Below are positions 1-64,000 of a stretch of 64,000 nucleotides of DNA, piece after piece. The notes under the pieces were generated by a model. That model ran no database searches. It had not been told where the DNA came from and was given only the letters and a program-made list of their open reading frames with translations. The DNA lies in NCBI GenBank assembly GCA_026874595.1, contig CM049308.1, forward strand, positions 21,117,867 to 21,181,866. Direction: 5' to 3'. This DNA comes from Sipunculus nudus. Its lineage: Eukaryota; Annelida; Sipuncula; Golfingiida; Sipunculidae. The first letter of the stretch is position 1; every line of letters starts with the position of its first letter. Both the position numbers and the translations under genes were made by a program.

Positions 1-15
1 ATGACCAATTTCCCT

Positions 16-980
16 TTTTAGCTCAGCTGACTTTCAGTCATGCTTAGCCATAGTTGTGGGTCTTTGTCCGTTACACTCCCTTCCATCTGTCTAACCGGCC
101 GTTACAGGGCACAAATTGTAACCACTTGACCTAGAAGCTAAAAATCAGCATCCGGGGAGGTCCAGGGGAAATATCCTTCGAGACCGGAAATTGGGTCACA
201 CTGATCAAATTCTGCATGCGACCCAGTTAAAACATGCATTTTATCAAAAGTTAGGCTCTTCTACATGTTTGAAATATTGCATATTTTCCCATAAAAGTTG
301 ATCCACAAATTGTTTCAACCAATATCCTGAAAACTGGTGATTTTGATCTTCAAGGTAAAATCTGCAGACTTTAATGATTTTTTGTAAGCACTATAATAAG
401 CTCTTTTGAAAAACTGCATATTTCTTCCTCAAATTCAATACACAATTGTTTCAATATGTTCTCAGACGAGTTCAGAAAATGATTAACTTAAGTTAACCAA
501 GAGTTTCAGGTCAAATTTACCAAAAAACTTAGCCCAGTAAACATCATCACTTTTGAGATATTGTATATCGTCCCCCCCCCCCCTTCCACACACACACACA
601 CACACACTACACCAAGTTTGGTAGAAAAATTATTTCAACCAGTTTCAAAACTGGTGACCCTAATCTGTAATGTCATATGTGCAGAAATTTATAATTTCAT
701 AAATGTTGGGATGTGAGACAGGGAGGGGAAGGGGATGGCATGGCTAGACATCTACATTTATAGTGACTGTGAAAAAAATCAGTTCTAGTTTACATACAAA
801 TCCCAGTTTGCATGCAAATTTGGCCAACCAGTTCTTCAAAAAATCTAATTCTTCTCTTGAACAACATTATATAGTTTACCAATCATGGCCGGATTCAGAC
901 TTCACATGTAAATTCCTGTTGTAAACTCGACTGTAATGTCATGCTAGTCAGCTGAGCGTCATGACCCATGAGTCGTGTGT
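16..980 (+). mobile_element. Family A dispersed repeat, copy A1
   Basis: The left end carries AGCTCAGCTGACT followed by AGTCATGCTTAGC, an imperfect hairpin. The next block has TTTGTCCGTTACAC, a GGGCACAAATTGTAACC motif, a CCTAGAAG motif and a GGTCCAGGGGAAA motif that recur in every family A copy here. The right end is CAGCTGAGCGTCATGACCC followed by ATGAGTCG, a decayed version of the TGACCCATGGGTCA palindrome. No protein is encoded. It is a non-autonomous dispersed element. Palindromic ends and T-rich flanks would fit a Helitron/Helentron-like type, but that class is a guess. Confidence 0.6.
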
Positions 981-985
981 TATGT

Positions 986-2295
986 ATATGAGCATGGTTT
1001 CTATTTTCGTCTTTTGAAAAGGATGTTTATTGCTGAACCTCTCATACCCATTGTCTTCTCACAATTGTCAGTATAAATGTAACTTCTAGTCATATCGTTT
1101 ATGTGATCCTCTCTGAAGATTAACACATATCACATTGATTCAGGTGTGCACATGGGTAGATAGAAATATTTGGTTAGGACTGTTATACTGCAAATTATAG
1201 AAGTCTGAAGTGTGCAAAATATAATACCTTTGAGTGTGGAAAAAATAATGAACCATGACAAAATTTATGATTAGAGAAAGGGGCAATGATATAGTTTGTT
1301 GATATAAGTAATAATTAGACTTCAGAGATGATGGACCACTATGGGGTATTCTTAGTGGGTTTTCAGAGGTTTTTAGTCTACTACAGATAAGGATTTGTTG
1401 TCTTTGCCGTTTTCATCTTCATGCATTCAACAGATACAGTGCGGCCACGAGACAGTGTACATAGAGGGTGCTTGTGGCCGATCAACCATGCACGCAATGT
1501 ATTTGTGGATGCAACTTTTAACTGATCCTTCACATTGGTTATCGTTTGCTCAGACTGTGTTGAGCTTGGGCCCGTCCATATTCAGAGGGCTTTCAATATT
1601 TTCCCTGGGTTTTTGGCTTCGAAAATTCACCTCGACTTATATACGGGGTTCTACTGTATACTTCAACAAACGAAGAAGCGTTCAGCAATAAAACATGCAA
1701 AACACATACTCGAACTTTCATAGTATTTGCCAGTTCAGCATATAGCAATAATGTCATCTAGTCGTAGTTCCGTTCAGATGTTGGATGGGTAACAAATATT
1801 ACACCGTGTAATTGTATTTTGTCCAAAAGGCTCTAAACATTATGAATATCCATTTCTCTAAATACTGCATGCGTCGATTAAACAGGTCATACATTTTCAT
1901 TTATATACAGAATATAAAAATTCTTATCATGTAATCTGAGATTTGAAGGAAAGGTTAAAAGTAATAGTCTGATGATCATAAAGCATATTAATGAAATCTA
2001 TGTGAAAGGTATAAATGGTGTGATGATCTGAATGTATATTAAAAGAATATATGTGAAAATAAATATCCTGTTAAAACAGTACAGGTGGAAATATGTGTGT
2101 GCTTTTGTCGAATTACATCAGTGTTTTTGTTTCGTGTGACTCCTGCATTTCTATACTTATGAGGTGTTGTGGGTCAGTTGTAAAAAGTTTGAGCAAAATG
2201 TGATGAAATGAAACTAAGGCCGACGTGATGTTTGACTTGCAAATTTTCAAATACCTTTCACTTAAACTTCTGGTTATTATTATTATTATTATTAT

Positions 2296-2338
<43 letters not shown>

Positions 2339-3096
2339 TAAAACATTATTTAGTTTGTTTTGATCCGTAATTATTAGTTTGGTCGATATAACCCTGAATA
2401 TATTGTACAGCATACGCAACCTTGCATTTTGAAATTATTGTTCACGTAGAATATAAGGAATAAAAAGAACTTTATATAAAACATTACCACATTTTATACA
2501 TACAAGCAAATTACATTTGTGTCCCTTGCAAAGTATATTTGAGGCCCAGACGAAACGAATGGCTAGTCCAGGCATTATTATAGCCCTGAGTGTCAGTTTT
2601 CTACTGCGTAAAATGAAACGTGATTCCATGTACCGATAAACGTGACTGTTCCATCTCTTCTCACCAAACGAGTCAGTTGGAGAGCCATAAATTAATTATA
2701 TGATTTGCCGCGAGGTGGCAGTACCTATTCTAAGCGTTGCGCCACAGCCGTATAGCAAGTTCCATGACTTGTCAATTGGAGGAATCCTAAAGTTTAGCAT
2801 TAGTACTTATTCACTACTAATTTAGGGGAGTCTAGGATAATTCAACAAACTGAAAAATGTTTCTGTGTTACAATTTACACTAATTTGTTACCTTCTTCCT
2901 CTAGAAAAGTCTTTATTAGCTAAGTTGATACTTTCGCTAGCGTGTATTCTGGATATATCGGAGTTGGTTGGTTGTCTGGTTGCAAATGTCCTACAAAACA
3001 TCTGATCAATTTTTAAGACATCTTGTAGAAGGCCTGTAAGAACAATCCATAACATTTTTCACCATATGGTTTTACACTCAACAGACTGTCAGTAGA
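986..3096. other. No gene seen; AT-rich spacer
   Basis: I see no supported coding region; the short open frames are uncorroborated. Around 1628-1657 the minus strand reads TACAGTAGAACCCCGTATA, which resembles one end of a pogo/Tigger-like transposon, but I found no partner end. The rest is unassigned AT-rich sequence. Confidence 0.5.
2272..2342. repeat. Compound (ATT)n-(TA)n microsatellite
   Basis: A run of ATT trinucleotides passes directly into a TA dinucleotide run. Open frames across it are low-complexity artefacts. Confidence 0.95.
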
Positions 3097-3097
3097 C

Positions 3098-3640
3098 TGA
3101 GCTATAATTATCTTTCAGCGCCCATCCGTCTGGCTGTCGGTCCGTCTGTTAAACAGGCACGTTTTGATACCGTTAAACCTATGAATCTGAAATTTGACAT
3201 AAAATTAGATCTAAGTTCTTTCGCACCTGAATTGGGTCAATGATGCTTCATTCCTTTGAAAATATAAGCAAAACCTAAATTTTTCATTTAAAAACTTGTA
3301 GCACATACGGGACTGCCTACTCTCAAAGCCACGTGTATCAATCTGTTCATATTTGACAAATTCTAAATAGATGCCAGAAATTAGGTAAATATTGTGCTAT
3401 CCGAAGTTATAGAATAAAACATGATATGTGCTTTGTCAAAACAGCAGGAAAAGGTATTTCCTCTATTAAAATGGTAACCGTTGGAGATAGGCAGGTTTTT
3501 TTCAAAGTATATAACTATATTCATTAAGATTTAATTGTATACTAAAAATTATAACAGACTTCTGTTAATATTGTAGTTATATGCATAAATATAATATCAA
3601 TATCTTAAATTTTGCCCAACTTTGTCCATGGCACATATTT
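3098..3640 (+). mobile_element. Family A-like partial copy
   Basis: Starts with GAGCTATAATTATC and CCGTCTGGCTGTCGGTCCG, then a CGTTAAACCTATGAATC block that matches the leading part of the copy at 52712-53767. Its end (AAATTTTGCCCAACTTTG) recurs at about 59965. It abuts the next copy without a clear right palindrome, so it is truncated. Confidence 0.45.
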
Positions 3641-4492
3641 TAGCCCAGCTGACTGAAAGTCATCTGAGCTATAGGGATCATTCTTTGTCCGCGGAGCTAT
3701 CGGGCTCAGAAGTACCCTAAGTATACTTGAAAAATTGATACAACTGCTCAAGTATCTGGACAACTAATGTATTGCTCACCATGATTCTTTGCATGCATAT
3801 TGATCATGGAGTGTTTCATCAGTTCCTCTAGACTGGTGGCGCCACCTTGATTTTTTTCAAACTTGTGTGCATTTTTTACTCTATTTTGAGACCTTCAAAG
3901 ATACGGTCGTCCATTAACAGAGCACAAATCGAGACCACTGGACCTAAAATCTTCTAACTTGAAATTTAAGGAGCTCATTGATAAATCTCCTTGAAAACCT
4001 GAAATCAGGTCTCTGTTACCCATAACCTCTGAGCTATGATGCTCAGAGGTAAACCCCATATTAATAAAATATTTGATACAAAAGGTCAAGTATCTGAACA
4101 ACTAATGCATCGATCACCATGATTCCTTGCATGCACATTCATCATTGAGTGTTTCATCAGTTCCTGGAGACTGGTGGTGCAACCTGGAATTTTTTTTCAA
4201 ACTTTTTTGCATTTTCTTTCAATTGTTATTGTTGAGACCTTCAAAGATGCGGTCGTCCGTTAACAGGGCACAAATCGTAACCATATCACCTAGAATCTTC
4301 CACCTTGACATCCAGGGAGGTCCATGAAAAATTTCCTTGATAACCTAAAATTAGGTCTCTGTTACCCATATCCTCCGAGCTATGCTTAAGTTGAATGACG
4401 ATACCTCAGACAAAATTTGGCATTGATAAAATTCCTTTTGTGAATGTTTCCTAATCAGCTATGCGTCATGACCCCTGGGTCACTTGTTTTGT
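3640..4492 (+). mobile_element. Family A dispersed repeat, copy A2
   Basis: The left hairpin is AGCCCAGCTGACT / AGTCATCTGAGCT. Inside are two imperfect copies of a block with CAAATCGAGACCACTGGACC-type, GATCACCATGATT and GCATGCA motifs. The right end is GCGTCATGACCCCTGGGTC then ACTTGTTTT. Short open frames inside have no recognisable product. Confidence 0.65.
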
Positions 4493-4845
4493 CATGGCGT
4501 CTCCAGTTCTCCATTAAACTGCATCAACTGATGTGATTATTTTTCTCAGTCTGTTGAACATTTTTTTTTTTTTTTTGTTCTGGGATATGAATATCCAGGG
4601 ACACAAGATACATAAAACAAGTGGGTATTTAGGACAATATAAAGATTGAAGTAGCTAGTCGCTAGTTATTTCAGGTGTAGAAATTCCTATAATTTGGAGC
4701 AACAAAATCGAACAATGCTCCATTTAAAGTATTCTGTTTCCAAATTTCCATTTTAATAGGGGGCAGCTGTGCACATCAAAATTCAGTTCACCATATATAT
4801 TTTATTTTTTTGCCATAGATCATACAAATAAAAATTTACCTATAG

Positions 4846-4846
<1 letters not shown>

Positions 4847-4908
<62 letters not shown>
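4847..4908. repeat. (TA)n microsatellite
   Basis: Uninterrupted TA dinucleotides for about 60 bases, immediately before a GTCGTACGAC-rich region. Confidence 0.97.
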
Positions 4909-4912
<4 letters not shown>

Positions 4913-5576
4913 AGTCACGTGATCAGACAGGTCGTACAACTCGTTGTACCACTAGTCGGGATCGGTCGTGACTTGTCTTTGGGCATAGGCCACCTACCCT
5001 GTGTCACGACTTTGGACAAGTCTGTACCAGTGTGCGACTTCGACTTGCTACCGATCAAATAAGACCACGTACGACCACTCGTAAACTAGGCGTACGACCA
5101 CTGCCGTTTTGTCGTAGGAATATGAACCGCGGACATCCACTCCCGACTAGTTAAACCTCGTCACATACAGGTCTACGACAAAAAAAAGGGTGAAAATCCC
5201 AGGATAATTATTGGTGTGTTGTTCGATATTCAGGTGTTTTGCGACGGAAAAAATACCCTACCTTGTCGTAGAAACATGTTCATTTTTTTCCAGCGTCGTA
5301 GCTTATTCTTTATGTGAGGCCGATCTCGTCGGTCTGTTGAATGATGCCTGACGAATAAGTAACGATAAACCTACGACTTTCATTTTTTTGTTATCTGAGG
5401 TCCTACGAAAGCCAAACGATTGCCATACTTTCTGTCTATGACGGTCCTAGAATGTTCTATGTTTTTTAGGTCATTCCTGTGGGTTTGTATTAGGATTATA
5501 ATTTTATTTTACTGCAGTAAGAACCATCGGAGGCACCTCATACGACTGTCGTAGGAAGAGCGTTCGATTAGACTAA

Positions 5577-5734
5577 GGGTGTGTTGCTATAAGGTGACTT
5601 AAGTCATGTAGGTGACTTAAGCCCGGGGGCACCTGTGTGTCACTATGGTAACCATTATGACGTCACAATTGTCACAATGGTATTTAGGCCCGCAACTGGG
5701 CTTAAGTCCAGTAAAATGTTATTGCAACAGGCCT
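5577..5734. mobile_element. Short MITE nested in H1
   Basis: Ends are GGGTGTGTTGCTATAA and, reverse-complemented, AGGCCTGTTGCAATAA, flanked by TAA on both sides (5574-5576, 5735-5737). Each side also has an inner GACTTAAG box. At about 158 bp it is non-coding. The call rests on the paired ends and a 3 bp duplication only. Confidence 0.4.
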
Positions 5735-6186
5735 TAAGACCTTGTACAGTCTAGGCATATTTCGGGGTTCGAGATCGATCTAATGGCGACAAGACCGCCT
5801 CCAAGGCGGTCTCGATGGGACCTGCTCTCGACGTGTTCTAATTTAGATCGAACTCTTTGAGACCTCCTACAGACCGCTTGTGTTCCCGTGTGTACAGGCA
5901 AGCGGTCCATATATACGGTCTGTATATTGGGATCGAACTCCATAGTGTGCGCGTTTGGCGCGACCGAGGACCCGGTCTCGTTGAGACCTGTTCGAAGCCT
6001 GTTCCACTGACTGATGTTGCGCTGCGTGAACATAGTCGGTCTCGATAGGACTGATCTGACATATGTCTGTACACGGCCTAATTAGACAGCCCTCACCAAT
6101 TTTCCCACGACCGTCGTGCAACATAATTTTTTATATGAAATCGTACTATGTTCAAAATCGTAGGTTGTTTGTGACATATATATCCT

Positions 6187-6665
6187 GGCGTACACGTTAC
6201 GAAATTTTGATACGATACGATTTTGTAATTTCCTATCGCAATGTCGTATCGTAAATACCCAAGATCCGCGTCGTATTTCTACGTACATTATACGAATGTC
6301 GTGCAAAAGGGGACGGTATGTTACATCAAATACTGATCAGCAACACGGCTTCCAATGAAACTATACATCGCAGAAAATTGGCTTTGTGCGCTTCGTAGCC
6401 TATTTATTTGGTGGCGATGAAGAGGATTTACCGAACGGAAGAGGAAGAGATTAATGGTATAGCTTTCACTCATACGATTGCCAATTACGACACGAAAATT
6501 TTGAACATGCTTGAAAAAATACGATACGATACGAAGCCAAGATCGTAGGAAGTCGTATCGGATCTCAACAAACACGTTGCGATAAGAAGCCAAGAAGCCA
6601 GGATTTCGTGTCGTATCCTGCTTCCTATCCCATCGTATCCAAATTTCGTAACGTGTATGCGGGCT
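6187..6665. mobile_element. Inverted-repeat element H5 nested in H1
   Basis: A 25-base inverted repeat at 6192-6216 and 6632-6656 (starting ACACGTTACGAAATTT) differs at one position. Subterminal ATACGAT/ATCGTAT motifs recur many times on both sides. No target duplication could be fixed and no transposase is present. This is probably another MITE. Confidence 0.5.
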
Positions 6666-6760
6666 ATAGGCTTTAGGAGTACTTACAACTGCTCAGGACA
6701 ATCTACGACTTGTTGCGGGTGGTCAGGACTTGTCGTACGACCTTTCAACCTACAGTTGTC

Positions 6761-6836
6761 AAGTCGTAAGTGGTCGTAAACCGGGCGTAAACAAGTCGTA
6801 AGTGGTCGTAAACCGGGCGTAAACAAGTCGTAAGTG
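6761..6836. repeat. 32 bp tandem repeat, about 2.4 copies
   Basis: The unit AAGTCGTAAGTGGTCG followed by TAAACCGGGCGTAAAC is repeated without change inside the right arm of H1. Such subterminal tandem boxes are common in non-autonomous transposons. Confidence 0.85.
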
Positions 6837-6859
6837 CATGTGTGACCGAGGATTAACAT

Positions 6860-7434
6860 GCACGACGCCCAAACATATATGTGGTTAGATAAATAATTCA
6901 TTGTAGCTTTATTTGGACGACATTATTTTATCGATGGAGCAAAGTTTTGAAGGAGCGATCCCGCTGCGTGGCTGTGAGAGTGCTCTGAATACACGTGAGA
7001 AATTTAAACTCATCATCCTGAGTAGTTTTACCTAGTCACTCATTCTCCAGACCCAAACTTCTCACTAACTGCTCAATCTGAGAAGCTTCTTCTTGATCAA
7101 AAACACGTCATGCATATATTTTAACGTTTACCGCTAGGGGACACTACCAGCGACTTGTGACATGATACCCGACCGCCCGATAACCGTCGCGGCAGCCATT
7201 CAGACATGTATAGCACGTAACAGACAGCTGATAGCTGTGGTAAGTTAAAAAATAATTATCTCTATCTGCTGTATCTGGAATATTATATTATGTAGAACCA
7301 GTAAGTATTCTGAGCTTTCATTAACTGAGATTCAGCAGGTGGCAGAGGCGTAGGAAGCAGATCAAAAGTGTTTGTGTGTGTGGGGGGGGGGGGCAAATGG
7401 ATATTAAGGAATTGGAAAGTTGATGGTGGATGCA

Positions 7435-7507
<73 letters not shown>

Positions 7508-8060
7508 CCTCAAAGTTAAAAACATAGTAGTGGATCATTAAACGGTCAATAACAGTACAGGTAAACATATTTTTATTTATGATTTGAACTCTAAAAGGTA
7601 ACACTGACACTAAATTTAATCACTTGTTGTTAATCAAAAGAGACAGACATTTAGGTAGTAATCAATATATACACGATGATTTTAACGTCTGTATTTTAAC
7701 GAGACTGTTGTAAGAGTATGGGGAATCATGGGAAAGGGAATTTCAGGTTGTTTCCGGTTGTTTAAATATCATGAAATGTCGGGAATTCAAGGGTTCAAGA
7801 ATGAAAACACTTTATATTTCCAAAGAGAGAGCAACAAAATTTCGTCAAAATATTTTCCGCACAATGTGTACGGCAGACACCCCATCCCCACTACCAGGGG
7901 CCATTTGTCTTCTGGCAGGGTTTTCCCTGCTCATGTCAGTACCAGTTTAGGATTTCTGTAAACGACGACTAACCTGAAAGATGGAGTTCTATCATTGCAA
8001 GACCACTGATAAAATAAAGAATAACTACAGATCTCAAGATTTCTTCTTGCGTAGCTTGCA
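6860..8060. other. No gene seen
   Basis: Unassigned sequence apart from the TA microsatellite at 7439-7502. A GTAAGT follows CTGTG near 7238, but no matching exon could be defined. Confidence 0.5.
7439..7502. repeat. (TA)n microsatellite
   Basis: About 64 bases of alternating TA. The isoleucine-tyrosine frames across it are artefacts. Confidence 0.97.
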
Positions 8061-8074
8061 ACTATAGAGATCAT

Positions 8075-8215
8075 CCTCAAATTATTTGGTTGGTCCAAAT
8101 GCCCAGTTTATAATCCCTAAAATATTTGAAAATAGGATAAAAAGGCCAAATTTGTACTTTTCGAGGAACTCCTTATGCCACTCATTATACTAATTCCCCG
8201 AAATGCCCCCCCCCC
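8075..8215 (+). repeat. Dispersed repeat, paired with 10080-10200
   Basis: The block ATTTGGTTGGTCC...CAGTTTATAATCCC...TTTGAGGAA-type...CCCCGAAATG recurs in the same orientation at about 10080-10200. The two copies flank the element at 8429-9676. They could be parts of one older repeat or two copies of it. Confidence 0.55.
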
Positions 8216-8532
8216 CCCAAATTTGCAAATCATTCGCTAATCATTTGGTAGCCATGACAACCCGACTTAGTAGACAATCGGATAATCGGGCTGGTAAGCC
8301 TACTCGAGTCGTGATGCAAGTAATATCGAAGAATTAATCGCAGTGGTCTTGCATAAGGTTGCATTCATATTGTGGTAAACGGCTGATATTATGCTGAGAA
8401 TGATGAATTTACACAAAAGTATACATGTCAGGGGCGTAGCCAGAGGGGGGCCGCAGGGGGCCATGCCCCCCCCCCCCCCCCGCGGTCGCTTCCAGTACTC
8501 CCCGTCCTTTCGGAATTGCACTTAATCTAATA

Positions 8533-8535
<3 letters not shown>

Positions 8536-8611
<76 letters not shown>

Positions 8612-8612
8612 T

Positions 8613-8643
<31 letters not shown>

Positions 8644-8660
8644 TTATATTTATATTATAT
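8536..8660. repeat. (AT)n / ATATTT low-complexity tract
   Basis: A long AT run decays into ATTTAT repeats at its right side, inside element D1. Confidence 0.95.
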
Positions 8661-8683
8661 ACGCATTGAATTGCCTTTGCAAT

Positions 8684-9458
8684 CAGTGGCGGATCCAGAG
8701 GGGCGCCTTCGGCGCGAGCCCCCTGTTGAGCTGCAATATCTCTCATTTTATCTAATTTCCCAATTTTCGTGATTAATTTTCGTTTTTCATATTTTTTATA
8801 TTAATTATCAATTAGATTTTATTAAAGTTACCTGCAGTTTATTACTATCCAATTTGTTAGTTGAGCATAAGGATATTTATGAACAGCTGCAGAACAACAG
8901 GCCGTGGTTGGGGTCGACCGTGAACAATCTCACGAACGTGGTGCATACCAGTACTCAAACTCGCGGTCTTTGCTCTTAGAAGTCCTGTGTGTTTTCGAGA
9001 CCACGAAACCCTGTAAAGTTTAACATAAGACTTCAACATAACAGTTATTTCACTCCGAGCATTACATTTAAAAGATAATATTTTGCAAGTTACAAATGTA
9101 AATGCGCCTTTGCGCCATTGATCTATTTGAAAACGACTGAAATTTTATATCCTTATTTTGAAGAAATATAAATATTAAATATCTCTACAGTTTGACTACA
9201 TAACGCAAAGACATAACAGTTTTTCAGGAACAGGAAATCATCATTTTTTTGGGTGAAAATTGCCTCAAAATGTCCTTTTTACATTGCATATTCAAAAAAT
9301 GTCCCAATATGGGAGAGGGATACCCCCTCCCACACCCTCCCCATGTACCTGTAACTAACTTTAATGAAACCATGGTTCATGAATGAAAATAAAAAAAAAT
9401 CATATTTAGCTACACTAAAATATATAACGTATAGTAATAATAATATTATTATTAATAG

Positions 9459-9502
<44 letters not shown>

Positions 9503-9634
9503 GTGGATATACACGTATATATAACTGTATTCATAGTACCCATACATGCAGATTAGCCCCCCCCCCCCCTCCCCCCCCCTCCCCCCCCTCCCCCCCCCCC
9601 CCCCCCCGTTTTCGATTTTCTGGCTCCGCCACTG
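8684..9634. mobile_element. Inner element with CAGTGGCGGA ends, nested in D1
   Basis: The left end is CAGTGGCGGATCCAGAGG and the reverse-complemented right end is CAGTGGCGGAGCCAGA. This end type is often seen in hAT-like elements, but I cannot see an 8 bp target duplication. The class is therefore open. Confidence 0.45.
8880..9012 (-). mobile_element. Decayed tRNA-derived SINE
   Basis: On the minus strand a GCGAGTTTGAGTACTGG stretch sits where a Pol III B box should be. It is followed by GTGAGATTGTTCACGGTCG, which closely matches GTGAGATTTTTCACGGTGG of the clearer SINE at 22690-22935. The A-box region is not recognisable. Confidence 0.4.
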
Positions 9635-10339
9635 ATCATGGCCCCCTCCCCTCCCTCAATCCTGGCTACGCCCCTGCATGTGAGCTCACAACCCAAACTG
9701 AAACAAACCGTCTCCATGGACACGGGTCATTTCCTGTATCGCCTGCAAGCTGCCTGCGTCCTGAAACCCGTGCGAGTCATGCTTGTGTTCATGCGGTCAT
9801 AAATTCAACAAACATGCCGAGAGTTTACCAATGTGCTGGATTAAAACGGAACTTTTCTCGCTCAAGTTTGGTATAATTAGAAAGTACACAAAAACTGCTA
9901 ACGGTTGGTCTGGTTTATGATGATCGACAGTTTTCCTGAAGGCGATAAAGTGTTGTCAGAAATGAAGAAAATATTTGCATCTTCATCAGGGCCTTATAAT
10001 GCGTTCCTCAGACTTTGACAGACACTCTGGTGCCAGTGATCTATCTGGTCGTAATGCCACAGGGTCGATATGACGCTAATCATTTGGTAGGTTCCACTGT
10101 CCGGTTTATAATTCCTCATATACTTGAAATGGGACAAAAAAGTTTACTTTTTGAGGAATCTATGCCAACCATTATAATAATCCCCCGAAATGAGTCTCTC
10201 TCACAGTCGATCGGACCGATGATATTGCATAGCTTTTTCATGACCTAAATTAAAAATTCATGACCTTTCCCCCAATGGCTTTGGCCGTTTGAGCGCGGAG
10301 AGTGGTTACCAAAATTAAATAAATTTTCACTAACTTAAC

Positions 10340-10340
<1 letters not shown>

Positions 10341-10398
<58 letters not shown>
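10341..10398. repeat. (AG)n microsatellite
   Basis: AG dinucleotides for about 58 bases with one interruption. Confidence 0.95.
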
Positions 10399-11694
10399 CA
10401 AGGATAAGGGAGATGTTTAGACAGCCTGAAAATATGAAACACCGTCTCCATTTTTGTTACTTAATTGTATGTCAAAATGGTGCCATCTGAAAATTGTGAA
10501 AACAAGATTTATCTGATTCCACCAGCAGCTGAATATAAAATTTCACGGTATACATGTGGCATTATTTCATAACACCTTCTTACCCTATTCAGATGTAACA
10601 ATAGCCACACATGAATATCCCGGCTTATTCTGTACACCCACATTGATGTCGGTTCTATGGACACATGGGGTGTTTAAACAAAGATTGTCTTTCAGGAGTC
10701 TTTTTTTCTGATTTGGCCCACAAGGTAATAATACTCCTCCAGATAAATGTTAAATTATTTCAATGTGTTCACAACCACAATCATCAACACCAAGACATTA
10801 TTGTCAAAACGTGTATTGGCGTTATGCTGGAGCACGTGCGTCTATGAAAACATTAATTCTAAAAACAGAAAATTCAAATATATTTTCGGAGGTTGCAACA
10901 TGGTCACCAGGTACCTAATGTGGGTCGTCCCCAACCGGTGTTTACATTGTTCTTATTCCAAGGTGCGCATAAGTGACAGTACATTTGTAAATATTCCTTG
11001 ATCACTTCCCTGAATCCGGATCATGCTCCGGAACCACAACAAAGTAAAAAATTCGACAACTTATGGGCCCATTCCTGCCCTGAAAATTTCATGAGATTCC
11101 GTTCATGACCGAATGAGCTATGTTGTGAGCAAACATACACACAAACACACACGAACATGGATGAGCGTTTACCCTACCTGCGGAGTCAATGAGGCAATAA
11201 ATAGAGAAAGAGTCAAGTGTTAACTGGCATATTTGTGACGTAGGAGGTCTCGCCTATGGAAACACACTCACCAAAATATAAACATGTGATATCATACATC
11301 AATCTGTTCCCATCGTTAAAGAAATTAGGTGATGCTAAGCTGAAATATGCGGGCGTTTTAGCACATAACACGAATCAAGTTAGCAATGCTTAGCTGATTA
11401 TTTTCCACTTTTTTGTAGACTTGTTCCATCTTATCTTGTCGGTTCGAATGAGAGTGGTATATTGGGCAGGAAAGCCTTCAACTTTTCTAGCAGAAAGCAG
11501 AACCAGGTCTTTTTTTTTTGTAGTTCATGAAAAGTTAACTAGGCTTGTTCCCTGCTCCCCTAACCTATGTACATGGATAAGTTAATTGACGTGGGAACCA
11601 GTCCAGCTGTTTACTGTCTCATCATGATGAATTGATTTACTAGAAAACTTCATTCAACAGGGCCACTGCGATGAGGTATATTTATAAAATTGTT

Positions 11695-11700
<6 letters not shown>

Positions 11701-11742
<42 letters not shown>
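11701..11742. repeat. (TA)n microsatellite
   Basis: About 42 bases of TA repeats. Confidence 0.95.
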
Positions 11743-11746
<4 letters not shown>

Positions 11747-12193
11747 CCACTCTTTTACCTCTTTTTATTTAATAAAGATCTGGAAGATAATAGGCCATTA
11801 CAGGGAGGAAGTCCTATTTTTAATACCATCTCAGCAGTTCGACTCCCCTCTGTACCTATATGGAACTGACTGACTCTCAAAGAAAAACAGGCTCACTTAA
11901 TAAAATTCTAACAGCAGTCCTGAGACCATTATCCGTCTGCCATTCAGGTATAATACTATGCCTCCAGTCCTGTGTCTGTGGTGTAGTCGCTGGATCAATA
12001 CAGCAGTTCTGTCAATAGTTATGACGCTACCGCTGTGTGCGATTAACGCCGACAGTAACGCCCTGCCAGCTGAGGAACACTCAGGTTACCATAGAAGGGG
12101 TCATTTATTAAATTCCTTCGCCAACTGTAACGTGATACGACAAAATAAAAAGTTGACATTTAGAGAAATTACATATTCATTATGACGTTTTAT

Positions 12194-12239
12194 TAGCCAA
12201 TCAGAAAACAGGATACAATTTTGTTCTTGACTTATAAAG
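12194..12239 (+). promoter_or_regulatory. CCAAT box and TATA box of the protease-like gene
   Basis: AGCCAATCA lies at about 12195-12203 and TATAAAG at 12233-12239. The expected transcription start is near 12262 and the first in-frame ATG is at 12301. Spacing and order are those of a classical Pol II core promoter, and the ATG opens a clear signal peptide. The site is inferred from motifs only. Confidence 0.5.
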
Positions 12240-12300
12240 ATCATATCACAAAGACTCCGAAATTGTTTTCCGAGTCGTTTGAGCAGACAACATCCTGAAC

Positions 12301-12409
12301 ATGGTGCCGTGGTTCGTTATCTTGCTATCCATCCCCGCGGTTTGCGGCTTGGATCTTTTTAAAAGACAGAACAGGGAGTCCTTCGTTGTTAGATGTTGGC
12401 ATAATTCAG
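12301..12409 (+). CDS. Exon 1 of serine-protease-like gene: signal peptide and chain start
   Basis: The ATG opens a short basic-poor start, a hydrophobic core and a small-residue cleavage site (MVPWFVILLSIPAVCG), typical of a secreted protein. The frame then reads RESFVVRCWHNS. In trypsin-like proteases the chain start is IVGG followed a few residues later by G-x-YP. Here VVRC replaces IVGG, and the exon breaks just before the G-AAYP that resumes in exon 2. The donor CAG|GTGTTA is weak but in phase 1, and exon 2 starts with the two bases needed. Without splicing the frame stops at 12418. Confidence 0.5.
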
Positions 12410-12529
12410 GTGTTACATAACAAGGTATATTTTATGAAAATTTAATAAATGCACAAACTTGTAATTAAATGCATATAAAGATGGGGCTATCGGGCAGTTA
12501 AAGCAGTTGAAGGCCAAAGGACCAAGTTC

Positions 12530-12665
12530 ATCAAATAATAACTTTTCAATTTTAAGGTGAACCCCCCCCCCCCCCCTTCCGGACCTGGGGACCTTTTTTT
12601 AGGCTTGTCATAAGTCCTCCTGGGAAGGATCCCTCCTTTTACTAAATCCTGGATCCGCCCCCACA
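12530..12665 (-). mobile_element. Solitary transposon end with GGGGCGGATCCAGGATTT
   Basis: Read on the minus strand, GGGGCGGATCCAGGATTT starts a block that passes into a poly-G tract. This is the same architecture as the D elements and the CAGTGGCGGATCC end at 8684. No partner end was found, so it is a fragment inside intron 1 of the protease-like gene. Confidence 0.4.
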
Positions 12666-12669
12666 TCAC

Positions 12670-13510
12670 CAGTTTATATCGAGTTTGTGGCGACAACTTT
12701 AAATAAAATAAAGCATCTATAATATAAATATTTTCCATGAATCTACAAATATATGCAATTATATATTCATTACAGAATTTTAACAGCATAATTGCAAACT
12801 TATACCAGAGCGCATTAATTATATTGGGTATTGCCATGATATGAGTGGTAATTTTAATTAATTAAATTCAATCATTTGTTGAAGGGCATGGAAATGGGGG
12901 AGGTTTTAGTCTGTAAATTGTACAAAACACTAAATGGTATACATACACAAATTTCGAATTTAAGAATTTTCATACAACTTCACATAGAGGGGTCAACTGC
13001 ACCTTAAAATATACCCTGTTACATGTGGCTATAGGTTTAAATAGTTTGCCAAATATGTTTCTTTACCGGTGACAGATATTTTTATAAGTATGTAATTTTA
13101 TTCGGCAAGTGATATTTTAGTTTAAGATTTTATTTGCCATCATAAACTTTGTCTTTAGGGATTAACTTTTCTTTTTAAAAAATTTCAATTTTTATCGGGT
13201 ACAATAAGAAGAGATATGAATGCCGTTGCGCCTGTGAAAACCAATATAAATACTGATGTCTATGAACAGAATCGATTAAAATGATAAATACGAAAATATC
13301 TATGAAAAATTACTAAATAATTATATATTTCAATATTAAGCTTTTAAGTACTCACGGAAACATAAAGACATCAAATAAAGACATCATCTTTGAACATGGT
13401 CATCTTTTCTTTGGCACACGGATTCAAATGTAGAAACTTCCTTGTGAAGTTCATGTGACTGGCCTCAAAAATCCAAGATCAACGTTGACAGCCCAGACAA
13501 ATTTACGGTT
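12670..13510. other. Intron sequence, nothing recognised
   Basis: AT-rich sequence within inferred intron 1 with no motif that I can assign. Confidence 0.45.
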
Positions 13511-13513
13511 ATA

Positions 13514-13700
13514 CACTGCAGTCGTCCCAGATCTCCCTGGCTGTAACCGCTGCTTCGTATAGCAAGTTTCTCTGGGTCCGAACACCTGGGTTGGCACAAA
13601 GCAAAGAAATGTAATCAGACCAATGATACCGTGGAATCGCATTGTGCATTCAGCTAGATTTAAAACATACGACATGCGTTCTCGTTGGTCTGTTCATACC
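13514..13700 (+). mobile_element. Tc1-like MITE family F, truncated copy F1
   Basis: Starts after TA with CACTGCAGTCGTCCCAGA. It continues with blocks (CCGCTGCT, GGCACAAAGCAAAG, CAGACCAATGA, ATCGCATT) shared in order with 41821-42049 and 32291-32440. The right inverted end is missing. Confidence 0.6.
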
Positions 13701-13853
13701 GATTCGTGAGGAGCGTACGACAAATTAGGTCGCGTAAACAAGACCCATCACAGGCCTAGAGCCGACACGAGAAAAACTATAGTGACCCCACACTGCGAAG
13801 TCTGCGTTGAATTGGACTTAAAAGGATATATAGCACAAGGGTATTGGTTAGGG

Positions 13854-13945
13854 CTTGTGGGCATCGAAATCCAAGCCCCATAATGCACCGGGGCTTCTTA
13901 ATACACCAGCAGCGTAGGTACAAATATAGTGAAGAGAGCAATGGT
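13854..13945 (+). repeat. Direct repeat flanking the protease exons, left copy
   Basis: A block with ATAATGCACCGGGGCTT, a CAGCGTAGGTACAAATA motif and AGTGAAGAG recurs in the same orientation at about 16318-16425. The two lie about 2.5 kb apart on either side of exons 2 and 3. Confidence 0.6.
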
Positions 13946-14529
13946 GTATGTTCAGATATGTTGGATAATAATTTTTCAAGTCATATTGGATAAACAGTTG
14001 TGTTTATGTGGTAAGAACTTCACGGAATTAGTAATATCTTACTTGTAAGCATGCGCAGATGAAATGTAAATAGAAGGTGTTTCTTTAAAATGAAACAAAT
14101 TTTATTTTCGAAGTTTGACAATTGTGACAAGTAGTCCCGGCCAACCCCATAATCCCAAACTGGAAGAAGTTCGTTTTGAGTCGAAGCGACCCCTGGCGGA
14201 AGGGTGGCTGTTACCCGACGCACTTATGTCTGAGAGCAGCGGGCCTTTTGTTGTGGCAGGAACTGGTCTAGAGACTTCTTGTATTTGTGCACGGGACTTC
14301 CCGGGTTTGTCAATAATCACTTGGGAAGATCAGAGTTGGGTAAGGGCATGGAATTACGATGGAGAACCTGAGGACAGTTTCTTGGTGGTCATCTATCTGC
14401 GGACCATTAAGTGGCCATTGGACCCGTATCTACCAAGCACAAGCCGGAAAAACGCTTTTAGGAACAGCGCGCCCTCATCCGCAATTAATAGAAGAAGCGT
14501 TCAATACAATGGATATTCTTCTCTCACAG

Positions 14530-14668
14530 GAGCTGCTTACCCCTTGCATATGGAAGCCGTGGTCTATATAGAAGCGGGAAAGGTCGCCTGCTCCGGTGTT
14601 TGTATCTCTAAGCGGGTGGTGCTCACGTGCGGGGAATGCCTTCAAGATGAAACAGTCACCAACATCAA
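14530..14668 (+). CDS. Exon 2 of serine-protease-like gene: mutated His region
   Basis: The acceptor TTCTTCTCTCACAG has a good pyrimidine tract. The phase-1 join gives NSG-AAYPLHMEAVV. The exon encodes GKVACSGVCISKR then VVLTCGECLQ. In active enzymes the latter is W-V-L-TAAHC-L with the catalytic His; here Glu stands in that position while the flanking Cys pair is kept. The donor is GTATGT at 14669, followed at once by an ATT microsatellite. The open frame extends upstream to 14115, but that part has no protease similarity and is probably intron. Confidence 0.5.
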
Positions 14669-14680
14669 GTATGTCATATA

Positions 14681-14979
14681 TTTATTATTATTATTATGAT
14701 TATTATTATTATTATCATTATCAACATCATCATAATTATAAGTAGTAGTCGTAGTATTAGTGGTATTTATAGTAGTAATTGCTGTATTCGTACTAGCAGT
14801 CGTAGTCGAGGTATATAGCATACATCTAAACAATCTAAAGAGACTGTAGAATCTGTCAATAGGACATACAAAACCCATGCAAAATATTGTTACGGTGGCA
14901 GGTAAAAATGGCAGTGGAGAATTGATGGAGGAATAAATTATTAATGAAGTATTGTACATAAAAGATATATGTTCTAAAT

Positions 14980-15021
<42 letters not shown>

Positions 15022-15028
15022 CGTAATG

Positions 15029-15062
<34 letters not shown>

Positions 15063-15064
15063 TT
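14681..15064. repeat. (ATT)n and (AAT)n microsatellites
   Basis: ATT runs at about 14681-14723 and AAT runs at about 14974-15063, both inside inferred intron 2. Confidence 0.95.
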
Positions 15065-15414
15065 ATTATAATAAATAAATACAAATGAAAAATATATAAA
15101 TAGATTAGCTCAGTTGTTGGAAATGCCCGGTCAGTGACCAACAATAAGTCATTCGTATTTTATTTGTTATGTTAAAGTTGCTCAATTCATTTTGAAACAA
15201 AAGTGAATTTAGAATCAAACTTACGATGGACGCTTTATACATGAATGGAAATCAGTGCAAGCATCTGGAACTTGTGCATTAGCCGTTTATATTATAAATA
15301 AATAAATCGGGTATGAGTGAATTAATAAGCACTGACTCAATAGAGACCCCACATGGCGGAGGCTTGCATTCATTAGAATGCAGATTTCTAGTTGTATTGT
15401 TTGTTTTCTTTCAG

Positions 15415-15932
15415 ACTGTGTTCTGGACCGTCAACAAACCGCAGGAACCGTTCAAGAAGTATGATATACAGAAGATAAAAAGATAGCCATGATAATCATC
15501 AAGGAAACTAAACCATTGACTACCTGTAAACCGCTAAAGCTTCCTTGTAATAAGTATGATGTACCGGCATCTGGTGAAACCCTCGACAGTGCTTGGATGG
15601 GGATGCAAGTCAACTAAGACTGAAACAAATAAGGTACACGGGTGGACTATGAAGTGGGATGGAGATGACACATGTTGTAAAAACAATTTTTTTTATTTAA
15701 CAATGAATAGAAAGAAGAACGTCTGTATGCTGCCGACCGAGAAAAACACAGGCAACGTCTTTCTGTAATTGCGGTGGGCCTGTGGTCAATCGAGACCGGG
15801 TGGTTGGTATAATTATCCAGAATACTCCCAACTGCATACCGAACAAGTGCAGCGTGGTCGCTAGCCTGTTTTCGAGACTTGGGGAACTGTTGGGTGTGAA
15901 TGGCGCAGGTTATTTCTTGGATGATCTATACA
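15415..15932 (+). pseudogene. Exon 3 of serine-protease-like gene: Asp and Ser regions, frame-broken
   Basis: The acceptor is TTTTCTTTCAG and the donor GTAAGT. Homologous segments appear in order but in changing frames. They are VNKPQEPFKKYDIQKI, then KKIAMIIIKETK with a CNKYDVPASGET tail, then STVLGWGCKST with CMLPTEKNTG, then FCNCGGPVV followed by VVGIII. Single extra C bases near 15592 and 15760 would explain two of the shifts. The last frame runs to the donor in phase 1 and continues correctly into exon 4. The order and spacing match the C-terminal half of S1 proteases. Confidence 0.5.
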
Positions 15933-15939
15933 GTAAGTT

Positions 15940-16985
15940 ATTACTTCTTTGTGTAAGATGACATGTATTAATCCCATTTCACATTTCCACGAATGTGAAG
16001 CCGAATGACCACGAACTAATATCGTGATACTTCGTGTGGGGTGTCGGAGGTGACGCCTTGAACATTCGGCAATATTCGAAGATATGTCACGGGCACTTAG
16101 AATTCTTCGTGCTATTTTCGAATGTTCAAAATTAGGTGTTCTCGTTACACGTCGTACAAAAGTTGTAGAAGTATCTGGACAAGTCGAGTAAGAGTTGTTT
16201 TAACTCCTGACCACCCGTGTCTGGGGTCATGCACATTCTTAATCGTTTCGTAATGGCAAATCATTCATGCATTGCACGAAATCGGAAGCACAAAGTTCGA
16301 CGCTGCTATTTGGATATTGTTACAGTCCAAATCTGACCCCCACAATGCACCGGGCTTTTAAATACGCAAGCGGCATAGGTATAAATGTAGTGAAGAGGAC
16401 AATTAGTCTGTTCAAGGCAAACTAGAAAACTGACAGGTCAGTAAGGGTCCCGCTAAAGATGCAGTCATTATAAATTGAAGTACTGTGAATTTGGTGCACT
16501 TTGGTAGCATGGGCTGAAAGATTGATATTTGAAAATTAGAGAACCTGTAAAGAACAGCTGACATGTATAAACTGGAAGAAAAGATATGGTAAAGTGAAAA
16601 TGTTCAAAGCTATCAAAATCATGATATAAAAGAACTGCATGCATTTTTAGTTTCTGTATTTCTGTATTACCTGAGCCAATTATTCTTGGTTGAAGTCTTG
16701 GCTGGGCTGTGTCAAATATTTTTCCAGTATTTGTATGTTGAATTGGCCTTATAACATGTGAGGCTTGAGTCTTTACATGAACCTTGTAGTATTAGAGAGA
16801 GTCAGCTGTTGTTTAGTAGTGATAAAATGGTCATTCTCTTGAACTGAGATTCAGCTGTTCTTGGGTTTGGGTCTACAGATGCGCTGTGTTGTGTAGAGCG
16901 GCTACATATGAATATCAATGTCAATTTGTTGATGGTCACTATAATAGGTTCAAATTCCTTGAGATGTAAAAAAGATTCATCCATT
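15940..16985. other. Intron sequence; one repeat copy, otherwise nothing recognised
   Basis: Contains the right copy of the direct repeat at 16318-16425 (see 13854). The stretch 16010-16300 is rich in TTCG/CGAA words and may be a worn MITE, but I could not pair its ends. Confidence 0.45.
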
Positions 16986-17925
16986 TCTGGCCTGCTGAAG
17001 GAGACACCAGCAACTGAACACCAAACTGTGTATTACATTTTTTTTCCTTCTGACCCAAATATCAATAAGCTTCTCCCTTAGGTCATGGGTAATACATCTT
17101 ATGTTTATATCCTATCCATCATATGTTAGGGGAGTTATTATGCGGAAACAAATTTGATTGTTCATCAAATTCTTTGCGGGTTATTGCATTAACATCATTT
17201 GAGAATTATCGCCTCTGTCAAGGTCATCCATCTCGAACTTGACCTAGCCCTTCATAACAAATATTACTGGTGCAAGTTAAGTGAGTGTTAGTCAAATTTT
17301 TTGCGAGCTATTTGGTTAACATCATTTTAGCATTATAACCTCTGTGACCTTGAAAATCCATCAAGGTCACCCATCTTCAAACATGATGTTGTTCATCAAA
17401 AGGTCCATCACTGCCGTGAGTCTGGGGACCTTATATGAAATACTTTTTACGAGTTATTCTGTTAACAATGTGTGTCCTTTTGCATGCATATTTGCTAAGA
17501 GAGTGCAACCTTACTAGGTGTTCAGTAATGGTTTTTACCGCATAACTTACAGAAAAATGGCTGACTATGACCATATATCATGCCTCGTTGCTGTTGACAT
17601 GAGGACCTGTCCTACTATTAAGGTGGTATAAACAATTATGGTTACAATTATTATTTCTACCCTGCTGAAAGAGGGACCTAAAATTTAACACCAAACTGTG
17701 AATAACTTTTTTGACCTTTGACCTCCGGACCCAAAAATCGATAGGGATCTTCCATAATTGATGGTTAATACATATTTCAGGTTTGACCTCAATCCGTCAA
17801 TCCTAACTGGAGTTATCATCTGGAAAAGAATTTGTGGACGGACGGACAGACGGACGGACGGACAGACAGACAGACGGACAGGTCGATTACGATAGGGCAC
17901 CCGCTTTTCAAGCGGGGCCCTAATT
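16985..17925 (-). mobile_element. Family B dispersed repeat, copy B1
   Basis: On the minus strand the left end carries the hairpin CCCGCTTGAAAAGCGGG, then GTGCCCTATCG and CTGTCCGTCTGTCTGTCTG. The body has ATGATAACTCCAGTT and GGTCAAAGGTC motifs. Two related units (starting near 16988 and 17648, both with ACACCAAACTGTG-type motifs) show internal duplication. The same layout occurs at 27890-28995 and 37065-37850. Confidence 0.55.
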
Positions 17926-18615
17926 ACATAAGTATCGACCCGGGCTTTGCCACCGAGCGCTCCGCGGGTTCGTACCGGCTTGGGTTGGAATTTGATGTTT
18001 TTATTCCGAGCCAATGAGGAGGTTCCTCGGGATGTTACGGCCCGAGTTGTATACCGAAACAACCCACAGTAAGTATATTATCAAGGTGCTAAGTTAGGAA
18101 GCGGTGTGAGCAAGTTTCTAACCAGAATTGACATGTTGCTTAGGGTCAAGGTCACAGGGAGCAGCCAGTTTTCGAAGTCCTTCTTCTGATTGGCTGTTTG
18201 GTTTCAGGCTCATTCATCATGGAAATACTAGCAGAAGATTTACTGCGTTGTCTCTAATAGTGCCATTTAGTAATTAAAACAGAAAGTTCAGGCTCCAAGC
18301 GGGTGTTGTTGCTACCTGCACATTTTATTGTTTTAACTTATTAGAAATGGTTTACACACCCAGGTAAATACCCACGTTCATTTATTCATTTAAAAATCTG
18401 TGTCCTCGCTATCACACCAATATTTTATATAGTGTGCTTGTCAGGCTCACTGGTAGACTTACTACTTAGATTATCTATCTTATATTATTAAGCAACGCCC
18501 GTGACACAAAAAAACAGTATCCCCTGATGTCGCGCAACTCCTTTGAGGTTTCGCCTGTGAAATACCATTGGTCAGCTGAGCCATAGCGATCACCGTTTGT
18601 CCGTCTTCCCTCCGC

Positions 18616-19067
18616 GAGGGTCTTGCCAGGATTGAGGCAGGGGCCGACATATTTGGCAAACAGAATTCCAATTAAATTCCAATTAGAAATATCAGGAGAA
18701 GATAAATAAATAAAAAAAATATCATATTAGTAGGATCAAACCTAATGAAGTGTAGAATTATCAATAAACAATTAATTACTGCATTTGCAATGCTTTATTT
18801 TGATATAAATCCCAGATCTGCAGATACCAGTGACAGGAATTTTATGAGTGTGTTTTAGCTTAATTAATCATTATTAGAATAAGTGAAATTCAGGAGGACG
18901 TAGCAATGCTTTATTTTGATATAAATCCCAGATCTGCAGATACCAGTGACAGGAATTTTATGAGTGTGTTTTAGCTTAATTAATCATTATTAGAATAAGT
19001 GAAATTCAGGAGGACGTAGCGAAGGGCCCCCCCCCCCCCCCCGTGGCCCTCCTTGGTTACGTCCCTG
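18616..19067. mobile_element. Element D2, relative of 8429-9676
   Basis: The left end AGGGTCTTGCCAGGATTGAG matches the inner right end of D1 (CCAGGATTGAGGGAGGGG when reverse-complemented). The right end reverse-complemented is CAGGGACGTAACCAAGG, again next to a GGGCC box and a poly-C tract. About 450 bp, non-coding. It contains a perfect 116 bp tandem duplication. Confidence 0.5.
18787..19018. repeat. Perfect 116 bp tandem duplication
   Basis: The blocks 18787-18902 and 18903-19018, both starting GCAATGCTTTATTTTG and ending GGAGGACGTA, appear identical by eye. The lack of divergence implies a very recent duplication or an assembly artefact. Confidence 0.9.
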
Positions 19068-19444
19068 GTCTGGACATTAACAAGGCACAAATTATAACGC
19101 TTGACCGAGAAAGTTCTCACTTGCTAACCAGGTAGGTCTTAGGTATATCTCCTTGCATATAATAAAATAGGTTACTGTGACCTATATATGCGGGTGTGGC
19201 GTTTTTCTGTGTTTTGGCCCTTAGAAAATCATGTTTGTGTTTTATGCTGCAAAAAAAAACAATTTGCGCTCAACCCGAAAAATGAAACATGTATCATCTG
19301 CACATATATATCATTGTTACCAGGTAAAATAATTATGAAAACAGGCCCAGCACGTTCTTCAGAACCAGAGTGGACTCGACTTCAAAATTTTAACATTTTA
19401 GCCTGTCGATTTATGAAATACTCAGAGAAGATACCTCAGTCGTG

Positions 19445-20410
19445 ACTGCATGGATCTTTCTGACATTTGGTATAAGCTTATTAATCAAGGATATCCCTTT
19501 CAGCTGTGGAATACTAGTGACAGCATCCACATTTTCTTTACGTTTCCGTATTTTTATCATATTTTTCAGACTTTGAAATCAGGGTTGACATGTCACAATA
19601 GGAACCAAGCAAACACGTTTCATACACTGTATGCACATATCAAAAGAACATGCATCATTATCTATCACCGTTGAATATTTGAAGAAATCCCATTCAATAA
19701 AATGATGTGCTCACGTTTTTGTCCAATGAAGAAGTCATTTTGTTATTATTTTAAGTTCATTCCACCATACAACTCAGAAACTGTTACCCATGACGTTAAA
19801 GCTTTTAAAAGGTAGAAAAACGCATATAGATTAGATGAAGTAGGTTGACATAACACTTATTTTCTGCGCTTGAAGATTACTAAATTATTTCTTAATTACA
19901 CCTGCTGCTATCATGGGGATATTTCGGTTGCAGTCTCTCTACGCATGCGCCTGTACAAGAGGGAAATCCTCCGTTAATCTGGCATCCTCCTTTCAGATCA
20001 TATCAATTTTGCTCACTAAAATTAGTGCATGTCACTGGGAATAGGGTACTGAAGCAGACGCATGAAAGATGGCAATTTATCACAGTTTGTCACGATAAAG
20101 ATGCTTCTGAACAAACTTTGATTTTTTCTGGATGCCAGGGCCATGGAGGAATTCGCGAGCAAAATGTTGGAACTAACTTACCACCATTCCTTTGATCAAT
20201 GCCAGCGCATTAAGTTTGCCATTGAAACCTGCTGGTTTGGGAAAACATCATCTGTATCAAAGTCTATATGATCTGTAAGACTGCAAATTGTTAACGGAAA
20301 AAAAATTTCTGTAGTCCATCCATCCACCTGGGAAATGCCTCGAGTCGTTTACATTTACCGTTCTTTAAACGTTTTTCAGCACCTTGAAGGTAATGTTTAA
20401 TTGTATTTCA
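19445..20410. other. Intron sequence, nothing recognised
   Basis: No repeat or coding signal that I can assign before the acceptor of exon 4. Confidence 0.45.
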
Positions 20411-20411
20411 G

Positions 20412-20467
20412 CTGACATTGCTTCTTTCAATAGTGGTAAAACAGTGAAGTTGCCATGGAAAATCGAA
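20412..20467 (+). CDS. Exon 4 of serine-protease-like gene
   Basis: A 56-base segment is bounded by TTGTATTTCAG and GTAAGT. Joined to exon 3 in phase 1 it continues LDDLY-T-DIASFNSGKTVKLPW and stays open to the donor in phase 0. The exact border signals and phase agreement support it. No similarity beyond the protease model was recognised and a further exon must follow. Confidence 0.4.
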
Positions 20468-20566
20468 GTAAGTTTTTAATAAATTTTAACACAATTATAC
20501 TTTATCTTATTTGTTTTATACGGTAAATGGAAACTTTTCCGTCGTATTTCCAATTTCGCTCCGTCT

Positions 20567-22641
20567 TTTGCTCAGCTGACTGCTATATAGCGTTCACTCT
20601 CTGTCCGTCGTCCGTTTTCCCGTCCATCTGTCTGTTTGTCTATCTGTCCGCCCGTCCGTTAACAAAGCAAAAATTGTAACCGCTAGTACTAGAAATTACT
20701 CACTGAATATCCATGGAGGTCCATAAATAATCTCCATGGAAACCTGAATTTAGGTCATGGGGACTTTCCTTTTGCAAACTACGGGTCAAAAATATAATTT
20801 TGAGCACCCAGTGAGTAAAATTGTGCAAATATTGTAACTGCTTGACCTAGAAGATTTTTCTGTACACCTATTAAGGTTCATAAAATAATCTCCTCGAAAA
20901 CCTCAAATTAGGTCACTGCAACTTTACTCTTTCGAGGTATGGGGCTCAAAAGGACCTTCCACCAGCACCGCCAACCCCCCCCCCCCCCCCCAGAATAATT
21001 AAAAAAAACTAAATAAATAATGTATGGATTATCATGATTCCATACATGTTAATCATGTAGTGTTTCATCATTTCCTAAAGACTGGTGACGCCATCTCTAC
21101 ATTTTCCAATTTTTACACATTTTTTTTATTTTTGAGACCTTTACATGAAGCAGTCCGGACGGTATTAGTGCACACACCGTAACCATCAGACCTAGAAACT
21201 GTTAATTGTACATCCAGGGATGTCCTAGGCAACCTTAAATTAGGTTATGGTGACCTATATTCTGCGAGCTACTGGCCGAAAACATGATTTTGAGCACCTG
21301 AGTTACACCAGGCACAATTGTATCAATTTGGCCTAGAATATTCTAATGTGACATTCAGGGAGGTCCTGGATGAGTGTCCTTGGAAACATGAAATTGGGTC
21401 ACCGTGACCTATATTCTGCGTTTTATAGGAAAAATATGATTTGAGCACCCTGAAAGTCAGATGGGCTTAAACTGCATCAGTTAGGCCTAGAATCATTTAA
21501 TGTAATATCCAGGGGATTCTTGTACAAATTTCCTTGGAAACCTGAAATTTGATCACGATGACTTATATTTACGAGCGACTGGCTAAAAACATGATTTTGA
21601 ATAACCAGACAGTCAGACAGGACCCAATTGTAACTGTTTGGCCAAGAATCGTATGACACAACATCCAAGGAGGTTCTGACCAAATCTCATTTGAAACCCG
21701 AAAATATTACCTATTTTCTGCAAGTAAATGGCCAGAATTATGATTATGAGCACAAAACAATTATGTTTCATTGTTGGGGTCGCTTTTGTCGATCTCTCCC
21801 ATGCTTAGAATAAGTCGTGGTCTGTAGCTGTTTTGCTGCCGTACTCGCCGCTGCCTTGCCACACAATGACAAATACCCCGCTAACAATGCATACCCCCGT
21901 TTGAAAGGCACCCCCTGTGGTAAGTCATGCATTACCGACTGTGGCGGGTCCTAGCGTACTTCTTAGGCATTAGGCTAGCTCCCAGCCTCCCCCCCCCCCC
22001 CCCCGGAGGTAACTGCAGATTAACTTAGGTCAGTCTTACATATTATGAATACCTAGACAGTCAGGCGTGGTACCAAACTTTACCGTTGGACCTAGAACCT
22101 TCTAATAAGACATCCAGGGAGGTCCCTGGCAAATCTCCTTTGATTCCTGAAATTAGGACACTGTGACCTATATTCTCTGAGCTATGAGCAGAGAAACCTA
22201 ATTTTGAACACAATGAAAGTCAAACAGGTCACAAATCTTAACTGTTGGCTCTAGAAATATTCTTCTTAATATAAAGGGAAGCCATTGCAATGTTTCCTTT
22301 GACATCAAAAATAAGGTCACTGTGACCTATATTGTGTACTCTGTGTGAAACAACATGATTTGAGGTTCCCTATAAGTCAGATGGACACAAGTCATTGCCG
22401 TATGACAGAGAAACTTTAAACTTAGCATCTGTGGAGTTCCTTGTAAAATCTTTTTGCTGTTACCTATTTTCTAATGACTATGGGAAAAAACATTATATTA
22501 AGCACTTTGGAAGTCATTCTTCCAATTGTTCAAGGTTTCTTAACAAATATATTTTACCAGATCATAACATCAATAAATAATACATGCATCACCTGCATAC
22601 ACGCCAAATACAGCTTGGAGTCATGACCCTTGGGTACGTGA
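20567..22641 (+). mobile_element. Family A dispersed repeat, copy A3
   Basis: Starts with GCTCAGCTGACTGCTATATA and a CCGTCGTCCG / CTGTCTGTTTGTC tract. The interior is several imperfect units of about 120-150 bp, each with a GTAACC-type block, a GACCTAGAA block, an ACATCCAGGGAGGTCC block and TAGGTCACTGTGACC. It ends with GAGTCATGACCCTTGGGTAC. Frames within are not genes. Confidence 0.65.
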
Positions 22642-22689
22642 CAGGGCAATATCACATGCTTTCTCTCGTTTTATACCCTGGTTTAAACC

Positions 22690-22935
22690 AGCCCTGGTGA
22701 CTACTGCACCTGCGGGCCCATGGTGTGTAATCGTCCCCGTTGCTGGGTCATTTCACAGAAACCGAACGAGGCACTCTTTTGTAAGTCAAGCACGGACGTT
22801 GGGCATAGCCTGCAGAGCGCTCAGCCTGGGTAGGGGCCACCGTGAAAAATCTCACCGCCTCGGCCGAGATTCGAACTCACGATCTTCCTGCTTTAAGTCA
22901 TATGCTCTACCCCCGAGCCAGAGAAGTCAGTCAGA
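22690..22935 (-). mobile_element. tRNA-derived SINE
   Basis: On the minus strand TGGCTCGGGGGTAGAGC (22904-22920) fits a Pol III A box. GTTCGAATC, about 30 bases further (22868-22876 on the plus strand), fits a B box. The spacing is that of a tRNA. The tRNA-like head passes into a unique body with GTGAGATTTTTCACGGTGG. There is no tRNA cloverleaf, so it is a SINE rather than a tRNA gene. A worn relative lies at 8880-9012. Confidence 0.7.
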
Positions 22936-22939
22936 TTTC

Positions 22940-24230
22940 AATCCTGCTTATCGATACGAGGGAAAACAAGCTGGAACTCTTGCGTGATCAAAAGTTTATT
23001 CTGAGGTTCGGAGAGAAAAATGAAATCCTAATCATTCATGTGAATGTTCCCGAAACATTCCAAACGTATTGTGGTAGGTGGGCAGATAAAGCTGCTCCTT
23101 GTCCTCATGGTATTCTATTTAAAAATGGAACCGTTTAATTTTTTTATGTATCCAAATCGTATGGTTTTGAAAATGAGTGAATATTTTTATGTTTTAATTT
23201 AGTAATATGATTATTTATTATTTAGCATGCATCGTTATCATTTATTTATTGTTTACCAATCATTTAGACACAGAAGAACAAACAACAAAATTAGAAACAT
23301 CAGCAAATACAGAAATCGAGCATAAAGTATTAAATTTATTTAGAACATATGGGCATTCAAAGGTGTCCATATTCTTTGCTATAACGGTTCACAATGGTCG
23401 AACTTGACTTAAAGTTGAAAAAAAATATATAATAAATAAATGAAATTAATATTAATCTGCCATTAATCATGTTATTTCATAAATTCAAGGCAGATTTATC
23501 TGTTTAAAAGACACACATCGTTGAGCAAAAATCCTGATTTTGTCGTAAAGTCAGCCATGCAAAATGTCAGGCAAATTTGGCTCATCTATCTATCAAAAAC
23601 AAAACCGATGTATTTAATTATCATTGTTATTTAATTCTATGTTTTTGCCTACAAAAAGCTGTTATTAAAAAAATTATTAAACAAAATTACCGACGTTTTT
23701 ACGAGAGTCTTTGATACAGCTCTCCCTGCAACTCTGACGCGTATTGCTCAGTCTCTGTGTCGCCAGATGGATTAGAGTAATACTTTATTAGGTCCACAAA
23801 CTGTGATAGGGATATATTCATTTTAAGGCAATAAGATATATGTTTTCTTAATCATACAAATGCATAGTGATTAAATTATTCGAATAAGGCCACACACAAA
23901 GCAACCATTGTTACACGGGTTTGCCAAGAGCCCTAAGCGTTTGTCGTGATTGCTTTTATACTGTGCACCATTGAGAACTAGAGCGATTTTTTTGTATTTT
24001 TTTTTTTCTATCAAACATGCAAAGTTGTGTAATAAATATGCAATTGTTTTGCCTGGAGAGTCCGTTGAACAATTATTTTTCGTGTGTAATCTGAGTTTTT
24101 TTGTTCAGTTCAGCGTCTTAAATATATAAATGGTAATAAGTTTAAATAAAATAGCTATACTTTATATGTTAATTTTAAGAGATACTCCTAAAAGATAATT
24201 TATTGAAGATTCCAGAAACCTCAAGGGTTT
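22940..24230. other. No gene seen
   Basis: AT-rich sequence. The short frames (for example 23207-23407) carry no recognisable motif. Confidence 0.45.
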
Positions 24231-24238
24231 AAGGGACC

Positions 24239-24634
24239 TTGTGTGCCGATGGATGTGGTTTTCTACCGGATGAGAATCTCCTGGTATTTGTGACGGAAAA
24301 AAGACGACGAAAATATTTAAGGGAGATCTGGTTGGAAAGGTTTGCAAGCACCAGAGGAACCAGAGGCCAGGAACAGTTATCAAAAAGAAGAAAGTATTCT
24401 GTTGTGCCGAGAGGCTGTATAGAGCAACTGGCTGCACGTGCTGCAGCAATGGGATCGTCAGGTATCACTGCCTCAAATGTAATTAGTAATGTGCATTCTA
24501 AGGAACGCAAGCCTCCTGCATTTTGGGGTCCGAAATTTATGCATTCCCTTAAATTCACATATTCTCAGGTTCATTCGTGCATAAGTGACTTTTCATTAAG
24601 TTCCTTGACGGTTCTGAATCTTGATCATGTGTAG
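24239..24634 (+). CDS. Unrecognised 131-residue frame, doubtful
   Basis: The frame has a basic patch (EKRRRKYLREIWLERF) followed by RKYSVVPRG and an alanine-rich stretch (LAARAAAMGSSG). It is more protein-like than the surrounding AT-rich frames and starts at an ATG in a GC-richer block. I do not recognise a family. The opposite strand is also open for 109 codons over the same DNA, which weakens the case. It may be an exon fragment or transposon remnant. Confidence 0.15.
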   Translation: MCADGCGFLPDENLLVFVTEKRRRKYLREIWLERFASTRGTRGQEQLSKRRKYSVVPRGCIEQLAARAAAMGSSGITASNVISNVHSKERKPPAFWGPKFMHSLKFTYSQVHSCISDFSLSSLTVLNLDHV

Positions 24635-24639
24635 GATCC

Positions 24640-27415
24640 ACACCTTAATCTAATTGATCCTTTATTGGCCCGTTCCCGAAATGCTTTGAAAATATCATTC
24701 ATGATTACGTGAGCACTGTTGTATATAAACACACACACAAAATGGGATGAACGCATTTAATACAGGCGGAGGCAATTAACCAGAATATATATGTCACCAG
24801 CACTGAAAGAAAAATCTTGTTGGTCACGAATTGACATTCCTTACACAATAACCTATAACCCGTCGTGGACGAGGGAACCAACGTTTTAAAACCAAAACAA
24901 AAATCAGATAAATGTATATAGTATGGACACTGTTGTGCTTACACCATTTCAAGACTAGAAGCATATTTTATATTTTCGAGAAAATGTGTTTTTCTAGGAA
25001 AACTGGGAAAATTGCATGTGCTGTGTCTCGATTGGTACTATTAAGGAAACAAAATAAATATTGCATCTTATGTTTTGTTGTTCCAAGAGTGCGTTGAACA
25101 ATATTTTTCTTGTGTGGCTGTAGTACACATTATACACACAAACGTTTCAACATAGTTTTATTGGATACATGCTACTTTCAAATTTCAAGAATGTCACTGA
25201 TTCACAGCATGTACTCTAACGTGTCTGCAGATGATCTTCTATGCCATCTTAAATAAACGTCCATAAAGGTCAATTTTTAAATGTTTTTTTTTAATTCCTA
25301 CGAATATGAAATGGAGGCATTTAGGTTATACCTGTACAAGAATTAAATATCAAATCATATCAGAAACAAGACAAAACAATGGTTAATCTTATTGCCTGTT
25401 ATCATGTAGTTCTTGTCCAATTGTTCATATCCTTAAAGAACTTAATATATTATATTTAAATATGCATTAGTTTTTTTTTGCCGAGAAATAAAACTCACAA
25501 GAATTGTTTTTCATGAGTAATGAATATCACTGGTACAACATTCTTTTTATGAATCTATAGAGTATGCGTAGCAGGCAGCTTACACTAACTTTATCATGCA
25601 TGCTTAACTTTAAGATTTAGATAAGAATGAAGATAACCAATTTTTTTTATATTTTTACAATATCTGATGGGTTATGGGATGGCTGCCCGCTGAAGATACT
25701 TCATTTGCATAGTCATTAAATGCAAGGCATGTCACGTGCTGCAGTTAAATGTGCATAACTGATGGAAGCCCATTTTTATATGTGATTTCTGAAGCACATA
25801 ACTGTAAGCAAAAAACTGTACCGTTGTAGGCCTGCTTGAAGGAGATAAATCTAAATGGGTAAAGGTTTCCTAATATACCATGCTGTCACGAAACGCTTGC
25901 GATCTAATAAATAATCCCTTCACCCAACATCTTAGGACCCCATGTTCTCATGAGGCCAAATAATGCACGGCTTTAGTATGTCTGTGCATCGGACGCAAGT
26001 GATCTGTTGTTCACACACACGGCAGCACCACGAGGTCAGCTACGTCATGGCGCATACAAACGCACTTGAAAACGACAAAATAGCCGTTGAAAATGACGAA
26101 GTATTATACCGAAGACACTTATCCTGTTACCACACCAGGTCATGGAAATAGCGTTCAGGGTGAACTGTCATGACTGATAGTTCAGATAAAAGGTTACCAG
26201 AGCATGTGAACTAAATCAGATGAAAGAACACGCACGTAATTGGTATGGATGATTATATTCAACTAGACAATGCTTCTTTAACTAGTGCTAACCTCCCTGA
26301 CACCACGATCCGAATCAAGTAGTGAGTAGGCGCACAAGCTAGCAAAATGACAGGTACATTGCCTTAAGTGTAAGTAAAAGTCTAGGGTTTTTTTTATATT
26401 CAGCAATTATAATTTGAATAAAGACAGTATAAACAATAACAAAATTGTTGGGTTTTATAATGTGAGGATCGTAATGGGGCAAGTTAATATTAAGGTTGCT
26501 AGTGAGGAACATATAAGGTATACTTAAATACACTTAACATACACTTGATAATGTTTAGCATTCCTTTTGTTGTCAGCATCCATTTCCAAGTTTTAAGTGA
26601 CAAAGTCTGAAAGAACCTGAACTTAGTTATTCTTACTACTCGTCCCATTTATTGCATAATCTCTCAAGCATACACCAGGATAATAAATTGTGAAAAAAAT
26701 ACGTGAATTAACTCGTTATATGTATCCAGATTTGGCAAAGATTAAATTTAAATATAACAACCTGTCATATGAAGCACCATTTTATTTACAATGTTTTGAT
26801 GACTAAGGAAGAAATTAGTTGCTTATGAATGCCATCATCTCTGTATCCTGTAATTTTGATGTTTTCGTCCAATTAATTCAGATAAATAATTTCACATAAC
26901 TCTGAAAAAGATTAACAGTAACTTGTTACTGTGTTTCCGAACCAATAGGTCGTAAGAAATAAAACACTACGCTCATCTCATGATTAATAGGAAAACCCTT
27001 TTTTTATCTTTTGATTAAGCGATTTGGCAATCAATACAATCCTGGCACTATCTCCAGTTCATCTGTTTTATATTTTGTAATGGTTCTGTGTGTGAGTGAA
27101 CACAATCCACGTGTGTCTGGTTACCATAACAAGACTGGATGGCCAGTGGGCTTACCTTGCGCATAAACAACTCCATAACAAGCAGAAGACGAATGAAGAA
27201 ACAAAGAAGAAATGCCGGTTGCAAGCTTAAACAAGCAAATTCGTGGAATTAATGTGCCCCCGCTTTGGGCTCTGATTGTACGTCTTTCATGCTTGTTAAG
27301 CAACCACAATTCTGATGTGTGGAGAAAATCTTGAGGGCCCATGAAAACTTAAACAGAAGCACCATGACATGTGGAGACATCTGCCGGCGAACAAACAAAC
27401 TAAAACACACTGAGA
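24640..27415. other. No gene seen
   Basis: Long AT-rich stretch with no tandem array, inverted ends or coding signal that I can support. Confidence 0.45.
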
Positions 27416-27419
27416 AATT

Positions 27420-27670
27420 TGATCAAAATTTGAGAATATAGTTTTTGAGCTGGAAAGAAATATTTTTCAGATAGGCACTCCAAAAAAAAATCTCAACGAG
27501 GAATGCATAAGAGCAATCACTGATCCAAATTTGAATGAAATCAGATAAAATTTAGGGAAGTTATTGCACGGAAACGAAAAGAACCTGGCGGACTGACAGA
27601 GAGACAGACAGTGGGACGCAAAGACAGACAGACAAACCTAAATCAATGTCCCAAGCATCCGCGGAGCGGG
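27420..27670 (-). mobile_element. Family B fragment, copy B2
   Basis: GACGGACTGACAGAGAGACAG-type tract followed by GTCCCAAGCATCCGCGGAGCG. It matches the left end of family B in reverse orientation. Only the end part is present. Confidence 0.4.
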
Positions 27671-27889
27671 GAACAAAAAAAGTGACTTGTGAAGTCGTGC
27701 AAAGCTGTCCACCACTTTAGTATAGAAGTAAATAAGTGGGTTAGAATGAAATATTGGCAGTTACTCTAATTTTTTTAAAGAAAAAACAATATATGTGATT
27801 ATAGCGTATAATATGTTAGGTGCACATTTTACATGTCTGGTTTGTGAATAGGTCTCTTTAATAAAAAAAAGACAACAAGACATTTCAAA

Positions 27890-28995
27890 CTGTTAAACTT
27901 GGGAGCAATGGGTCCCGACGCTCAGCTGAATTTATCTATGAGGATAGGTTAATGAGCTTTTTCAAAATATGGGTCCTGTTATCAGTTTGAAGCCACCCTG
28001 TCTACTCAAACCTGAGTTATCATCCATACAGTAATTTGTGAAATGATGTGCCCTGTGACCTTGACCTTTGACCTAGTGATCCCAAAATCAAAAGGTAACT
28101 TTCCCTATTGGCTTGTGCGCCACGTGGAAGACGGAAGGTTTGGGATGAAAAGGTTGGCTTAAAATGCATCCACAATGAAGTGGATACTGTGACCTTGACC
28201 TTATGACCCAAAATTCAATAGCTGGAGTTCTTGCTTTAGTGGTGGGCCATATAAGTCAAGTTTGAAATCGATATTTCCGTTCAAACTGGATTTATCATCT
28301 GAAAACTAATAAGTGAACAGATGACACCCGTGACCATAACCTTTGACCTTGCGACCGCAAAATCCACCAGTTTCTTCCACTATTGGTGGGTGAGCAATAT
28401 CTGGAAGATTGAAGGTTTGGAATGAAATACGTTCACAATATTTTTGAACAAGTGGGTCCTGTGACCTTGACCTTTGACCTCATGACGCAAAAATTAAAAG
28501 GGTTCTTACATAATTGGTTGGTCATATATAAGTGACCCCAAAATCAAAAGGGTTCTAACACTATTGATGGGTCATATGTAAGTCAAGTTTGAAACCATTT
28601 TGTCAATCAAAACCGGAGTTATCATCTAGAAACATATATTCGGACAGATGGCCCCAGTGACCTTGCCCCTTGATCCTGTGACCCAAAATTCAATCAAGTC
28701 TTCCCTCATAGGCCGGTCAGCTATATATGCAAGATGGAAGGTTTGGGATAAAAAAAATTGGCTTAAAATGCATCCACAATCTTTCTAAATATGTGTGTCC
28801 TGTGACCAAAATCAGTAGAGTTCTTGCGTCAGAGGTGGGCAATATACAAGTCAAGTTGGAAATCCAATCTAATCTAGTTAGTATCAGGAAACAAATCTGA
28901 CGGATATACTGGCACAGAAAGACAAACATACGAAAAGACGGACGGAAAGGGTGATTAATAGAGGGCATCTGCGTATTCAAGCAGTTATCTAAAAA
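27890..28995 (-). mobile_element. Family B dispersed repeat, copy B3
   Basis: Begins (as its right end, reverse-complemented) with TGGGTCCCGACGCTCAGCTG, the same terminus as family A. It contains at least four units with GTGACCTTGACCTTTGACC and GAGTTATCATC motifs. It ends with a GACGGACGGAAAGGG tract and CTGCGTATTCAAGCAG. So family B shares the right terminus of family A but has a different body. Confidence 0.6.
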
Positions 28996-29059
28996 ACACA
29001 AGGTTTCAGGACACAGATGAAACTACAGTTTCAAATCTGAAAGTATCATCTTAATTTGG

Positions 29060-29578
29060 CAATCTTAAAATATAGGGAAAAAATGCAAGTACAGGTGGCG
29101 CCAGCAGTCTCCAGGAACTGAAGAAACCAATCGTAAATAATAAACACACCTGATTTAAGGACACTGGATGATACAACAGCTGAGAAACTGGCATAATTGC
29201 TGTCATTTGATGGTCTCAAAAACATTAAAAAATGTAAAAAATTAGAAAAATTATAGGTAGCGCCATCAGTTTTCAGGACCTGAAGAAACTAGTCATGTTC
29301 AAGGTTAATGAGGTTAATGGCAATTCATGCATTCATTATCAAAATACTGGAGGTTTTGTATTAAAATTTTAATTATTCTGGTGGGTATACTTACAAGCCC
29401 CGTAGCTCGGAGGATATATGTTGCACGGACCTAATTTCAGATTTCCAAGGAGATTTTTTACAGACCTCCCTAGATGTACACTTAGAAGTTTTAGGTCAAG
29501 CGGTTACATTTTGTATCCTGCTAACGGACGGCAGGACGGATGACGGACAAAGCGCTATACCTATACCTCAGTCGACTA
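29060..29578 (-). mobile_element. Family A dispersed repeat, copy A4
   Basis: On the minus strand: GACAAAGCGC block, CGTCCTGCCGTCCGTTAGC tract, GACCTAAAACTTC, GGAGGTCTGTAAAAAATC, then GGTGGCGCCA-type and CAGTTCCTG motifs. The far end is worn. Confidence 0.5.
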
Positions 29579-29724
29579 AACCCCCGAGAGACAGAGAGCA
29601 AGTCTACATATAAATTGCTTCTGGCGTCAACAATATATAATAAGCTTTTAAAATGCTCATATAAAACGAAATATAAAACTTTCAATTATGTTGTGACATT
29701 TATGCTCCGTTTTGTCATCTACTT

Positions 29725-30717
29725 GCAACTTTCAAAACTGTAAACTGGTTGTAAACCAAATGCACAAGAAATCAAGCCGTGTTGTGGTTGTAAAGATGGG
29801 ACTTGCATTGCGGATGACTGTCAGTGTAAACCTTAAAGTGCACCAACTGCCTAACCACGCTCTGCAAAAACAACCAAGCTTGGTCTGAAAGATGCTGTTG
29901 ATGCACAGTCAAGGGAGTATGTGGAAAATGTTCATGTTCAACTAAAATTGTGTGTACCAGCTGCGTTCCAGCTGGATCGATGTCAAAATACAACAGAAAA
30001 TACTTCATTTGGATCTGAGGAAAGTGGTCACAGGATTGTTCACATAAATGCCCAGTCTCTGAGAAGCCAAATCAAGGTAAAAAAAAAATATAAGATCAGG
30101 AACTACTTTCTATACCTGCAGTAATGGGGACTTGGTTTAGCCAGTATAAAAGTGTTCCGAAGCAGAAATGCCTGGATGCAGTCTGTTACGAGAGGACCGC
30201 CCTACTGATTTGAAACAGAAAGTCAAGAAGAAGAAAATAGTTGAATTTATATGTTAAAGTTGGTTGCTCAAGTTGTTGATATCGAAAGTGAGGAACTAGA
30301 TTTTTCAAGAAAACAAACTATATTCTTTGGAGAAGTTAACCATCCTCTTGATATATAGGGATCATTGACTGAACATTTTAACGCACAGCTCAAGATAGCA
30401 AAGACAAAAAGTAACAAAAGTTGTGATCCTTGGAGATATCAATATTGATGGTGAAATGAAGCCTGCTCTAGATGTTATAAAAAGAGGGATGCTGACTCAA
30501 CTTGGACGCAGTAAAAGGATAGCGATACGATACTTATGGTTCTCCGGGACAACAAATTACATCAGGTGATTAAAGAAATTACAAGACCTGAAAGCCAAAC
30601 ACTGCCTGGCCTGATCTTTGTTTCCCATTCAAAGAAGGGTATTAGAGAGTAGGGTAGTCGCCGACATAAAAATAAATAACCACTCTCCTGTTGTTATCAT
30701 ATGGAAGGCCGATACGT
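29725..30717 (+). pseudogene. Decayed Cys-module/EEP gene, paralogue of 44488-47571
   Basis: The pieces occur in the order of the intact gene. They are a Cys module (CCGCKDGTC, then in another frame KCTNCLTTLC), a second Cys module with a stop in place of the Arg of CCRC (VCGKCSCSTKIVCTSC), and then GHRIVHINAQSL (intact: GHRMVHVNVGSL). Next come MPGCSLLREDRP, KQTIFFGEVNHP, VILGDINIDGEM with the GD-N-ID catalytic motif, DNKLHQVIKEITRP, LIFVSHS and NNHSPVVIIWKA. At least five frame changes or stops separate these pieces, so it cannot make the protein. It has only about two Cys modules against seventeen in the intact copy. It ends at the same place, right after IIWKA, with no reverse transcriptase. 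Confidence 0.75.
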
Positions 30718-30719
30718 AA

Positions 30720-32130
30720 GTCAGCAGAAAGGACGCTAGTAAAAAGTGAGCCATCAGAAGAGAAAATCAAGGAAAATCAAGAGTCAAAAGTTTAATAGAC
30801 CGAAGACTTTGCACCATATGATGCATTGCAGCTTTTTGAGTATGTTACAATATTCACGATGAACGAATATAACAAATAATTAGTGAGACAATGAGACACA
30901 CCGCAAAAAAAGATTTGATATAACGATATTATAATTAATTGTAAAATATCTTAAAGCATATATAAAATATGTAGTGCCTGGTAAAATGGCATTTAAAACA
31001 ATACGAAGACGTCAAAGATATATTTGTGTAATTTACACGTTCGGCATAAGCCTCCGAAATATGTCGGTGTTTTAGAATGGTTGTATTATAAGCCTGTGTC
31101 AGAGCTTGTGGCCCTGCCTTTAGATGTGAATATTTTATCTTAAAAGAGTACTAAATATTCATTTTTCAGTGAGCTTGACTCATTCGGAAGTCTAAATAAA
31201 AGGAATTCTTTTATAATAATATAATAAAGTTATACTAAATGGTGTTTTACATCTTTGGAATGAAATTATAGTTTACGTTTCAGTAAAATAACGTAATGGG
31301 CAAAAACATAGGATCCATTTCTTGAAATGGAAAATGCGCATGAATGGCTATTTTCTCTTTTTTCATGTACAGTTCCAATTAGCTATACTTTAGATATTGA
31401 TGATTAAAGTGATTGGTTCATGAAATGTCTTCCCATAATGATCTCGGTTTTTTTTTTTATAAATATTCTTTACACAATGTGGTTGCAATAACAAACTATT
31501 ACTTAGTCGCAGATATAAAAATTTTAATGAGTATTGTATTCTTGTGAAGTTGATAATTATAATCGAGAAGATAAGATATTATTATCATATCAATGTCAGA
31601 TAACAATGCGAATCTTTTAACTACGTGTCTGCTGAGCCGATACCAGTGTGCTTCCCTTAAACATTGATCATATCCATTGATCTATGAAGTGCTTCGACAC
31701 CGTTGACCCATCTCATAGCAGATCTGTTCTATAATATGATTTACCAGGCTCTAGATCATTTTAGTACGTCCTTATCATTCACTTGTCCATACACCAGAGC
31801 AGTAGTTTATCACTGTTCACCTGTCTACAGGCCAATGAAGCACTTGGACATCGTCCACGTATCCAGGGACCCGAGTGGTACTTCGACATGATTTACCCCT
31901 TTATATAACTGGTCAACAAGGCAACCCACGGACAATAACATCCCCCCCCCGGGTCGTCCAGAAGATACTGAAAATTGTGGAGAACTTCGAAACATATATT
32001 AGATTATTTGAGGGATATGAGTGACTGTTTTAAAAAGAGTGATTTGGCAGGCCGGGACTAGTCGTGAAATACAAGAAAGCATTAAGCATATTAATATACA
32101 ACCGTGCAAACAATATTATCCTTGTTATGC
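30720..32130. other. No gene seen
   Basis: Immediately after the pseudogene a faint frame (TEDFAPYDALQLFEY) may be a worn linker of a LINE-type polyprotein, but it is too short to claim. The remainder is AT-rich and unassigned. Confidence 0.4.
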
Positions 32131-32136
32131 TTTCAT

Positions 32137-32180
32137 GTGACCCAATGGTCATGACGCACAGCTAACTCGCCTAACAATTA
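32137..32180 (-). mobile_element. Solitary family A right end
   Basis: GTGACCCAATGGTCATGACG then CACAGCTAAC is the reverse complement of the family A right terminus. The body does not continue recognisably. Confidence 0.4.
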
Positions 32181-32290
32181 CAACAGGGATTTCCTGATTT
32201 AAAAACCGAATTGAGAGTCTGATCAAATCTGATCTTGACCTTCTTGCAAAGAATGGGAAGAATGAATCCAATTATAAGTTGTCTATTCAA

Positions 32291-32440
32291 GCAGAAGTCC
32301 CAGATCTACCTGGCTATAACTGCTGCTGGGTTGGCACAGGGCAAAGAATTGTATTCAGACCAATGAGAGCATAGTATCGCATTGAGCATCTAGCTATATT
32401 TCAAACATGAGATACACGCTCTCGCTGGTCTGAGGAGCGT
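32291..32440 (+). mobile_element. Tc1-like MITE family F, truncated copy F2
   Basis: Shares AAGTCCCAGATCTACCTGGC, GGCACAGGGCAAAG, CAGACCAATGAGAG and TATCGCATTGAGCA in order with the copies at 13514 and 41821. Both inverted ends are missing. Confidence 0.5.
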
Positions 32441-32530
32441 AGTTGTACAAAAGAACAGAATTTCTGGAGAACTGCTTTTTTTATCCAAATTGTGCATGCT
32501 GACTGGGTTATATTTGTATAAAATAATACC

Positions 32531-33902
32531 TTTTTAGCTCAGGTGATTAAAATTCACCCGAGCTATAGCCAACACTATTTATCAGTTGTCCGTCCATCCG
32601 GCCGGCTGTGCGAGTGTCCGTTAGCAGGACATAAAGCGTAACCGCTGGACCGAGAAATGTCTTGCTGAACATCCACGGATGTCAATAAACAAATCACCTT
32701 AGAAACCTAAAATTAGGTCTCTGCGACCAATATCCCTTCGACCTATGGATAATTAAATATTTGATGTAAAAGCTCCCGTATCTGAATATGCATATTGATC
32801 ATTTAGTGTTCCATCAGTTCCTGAAGACTGCTGGTGCCACCTGTTTTTTTTTCTAATACAGAGGAACCTCTCCTAGTGAGCACCTTTATAAAGTGGGCAC
32901 TTTTGGGCAGTCCCGTTTTCTCTTCTCTTTATTTTGTTTAGCTGATGTGGGCACCTCAATATTCTGTAAAGTGGGCAGTTTTCCAGAGCTAATGTTAGCA
33001 CTTCACAGATTTTCAAGGTTGAACTATCTCCTTACAGCAACTTTGTAAGCCATCTTTATAGACCTTTAAAGTTATTAAGATAATATAAATTCTTAACTAT
33101 TTATTAATAATAATAATTAATATTCATAAATGTTTAATAATAACAATCAAAACAAATGAACCAAATTTAAAGATGTACAAGTGAACATTGCATAATAATG
33201 ATTATAATCTACTTGACTCAAGACTTAGGTTTGGATGCATGCATACTAATTACATTAACATGCCTGCACCGGCCCAAGTCAGAGATCACCTCAGACTAGA
33301 TTGCCCTGTGCTTATAAAATAGTATTTGTTTGTTTGGCCACCAAGAGTGGAAGGAAGCCCTGCTCATTCACCCAATTAATACTCTGTGATGAGGTGACAC
33401 AGCTAAATGCCCCTCTGGCCCATCACAGGTAGTCAGGTACATGCCCACTAGACTAGGGCAGTGTTTATTTAATAGTTGTTACATAACGATTCATACTGTT
33501 GAAATGGTGTTCAACCTGGACTTTCTAAAAGCAAATGCAAAGCTGCAACGTGCACTTTGCTCCAAACAATATACAATCAAAGACTCTTTCACCAAGAAAT
33601 AAGAATTGTGACAATTTAACACATTCATTCAAAGTGTATCACACACTCCAAATGTTTTATGAACTTCCAGTGACTGGATTAATGTTTTGTTTTACTTATT
33701 GTCAACTTGATATAGAATGTTTTCTAAAACTTATAGTATTTAGATTAGTGACGTACTGTCTACTTTTTTACTTGTGTGTTTTTGTATCAGGAAACGACTA
33801 GATTTCAAAGAAATTATTATTAAGAATTATTACTTTCCATGGTAAGGATAAAACTACATGCTGCTTTGCCATTTTGTGCTTATAAAATATAAAAAAACAT
33901 TA

Positions 33903-33945
<43 letters not shown>

Positions 33946-35252
33946 TTTAACTATCTTATAGAGCATCTGCACACAGCTTCCTTTAATTGTGCTTATTTTT
34001 TCCATACTTTTATGTAATAAAATACATATTTTCTAACAAATGTCTTTAAAATAAAATAAAATATGTCCCTGAAAAACTTATCATTAAATAAAGAGAGATG
34101 ATACATGAAATAAGTTAATTTAGTAATCTCAAAACATGAGTAATTATAGCAATATATCATGCTAGGGGGCAGCACTCTATATGCTGGCCATTACCTCCTT
34201 ATAGTGGGCACCTCTGTAAAGTGGGCACTTTGGTCCAGTCCCAAGGGTGCCCACATTATAGAGGTTCGACTGTATTTAAAGCAATTCTCCTCTCTCTATT
34301 TTTAAACCTTCAATTAAAGTCTGGTCGTTAACGGGGTACACACTTTAACCATTACGCGTAGAAACATCTAACTGTACATCCAAGGAGGACATAGGAACCT
34401 AAAATTAGGTCATGGTGACCTTTATATTGCGAAATATGGACCGAAAACATTATTATGAGCTCCCAGACAGTCGGAAAAGGCACACATTGTACCTGTTAGG
34501 CCTAGAAGCTTCCAACATAATATTCAGGGAGGTCCTTATTACGTCTTCGTGGAAACCTGCATTTAGGTCATGGTGACCTATATTTTGCGAAATATGGGCC
34601 GAAAATACGATTATCAGCACCCAGGCCGTCAGGCAGAGCATAAATTCTATCTGTCAGGTATAGTTTAGCAGTAAGCATTATTTTAGCGGTAAGCACTGTA
34701 AAAGTCAAATGGGCACAAATCAATAGGATGGGAACCTAGAACCCTCTAACTGAAAATTCAAGGAGGTCGCGGGCAAATCTCCTTCAGCACCTGAAATTAG
34801 GTCACGATAACCTATACTTCGTGAACTACAAGCCGAGAACCTTTCTGCACCGTAAAAAGGCCAGACGGAACACCAATTTAATGGTGGGATCTAGTAATGA
34901 TCTAGTAATGTCTTTCTTTGTGTAATGGAAGGTCATCATGGACAAGTTTCCATTAACATATGAGATAAGGTTACTGTGACCAATATTCTGCAAGATATAT
35001 GTAAGGACATAATTTGAGCACCCTTCAAGTCAGAAAAACAAATATCTAGCAGCTGGACGTAGAATCTTCTATCTTAGTATCTAAGGAGTTCCTGGTAAAG
35101 TCTTCTTGTAAACCCTAAAATAAGGTGGCTATAATATTTTAAGGACTATGAGCAAAATGCTTGGTTTTTAGGAATCTAAGAGTCATTTTATCCATTGTAC
35201 AAGGTTCTGTGAATTCAGCTGAGAGCCATGGCCCATGAGACACTTGTTTTGC
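32531..35252 (+). mobile_element. Family A dispersed repeat, copy A5, interrupted
   Basis: The left end is TTTTAGCTCAGGTGATT with ATTCACCCGAGCTA, a hairpin. The right end is CAGCTGAGAGCCATGGCCC then ATGAGACACTTGTTTT. A pogo-like element splits it at 32859-34272, in the poly-T stretch after CTGGTGCCACCTG. The interior after the insert has several GACCTAGAA / CCAGGGAGGTCC type units. Confidence 0.65.
32859..34272. mobile_element. pogo/Tigger-like non-autonomous element P1
   Basis: Flanked by TA on both sides (32857-32858, 34273-34274). The left end is CAGAGGAACCTCTCCTAG and the reverse-complemented right end is CAGTCGAACCTCTATAATG. Both are followed by repeated GTGGGCAC boxes (AAAGTGGGCACTT on each side). 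A CAGTxGAACCTC terminus with TA duplication is characteristic of the pogo/Tigger group. No transposase frame is visible. It contains a TA microsatellite (33908-33942). Confidence 0.7.
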
Positions 35253-35254
35253 CA

Positions 35255-35957
35255 TGAAACAATCTTGCAGATGTCTACCAATGCCCCTCCGTCTCCAGAA
35301 CTAAGGGAAAAATACAAGAAATTCAATACTCTAACTTCAAAATAAGGGTCAAGGTAACTCCTCTGAAAGACTGGCTCAAACAATTTGTTTATTTAAATTT
35401 AGAGAAAAAAATATGCAAATGTTCAAACCTTACGGGGGTCATTAGCTTATATTTCGGCAAACAATGTTTGGTGAAAATTATGATTGATTTTGTCATCTTA
35501 TTTTTTCAGCACCGTTGATATTTGTTTAATTTTCATTGACATCTATAATCGCGACCAACGATTAACATATCGGTTGCCTCGTATATCGGTACATCCATTC
35601 ATCGATGTAATGTGTATAATGTGTTTAAAGTGTTATATTGTATGACCAATGAACATGTTGTCATCAAATGTAAAATTATTCATGAACTTGAATCAAGAAT
35701 ATAATGCATCGCCGCTCCAGACTTGGTCCGAGTGAACTGCGTTTTAGTCATTTTAGGCTTTAGTGTATTAAGTATTTAGTTTTCATATATTGCGTCAACG
35801 GAAAATGAATTCCTCTTTATTTTATAAGCAAATTAAATTTATTTTTTTCTTATCTTTATATATCTTCAGCCACCACTTTTAGTCAGACAATGAAAACTCA
35901 GACCTCCATGGACTTCTTGAATATGATCGCGTAATCAAGTTCAATCAGTGGTGAACC
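35255..35957. other. No gene seen
   Basis: AT-rich sequence between A5 and H2 with no supported feature. Confidence 0.45.
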
Positions 35958-35960
35958 TTA

Positions 35961-36362
35961 AGCCTCGGTCACAACCGGAATACGGTCGCCGTACGGCGAG
36001 TGTTTTGGGCTATTCCGTGCACGTCAACCGTGCGTTTTTCAAAGGCCGAAGGGACCCCGCAACGACCGTACGGGCACCGTACAGTAGACGTACGGATGTC
36101 GTAGGATACCCGTGCAATTTATAACGCCTGCTCGGCTACCCGAGAGACGTACGGCGTACCTGCGGCTAAGGGGTCTTAGCGGCTTCCGCAAGGTTAGCTT
36201 GCGGCGTCCGCAGGGTTAGCTTACTCTACCGTGCGAAGGCCGTGAGAATGACGTAGACACCGTGCTTTTCCGGCTTGTCGGCCGCATAAGTATTCCTGCG
36301 GTTCCAAAAACAGAACGGTGATCTACGGTGTGCGGTGGCCGCAGCGGGTTGTGACCAAGGCT
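35961..36362. mobile_element. Harbinger-like MITE H2
   Basis: Ends AGCCTCGGTCACAACCGG and, reverse-complemented, AGCCTTGGTCACAACCCG form near-perfect inverted repeats. A TTA flanks each side (35958-35960, 36363-36365). The 402 bp interior is GC-rich with many CGTACGG/CCGTACG words and encodes nothing. The TTA duplication and short non-coding body point to a PIF/Harbinger-type MITE. Its CCTCGGTCACA end is shared with H1. Confidence 0.8.
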
Positions 36363-36613
36363 TTAAATGAGCAAGGGCCAAGAATAAAGCCAAGAATCAG
36401 ACCAACGAGAGCGGGATGTCCCGGATTAAAAACTTGGGGTGAAGCCTGTATCCCACGTGGTGCATGGTTTCCTCACAAATAAGAGTGCCTTTAGTGGGTT
36501 CCTTACTATTACGGCCCAGTAAGGGAAGTAAATACACACACAGGATATACAGGTGCCATACACCGAGCCTGGTTGACGCTGGAATAATTTTGTACATATT
36601 TGGATATATGTTT

Positions 36614-37010
36614 GGATGACGTCAGCCTGGTTAAAGTCAACTGAAGCCTAGGAATGCCGCTTTGTCAATCGTCCGTCCGTCCGTTGGCCATAACAAATCG
36701 TGACCGCTAACCCTAGTAGCTCCAATGTAGACATCCAGGGAAGTCAATAAAATTCTCCTTGGAAACGTGAATTTAGGCAGTATCTGCTGCCTACATCCTA
36801 TGAGGTGTGTAAGTACCCCCCCCCCCCCACCCCCCACCCCCAATAATCAAAACTTTAATACTAAACCTCCAGTATCTTGATAATGCATGGATTCTTGCCT
36901 TAAATATTTATCATGACTAGTTTCGTAAGTTCCCGTCAACTAGTGGCGTCAAATGTATTTTTGTTTAATTTTACGATTTTGTTTTATTTTTGAAACCGCC
37001 AAATGACAGC
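36614..37010 (+). mobile_element. Family A fragment, copy A6
   Basis: Has TTGTCAATCGTCCGTCCGTC, GACATCCAGGGAAGTC, CTCCTTGGAAACGTG and a poly-C tract followed by a CAGTATCTTGATAATGCATG-type motif. These are family A body features; the right end is missing. Confidence 0.5.
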
Positions 37011-37064
37011 ATTCATGTCAGCATCTAAGCTTGGTTTCATCTGGTGTTCCGAAATCTGGTGTGT

Positions 37065-37850
37065 TTATTAGTCATAAGCGGGTGCCCTGTAGTAATCCCT
37101 CTGTCCGTCTTCCTGTCCGTCCGTTCATCCATTCACAAATTCGTTTCCGGATGATAACTCCAGTTTGGATTGACATATGGATTTGAAACTTGACTTATAT
37201 ATGGCCCTCCTCTAAGGTAAGAAACCTACTGATATTGGGGTTATGAGATCAAAGGTCAAGGTCACTAGATCCTTATCTAAAATAATTTTGGATAAAATTT
37301 TAAGCCAAATTTTTCATCAAAAGCCTTATATCTTCAACTGCCAACAAGGGAAGATTCTTTTCAAAATTGAATCACAGGGTCAAAGGTGAAGGGCTCATCC
37401 GTTCACAAAATAGTTTATGGACGATAACCCAAGATTGGCTCAACAGATTGGCCTCAAACTTGGTTTATCAATGACCCATCCCTTAAGTAAGATTTATTTT
37501 GATTTTGGGGTCAAGGTTCAAAAGTGAAGGTTACAGGGCAAACATCTTTAAAATGATTGTGGATGCATTTTGAATCAAACTTTTCATCCCAAACCTTCCA
37601 TATCATATTTATGCTTACCTGCCCATCCTGGAAGAAACCTGTAGCATTTTAGGTTAACTGGTAAGAGGTCAAGATCCCACTTTTCCATGAAAATCAAAAT
37701 GGCGTTAGTTCAAGAATAGTAAGTTCAAAGATTTTTAGGTCACATGGTCATGCTCACGGGACCCATATAATGAAAAAGCTAAACAAAATATCCTTGTAGA
37801 CCGCTGAGCGTCGATACCCATTGATCCCTAAATAACTAGTCATATCATGG
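37065..37850 (+). mobile_element. Family B dispersed repeat, copy B4
   Basis: Begins near CATAAGCGGGTGCCCTGTAG and CTGTCCGTCTTCCTG. The body has ATGATAACTCCAGTTTGG, GGTCAAGGTCACTAG and AACCTTCCATATC units. It ends near CGCTGAGCGTCGATACCC, the shared A/B right terminus. Confidence 0.6.
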
Positions 37851-38029
37851 CGCATAAAATTTTGTTAATCTTTGTCAGAAACTGCTGAGTTTAACAAATG
37901 ACCCATCAGGTACTGGAGCTTTACGGACATCCGAAGCAACTATTGGCATATGCGCCTCGGACTGTCAAATGCTCCCCTTATGCCTTGTCCGATCCAAGGG
38001 TTCTGTTGTCAGATTTCCAACAATTGTAT

Positions 38030-40995
38030 ATGTAAAGGATCCAAACAACTGCATGTACAGGTGATCCAGGAAAGATCCAAACAACAGCAAGTAAAGGAGA
38101 TCCAAAAAAGATCCAAACAACAACATGTATAGAAGATCCAGTAAGGATCTAAAAACAGCATGTAACAGAGATCCATTAAGGATCCAAACAACTGCATGTA
38201 AAGGTGATCCAGGAAGGATCCAAACAACAGCAAGTAAAGGGGATCCAAAAAAATCCAAACAACAACATGTATAGAAGATCCAGTAAGGATCTAAAACAGC
38301 ATGTAACAGAGATCCAGTAAGGATCCAAACAACTGCATGTACAGGTGATCCAGGAAGGATCCAAACAACAGCAAGTAAAGGAGATCCAAAAAAAATCCAA
38401 ACAACAACATGTATCGAGGATCCAGTAAGGATCTAAAACAGCATGTAACAGAGATCCAGTAAGGATCAAAACAACTGCATGTAAAGGTGATCAAGGAAGG
38501 ATCCAAACAACAGCAAGTAAAGGAGATCCAAAAAAATCCAAACAACAACATGTATAGAAGATCCAGTAAAGATATAAAACAGCATGTAACAGAGATCCAG
38601 TAAGGATCCAAACAACTGCATGTAAAGGTGATCCAGGAAGGATCCAAACAACAGCAAGTAAAGGAGATCCAAAAAAAAGATCCAAACAACAACATGTATA
38701 GAAGATCCAGTAAGGATCTAAAACAGCATGTAACAGAGATCCAGTAAGGATCCAAACAACTGCATGTAAAGGTGATCCAGGAAGGATCCAAACAACAGCA
38801 AGTAAAGGAGATCCAAAAAAGATCCAAACAACAACATATATAGAAGATCCAGTGGGGATCTAAAAACAGCATGTGACAGAGATCCAGTAAGGATCCAAAC
38901 AACTGCATGTAAAGGCGATCCAGGAAGGATCCAATCAACAGCATGTAAAGGAGATCTAGCAAGGGTCCAAACAACATGTATAGAAGATCCAGTAAGGATC
39001 TAAAACAGCATGTAACAGAGATCCAGTAAGGATCCAAACAACTGCATGTAAAGGCGATCCAGGAAGGATCCAATCAACAGCATGTAAAGGAGATCTAGCA
39101 AGGGTCCAAACGACATGTATAGAAGATCCAGTAAGATCTAAAAACAACATGTAACAGAGATCCAGTAAGGATCCAAACAACTGCATGTAAAGGCGATCCA
39201 GGAAGGATCCAATCAACAGCATGTAAAGGAGATCCAAAAAAAGATCAAAACAACAACATGTATAGAAGATCCAGTAAGGATCTAAAACAGCATGTAACAG
39301 AGATCCAGTAAGGATCCAAACAACTGCATGTAAAGGTGATCCAGGAAGGATCCAAACAACAGCAAGTAAAGGAGATCCAAAAAAGATCCAAACAACAACA
39401 TATATAGAAGATCCAGTAAGGATCTAAAAACAGCATGTAACAGGGTCCAGTAAGGATCCAAACAACTGCATGTAAAGGTGATCCAGGAAGGATCCAATCA
39501 ACAGCATGTAAAGGAGATCTAGCAAGGGTCCAAACAACATGTATAGAAGATCCAGTAAGATCTAAAAACAGCATGTAACAGAGATCCAGCAAGGATCTAA
39601 ACAACTGCATGTAAAGGTGATCCAGGAAGGATCCAATCAACAGCATGTAAAGGAGATCTAGCAAGGGTCCAAACAACATGTATAGAAGATCCAGTAAGAT
39701 CTAAAAACAACATGTAACAGAGATCCAGTAAGGATCCAAACAACTGCATGTGAAGGAGATCCACTAAAAATCCAAAAAACAGCAAGTAATGGAGATCCAA
39801 AAAAGATCCAAACAACAACATGTAAAGGAGATCTAGTAAGGATTCAAGCAATATGTAAAGGAGATCCAGTAAGGACCCATAAAAAACAAAGTAAAGGGCA
39901 ACCAGTAAGGATCCTACCAACAGCATGTCAATGAGATCCAGCAAGGATCAGATCAACCGACAACATGTAAAGAAGATACAGTAAGGACCAAACAACAGCA
40001 TGGAAAGGAGATCCAGTAAGGATCCAACCAACAGCATGTTAATGAGATCCAGCAAGGATCTAACCAACCGACAGCATGTAAAGGAGATACAGTAAGGACC
40101 CATAAAAACATTACGTAAAGGGCATCCAGTAAGGATCCAACCAACAGCATATAAAGGAGATTTAGTAAGGATTCAAACAACAGCATGGAAAGGAGATCCA
40201 ATAAGGATCCAAACAACAGCAAATTAAGGAGACCCAGTAAGGATCCAACCAACAGCCTGTAAAGAAGATTTAGTAAGGATTCAAACAACAGCTTGGAAAG
40301 GACATCCAGTAAGGATCCAACCAACAGCATGTTAATGAGATCCAGCAAGGATCTAACCAACCGACAGCATGTAAAGGAGATACAGTAAGGACCCATAAAA
40401 CATCAAGTAAAGGGCATCCAGTAAGGATCCAACAAACAGCATATAAAGAAGATTTAGTAAGGATTCAAACAATAGCATGGAAAGGAGACTCAGTAAGGAT
40501 TCAAACAACAGCATGGAAAGGACATCTAGTAAGGATCAAATCAACAGCATGTAGAGGACATCCAGTAAGGATCCAACCAACAGCATGTCAATGAGATCCA
40601 GCAAGGATCTAACCAACAGACAGCATGTAAAGGAGATACAGTAAGTATCCAAACAACAGCATGGAAAGAAGATCAATTCAGGATCCAAACAACAGCATGT
40701 AAAAGAGATCCAATAAGGATCCAAACAACAGTATATTAAGGAGATTCAGTAAGTATAAAAACAACAGCATGTAATTAAATGAGATCCAGTAAGGATCTAA
40801 ACAACAGCATGTACGGGACATCTGAAGTGATCCAAACAACAGCATGTAAAGGAGATCCAGCAAGGATCCAAAAAACATGTTAAGGAGTATAATAAGGATC
40901 CAATCAACACCATGTAAAGGAGATACAGTAAGGATCTAAACAACAAATGTAAAGAGATCCAGTAAGGATCCAAACCACATCATGGAAAGGAAAGG
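38030..40995. repeat. Satellite array: 35-36 bp units in a 142 bp higher-order repeat
   Basis: The basic unit is GGATCCAAACAACAGCATG followed by TAAAGGAGATCCAGTAA, with variants. Between about 38040 and 39750 four variant units alternate in a fixed order. The AACTGCATGTA variant returns every 140-143 bp (38047, 38190, 38331, 38473, 38613). From about 39750 to 40995 the order breaks down and units diverge. Minus-strand frames of up to 260 residues across it (LDPYWISFTCC-type) come from the repeat, not from a gene. Confidence 0.95.
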
Positions 40996-41217
40996 AAACC
41001 GCCCGCTCGCTCAAATTTTAACGCATGGTCGTCAGCAAAATTTTCTTTTTGCTGTAGCCTATATCTTCTAAATCATGACAGATATTATTATCTCCGAGTG
41101 GATGGTTCAGATATCCGGATAGTGAGAATATCTATAACAAATTGTTTAAGGATTATGTGCACTCTCTCTCATACACAGTATCATGCACGTTCACCCCAGT
41201 ACTTTCCAGTACATACG

Positions 41218-41615
41218 TGCACTTGTATTATTTCAATCGTTATAAAGGTTTGATCAGGATTTATTCGAATACATGTACATAGCTCCTTTGATACAATCAA
41301 ATGTTTGCGAAATTTAAAATTTTATTACCTATGATAAAATCAGACATTTTCTTTTTAAACACCGTCTGGTGTTTTAATCCGAGACAGATGGTACAATGCA
41401 TGATTTCAAAATACAATGTACTTGTATTATTTCAATCGTTATAAAGATTTGATTAGGGTTTATTCAAATACATGTACATAGCTCCTTTGGTACAATCAAA
41501 TGTTTTTTTTTAAATTGAGCATTTTATTACCTATGATAAAATCAGACATTTTATTTTTAAACACCGTTTGGTGTTTTAATCCGAGACAGGTGGTAAAACT
41601 GCATGATTTCAATGT
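41218..41615. repeat. 199 bp tandem duplication
   Basis: Two diverged copies, each starting near CACTTGTATTATTTCAATCG and each holding the hairpin AAACACCGTCTGGTGTTT (second copy GTTTGG). Differences by eye are about one in fifteen. Confidence 0.85.
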
Positions 41616-41820
41616 ATATATTTTTAAAATAAAAATCAATGGATAACAAAGATGCTAAATGATATTTTAATTTCAGAGACTGAGATATGATTCAAACTTA
41701 ATTTTACCGTTAAAAAAAGAATTCAAAGTAAATCAACGTCAATGGATGAAACCTTAATGGATGAAAAATATAAGGTATTAAAAGCTCCTCCCTCTGTTTA
41801 CTCCTCATACAGAGGGTCTA

Positions 41821-42049
41821 CACTGCATCCGTTCCAGATCTCCATCCATTTAAACCGCTGCTTTGTATAAGAGGACTTTCTGAGTATCACCGATAAGGCT
41901 CGCAAAGGAGAAACAATTGTATTAAGCAGACCAGTGAGAAAGTGGTATCGCATTGCGCAGTTTTTAGTCTGGGACACCCCGGTCTCGTTAGTCTGATTAT
42001 TGTTGTCCCCGTGTTAGCCCTGGTGTCGAACTCTGGAACGACTGCAGTG
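41821..42049. mobile_element. Tc1-like MITE family F, full copy F3
   Basis: Inverted ends CACTGCATCCGTTCCAGA and CACTGCAGTCGTTCCAGA differ at two of 18 positions and are flanked by TA (41819-41820, 42050-42051). The 229 bp body is non-coding. Two truncated relatives in this window (13514, 32291) show that it is a dispersed family. TA target use suggests a Tc1/mariner-type mobiliser. Confidence 0.75.
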
Positions 42050-42054
42050 TATGC

Positions 42055-43305
42055 AAGCGCTGTGTGAGGAGTGAGGTCCTCTTAGACTGATCAGACATTA
42101 AAGTTATAAAACAGCAATGAATATATCATAATCCTTTGTATATACAGGCCACTTCGGAGCATCACCATAATTTGTATTTCTTAATCGGATGCCAGTGTAT
42201 ATATATAAGTAAAATAAATGATGGTCCCGGCATTATAATAATTGGAGTAATTCCAAATTCATCATGAAATATACATATCCATTAATAAAAATTAACTTTT
42301 TAAAAACTGTTTAAGGTTGCATTCTAATTTAATACGCTATTGGTCCCAATTATGCAGCACATTGAAAACAGCATATCAATATAAATTTCATCATAACAGA
42401 ATGTTACAGAATATTATACATATAGATATATATATATGATACATTGTCGTTTTGACATATTAAACACCATTTATGAGTATAAGTATTCTAAAAAACATAT
42501 AGCAATCATGTAAAGAATATCAGTTTTCTAAAACACATATAGCAATCGCGTGATTGAATTATACATCAAATGCATTTGCAAGAGTGTTTGCATTTAAAAT
42601 TTAAAAAATTACTTCTTTTGCATTTGTATTTGATAAAATTAAATTAATCTATTACAATAGCCTTTGCATGTTTCAAAATGGAATTGTACTTTTAGGCTTC
42701 ACATGAAATAAAAAGCAAGACAAAATTTACCATGTATACACATGTGTACACATGTGGTCAAATAAGCACAATACATAATATATTTCAATAGTACCTTATA
42801 TATACAAACGTATACACTAGAAAATACACAGTCACAGGAAGAAATTAATACGTATTGCTACGGATTTATATGTACAGAAAGTTGTGTATTCGGTCACACA
42901 TGTAAAATGTTGACCAGAAGATATATCAGTAAAAATGTTACACAGAAAGACATATGTAAAATTTAAATACAAATGTACAACCGATATATTCTACAGATTT
43001 TTGTATATATGTATTTGGCACTAAAGGTGAGCATGTAATGAAAACTAAAAAGCTATCAAATGAAAATACTGCAGGTTATAAAATATGAAAGAAAAACGAC
43101 TTATTAATTAACAACAGTCATTACCTGCGAAGATAAGTGGTGCATACTATTGACGTAAATAAGCGCGAACATTTGATTTAAAAAGAACTTTTCAGGTTTA
43201 TAATATTTGGATTAAACATTAGAAACTGATATAGTTATGTAGAATTACAGTAAACATCGCACGGTCTTTTACATTTTGTTCGGGTCACCACGCATGCTGT
43301 GATCA
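42055..43305. other. No gene seen; very AT-rich
   Basis: AT-rich, with scattered TATATA and a TACACATGTGTACACATG palindromic stretch near 42736. No coding or transposon structure was recognised. Confidence 0.5.
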
Positions 43306-43311
43306 CGCAGT

Positions 43312-44466
43312 GCTCTGTTATAGTTTTCACAGTCACAATACTCTTAAGGTGGTTTTCCATAAGTGCGTAGTGCGTATCCGTAGTCCGCATGCGTAGTCCG
43401 TATGCGTAGTCCGTATCCGCAAAGTTCGTTTTCCATAAGTACGTATATGCGTAGTCCGTACTCCGTATTGATATGTGCTCGAAAGCTGTTTTTTTTTTTT
43501 TTTTTTTTTTGCAAGCCATTTTACCATATATGTATTGTACATTTGTATATATTAGCATCAAAAGTTAAAAACAATAAAATTAAAAATAATAAAATTTTTA
43601 AAAGATCAAAATTAGTAATATTTTATACGTGACAGTGATGTTAACGCTTCAATCATAAAAAAAAACATGTTGTCTGTGATAAAGAAAGGAAAACAAAATT
43701 CAGCCAAATGCCAATATGTTTGGTTGCCGGAAAACTGATGCCAGAAATGACATTTGTGCCAGTTTGACATAGAGACCAGGTGCATACAGCACGGCCTGAA
43801 TGGGAAAACTCTATGGTAAACCTGAAATCGACACGATGATTGGTATGCGTAGTGCGCAAAAATAGCTCCCGGCAGCGTGCGGATACGGACTACGCATGCG
43901 GATGACGCATGCGGATGAATGGAAACGGCCCAGTTAAAAAGTCTACAAAGCGATTTTTGCGGACTACGCATACGGACTACGCATACGGACTACGGATACG
44001 GACTACGCACTTTTGGAAAAGTACCGTTAGTGTGCGTGTTTCTGTTACAGGTTTTACAGTCGTCTCAGAGTGTCTCTGCCCTCTTACAGATAACAGCTAC
44101 ATTATAGCAGTCATCCGTGTCACAGACTTTGGTTCGGTTATAATTTTACAGTCACAGGAATTTGAGGGCGCATGTCTCTGATTCAGGTTTTGCAGTCAGC
44201 GGACTTTGACAGTGCCTGGCTCTGTTAGAAGTTTTACAGTTTTACATTCATCGGACTCTGAAAATACGCGTCTCTGTTACAGGTTTTACAGTCACCGGAA
44301 TCTGAAAGTGCATGGCTCTGTCCCAGGGTTTGATTTTACAGTCAATGGAATCGGAGTACACATGTCTCTTTTACAAGTTTTACAGTCACCGGAATCTGAA
44401 AGCGCTTGGTTCTGTTAAAAGTTTCAAAGTCAAGAGACTATGACAGCGGACAGCTCTGTTACAGCT
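43312..44466. repeat. 44-50 bp degenerate tandem repeat, split by H3
   Basis: The unit is CTCTGTTACAGGTTTTACAG followed by TCACCGGAATCTGAAAGTGC with variation. One partial unit lies left of 43347 and about eight units lie at 44030-44466. Removing 43347-44026 with one TTA copy rejoins a unit in register. The array borders the 3' end of the Cys-module/EEP gene. Confidence 0.7.
43347..44026. mobile_element. Harbinger-like MITE H3 inserted in a tandem repeat
   Basis: Flanked by TTA (43344-43346, 44027-44029). Inverted ends are AGGTGGTTTTCCATAAGTGC and CGGTACTTTTCCAAAAGTGC, both followed by several GTAGTCCGTAT boxes. The interior holds a poly-T run and encodes nothing. The insertion disrupts a unit of the flanking array, so the pre-insertion site can be read directly. 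Confidence 0.75.
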
Positions 44467-44487
44467 CTGTTTGTACTTTTTCTTTCA

Positions 44488-47400
44488 TTATTCACTTTTC
44501 CATGTTATACATACTGGACTGTGATCACCTAAACCTACTGCATCTAAGCGTGGCACCGTAGTCTCAACTACTTTGTCCACATCAGAGACAAACACCAGAT
44601 CAATCAGTTTTACAAAACGGGTAGGTTCCGTTATTACCTGATGGAGACCTTTGTCACGGGGGATTGTATTCATCCTGGCCTTCCGAGAAACATCAAACAT
44701 ATCAATATTGAAGTCTCCCGATAGTACAACATTATCGTAGTTATTACAAGCGCGGGTGAGTTCCTTTTCAAAGTGATCATACCATTCAGCAGTCTCCTTA
44801 GGAGGACGATACATTGTTCCTATAAGAATGGTTTGTTTATCTGGAAAATTCACCTCTACCCAGAGTGACTCGATTTGTCCAGAGCTTATACTAGGCAACT
44901 TGCGGCATTTGTTAGAGTCTTTCACATAAAGTGCAACGCCCCCACCCAGCTTCTCACCCGGTCTGTCCTCTCGAAATAATTTGTAGCCAGGAATTTGTGG
45001 ATCTAGATCCTGCATGTTATTCTTAAACCACGTCTCAGACACGGCTAGTACTGACACTGGCTCCTTTGCCAGTAGTTCCTTTACTTTACCCATCTTATTT
45101 AACAAAGACCCGACATTAACGTGAACCATTCTGTGCCCTTGTTTCTTTAAACCAAAACCCTGCTTTACATCCTGACTTCTTAAACCTTTTCTTCTATTTT
45201 CACAGGATGGAGAAAAACAACTCGTGCAAGACCTTCCCTTCTCCGCACATACACAAGAGTTGCAGTCTCCAGACGTACATTTGCAGCAAAACATGAAACT
45301 ATCATTAACACATCGACATCCCGGAGCCTCGCAGTTGGTACAAGCTTTCCCATTTGACCCACACACACAGTTTTCACAAGCTCCGCTTCGGCAGCTACAA
45401 CACTTTTCATTCATGGCGGATAAAGATAAGTCTGATACATTTTCGCATCCCAAAGACTCACAGTTGGTACAAGCTTCCCCACTCGCTCCACACACACAGT
45501 TTTCACAAGTTCCATTTTTGCATCTACAACATTTTGCATTCTCAGAGGATATAGATGGTTTTGATGCATATTTGCATCCTGAAGACTCACAGTTGGTACA
45601 AGCTTCTCCACTCGCTCCACACACACAGTTTTCACAAGTTCCATTTTTGCATCTACAACATTTTGCATTCTCAGAGGATATAGATGGTTTTGATGCATAT
45701 TTGCATCCCGGAGACTCACAGTTGGTACAAGCTTCCCCACTCGCTCCACACACACAGTTTTCACAAGTTCCATTTTTGCATCTACAACATTTTGCATTCT
45801 CAGAGGATATCGATGGTTTGGATGCATATTTGCATCCCGGAGACTCACAGTTGGTACAAGCTTCCCCACTCGCTCCACACACACAGTTTTCACAAGTTCC
45901 ATTTTTGCATCTACAACATTTTGCATTCTCAGAGGATATAGATGGTTTTGATGCATATTTGCATCCTAAAGACTCACAGTTGGTACAAGCTTCCCCACTC
46001 GCTCCACACACACAGTTTTCACAAGTTCCATTTTTGCATCTACAACATTTTGCATTCTCAGAGGATATAGATGGATTGGATGCATATTTGCATCCCGGAG
46101 ACTCACAGTTGGTACAAGCTTCCCCACTCGCTCCACACACACAGTTTTCACAAGTTCCATTTTTGCATCTACAACATTTTGCATTCTCAGAGGATATAGA
46201 TGGTTTTGATGCATATTTGCATCCCGAAGACTCACAGTTGGTACAAGCTTCCCCACTCGCTCCACACACACAGTTTTCACAAGTTCCATTTTTGCATCTA
46301 CAACATTTTGCATTCTCAGAGGATATAGATGGATTGGATGCATATTTGCATCCCGGAGACTCACAGTTGGTACAAGCTTCCCCACTCGCTCCACACACAC
46401 AGTTTTCACAAGTTCCATTTTTGCATCTACAACATTTTGCATTACCAGAGGATATAGGTGGTTTTGATGCATATTTGCAACCCGGAGACTCACAGTTGGT
46501 ACAAGCTTCCCCACTCGCTCCACACACACAGTTTTCACAAGTTCCATTTTTGCATCTACAACATTTTGCATTCTCAGAGGATATAGATGGTTTTGATGCA
46601 TATTTGCATCCTGAAGACTCACAGTTGGTACAAGCTTCCCCACTCGCTCCACACACACAGTTTTCACAAGTTCCATTTTTGCATCTACAACATTTTGCAT
46701 TCTCAGAGGATATCGATGGTTTTGATGCATATTTGCATCCTGAAGACTCACAGTTGGTACAAGCTTCCCCACTCGCTCCACACACACAGTTTTCACAAGT
46801 TCCATTTTTGCATCTACAACATTTTGCATTCTCAGAGGATATCGATGGTTTTGATGCATATTTGCATCCTGGAGAATCACAGTTAGTACACGCCATCCCT
46901 TTCACTCCGCATGCACACCCTTCACAATTCCCAGTTTTGCATCGGCAACATTTTCCATTCAATGCTTGGCTACCTGCACCTGTAGTTTTTGAACCGTGCT
47001 GGCTTTGCTTGGTCTTGCTTTGGATATTATTGCAAGACGGTGATTCACAACTTGTACACCCTCTTCCTTTCAATCCACATGCGCATGATTCACATTTACC
47101 ACTTTTGCACTTGCAGCATCTAACAACGGCTGGTTTACTGGAAGATCCACCAGCGTATGCTCTTTTACTGTTATGTGAAGTTGATGGAAGCCCAGCTGTA
47201 TACCCATAGGAAGATCTCAGTGATGTGGAATTCGTACAGCCTGATGAAGAACAGTTGACACAAGCTTCACCTTTGAGTGCGCATGCGCATGAATCACAAC
47301 TTCCTGTTCTGCACCTGCAACACGTGTTTGTAGATTGTTGCCTGTATTCTGCTGATGGTCCGCTGGTATAACTGATGTTGTATCCTGATGAGATGCCGTA

Positions 47401-47571
47401 TGCTGCACTGCTGTGGTATGACGACGTTGAGCTGCTTGTATATCCGCATGCTGATGCTCCGCCTGCGTTGGTGCAACCCGGGGATGCGCAGTTTGTACAA
47501 GCGCCACCACTCCTTGCGCATACACATGACGTGCAACTTCCGCTCTTACAACGACAACATCTGCTGCTCAT
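44488..47571 (-). CDS. Cysteine-rich tandem-module protein fused to an EEP endonuclease domain
   Basis: An uninterrupted 1027-codon frame. Residues 5-790 hold 17 modules with spacing C-C-x-C-x4-C-x2-C-x-C-x6-C-x2-C-x4-C (nine Cys each). Modules 1-3 have long Ser/Gly/Tyr-rich linkers; modules 4-15 (208-723) repeat every 43 residues, nearly identical; 16 and 17 diverge. The spacing resembles metal-binding CXC (tesmin/TSO1) or metallothionein clusters, so zinc binding is likely but inferred. Residues 812-1027 are an EEP nuclease of the retrotransposon type. Expected catalytic positions are present: N819, E846 in SETW, Y921, D953 and N955 in GDFN, D991, D1016-H1017 in GDHS. The protein stops after ITWKSE with no reverse transcriptase. 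The ATG at 47571 follows an A-run; a minus-strand acceptor-like TTTCTTTGCAG lies about 220 bp upstream. It could be a domesticated LINE endonuclease or a mobile-element protein. Confidence 0.8.
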   Translation of the reverse strand: MSSRCCRCKSGSCTSCVCARSGGACTNCASPGCTNAGGASACGYTSSSTSSYHSSAAYGISSGYNISYTSGPSAEYRQQSTNTCCRCRTGSCDSCACALKGEACVNCSSSGCTNSTSLRSSYGYTAGLPSTSHNSKRAYAGGSSSKPAVVRCCKCKSGKCESCACGLKGRGCTSCESPSCNNIQSKTKQSQHGSKTTGAGSQALNGKCCRCKTGNCEGCACGVKGMACTNCDSPGCKYASKPSISSENAKCCRCKNGTCENCVCGASGEACTNCESSGCKYASKPSISSENAKCCRCKNGTCENCVCGASGEACTNCESSGCKYASKPSISSENAKCCRCKNGTCENCVCGASGEACTNCESPGCKYASKPPISSGNAKCCRCKNGTCENCVCGASGEACTNCESPGCKYASNPSISSENAKCCRCKNGTCENCVCGASGEACTNCESSGCKYASKPSISSENAKCCRCKNGTCENCVCGASGEACTNCESPGCKYASNPSISSENAKCCRCKNGTCENCVCGASGEACTNCESLGCKYASKPSISSENAKCCRCKNGTCENCVCGASGEACTNCESPGCKYASKPSISSENAKCCRCKNGTCENCVCGASGEACTNCESPGCKYASKPSISSENAKCCRCKNGTCENCVCGASGEACTNCESSGCKYASKPSISSENAKCCRCKNGTCENCVCGASGEACTNCESLGCENVSDLSLSAMNEKCCSCRSGACENCVCGSNGKACTNCEAPGCRCVNDSFMFCCKCTSGDCNSCVCAEKGRSCTSCFSPSCENRRKGLRSQDVKQGFGLKKQGHRMVHVNVGSLLNKMGKVKELLAKEPVSVLAVSETWFKNNMQDLDPQIPGYKLFREDRPGEKLGGGVALYVKDSNKCRKLPSISSGQIESLWVEVNFPDKQTILIGTMYRPPKETAEWYDHFEKELTRACNNYDNVVLSGDFNIDMFDVSRKARMNTIPRDKGLHQVITEPTRFVKLIDLVFVSDVDKVVETTVPRLDAVGLGDHSPVCITWKSE
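45403..46950 (-). repeat. 129 bp coding tandem repeat, 12 units
   Basis: Twelve consecutive units, each exactly 129 bp (43 codons), encode modules 4-15 of the Cys-rich protein. The central units differ at only a few sites (for example Ser/Pro/Leu before GCKY, and Lys/Asn in ASKP). Such homogeneity implies recent unequal exchange or gene conversion, and copy number is probably variable between alleles. The plus strand is also open over the array, an effect of the repeat having no stop on that strand. Confidence 0.95.
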
Positions 47572-47574
47572 TTT

Positions 47575-48540
47575 TTTTTTCTCAGGAGCAAAAGCTCAGT
47601 AAATAAAGTTCGTTTCCTTGAGGTACTATAATGTCAACTTTGTCTTTTATCTAAATATGTAATAAATTCACTGCTGACTGTCCATGGAAATTATACAAGG
47701 TCCTTAGTTCACAACAACAATGTGGATGTATAGTTTCTCCAGTTAATAGTCAAATGTAGTAGTACTTTTCTTTCTCTTTGCTCAAGAGGTACCTGCAAAG
47801 AAATTAGATATATGGGTAATATAATTATCACTTATAATAGTTATAATTGTTAAAAATAAAAACACTCGGGAGGCAATGTAATAAGTGGCCCATCGGTCAC
47901 GGAGCTCAGCTTAGCATAATATATGCCCTTCAGGTTCGAAGGCTGGGGGTCAGGGTGTTCCTCCGCCGAGCATCTGAATTTCACCTGTCGTATACAGAAA
48001 TACTATATTACGACATAATCATACAGAGATTTATATGCAACTCATCTGTCATTTTCCATGTCCTGGCATGGAGGGATCGTTTCTGTACCAACATTACTTA
48101 AGCTCTCTTTTCTGTAGTTGTGTCACGGCTGTAGACTGCAAGTAGGCCTATAGAGTTCAACATTTATTTTAACATCCGAAACGAGTATCAAACAACCCCT
48201 TTACTGTACAGGGTGATTATTGCCGATTGACAGGAGGAAAAGTGGAAATAGTCGACCCCCCCCCCCCCCCTACGCCACCCTAACACACACACACAGATAA
48301 CAGCAATACGGCAATACGGATGATGTAATCCAAGGTAACTTTGTCAATATGGCTAAAGGTACACACATATCAAGGGCCAAAACCTAGCTTGATTATATCA
48401 GTAAAATAAATAATGCGTTAAATAAACGTCATGAACACAAAACAAAATCAACTAACAATTAACCAGGTAAGTGTTTTTATTAGAATTTTTAATTGGTTGG
48501 TGTTGGTGTTCTAAATAAACGGAGATCTTATATATGTTTT
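47575..48540. other. Upstream region of the Cys-module/EEP gene; no other gene seen
   Basis: Holds a possible minus-strand splice acceptor (TTTCTTTGCAG at about 47795) and a family A-type right end (GGCCCATCGGTCACGGAGC near 47888). A GGTTCGAAGGC at about 47932 looks like a B box, but no A box was found. A poly-C tract is at 48256. Confidence 0.4.
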
Positions 48541-48960
48541 ATTAGCTCAGCTATAGCTGTAACAGTAAAAGTAACAGCTTTAACAGTAGCAATGATCCAC
48601 TGTCCATCGTCCTGTCAACAATCTGTTTGTCTGTTAGACAAGCGGGTTTTGACATCGTTGAATCTACGGATATGAAATTCTACATACAGTTCGATGTACC
48701 AAAGCTGAAACTAGTTCATCGTTTCCTTTTGGAAAATTAAATTAAAACCTCCAGTTAGCATTGCAGACCTTTTTTAAACTTCAACACTGCCTAATATCAA
48801 AATTATGCAATAGTGTTAGTTTGTTCTTATTTGGCATAAAGGTTTTCTATATATTTTCGATGTATATGCAGCTAATAAGAGAATATGGATTGGATCATAA
48901 TGTGTTTAATCAGAACAGCAGTCAGCACTTTTCCAGTCACTTTTTTTTTAACTACAGTTA
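48541..48960 (+). mobile_element. Family A-like partial copy A10
   Basis: TTAGCTCAGCTATAGCTG, CCATCGTCCTG, GTTTGTCTGTTAGAC and TCTACGGATATGAAATTC match the leading part of the copies at 3098 and 52712. No right palindrome was found. Confidence 0.45.
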
Positions 48961-48964
48961 GTTA

Positions 48965-49640
48965 ATTTAGATTTGAGAGAACATGGTTGTACTAGGAAAA
49001 TCAGATAAAAAGTTTGTATTTTTAAGTAATCAGCTTAAATGCAGAGTCAATTTTCCCTTGCCTATGTCCTTGCCTATGTTAATTTTTATATCATGCATAC
49101 ATGTATTTAAGATATTGGTTCTAAAATTCTAACGCAGCTACCCAATACAAATGGTCAGTTATTGGAGTTTTCGGCGGGGGGGGGTACTTAATTATTTATG
49201 AGTAATCTATATCAGGAAACGGGCCACCTCCACAGTGTATTTGAGGTCTACCTGGCTATCTGCTTTGCCGAAATGTATCACACCTGCTGTGTGCCCTTTC
49301 CTACAGGGACTGAAGCCGGCCATACACTAGGGAACACGTTGCACACCATGTTTCGGATCACGCATCTTGAAACATGTTACAGCGCTTAGTTTATTGAAAC
49401 ACGACCCACATATACTTATGCAACATGTTCCTATACAAAAGGCAGATCTGGTTTTTCGTTGATGAGTAGGTCCATGTCTTGTGATATATTATCATGCATA
49501 TGATCACAAAAATGCAAATTTATATTTATCAGTAATTCCAAGAATTTGTGCGATTTCTTTAAATCTGCGGTTTTTCATGTCTCTGCATGTTTTTGTAATG
49601 ATCAGACTTTGTATCATAAAGACACCTGTATGACTGGTAC
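48965..49640. other. No gene seen
   Basis: Unassigned AT-rich sequence with a poly-G tract near 49175. Confidence 0.45.
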
Positions 49641-49646
49641 AAATAA

Positions 49647-52600
49647 AAAATAAGTGGCCCATGGGCCATGACGCTCAGCTGAATTCAAGGAGCCTTGAAA
49701 AATGGGCGAAAGACTCCCAGGGTGCTCAAAATCATGCATTTTGCCAACAGCCCTTAGATATGCAGTGACCTTATTCTACATGCAGCTTCTACCATTTGTG
49801 CCTACCAGACTAATTAAGTGTAAAAATCAAGTTCTTTCACACAGCTTGCAGAAAATGGGTCAGAGTCACATTTCAGGTTTCCAAGGAGATTTTTAGGGAC
49901 CTCCCTGAAAGTCATGTATGAAGATTTTAAGCCAAATGGATAAAATATGTGCCCCATCTGACTCACCTGTTGCTTAAAAATCATGTTTTTTCCCCTAATT
50001 TGCAAAATATAGTTACCCATGACCTAGTTTCAAGTTATCAAGGATATTTTTCATGGAACTCCAAGGATTTCAAGTTAGAAGATTCTAGGTCCAACACTCA
50101 GGATTTGTGCCCTGTTAATGGACAACTGTTTCATTTGAAGTTCTCAAAAAAGACATAAAAACGTGTAAAAAATTTGAAACTAGAATGGCCTAGTTTCTGC
50201 AGTGCAAAATTGTTCTATGTCTAATCATTAGGGGTAAAATATGCAATATCTCAAAACAATGAATCTAGATTTCAGCAAATTAGACATTGAAGTTGACGTC
50301 AAGGTCACCGCTTTTCGAACTCTGATGACATTATGGCAGAAAGATCTGGTGTGTCAAATTTGAAGAAAAAGTCTTCAGTACCTCCTAAGTTATGGGGTAA
50401 CAATAAGCCTAGAATTGCATAAATTTGACCTTGAAGATCAAGGTCAAGGTCACAGAATTTCTAACACATCCAAGACTTCGGTAAGAAAAATAAGTGTTTC
50501 AAATTTCGGAGGAAAATTTACAGCCCTTCAAAGTTATCTCATCCACAAGACAATAACTATAATTCGGCTGATTTTACCTTGAAGATCCTTATCAGGGACA
50601 CCAGGTTTTAAACGCGTCTGAGAACTTCGTAGTAACAGTTGGTGTACTATATTTGAGGACAGAATTGGAAATACTACAAAATTAATGGGGCTCACAAAAA
50701 TGTTTCATTTCAGCCTATTTGACCTTGAAGAAAAATATCAAGGTCACCAGGTTTCAAACTCCGATGAAATTTTGGTAAGAACAATGAGTGTTTCAAATTT
50801 TGGAGGAAAATATGCAGCCCTTCAAAAGTTATCTCATCCAAACTTTCTGCTGATTTGACCTTGAAGATCCTGGTCAAGGTTACCAGGTTTCAAAGTCACC
50901 CGAGAGCTTGGTAGGAACAATTGATTGTTGTACCAAATTTGAGGACAAAATAGGAAATACTTCAAAAGTTATGGGGTTAAAAAAAAATTACATTTCTGCA
51001 GATTTGACGATAAAGGTCAAGGTCAAACATATTCAAACTCATTCGTGATTTTGGTTGGAACAATTGTTGTACAAAATTTGGAACACAATGTGAAACACTT
51101 CAAAAGTTATGGGGTTAAAAAAAATTACATTTCGGCAGATTTGACCTGATAAAGATAAAGAACTGATAAGGAATCTAGTGATCAATACATTAGTTGTTCA
51201 GATACTTGTAACAGAGACCTAATTTTAGGTTTCCAAGGAGACATTTCATGGGCCTCCCTCCACGTCAATAGAGAAGATTCTAGGTTCAGTCGTTACGATT
51301 TGTGCCCTGTAAACAGATAACCGCATCTTTAAGGTCTAAATATAGAGATAAAAAATCATAAAATATTGAAGAGATACACGTGGCACCACCAGTATGCAGA
51401 AACTAATGAAACACTTCAATGCATTAGTTGTTCAGATACTTGAGCTTTGGTATAAATTTTCCATTATTCTGGGGAGTACTTTGAAGCCCTATAGCTCAGA
51501 GGATTTGGGTAACAGAGACCTAATTTCAAGTTTCTTAGAAGACATTTCATGGGCCTCCTTGCATGTCAAGAAAGAAGATTCTAGGTCCAGTCGTTACGAT
51601 TTGTGCCCTGTTAACAGATGACCGCATCTTTTTAGGTCTCAAAAATAGAGGAATAAAATCGTAAAAATTTGAAAAAAAATACAGGTGGCGCCACCAGTCT
51701 GCAAAAACTTATGAAACACTCCAAGAAGAATATGCATGCAAAGAATCATGGTGATCAATGCATTAGTTGTTCAGATTCTTGAGTTTTGTATCAATTTTTC
51801 CATTATTCTGGTGGATACTTCAAAGCCCCCTAGCTCAGAGGATTTGGGTAACAAAGACCTAAATTTAGGTTAGCGAGAAGACATTTCATGGCCTCCCTGC
51901 ATGTCAAGAAAGAAGATTCTAGGTCTAGTCGTTACGATTTGTGTCCTGTTAAAAGATGACCGCATCTTTTAAGGTCTCAAAAATAGAGAAAAAAAATCGT
52001 AAAAAATCGAAAAAAATACAGGTGGCGCCACCAGTCTGCAAAAACTTATGAAACACTCCATGAAGAATATGCATGCAAAGAATCATGGTGATCAATGCAT
52101 TAGTTGTTCAGATTCTTGAGTTTTGTATCAATTTTTCCATTATTCTGGTGGGTACTTCAAAGCCCCCTAGCTCAGAGGATTTGGGTAACAAAGACCTAAA
52201 TTTAGGTTAGCGAGAAGACATTTCATGGCCTCCCTGCATGTCAAGAAAGAAGATTCTAGGTCTAGTCGTTACGATTTGTGTCCTGTTAACAGATGACCGC
52301 ATCTTTTAAGGTCTCAAAAATAGAGAAAAAAAATCGTAAAAAATCGAAAAAAATACAGGTGGCGCCACCAGTCTTCAGAAAATGATGAAACACTCCATGA
52401 CAATATCCATGCAAACAATCATGGGGGATCAATGAATTAGTTGTTCAGATACTTGAGCTTTTGTATCAAATTTTTTTAGAGTACTTCGGAGCCCAATTGC
52501 TCGAAGAATATGGGTAACAGAGACCTAATTTCAAGTTTCCAAGGAGATTTTCCATGAACCTCTTAGGATGTACAGTTAGAAGTATCTAGATCTCATGGTT

Positions 52601-52705
52601 ACCATTTGTGCCCTGTTAACGGACGGCCGGACAGACGGCCGGACGGACGACGGACAATGAGTGATCGCTATAGCTCAGATGACTTTCAGTCAGCTGAGCT
52701 AAAAT
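49647..52705 (-). mobile_element. Family A dispersed repeat, copy A8 (about 3.1 kb)
   Basis: Read on the minus strand it starts with TTTTAGCTCAGCTGACTG / AGTCATCTGAGCTATAG, a strong hairpin at 52655-52705. It ends with CAGCTGAGCGTCATGGCCC and ATGGGCCACTT at 49650-49690. The interior holds two near-identical 337 bp units (51681-52354). A separate zone of GACCTTGAAGATC / TCAAGGTCACC units (about 50280-51170) resembles family B. It thus joins A and B type bodies between the same ends. Confidence 0.7.
51681..52354. repeat. 337 bp tandem duplication inside A8
   Basis: Two adjacent 337 bp units beginning ACAGGTGGCGCCACCAG differ at about three positions by eye. A more diverged third unit lies to the left from about 51360. 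Confidence 0.9.
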
Positions 52706-52711
52706 TCTTCG

Positions 52712-53767
52712 TGTTTTAGCTCAGCTGTCTAAAAGTCATCTATATGAGCTATAGTGATGGTCCTTTGTCCCTCCCTCCGTTAACGAGGCAAATTTTGAAA
52801 CCATTAGACCTACGAATCCAAAATTCTACATATACGGTTAGATGTCTCCAAAGTTTTTCTACCAAACCAAAACTGGGTCATTGCGACTTCGTTCCCTCGA
52901 GAAATTCAGGGAAAAAGCTTTGTTTTCAAGTAAAAACATATTGTTACACTTAAAAACTGCCAACTCTGAAAACCACTGGTGTTACTATATTCGTGTTTTA
53001 ACAATTCCAGCATATATTTCATATGTACATCCAAGAAGTAAGGTCAATATTGCGTTAATTGTTGAAGTTATGGGCTCAAACATGATGTATCAAAATAGGA
53101 TATATGATGATGCACTTGTGAATCATTAAATGTGTAGAAATAATGCAAGTGTTCTGCGATCTATATTTTAAGTATTTGGCTGTAAATTGTAATATGTTCA
53201 ATATTTTAAATTATATATTAAATCCATGATTAAAAAGTTTTTGAATTTGCATTGGGAAATAGATAACCTTTTTCAATATTATTAATTACATTTACACGTT
53301 TTTCTTGGCTAAATGCATGTACTTATCGGTTTATGCTCATTTCAAAATAGAAATTTTTATTTTTTGCAGCATTTTATTTCCGTGAATAAATTAAAGGTGT
53401 ATTATTATATTTTAGCTTCTTCCTTATTCTATACTTGAGAGGGGTTTATACATTACCAGTGGAGTGGATATTTTACGTACGTATTACTGTCAGATAGCTA
53501 AAATACTGATACTTTATATTTGCCATGAGAGGCTCCTGCATCTTTGACATAGTTCGTTGGAGTGCACAGTATTAATCTGGCAAATATATTATTTAGTATT
53601 AGATAGTACGACCATTTTTATAATTCATATGCTAATTAATTTTTTTAAACAGAAAAATAAGTATATTTTGCATTTGCTATAATTTAAAAATATCACCAAT
53701 ATCTTACATTAACTAAAATCTTTAAAAAATTCAGCAGAGCGCCATGACCCATGGGTCCCTTTTTTGC
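52712..53767 (+). mobile_element. Family A dispersed repeat, copy A9
   Basis: Left end TTTTAGCTCAGCTGTCTAAA with AGTCATCTATATGAGCTATA. Right end CAGCAGAGCGCCATGACCC then ATGGGTCCCTTTTTT. The body is of the 3098/48541 type. It stands head to head with A8, their left hairpins only a few bases apart. Confidence 0.65.
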
Positions 53768-53867
53768 TTGGTCCATTCGAAGTGGCCTTCCATCTTGAAG
53801 CTAGTTTTTGATGACCACGGCTACCCTAGTGCTGTGACCTCAAATCCTGCTATCCTGCATGACTTGA

Positions 53868-55797
53868 CACGGGCAAGGGAAGGCCCCGTCACATTTTTGT
53901 GAACACTGGGCACAGGTATAAGGATAGGCCCTATCACATATATGTGTAGACTGGACACAGGCAAGGGAAGGCCTCGTCACATTTTTGTGAACAATGGGCA
54001 CAGGTATAAGGATAGGCCCTATCACATATATGTGTAGACTGGACACAGGCAAGGGAAGGCCCCGTCACATTTTTGTGAACACTGGGCACAGGTATAAGGA
54101 TAGGCCCTATCACATATATGTGTAGACTGGACACAGGCTAGGGAAGGCCTCGTCACATTTTTGTGAACACTGGGCACAGGTATAAGGATAGGCCCTATCA
54201 CATATATGTGTAGACTGGACATAGGCAAGGGAAGGCCTCGTCACATTTTTGTGAACACTGGGTACAGGTATAAGGATAGGCTCTATCACATATATGTGTA
54301 GACTGGACACAGGCAAGGGAAGGCCTCGTCACATTTTTGTGAACACTGGGCACAGGTATAAGGATAGGCCCTATCACATATATGTGTAGACTGGATACAG
54401 GCAAGGGAAGGCCTCGTCACATTTTTGTGAATACTGGGCACAGGTATAAGGATAGGCCCTATCACATATATGTGTAGACTGGACACAGGCAAGGGAAGGC
54501 CCCGTCACATTTTTGTGAACACTGGGCACAGGTATAAGGATAGGCCCTATCACATATATGTGTAGACTGGACACAGGCAAGGGAAGGCCCCGTCACATTT
54601 TTGTGAACACTGGGCACAGGTATAAGGATAGGCCCTATCACATATATGTGTAGACTGGACACAGGCAAGGGAAGGCCCCGTCACATTTTTGTGAACACTG
54701 GGCACAGGTATAAGGATAGGCCCTATCACATATATGTGTAGACTGGACACAGGCAAGGGAAGGCCCCGTCACATTTTTGTGAACACTGGGCACAGGTATA
54801 AGGATAGGCCCTATCACATATATGTGTAGACTGGACACAGGCAAGGGAAGGCCCCGTCACATTTTTGTGAACACTGGGCACAGGTATAAGGATAGGCCCT
54901 ATCACATATATGTGTAGACTGGACACAGGCAAAGGAAGGCCTCGTCACATTTTTGTGAACACTGGGCACAGGTATAAGGATAGGCCCTATCACATATATG
55001 TGTAGACTGGACACAAGCAAGGTAAGGCCCCGTCACATTTTTGTGAACACTTGGCACAGGTATAAGGATAGGCCCTATCATATATATGTGTAGACTGGAC
55101 ACAGGCAAGGGAAGGCCCCGTCACATTTTTGTGAACACGGGGCACAGGTATAAGAATAGGCCCTATCACATTTTATTGAAGACTGAATACAGGCAAGGAA
55201 AGGCCCCGTCATATTTTTGTGTAGACTGGACACAGACAAGGGAAGGCTCCGTCACATTTTTGTGAAGACTGGACACAGGCAAGGGAAGGCCCCGTCACAT
55301 TTGTGTGAACACTGGGCACAGGTATAAGTATAGGCCCTATCACATATATGTGTAGACTGAATACAGGCAAGGAAAGGCCCCGTCATATTTTTGTGTATAC
55401 TGGACACAGGCAAGGGAAGGCCCCGTCATATTTTTGAGAAGACTGGACACAGGCAAGGGAAGGCCCCGTCACATTTTTGTGAAGACTGGACACAGACAAG
55501 GGAAGGCCCCGTCATATTTTTGTGAAGACCGGACACAGACAAGGGAAGGCCCCGTCACATTTTTGTGAAGACTGGACACAGACAAGGGAAGGCCCCGTCA
55601 CATTTTTGTGAAGACTGGACACAGGCAAGGGAAGGCCCCGTCACATTTTTGTGAAGACTGGACACAGGCAAGGGAAGGCCCCATCACATTTTTGTGAAGA
55701 CTGGACACAGGCAAGGGAAGGCCCCGTCACATTTTTGTGAAGACTGGACACAGGCAAGGGAAGGCCCCGTCACATTTTTGTGAAGATTGGACACAGG
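53868..55797. repeat. Satellite array: 88 bp dimer units passing into 43 bp monomers
   Basis: From 53868 to about 55180 about 15 units of 88 bp alternate two related halves. One half has GGCAAGGGAAGGCCCCGTC and TCACATTTTTGTGA; the other has GGTATAAGGATAGGCCC and CACATATATGTG. From about 55180 to 55797 mainly the first half repeats with a 43-44 bp period. Every half carries a short palindrome. The staggered 68-residue minus-strand frames (THICDRAYPYTC) are repeat artefacts. Confidence 0.95.
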
Positions 55798-55799
55798 AA

Positions 55800-57160
55800 G
55801 GTGCCAAGAGTCAGATCTAGTTACCTGTACCAGGAGGCATGTGTTGGTCCCTGTTCGTGTGTGTTTTCTCAACATAACTCGCACAATTTTGAATGGAATC
55901 TCATTAAATTTTCATGCAAAGCCTTTCGGAAATGGGTTTATGAAGAATCGATTAAATTTTGTGGATCCGGCACATGACCCGGATTCAGGATCCCACAACA
56001 GGGACACCCACATGAAGGAGGCTTGCATTCCTTAGAATGCAGATTTCTATTCATACTTGACACAAATCCTCTTGATAATTCATTGGTTGTAGCAGTATAA
56101 TATAGTACTATCAGCAGTAGAAGTAGTGGTTACTGAAATGATACTTCACCTTTATATATATGATAAGGTTCAGGACTCCACACACGTAATTCATATTTCC
56201 TCCTCGTACCGGATGCCATAAATTAGAAAAAGTATCAGGCGTAACACGTTTTGGGTTCAAAGCATTCGCCAGATAAACATGAATGTCGCACTAAGGGCCC
56301 TTCTTTTTCCACATTTCAACACTCGTATTCTGGGAAACCTTAAAGTCATTCGGGAAGCAAGTTTCCCAGAATGTTAGTGAAAGTATTTGTCCTGACACTA
56401 AACTGACGTCATGCATGGGCCTCATTTCAGGATGGATAGAGGGAACCTTAAATGAGTTTTTGTTTTTGTTGGATTTTTTTTTTTTGGGGGGGGGGGATAC
56501 AAAGTACATTTTCCCACTCATTTTTTTTAATTTCGATATACTTCTGTCAATCAGCCTATATTTGGTTTCATTTTCCACAATTACCTAACAGTTACACACT
56601 TCATTCCGAGAAAATGTGAGATACTGCTTGAATAGATTAGCCCATTTAATCTTCATAAATGTTGTTGAATGTTTAAATAAAATATAATGTAGAGTCGAAA
56701 ACTAAGTATAATTATTTAACATATAACGAAAATACATGTCCAATAATATGTGATGGGAGTGAAGAACGTTATGATATTCTGAGAGAGGTATTTATCACGT
56801 TCGCCATGCAGGGTGGTTGGGCGTACATGTAAATAGACGAATAAGTAGTATTTTATAATAGGCTGGTAAGCCTAACTTGAGCCATTACGCTGGTCGCAGA
56901 CTAAATTGTCTAAATTAATCGGGGATGAGCGTTCTATCTGCCGGTATAACTACCTTATAAGGGCATTTCAAGTAATTATTGCGGCCGAATATGTGGAGGT
57001 AAGGTCTGGGTTCCTAGTGAATCTGTCAGCTATTGTTTCGTTGCTTATCACAGCAGAACTCAACAGTTTCAGTAATATAACCTACCAAAACTAATGAGCT
57101 TCGTATTTTCGAGGGTTAAGTGTTAACAAGTTGTTGACATATTTTCAGTTACCACGTAAA
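55800..57160. other. No gene seen
   Basis: Contains GGAGGCTTGCATTCCTTAG with AATGCAGATTTCTA at about 56016-56050, also present at about 15358-15392, and a G-run near 56480. Otherwise unassigned. Confidence 0.45.
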
Positions 57161-57780
57161 TGTGGTTTATATTTACCTAAAAACTGCTTTCATTACACCA
57201 AAACTATATAATGGCTTTATTGGCTTACCATATGTGCTGATCTCTGAAGCGACAGGAGGTAAGGCAGCCCTTCAATGTAACACTATCAGAACCAGTTCAA
57301 TATGCGATCATGCGACTCGGCCGGACCCAAGTGGGGAAAAAACGACGTCACCCAAGCGCTCGGGCCTGTGTGGGGGTGGTACCATGAAACGTCACTGGCG
57401 AGCTGTCTCTGCCTGCTGTGTTCGGCGTTATTTAAACAAAATTGCTGGCTTCGACAAACACATAACTCACGGGGCAACACAGTTAAATTATTCTCACAAA
57501 GGCTGCTACTCTATACACGTATACACACGCTATGATAAGAACAGGATCTATTTTCATTCAGCTTGATCCCCATCCAATCTTGAGCCAGGCGCTTATCTTC
57601 GTGTCGCGGTGTGTAAATATAGCGTGGGGATTATTAACCACAGGGTGTGACGTCACGGTGGAAATCCCCAGTGTCAGCCTTTTACTCACCCTTCCGCAAG
57701 AGGTCGTTTCTACTCAAAACGTTACTCTTGCGAGTCCGAGTTTCCGCTGTGTCTTTCACTAACAGTGTTAGTTGATATTT
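57160..57780. other. GC-richer island with CRE-type site, function unknown
   Basis: Less AT-rich than its surroundings and contains a TGACGTCA palindrome near 57649. Frames of up to 134 codons exist on both strands but none has a recognisable product. It could be a promoter-associated region or an unrecognised transposon. Confidence 0.25.
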
Positions 57781-59670
57781 TTCAAAGTATAACTGATGTA
57801 TTAAAATGACATTTGGTTTAAATATCTATTTCTATGACTAGATCGAATTTCAGATAATATATGGAAAGTATTAAAATCACATATGTTATTATATATATAA
57901 TTATATATAAATACTTAATCATATTTAAAATAATTATAATGTTTTAGAAAAAAAGTTATTTTGTGAATTCTAAGCAAGGTTTAGATATAAATTTTAAGTA
58001 AATAGATCTAAAGTCTTTAATTATATTGATTAATAGATTTCATTTGCAATATTATAATATTTTTCTCTGAAATGTGGGGATGGGGGGATGATTACATTGA
58101 CCATCCCCCCCCCCCCCCCCTTGCCAAAAAGTGGGGGGGTATATATACCCCCCATCCCCCCCCCCCCCTATATTGACGCCCCTGAGCAAAATATACATGT
58201 TTGAAATGTACATGTGCAACATTCCATCTTCTAGGGCAAGGCTGAAATGTGCAAAGGTCTCTGGCATGACGTCATAAGTGCAAGTGCTTTGAAACAGCAT
58301 ATTACACACAAGCCAATACAAGCAGCTGATAAAATGCACTCACTGACAAGTGACAAAGTATAACATTGACTGCCATTTTCAATTTACTGTAACACCCAAG
58401 GAAATTTCTTTTCATAATTCATATTGAGGTTTGCAAATAAATGAAAAAAAGATTAAATACCTTGCAAGTCTCACTAAATTTGACCACCAAAACATCACTA
58501 TCGCTTAAAATATTGTCATTTCTGTCAAAAATTATCCACTGAACATGGGACCCATCAAATAGGAGAGAAACCTGCTTGTTTCTGCAACGGATCTAGCATG
58601 CGTACATACAGAATGAATAAAAATTCATGGACAGCAGATGGAAATGAATAACATTTAAGGTTATCCTTTCAATGTTTGTACTGAAGTACGTGCTACCATC
58701 CAGGGTTGAAGTGACTATGAATGCCTCATGTGCATATACAAATCTGTTTGGTTCATGTAAATATAAATACAATAAAAGCTAATTGTGGACTCCCATCCAC
58801 CATCTTGCCTATTTGCCCCACACAGCCAAAAATGCAATGACATTTTTCAGCTTCATTTTAATAAAAGTGTTTACCATAAGTAACAGATTAAAGTCTATCT
58901 CCAGACATGCATATCAGACAGGCAACAAACTGTTGTAGGGCTTGCACAATATCAAGGTTGTCAAATATCTGCCATTGCCATTTCTGTTATTTGTCATAAT
59001 GGTATAGAGACATGGAATCAAAGAGGAGAAAACAGATGGGGTTACGCTTTGATGACGAGTGAAACCCTTTGGGCTCCAAATGAAACTAACCAATCATCAC
59101 CAATGGTGATGTCATTTAACCTTTTCCTCTGGTGAATTATTTGCAATAAAGGCACGCACATTTCCTTAAAAATAGGTTAGAAGTTTTTTACCAATCAAGC
59201 TCTGCAGTAAATCTAAAAGTATTATATGTCCCTGTCTTCAATTACATAGGTCCAAAAGAAACAAGGTGTTCCCCGGGTAACATGACATTACCTGTCGTAC
59301 AAACTTGCCTTCAGACCCCTGAGCCTTTATCTGAAAGATTGTTTTTTCTAACAAAATACTTTTCCCCCGAAACTTTCAGAAAATGGTGTTCTACTATAGT
59401 TATAATATCTGGTGCAATGGACTCTCCATGGTGTATATGTTGGCATGCAGTAGTTATCATGTTCCAGGGTGGCAGAAGGAAGAACTATATCATATGGATA
59501 CATGTCTTTCAGTATATGTGCATTATACAGGGCTGAACTTCAGGGGGCTAAAACAGCAATTGACCTATCCACCAGAGCCCAAATGCTCCGCCCTTTTAAC
59601 CTAATTATTACAATCAGCCCCCTACACAGAAAGTCTTCCATGCCCATGATAGCGAGAGCTTCTTACAATA
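57780..59670. other. No gene seen
   Basis: AT-rich. Poly-C/G tracts at about 58090-58170 end in TTGACGCCCCTGAG, which resembles one end of a D-type element. No other structure was recognised. Confidence 0.45.
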
Positions 59671-59676
59671 TAATAA

Positions 59677-59724
59677 TGACGTCACGAAGGTCGATGACGC
59701 ATGACGTCATATTGACTGACGTCA
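59677..59724. promoter_or_regulatory. Cluster of three perfect CRE palindromes
   Basis: TGACGTCA occurs at 59677-59684, 59702-59709 and 59717-59724, with an extra half-site TGACG at about 59695. TGACGTCA binds CREB/ATF factors. Three copies in 48 bases is far above chance, but TGACGTCA also occurs in some transposons in this window. Confidence 0.4.
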
Positions 59725-59813
59725 TCAAGTGGTATCACTGTCCTCATATCGCAGTCATTGTGAAATGTTTTGCAATATTTTGGATTATTTGTCTCATACA
59801 ATTTACATGCCAG
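59694..59813 (+). CDS. Candidate first exon, very uncertain
   Basis: The frame from the ATG at 59694 includes a hydrophobic stretch (IAVIVKCFAIFWIICLI) and ends at a strong donor, CAG|GTAAGA, in phase 0. The nearest strong acceptor in phase is at 61344. Together they would make a small membrane or secreted protein of about 66 residues. Nothing in it is recognised, and the intron is mostly a family A copy. Confidence 0.15.
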
Positions 59814-59874
59814 GTAAGACATTATTATTTACTCGGTAGTCAGTGGAATCGTTCCTGCAGCCTATAGCCTAGAT

Positions 59875-61053
59875 TTTTAGCTCAGCAGACTATATAGTCA
59901 TCTGAGCTATAGTCGGGGTCCATTGTCCGTCGTCCGTCCGTCCAATAAAAAATTGGTACCTTAAATTTTGCCCAACTTTGGCCACGGCACGTTTTTTTTT
60001 TTTTTTTTTCCTGTAAGTACTGTGGATTTAATTTTCACAGCATGTGCACGTAAGGATTTAATCTGTTAAAATCTGAAATTTGAAAATAAAAGCTGCAAAA
60101 TTAGGTATTAATTTTTTTTTTGGAGGCTCTTGTTGTATTCCCTTACATTGTCAAGCAGTCCACTTTGGTCACTGTAGGTCATTCAGTGCAGCTCTCTATG
60201 CTCCCTGGGCTGTTGGCATAATGTTATGCAATCCTATCACTACGGCAAGCCCTCTCTCCACTTAGTAGAGCTTGATCAGGCTGTCTGCAATTAATACCAT
60301 ACCGCAGGGAGTCTTTTTCTCCCCCCCCCCCCCCCCCCCCCACCCCATTCTGTTGACAGACCTGTACTATGAACTAGATGAATCTTAAAATTAACATTTT
60401 TTCAGCAACGAGCAGTTACAACAGACCTCTCCCCCCACCCACCCCTTCAATACACAAGACTAATAAACAAGATGAATCTCAAATTTTAATGTTAAATAAA
60501 TTCTTTTTGATGAGACTTGGACAATTTTGATTTTTTAAAGAAAAAAATTTCAGAAATTTAATCCTAATATTCAAATGTGATAAAATATTAGGATCTAATG
60601 TAAGTGCTAACTGACAAGATTTAAGAAGATATAAATACTTTGTAGCATTTCATTCATATCTCTTAAAGTTGGCGGGGCCTAGGTTTGAATAACACTGTTA
60701 ACTTAGTATTAAAATTGGGAATATTGGTCAAACTTTGTGGGATTAATTTTTAACTCACTCATGGCCATATATTTAACTTTTGAAAACTTAATTACCTTCA
60801 CACATTATTTGTTTATGAAATGTTACTTTTATATAACACTGACCGTAGGCCTATTTGTTCCCTTGGTGCATCACTTAATGGTTTAGCTCATGTCCATTAT
60901 TCTATAATTTACAGAGTTTCATTTTAGCAGGGCCATTTTCTCATAGCTTTTCTAATGATAATATACATGAAAAACCAAAAGAAATAAAATATTTTGCAGT
61001 TACTAATATTTTCCAAAATTCAGGTGAGCGATGTTACCCATGGGTCCCTTGTT
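59875..61053 (+). mobile_element. Family A dispersed repeat, copy A11
   Basis: Left hairpin TTTTAGCTCAGCAGACTATA / AGTCATCTGAGCTATAG, then TTGTCCGTCGTCCGTCCGTC. Right end CAGGTGAGCGATGTTACCC then ATGGGTCCCTTGTT. The body contains poly-T and poly-C tracts. Confidence 0.65.
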
Positions 61054-61343
61054 GCAAGTAGGGGAGTGATCAGTTATAATTGTTCACGGTCTCGTTGTAG
61101 AAATTATGGTGCAGATATCAGGGTTTGCAGCATTCTAGCAAATTTGACCATCTCATTTCTTGTTTTAGTTTTTTTTATATCTTGTTTTTCTTTTATAGGG
61201 GTGAATTCTTGATGTTACACCATACCGAATATAACGATCACGTTCCCCTGTGGCTTTATGTTTCGGAAGAAAGAGGCAGATGTCATGGGCTGTCTCAGTT
61301 AAATTGATGGTCGCCTTTCATCTGTGTTTATTTTTTTTTTCAG

Positions 61344-61424
61344 CTCTTTGGTTTTCGTGTTAACAAGAAGGCTGGATCCGGCATTAGTGACTGGTATACG
61401 TGGGTCTCCATAGACCCTATTTAG
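61344..61424 (+). CDS. Candidate terminal exon, very uncertain
   Basis: A long pyrimidine tract and CAG precede a frame of 26 codons (LFGFRVNKKAGSGISDWYTW and six more) ending in TAG. It is in phase with the donor at 59814. The acceptor signal is strong, but a 26-codon frame alone proves little. Confidence 0.15.
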   Translation, partial: LFGFRVNKKAGSGISDWYTWVSIDPI

Positions 61425-61429
61425 AATTG

Positions 61430-62380
61430 AAACAATCTAATTAATCTTTCCCATCAGGACTGTGTAGTTAATGGTCGAAATACCACATTACATTAGGATC
61501 TATAGCTGGCATGGACATATGTTACTATAATATGAGACACGGAGAACTTTAAATTTGCATGGCCTGTACGCAAAAATTATAGTGGCTTTCTGAACGGGAT
61601 CACCAGCCCGTTTTCATGTTTCTATCTGAATAGTATCATGGCTATTGAAACCCTGATGAAAATTACACGTACCGGAACTGTGTATCACTTCGATATTTTA
61701 GGAGTTAAGGAGTGTTCAACAACGTTTAGATATATTAGGGGTTTATATCTGTTCAACAGTCGTCAGAGATGGTTGCCCGTGCTGTTATCTTTACTCTTGG
61801 CAGGATAGAAAACCACAGTAGAGCAATGATCAGATATATTACTACAGGTGTGGTTAATTGGTCAGTGATCAGAACAAGCTCCAGGGAAGGATCAGTGGTC
61901 CAACATGTTGTGTATTATATTGAGAAAACGCGGAAAGGAAGAGACAGGCCTTATGAACATTTCTGCAGATAATGTAAAAGTATAAACTTGATATTAAGGC
62001 TTATCACGCCCAGTAAACCCCAGAACCCAGTAAGCATACTAAGTATTTGTTTTACTCGCCGTATCGCATGCTTTTGGCTTAACTATGCTGTATGGGCACC
62101 TTGATCAGGAAATACGTGGCTAAAAGACGATCAATATATTAAACTGCAAGTAGACAAGTTGAGACTTGTTTTAGTATTTTTGATAAAACATAAAAGTGGC
62201 TGAGGTCATATATTAGAGGCCATGTGTCTATATCGAGGCCACGGTCACAGTGGTATTCCTTAAGTTAGACCAGTTATGTCTTATCTGTCAATTGAGAAAA
62301 TATAGAAATTACCATAAAGTACAAGAATTCTAACAGGTACGTGCTTCCTTCAGAACGGCACCTGACCATTCTATTTGTTA
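61430..62380. other. No gene seen
   Basis: AT-rich; a frame at 61769-61972 has no recognisable product. Confidence 0.45.
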
Positions 62381-63376
62381 TTAGCTCAGCTCACTGAAAG
62401 ACAGCAGAGCTATAGCAATAACTCTTTGTCCGTCGTCCCACCAGCCGTGCTGCCGTCTGTCTGGTCGTCTCTTAACAAGGCAAGAATCGTAACCGTTAAA
62501 CCTAGAAACTTCTAACTGTACATCCTGGGAGTCCCATGACAAATCTCCATGGAAAACTGAAATTAGATCTCTGTTACTCATAACGTCAGAGCTATTGGGT
62601 TCAGAAATTCCCATCCCCCCCCCCCCCCTCATATTAAGAATATGATACAAAACTCAAGTATATGAACAACTATTGCATTGATCACAATGATTCTTTGCAT
62701 GCATATTGATCATGGGGTGTTTCATCACTTCCTGCAGACTGGTGGCACCACCTGGAATTTTTTCACAATTTTTACCATTTATTTCTCTATTTTTGAGATC
62801 TTCAAGGATGTGGTTGCCTGTTAACAGGGCACAAATGGTTAAAATTGGACCTAGAATCTTCTTACTTGACATCCAAGGAGGGCCATGAAAAAATCTTCAA
62901 GGAAACTTGAAATTAGGTCTCTCTTACTTATATCCTCTGACCTATGGTGATCAGAATTACCCCTACCCCCACCCCCCCCCCCACCCCGCCCACCCACCCA
63001 GAATAATTTAAAATTTACCTCAAAAGCTCAACTGTTGCATTGATCATCGTGACACTTTGCATGCATATTCATCAAGGACTGTTTCATCAGTTCCTGCAGA
63101 CTGGTGATCAACCCTAACCTTGATTTTTTTTTCAAAATTTTACGCAGTTTCAGGGCACAAATTGTAACAATTGCACCTAGAATCTTCTTACTTAACATCA
63201 AGGGAGGTCCATGAAAAATCTCCTTGGAAACCTGAAATTAGGTCTATGTTAACCATATCCTCTGAGCTATGCTTAAGCTCAATGGGGCACCACCTACAAA
63301 ATTTGGCATTGAAAAAATTCATTTTGTGAATGTTTTCCTAGTCAGCTGAGCGTCATGACTCCTGGGTCACTTGTTT
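62381..63376 (+). mobile_element. Family A dispersed repeat, copy A12
   Basis: Left end TTAGCTCAGCTCACTGAAAG then ACAGCAGAGCTATAG and TTTGTCCGTCGTCCC. Two to three internal units carry GATCACAATGATTC, TTTGCATGCATATTGATC and GGTGGCACCACC-type motifs. Right end CAGCTGAGCGTCATGACTCC then TGGGTCACTTGTTT. Overall layout equals the copy at 3640-4492. Confidence 0.65.
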
Positions 63377-63673
63377 AAGTTTCCGCATCCTCGCATTTTA
63401 TGTATAAATATACACTATTTATTGATCACTCTATTGATTGAAGGCTATATGTAAATATCTGCGCGTCGTGCGAAACAGGAATATTTAGACCAATGCCTTT
63501 ATTAAGGGACAGGGTCATGGCACCATTAAAACCATCCCGGGGCTGCATTTAGTCTGGCAGAATAATTTATAAAAAGGGGGTACATCGCAGGGTATAAAAT
63601 ACAAAACTTTATATTTTTAATCTTTGTCCCTTAATTTTCCTGAACAATGATGCCACCCTGCCATTTTACCTCG

Positions 63674-64000
63674 GTCAGTGGTCAGATAAATTGGTCCGGT
63701 AGTGGGGAAGTGGTCAGTGATCAGATACATTGGTCAAGCGATGATGAAGTGGTCGGGCCGGGTCAGATGCATAGGTCCAGTGGTGAAAAAATGGTCAGTG
63801 GTCAGATGCATTTGTCCAGCTGTGGGGAGGTGGTAATAAGTCAGATTTATTGGTCAAGCGATCGGAAAGTGGTCCGTGGTCAGACACCTAGGTCCAGTGG
63901 TGGGGAATTGGTCAGTGAACAGATATACTGGTCTTGTGGTCAGTGGTCAGATACATGTGTCCATCCGTGGGCAAATGGTCAGTGATCAGAAACATTGGTC
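63674..64000 (+). repeat. 39 bp tandem repeat in coding phase, reaching the window edge
   Basis: About eight units of 39 bp (GTCAGTGGTCAGATAAATTG, then GTCCGGTAGTGGGGAAGTG) with frequent substitutions; one unit is short. The period is 13 codons, and the frame 63647-63985 is open with VSGQIHWSSDGEV-like 13-residue repeats. The array continues past the window. It may be a minisatellite or the start of a repetitive coding region. Confidence 0.7.

Follow-up and report, generated by a model that had tools for sequence, protein, structure and literature searches.

Within a 64,000-nucleotide stretch of the Sipunculus nudus genome (hereafter the window) lies an intact gene whose product joins 17 nine-cysteine modules to an endonuclease/exonuclease/phosphatase (EEP) domain of the style found in LINEs, and which ends without a reverse transcriptase (RT). 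Paralogues of the same design are found on the same contig, no RT was detected near them, and codon comparisons point to past constraint on the protein. On balance, we favour viewing these loci as a small, locally duplicated host gene family in which a LINE-derived EEP domain, lacking RT, stands behind a zinc-cluster array.

Structure of the intact frame

The gene occupies the minus strand as a single open frame of 1027 codons and a stop, running from an ATG at 47571 to a TAA at 44488-44490 (Table 1). On the plus strand, the same span and frame contains stops throughout; a 661-aa plus-strand frame was considered as a gene and rejected, being the repeat array in reverse reading. The encoded protein consists of the cysteine modules, a short linker, and the EEP domain, after which translation stops.

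The EEP domain was recognized by the Pfam profile PF03372 over residues 818-1012, corresponding to profile positions 4-219 of 225 (E 1.2e-8 with the whole protein). With the EEP part alone the match improved to E 4.7e-10 and 40.0 bits, against a cut-off of 24.5, which places it within the EEP superfamily profile. PF14529 scored 26.9 bits, slightly below its cut-off of 27.4, and NCBIfam gave only weak exonuclease III matches, far under cut-off. Residues N819, E846, Y921, D953, N955, D991, D1016, and H1017, which we take to be the catalytic residues of the domain, are all present. Neither viral contigs, scanned with the whole protein and separately with the EEP part, nor PHROGs profiles returned anything useful.

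A preliminary description of this DNA had reported one 1027-codon frame with 17 cysteine modules and an EEP domain, with a stop directly after the EEP and no RT in frame. The regular cysteine spacing, the PF03372 match, and the position of the TAA bear this out; the coordinates given were correct, and the strand, which had not been named, is the minus strand. The EEP letters listed there all occur at their assigned positions; the domain as a whole is better called "near-complete".

Table 1. Features of the window discussed in the text, with the evidence for each.
Feature	Position	Strand	Basis
Intact frame, 17 nine-cysteine modules and EEP	44488..47571	-	open frame, PF03372 match, cysteine spacing
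17-module nine-cysteine array, residues 5-790	45202..47559	-	cysteine spacing
Modules 5-15, near-identical 129-bp units, residues 251-709	45445..46821	-	TRF, module alignment
EEP domain, about residues 812-1027 (Pfam match 818-1012)	44491..45138	-	Pfam, residues
AG of acceptor-like site, possible 5' leader intron (putative)	47793..47794	-	221 nt before ATG
Decayed copy: remnants of 2 modules, EEP, stop at matching place	29779..30719	+	blastn

Paralogues on the same contig

A search of the animal's own 1.43-Gb genome produced 47 match rows (45 scored of 1042 first-look candidates), five of which represent the window gene itself and two further module-EEP loci on the same contig (C3). One of these (L003/L009, C3:21235605-21237119) lies about 70 kb from the window gene and is open over 515 codons from stop to stop; its product begins MPESCCEC, contains seven nine-cysteine modules followed by an EEP domain for which PF03372 and PF14529 both exceed their cut-offs, and ends after CITWDKKR. 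The other (L002/L010, C3:21518538-21520049) carries one TGA and is 99.7% identical to L009 over at least 9.9 kb, with 9 mismatches and 3 gap openings in total. Within the frame five codons are changed (one silent, three missense, and one nonsense), and L010 is either a recent duplicate of L009 or an unresolved haplotype. The two regions (C3:21231000-21240999 and C3:21514000-21523999) are some 283 kb apart, and five of the nine base mismatches fall inside the 1548-bp frame.

A fourth copy, decayed by several stops and frameshifts, was found within the window itself, where its blastn alignment with L009 (982 columns, 60%, E 3e-51) takes in the complete EEP and, ahead of it, the final third of the module region. 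Its absence from the genome-search rows indicates that the search overlooks weak copies. The family thus comprises at least four detected copies, all within 0.37 Mb of C3: two intact (window and L009), one with a stop (L010), and one decayed; this count is a lower bound, as weak copies elsewhere may be missed. Local scans covered the window and the 49 kb up to L009, leaving out the 273 kb between L009 and L010, and found no further copy in those 49 kb. The clustering of the family is accordingly a statement about one partial genome search together with these local scans.

The preliminary description had allowed that the frame could be a piece of a LINE whose RT was lost only in this copy. That idea is rejected: the architecture recurs in an intact, diverged paralogue and in the decayed copy, and both of these likewise have their stop where the EEP domain ends. 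A single damaged LINE copy is likewise excluded because the same genome holds the intact paralogue, its duplicate, and the decayed copy.

Evidence of constraint

The window and L009 EEP domains share 106 of 220 residues (48%), and their differences are distributed 93/59/135 over the three codon positions. For this pair pN is 0.353 and pS 0.732 (dN about 0.48, dS about 2.8); the bootstrap range of pN/pS is 0.39-0.59, with 0 of 2000 replicates at or above 1, which is evidence of purifying selection between the intact copies drawn from one EEP pair with dS near saturation. Within the array of the window gene (modules 1-4, 16, and 17, with module 5 standing for the homogenized block), pS exceeded pN in all 21 pairs, and both TGT and TGC occur in every one of the nine cysteine columns of these seven modules. 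Retention of the cysteines is not independent evidence because the modules were picked by them; the silent changes are. These codon patterns show that the protein has been under past constraint, although an active mobile element would equally give a low pN/pS.

Such constraint bears on the idea that the gene is a young or dying duplicate without function, open by the chance of recent amplification and heading for decay. The codon changes separating L010 from L009 would suit this idea, as would the lack of any AATAAA or ATTAAA within 1500 nt after the stop of the window gene, but neither the window gene nor L009 has an interrupted frame despite the extent of their EEP divergence, and with pN/pS well under 1 we consider it highly improbable.

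Signals and repeats around the gene

The end of an acceptor-like site, TATCTAATTTCTTTGCAG, falls immediately before 47792, close to the position (about 47795) to which the preliminary description had pointed; one further ATG lies between this site and the ATG of the frame. L009 has one poly(A) hexamer 79 nt after its stop; within 600 nt of its ATG, it has no comparably scoring acceptor-like site. Taken together, these signals speak both for and against a transcription unit.

Inverted repeats bounding the window gene were sought and rejected, the arms that straddle it being only 14-17 nt long. The strong inverted arms that were found (74 nt, 89% complementary) are built of CGTAGTCCGTATCCG-type units and belong to a separate, dispersed repeat at 43340-44033, a copy of which, 83% alike over 670 columns, lies at 9351-10000 of L015, one of the LINE-like loci considered below. 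Imperfect 44/94-bp tandem repeats (TTCCGGTGACTGTAAAACCTGTAACAGAG...) occupy 44143-44432, beginning some 55 nt beyond the gene's stop. Elsewhere in the window, 36-bp units nested in 139-bp units with strong AT skew extend over 38035-40991, where a 260-aa minus-strand frame is a by-product of the tandem array, and 22 copies of a locally G+C-rich 88-bp unit extend over 53861-55801. A frame at 14094-14699 shows weak similarity to trypsin in one stretch (PF00089, E 0.007, under the cut-off) and is possibly a serine protease exon or remnant.

Relationship to LINEs of the same genome

The other 42 of the 47 genome-search rows are EEP matches elsewhere, and three of them extend back to query residues 753-776, where the zinc knuckles of LINE ORF1 align. 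Eleven of the 42 were viewed in 10-kb context, and all 11 were LINE-like. Eight have a YxDD motif in frame after the EEP (in L020 across one stop), and RVT_1 (Pfam) was found in the three of these eight so tested; L011, L014, and L015 have broken frames resembling the same LINE family. Identity between the window EEP and the LINE EEPs of this genome is 34-39%. In an EEP tree with a midpoint root, flagged long branches, and no non-LINE EEP among its rows, the window and L009 domains form one clade (99/97) that excludes the eight LINE rows, which were drawn from four families. The LINE family nearest by path (family A; L012/L013) has an ORF2 that begins CNRRIKG, after the ORF1 zinc knuckles, and this resembles the CENRRKG linker of the window protein; the resemblance is a lead for the donor only.

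RT regions from four LINE families served as tblastn queries, and with them a control LINE locus was recovered across families (2e-69 to 5e-104). No match better than E 0.33 turned up in the window, in the 49 kb beyond it, or in the 10 kb around each of L009 and L010.

The preliminary description had left two options, a domesticated retrotransposon endonuclease or the protein of an unfamiliar mobile element. In its fuller form the second would make these loci a mobile or formerly mobile element, LINE-like or non-autonomous and nearly extinct, which combined a cysteine array with an EEP and took its RT from elsewhere. The LINE style of the EEP, including the above-threshold PF14529 match in L009, is in keeping with this, as are the LINEs with both EEP and RT in the same genome and the fact that one copy is decayed and another stopped. 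Domestication is nevertheless favoured because the detected copies, at least four, all lie within 0.37 Mb, no inverted repeats bound the gene, and no RT is found nearby. It also tells against a mobile element that the duplication represented by L010 reaches beyond the gene alone and that two diverged copies remain intact, and we regard that explanation as unlikely.

The cysteine modules

All 17 modules follow the spacing CC-x-C-x4-C-x2-C-x-C-x6-C-x2-C-x4-C, and 153 of the protein's 158 cysteines sit within them. TRF reported 94% matches among the units of modules 5-15; their near-identity implies that recent tandem amplification produced much of the length of the array. Modules 1-4, 16, and 17 are diverged. 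The summed net charge of the 17 module cores is -2, against +27 for the whole N-terminal part, and the positive charge therefore sits in the spacers. A predicted module structure (pLDDT 55.9, pTM 0.27) was too poor for use.

Searches of PDB by phmmer with the EEP and with the modules gave best E values of 0.86 and 0.16, to unrelated proteins, and the Pfam CXC profile had no match up to E 10 in the module stretches. A profile built from 14 diverse modules placed LIN54 (5fd3) first in PDB at a non-significant E 5.4, with a Bowman-Birk inhibitor next (E 8.6). In the LIN54 alignment eight of the nine module cysteines were matched in each of the two CXC repeats of LIN54. Among 20000 composition-keeping shuffles, 5 reached the real score for the first of the two repeats and 103 for the second; permuted inter-cysteine gaps did so in 466 and 46 of 20000, and shuffles of everything but the cysteines in 262 and 2039 of 5000. 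These modest outcomes are uncorrected for the prior choice of LIN54 as best PDB match. From these outcomes, the likeness between the modules and LIN54 is mainly one of spacing. The modules probably function rather like a CXC zinc cluster, without assignment to the CXC family, and we infer that each is probably organized around roughly three clustered zinc ions.

A cysteine-rich array of this kind could also be a metal-binding (metallothionein-like) or structural device, with the EEP as a passenger phosphatase or nuclease serving some unrelated purpose. The metallothionein beta domain likewise has nine cysteines per unit, arranged in an M3Cys9 cluster (PMC3447885, in part) that nine cysteines per short module would fit, and the module cores are net-neutral. 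Against metallothionein profiles, however, three module stretches had no hit up to E 10, and both intact paralogues, about half identical in the EEP, retain its residues. We consider this explanation improbable. Unlike the beta domain, the modules here form a long repeat array joined to a nuclease domain.

A possible mode of action

If the loci are indeed a host gene family, an EEP of LINE ORF2 type, without its RT, would sit behind an N-terminal nine-cysteine array, each module of which would hold about three zinc ions in a CXC-like manner. The array might grip nucleic acid by means of numerous weak contacts, leaving the EEP to nick the strand so held. Any benefit to the host would perhaps be exercised against the LINEs of its own genome, or in repair. 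Counting against this reading are the missing poly(A) hexamer in the 1500 nt that follow the window gene, the net-neutral module cores, and the stopped and decayed copies. The arrangement suggests a captured nuclease. A more specific version, which we put forward tentatively and consider rather doubtful as a whole, is that of a new kind of host nuclease in which a LINE endonuclease stands behind a tandem array of a previously undescribed CXC-like zinc cluster, with a front cysteine replacing ligand 8. Array length (7 or 17 modules) would have been varied by tandem duplication to give nucleic-acid-holding arms of unequal length, and the protein would possibly be a weapon against the LINEs from which it came.

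A LINE endonuclease preserved intact without RT and attached to a zinc-cluster array able to expand would, if real, represent an unusual form of nuclease; it would also allow a direct test of LINE endonuclease function once freed from retrotransposition.

Comparison with known systems

CXC (tesmin/TSO1) domains, as in LIN54 and MSL2, and pre-SET domains likewise have nine cysteines in about 30 residues. By alignment with LIN54, eight of the nine positions correspond, but the modules lack CXC Cys8 and have an extra cysteine ahead of Cys1, and the profile match, as given above, is not significant. CXC domains occur as one or two repeats, compared with 7 or 17 here. An Asn two residues after Cys9 is described as a signature of the CXC superfamily (PMC3447885, in part), and an Asn at two residues after the last cysteine is found in 5 of 17 window modules and 5 of 7 L009 modules. 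In LIN54 a tyrosine reads the minor groove (PMC4974476, in part); on reading of all 24 modules (17 window and 7 L009), this DNA-reading Tyr is absent from each.

With the endonuclease of LINE ORF2 (PF03372/PF14529), the window protein shares a LINE-style EEP. In LINE ORF2 an RT comes after the EEP, whereas here the stop follows. The types of LINE ORF1 listed in the available part of PMC4120745 are PHD, RRM, CCHC, esterase, transposase-22, and zinc finger/leucine zipper, and the N-terminal cysteine array stands in place of these.

Host genes built from LINE coding sequence appear rare. The architecture described here was not found in open-access literature, as covered by titles and the starts of abstracts, and the string "domesticat" is absent from the main text, as partly available, of a survey of bivalve LINEs (PMC10294476). 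L1TD1 is a LINE-1-derived mammalian gene that has been lost in some lineages, and a 2014 paper describes it as unique among known domesticated genes in deriving almost entirely from LINE-1 (PMC4161310, in part). It derives from ORF1, not from the endonuclease, and the accessible part of the same paper describes no such cysteine array for it; L1TD1, whose sequence comes from a LINE protein, is the closest host-gene precedent for the family described here.
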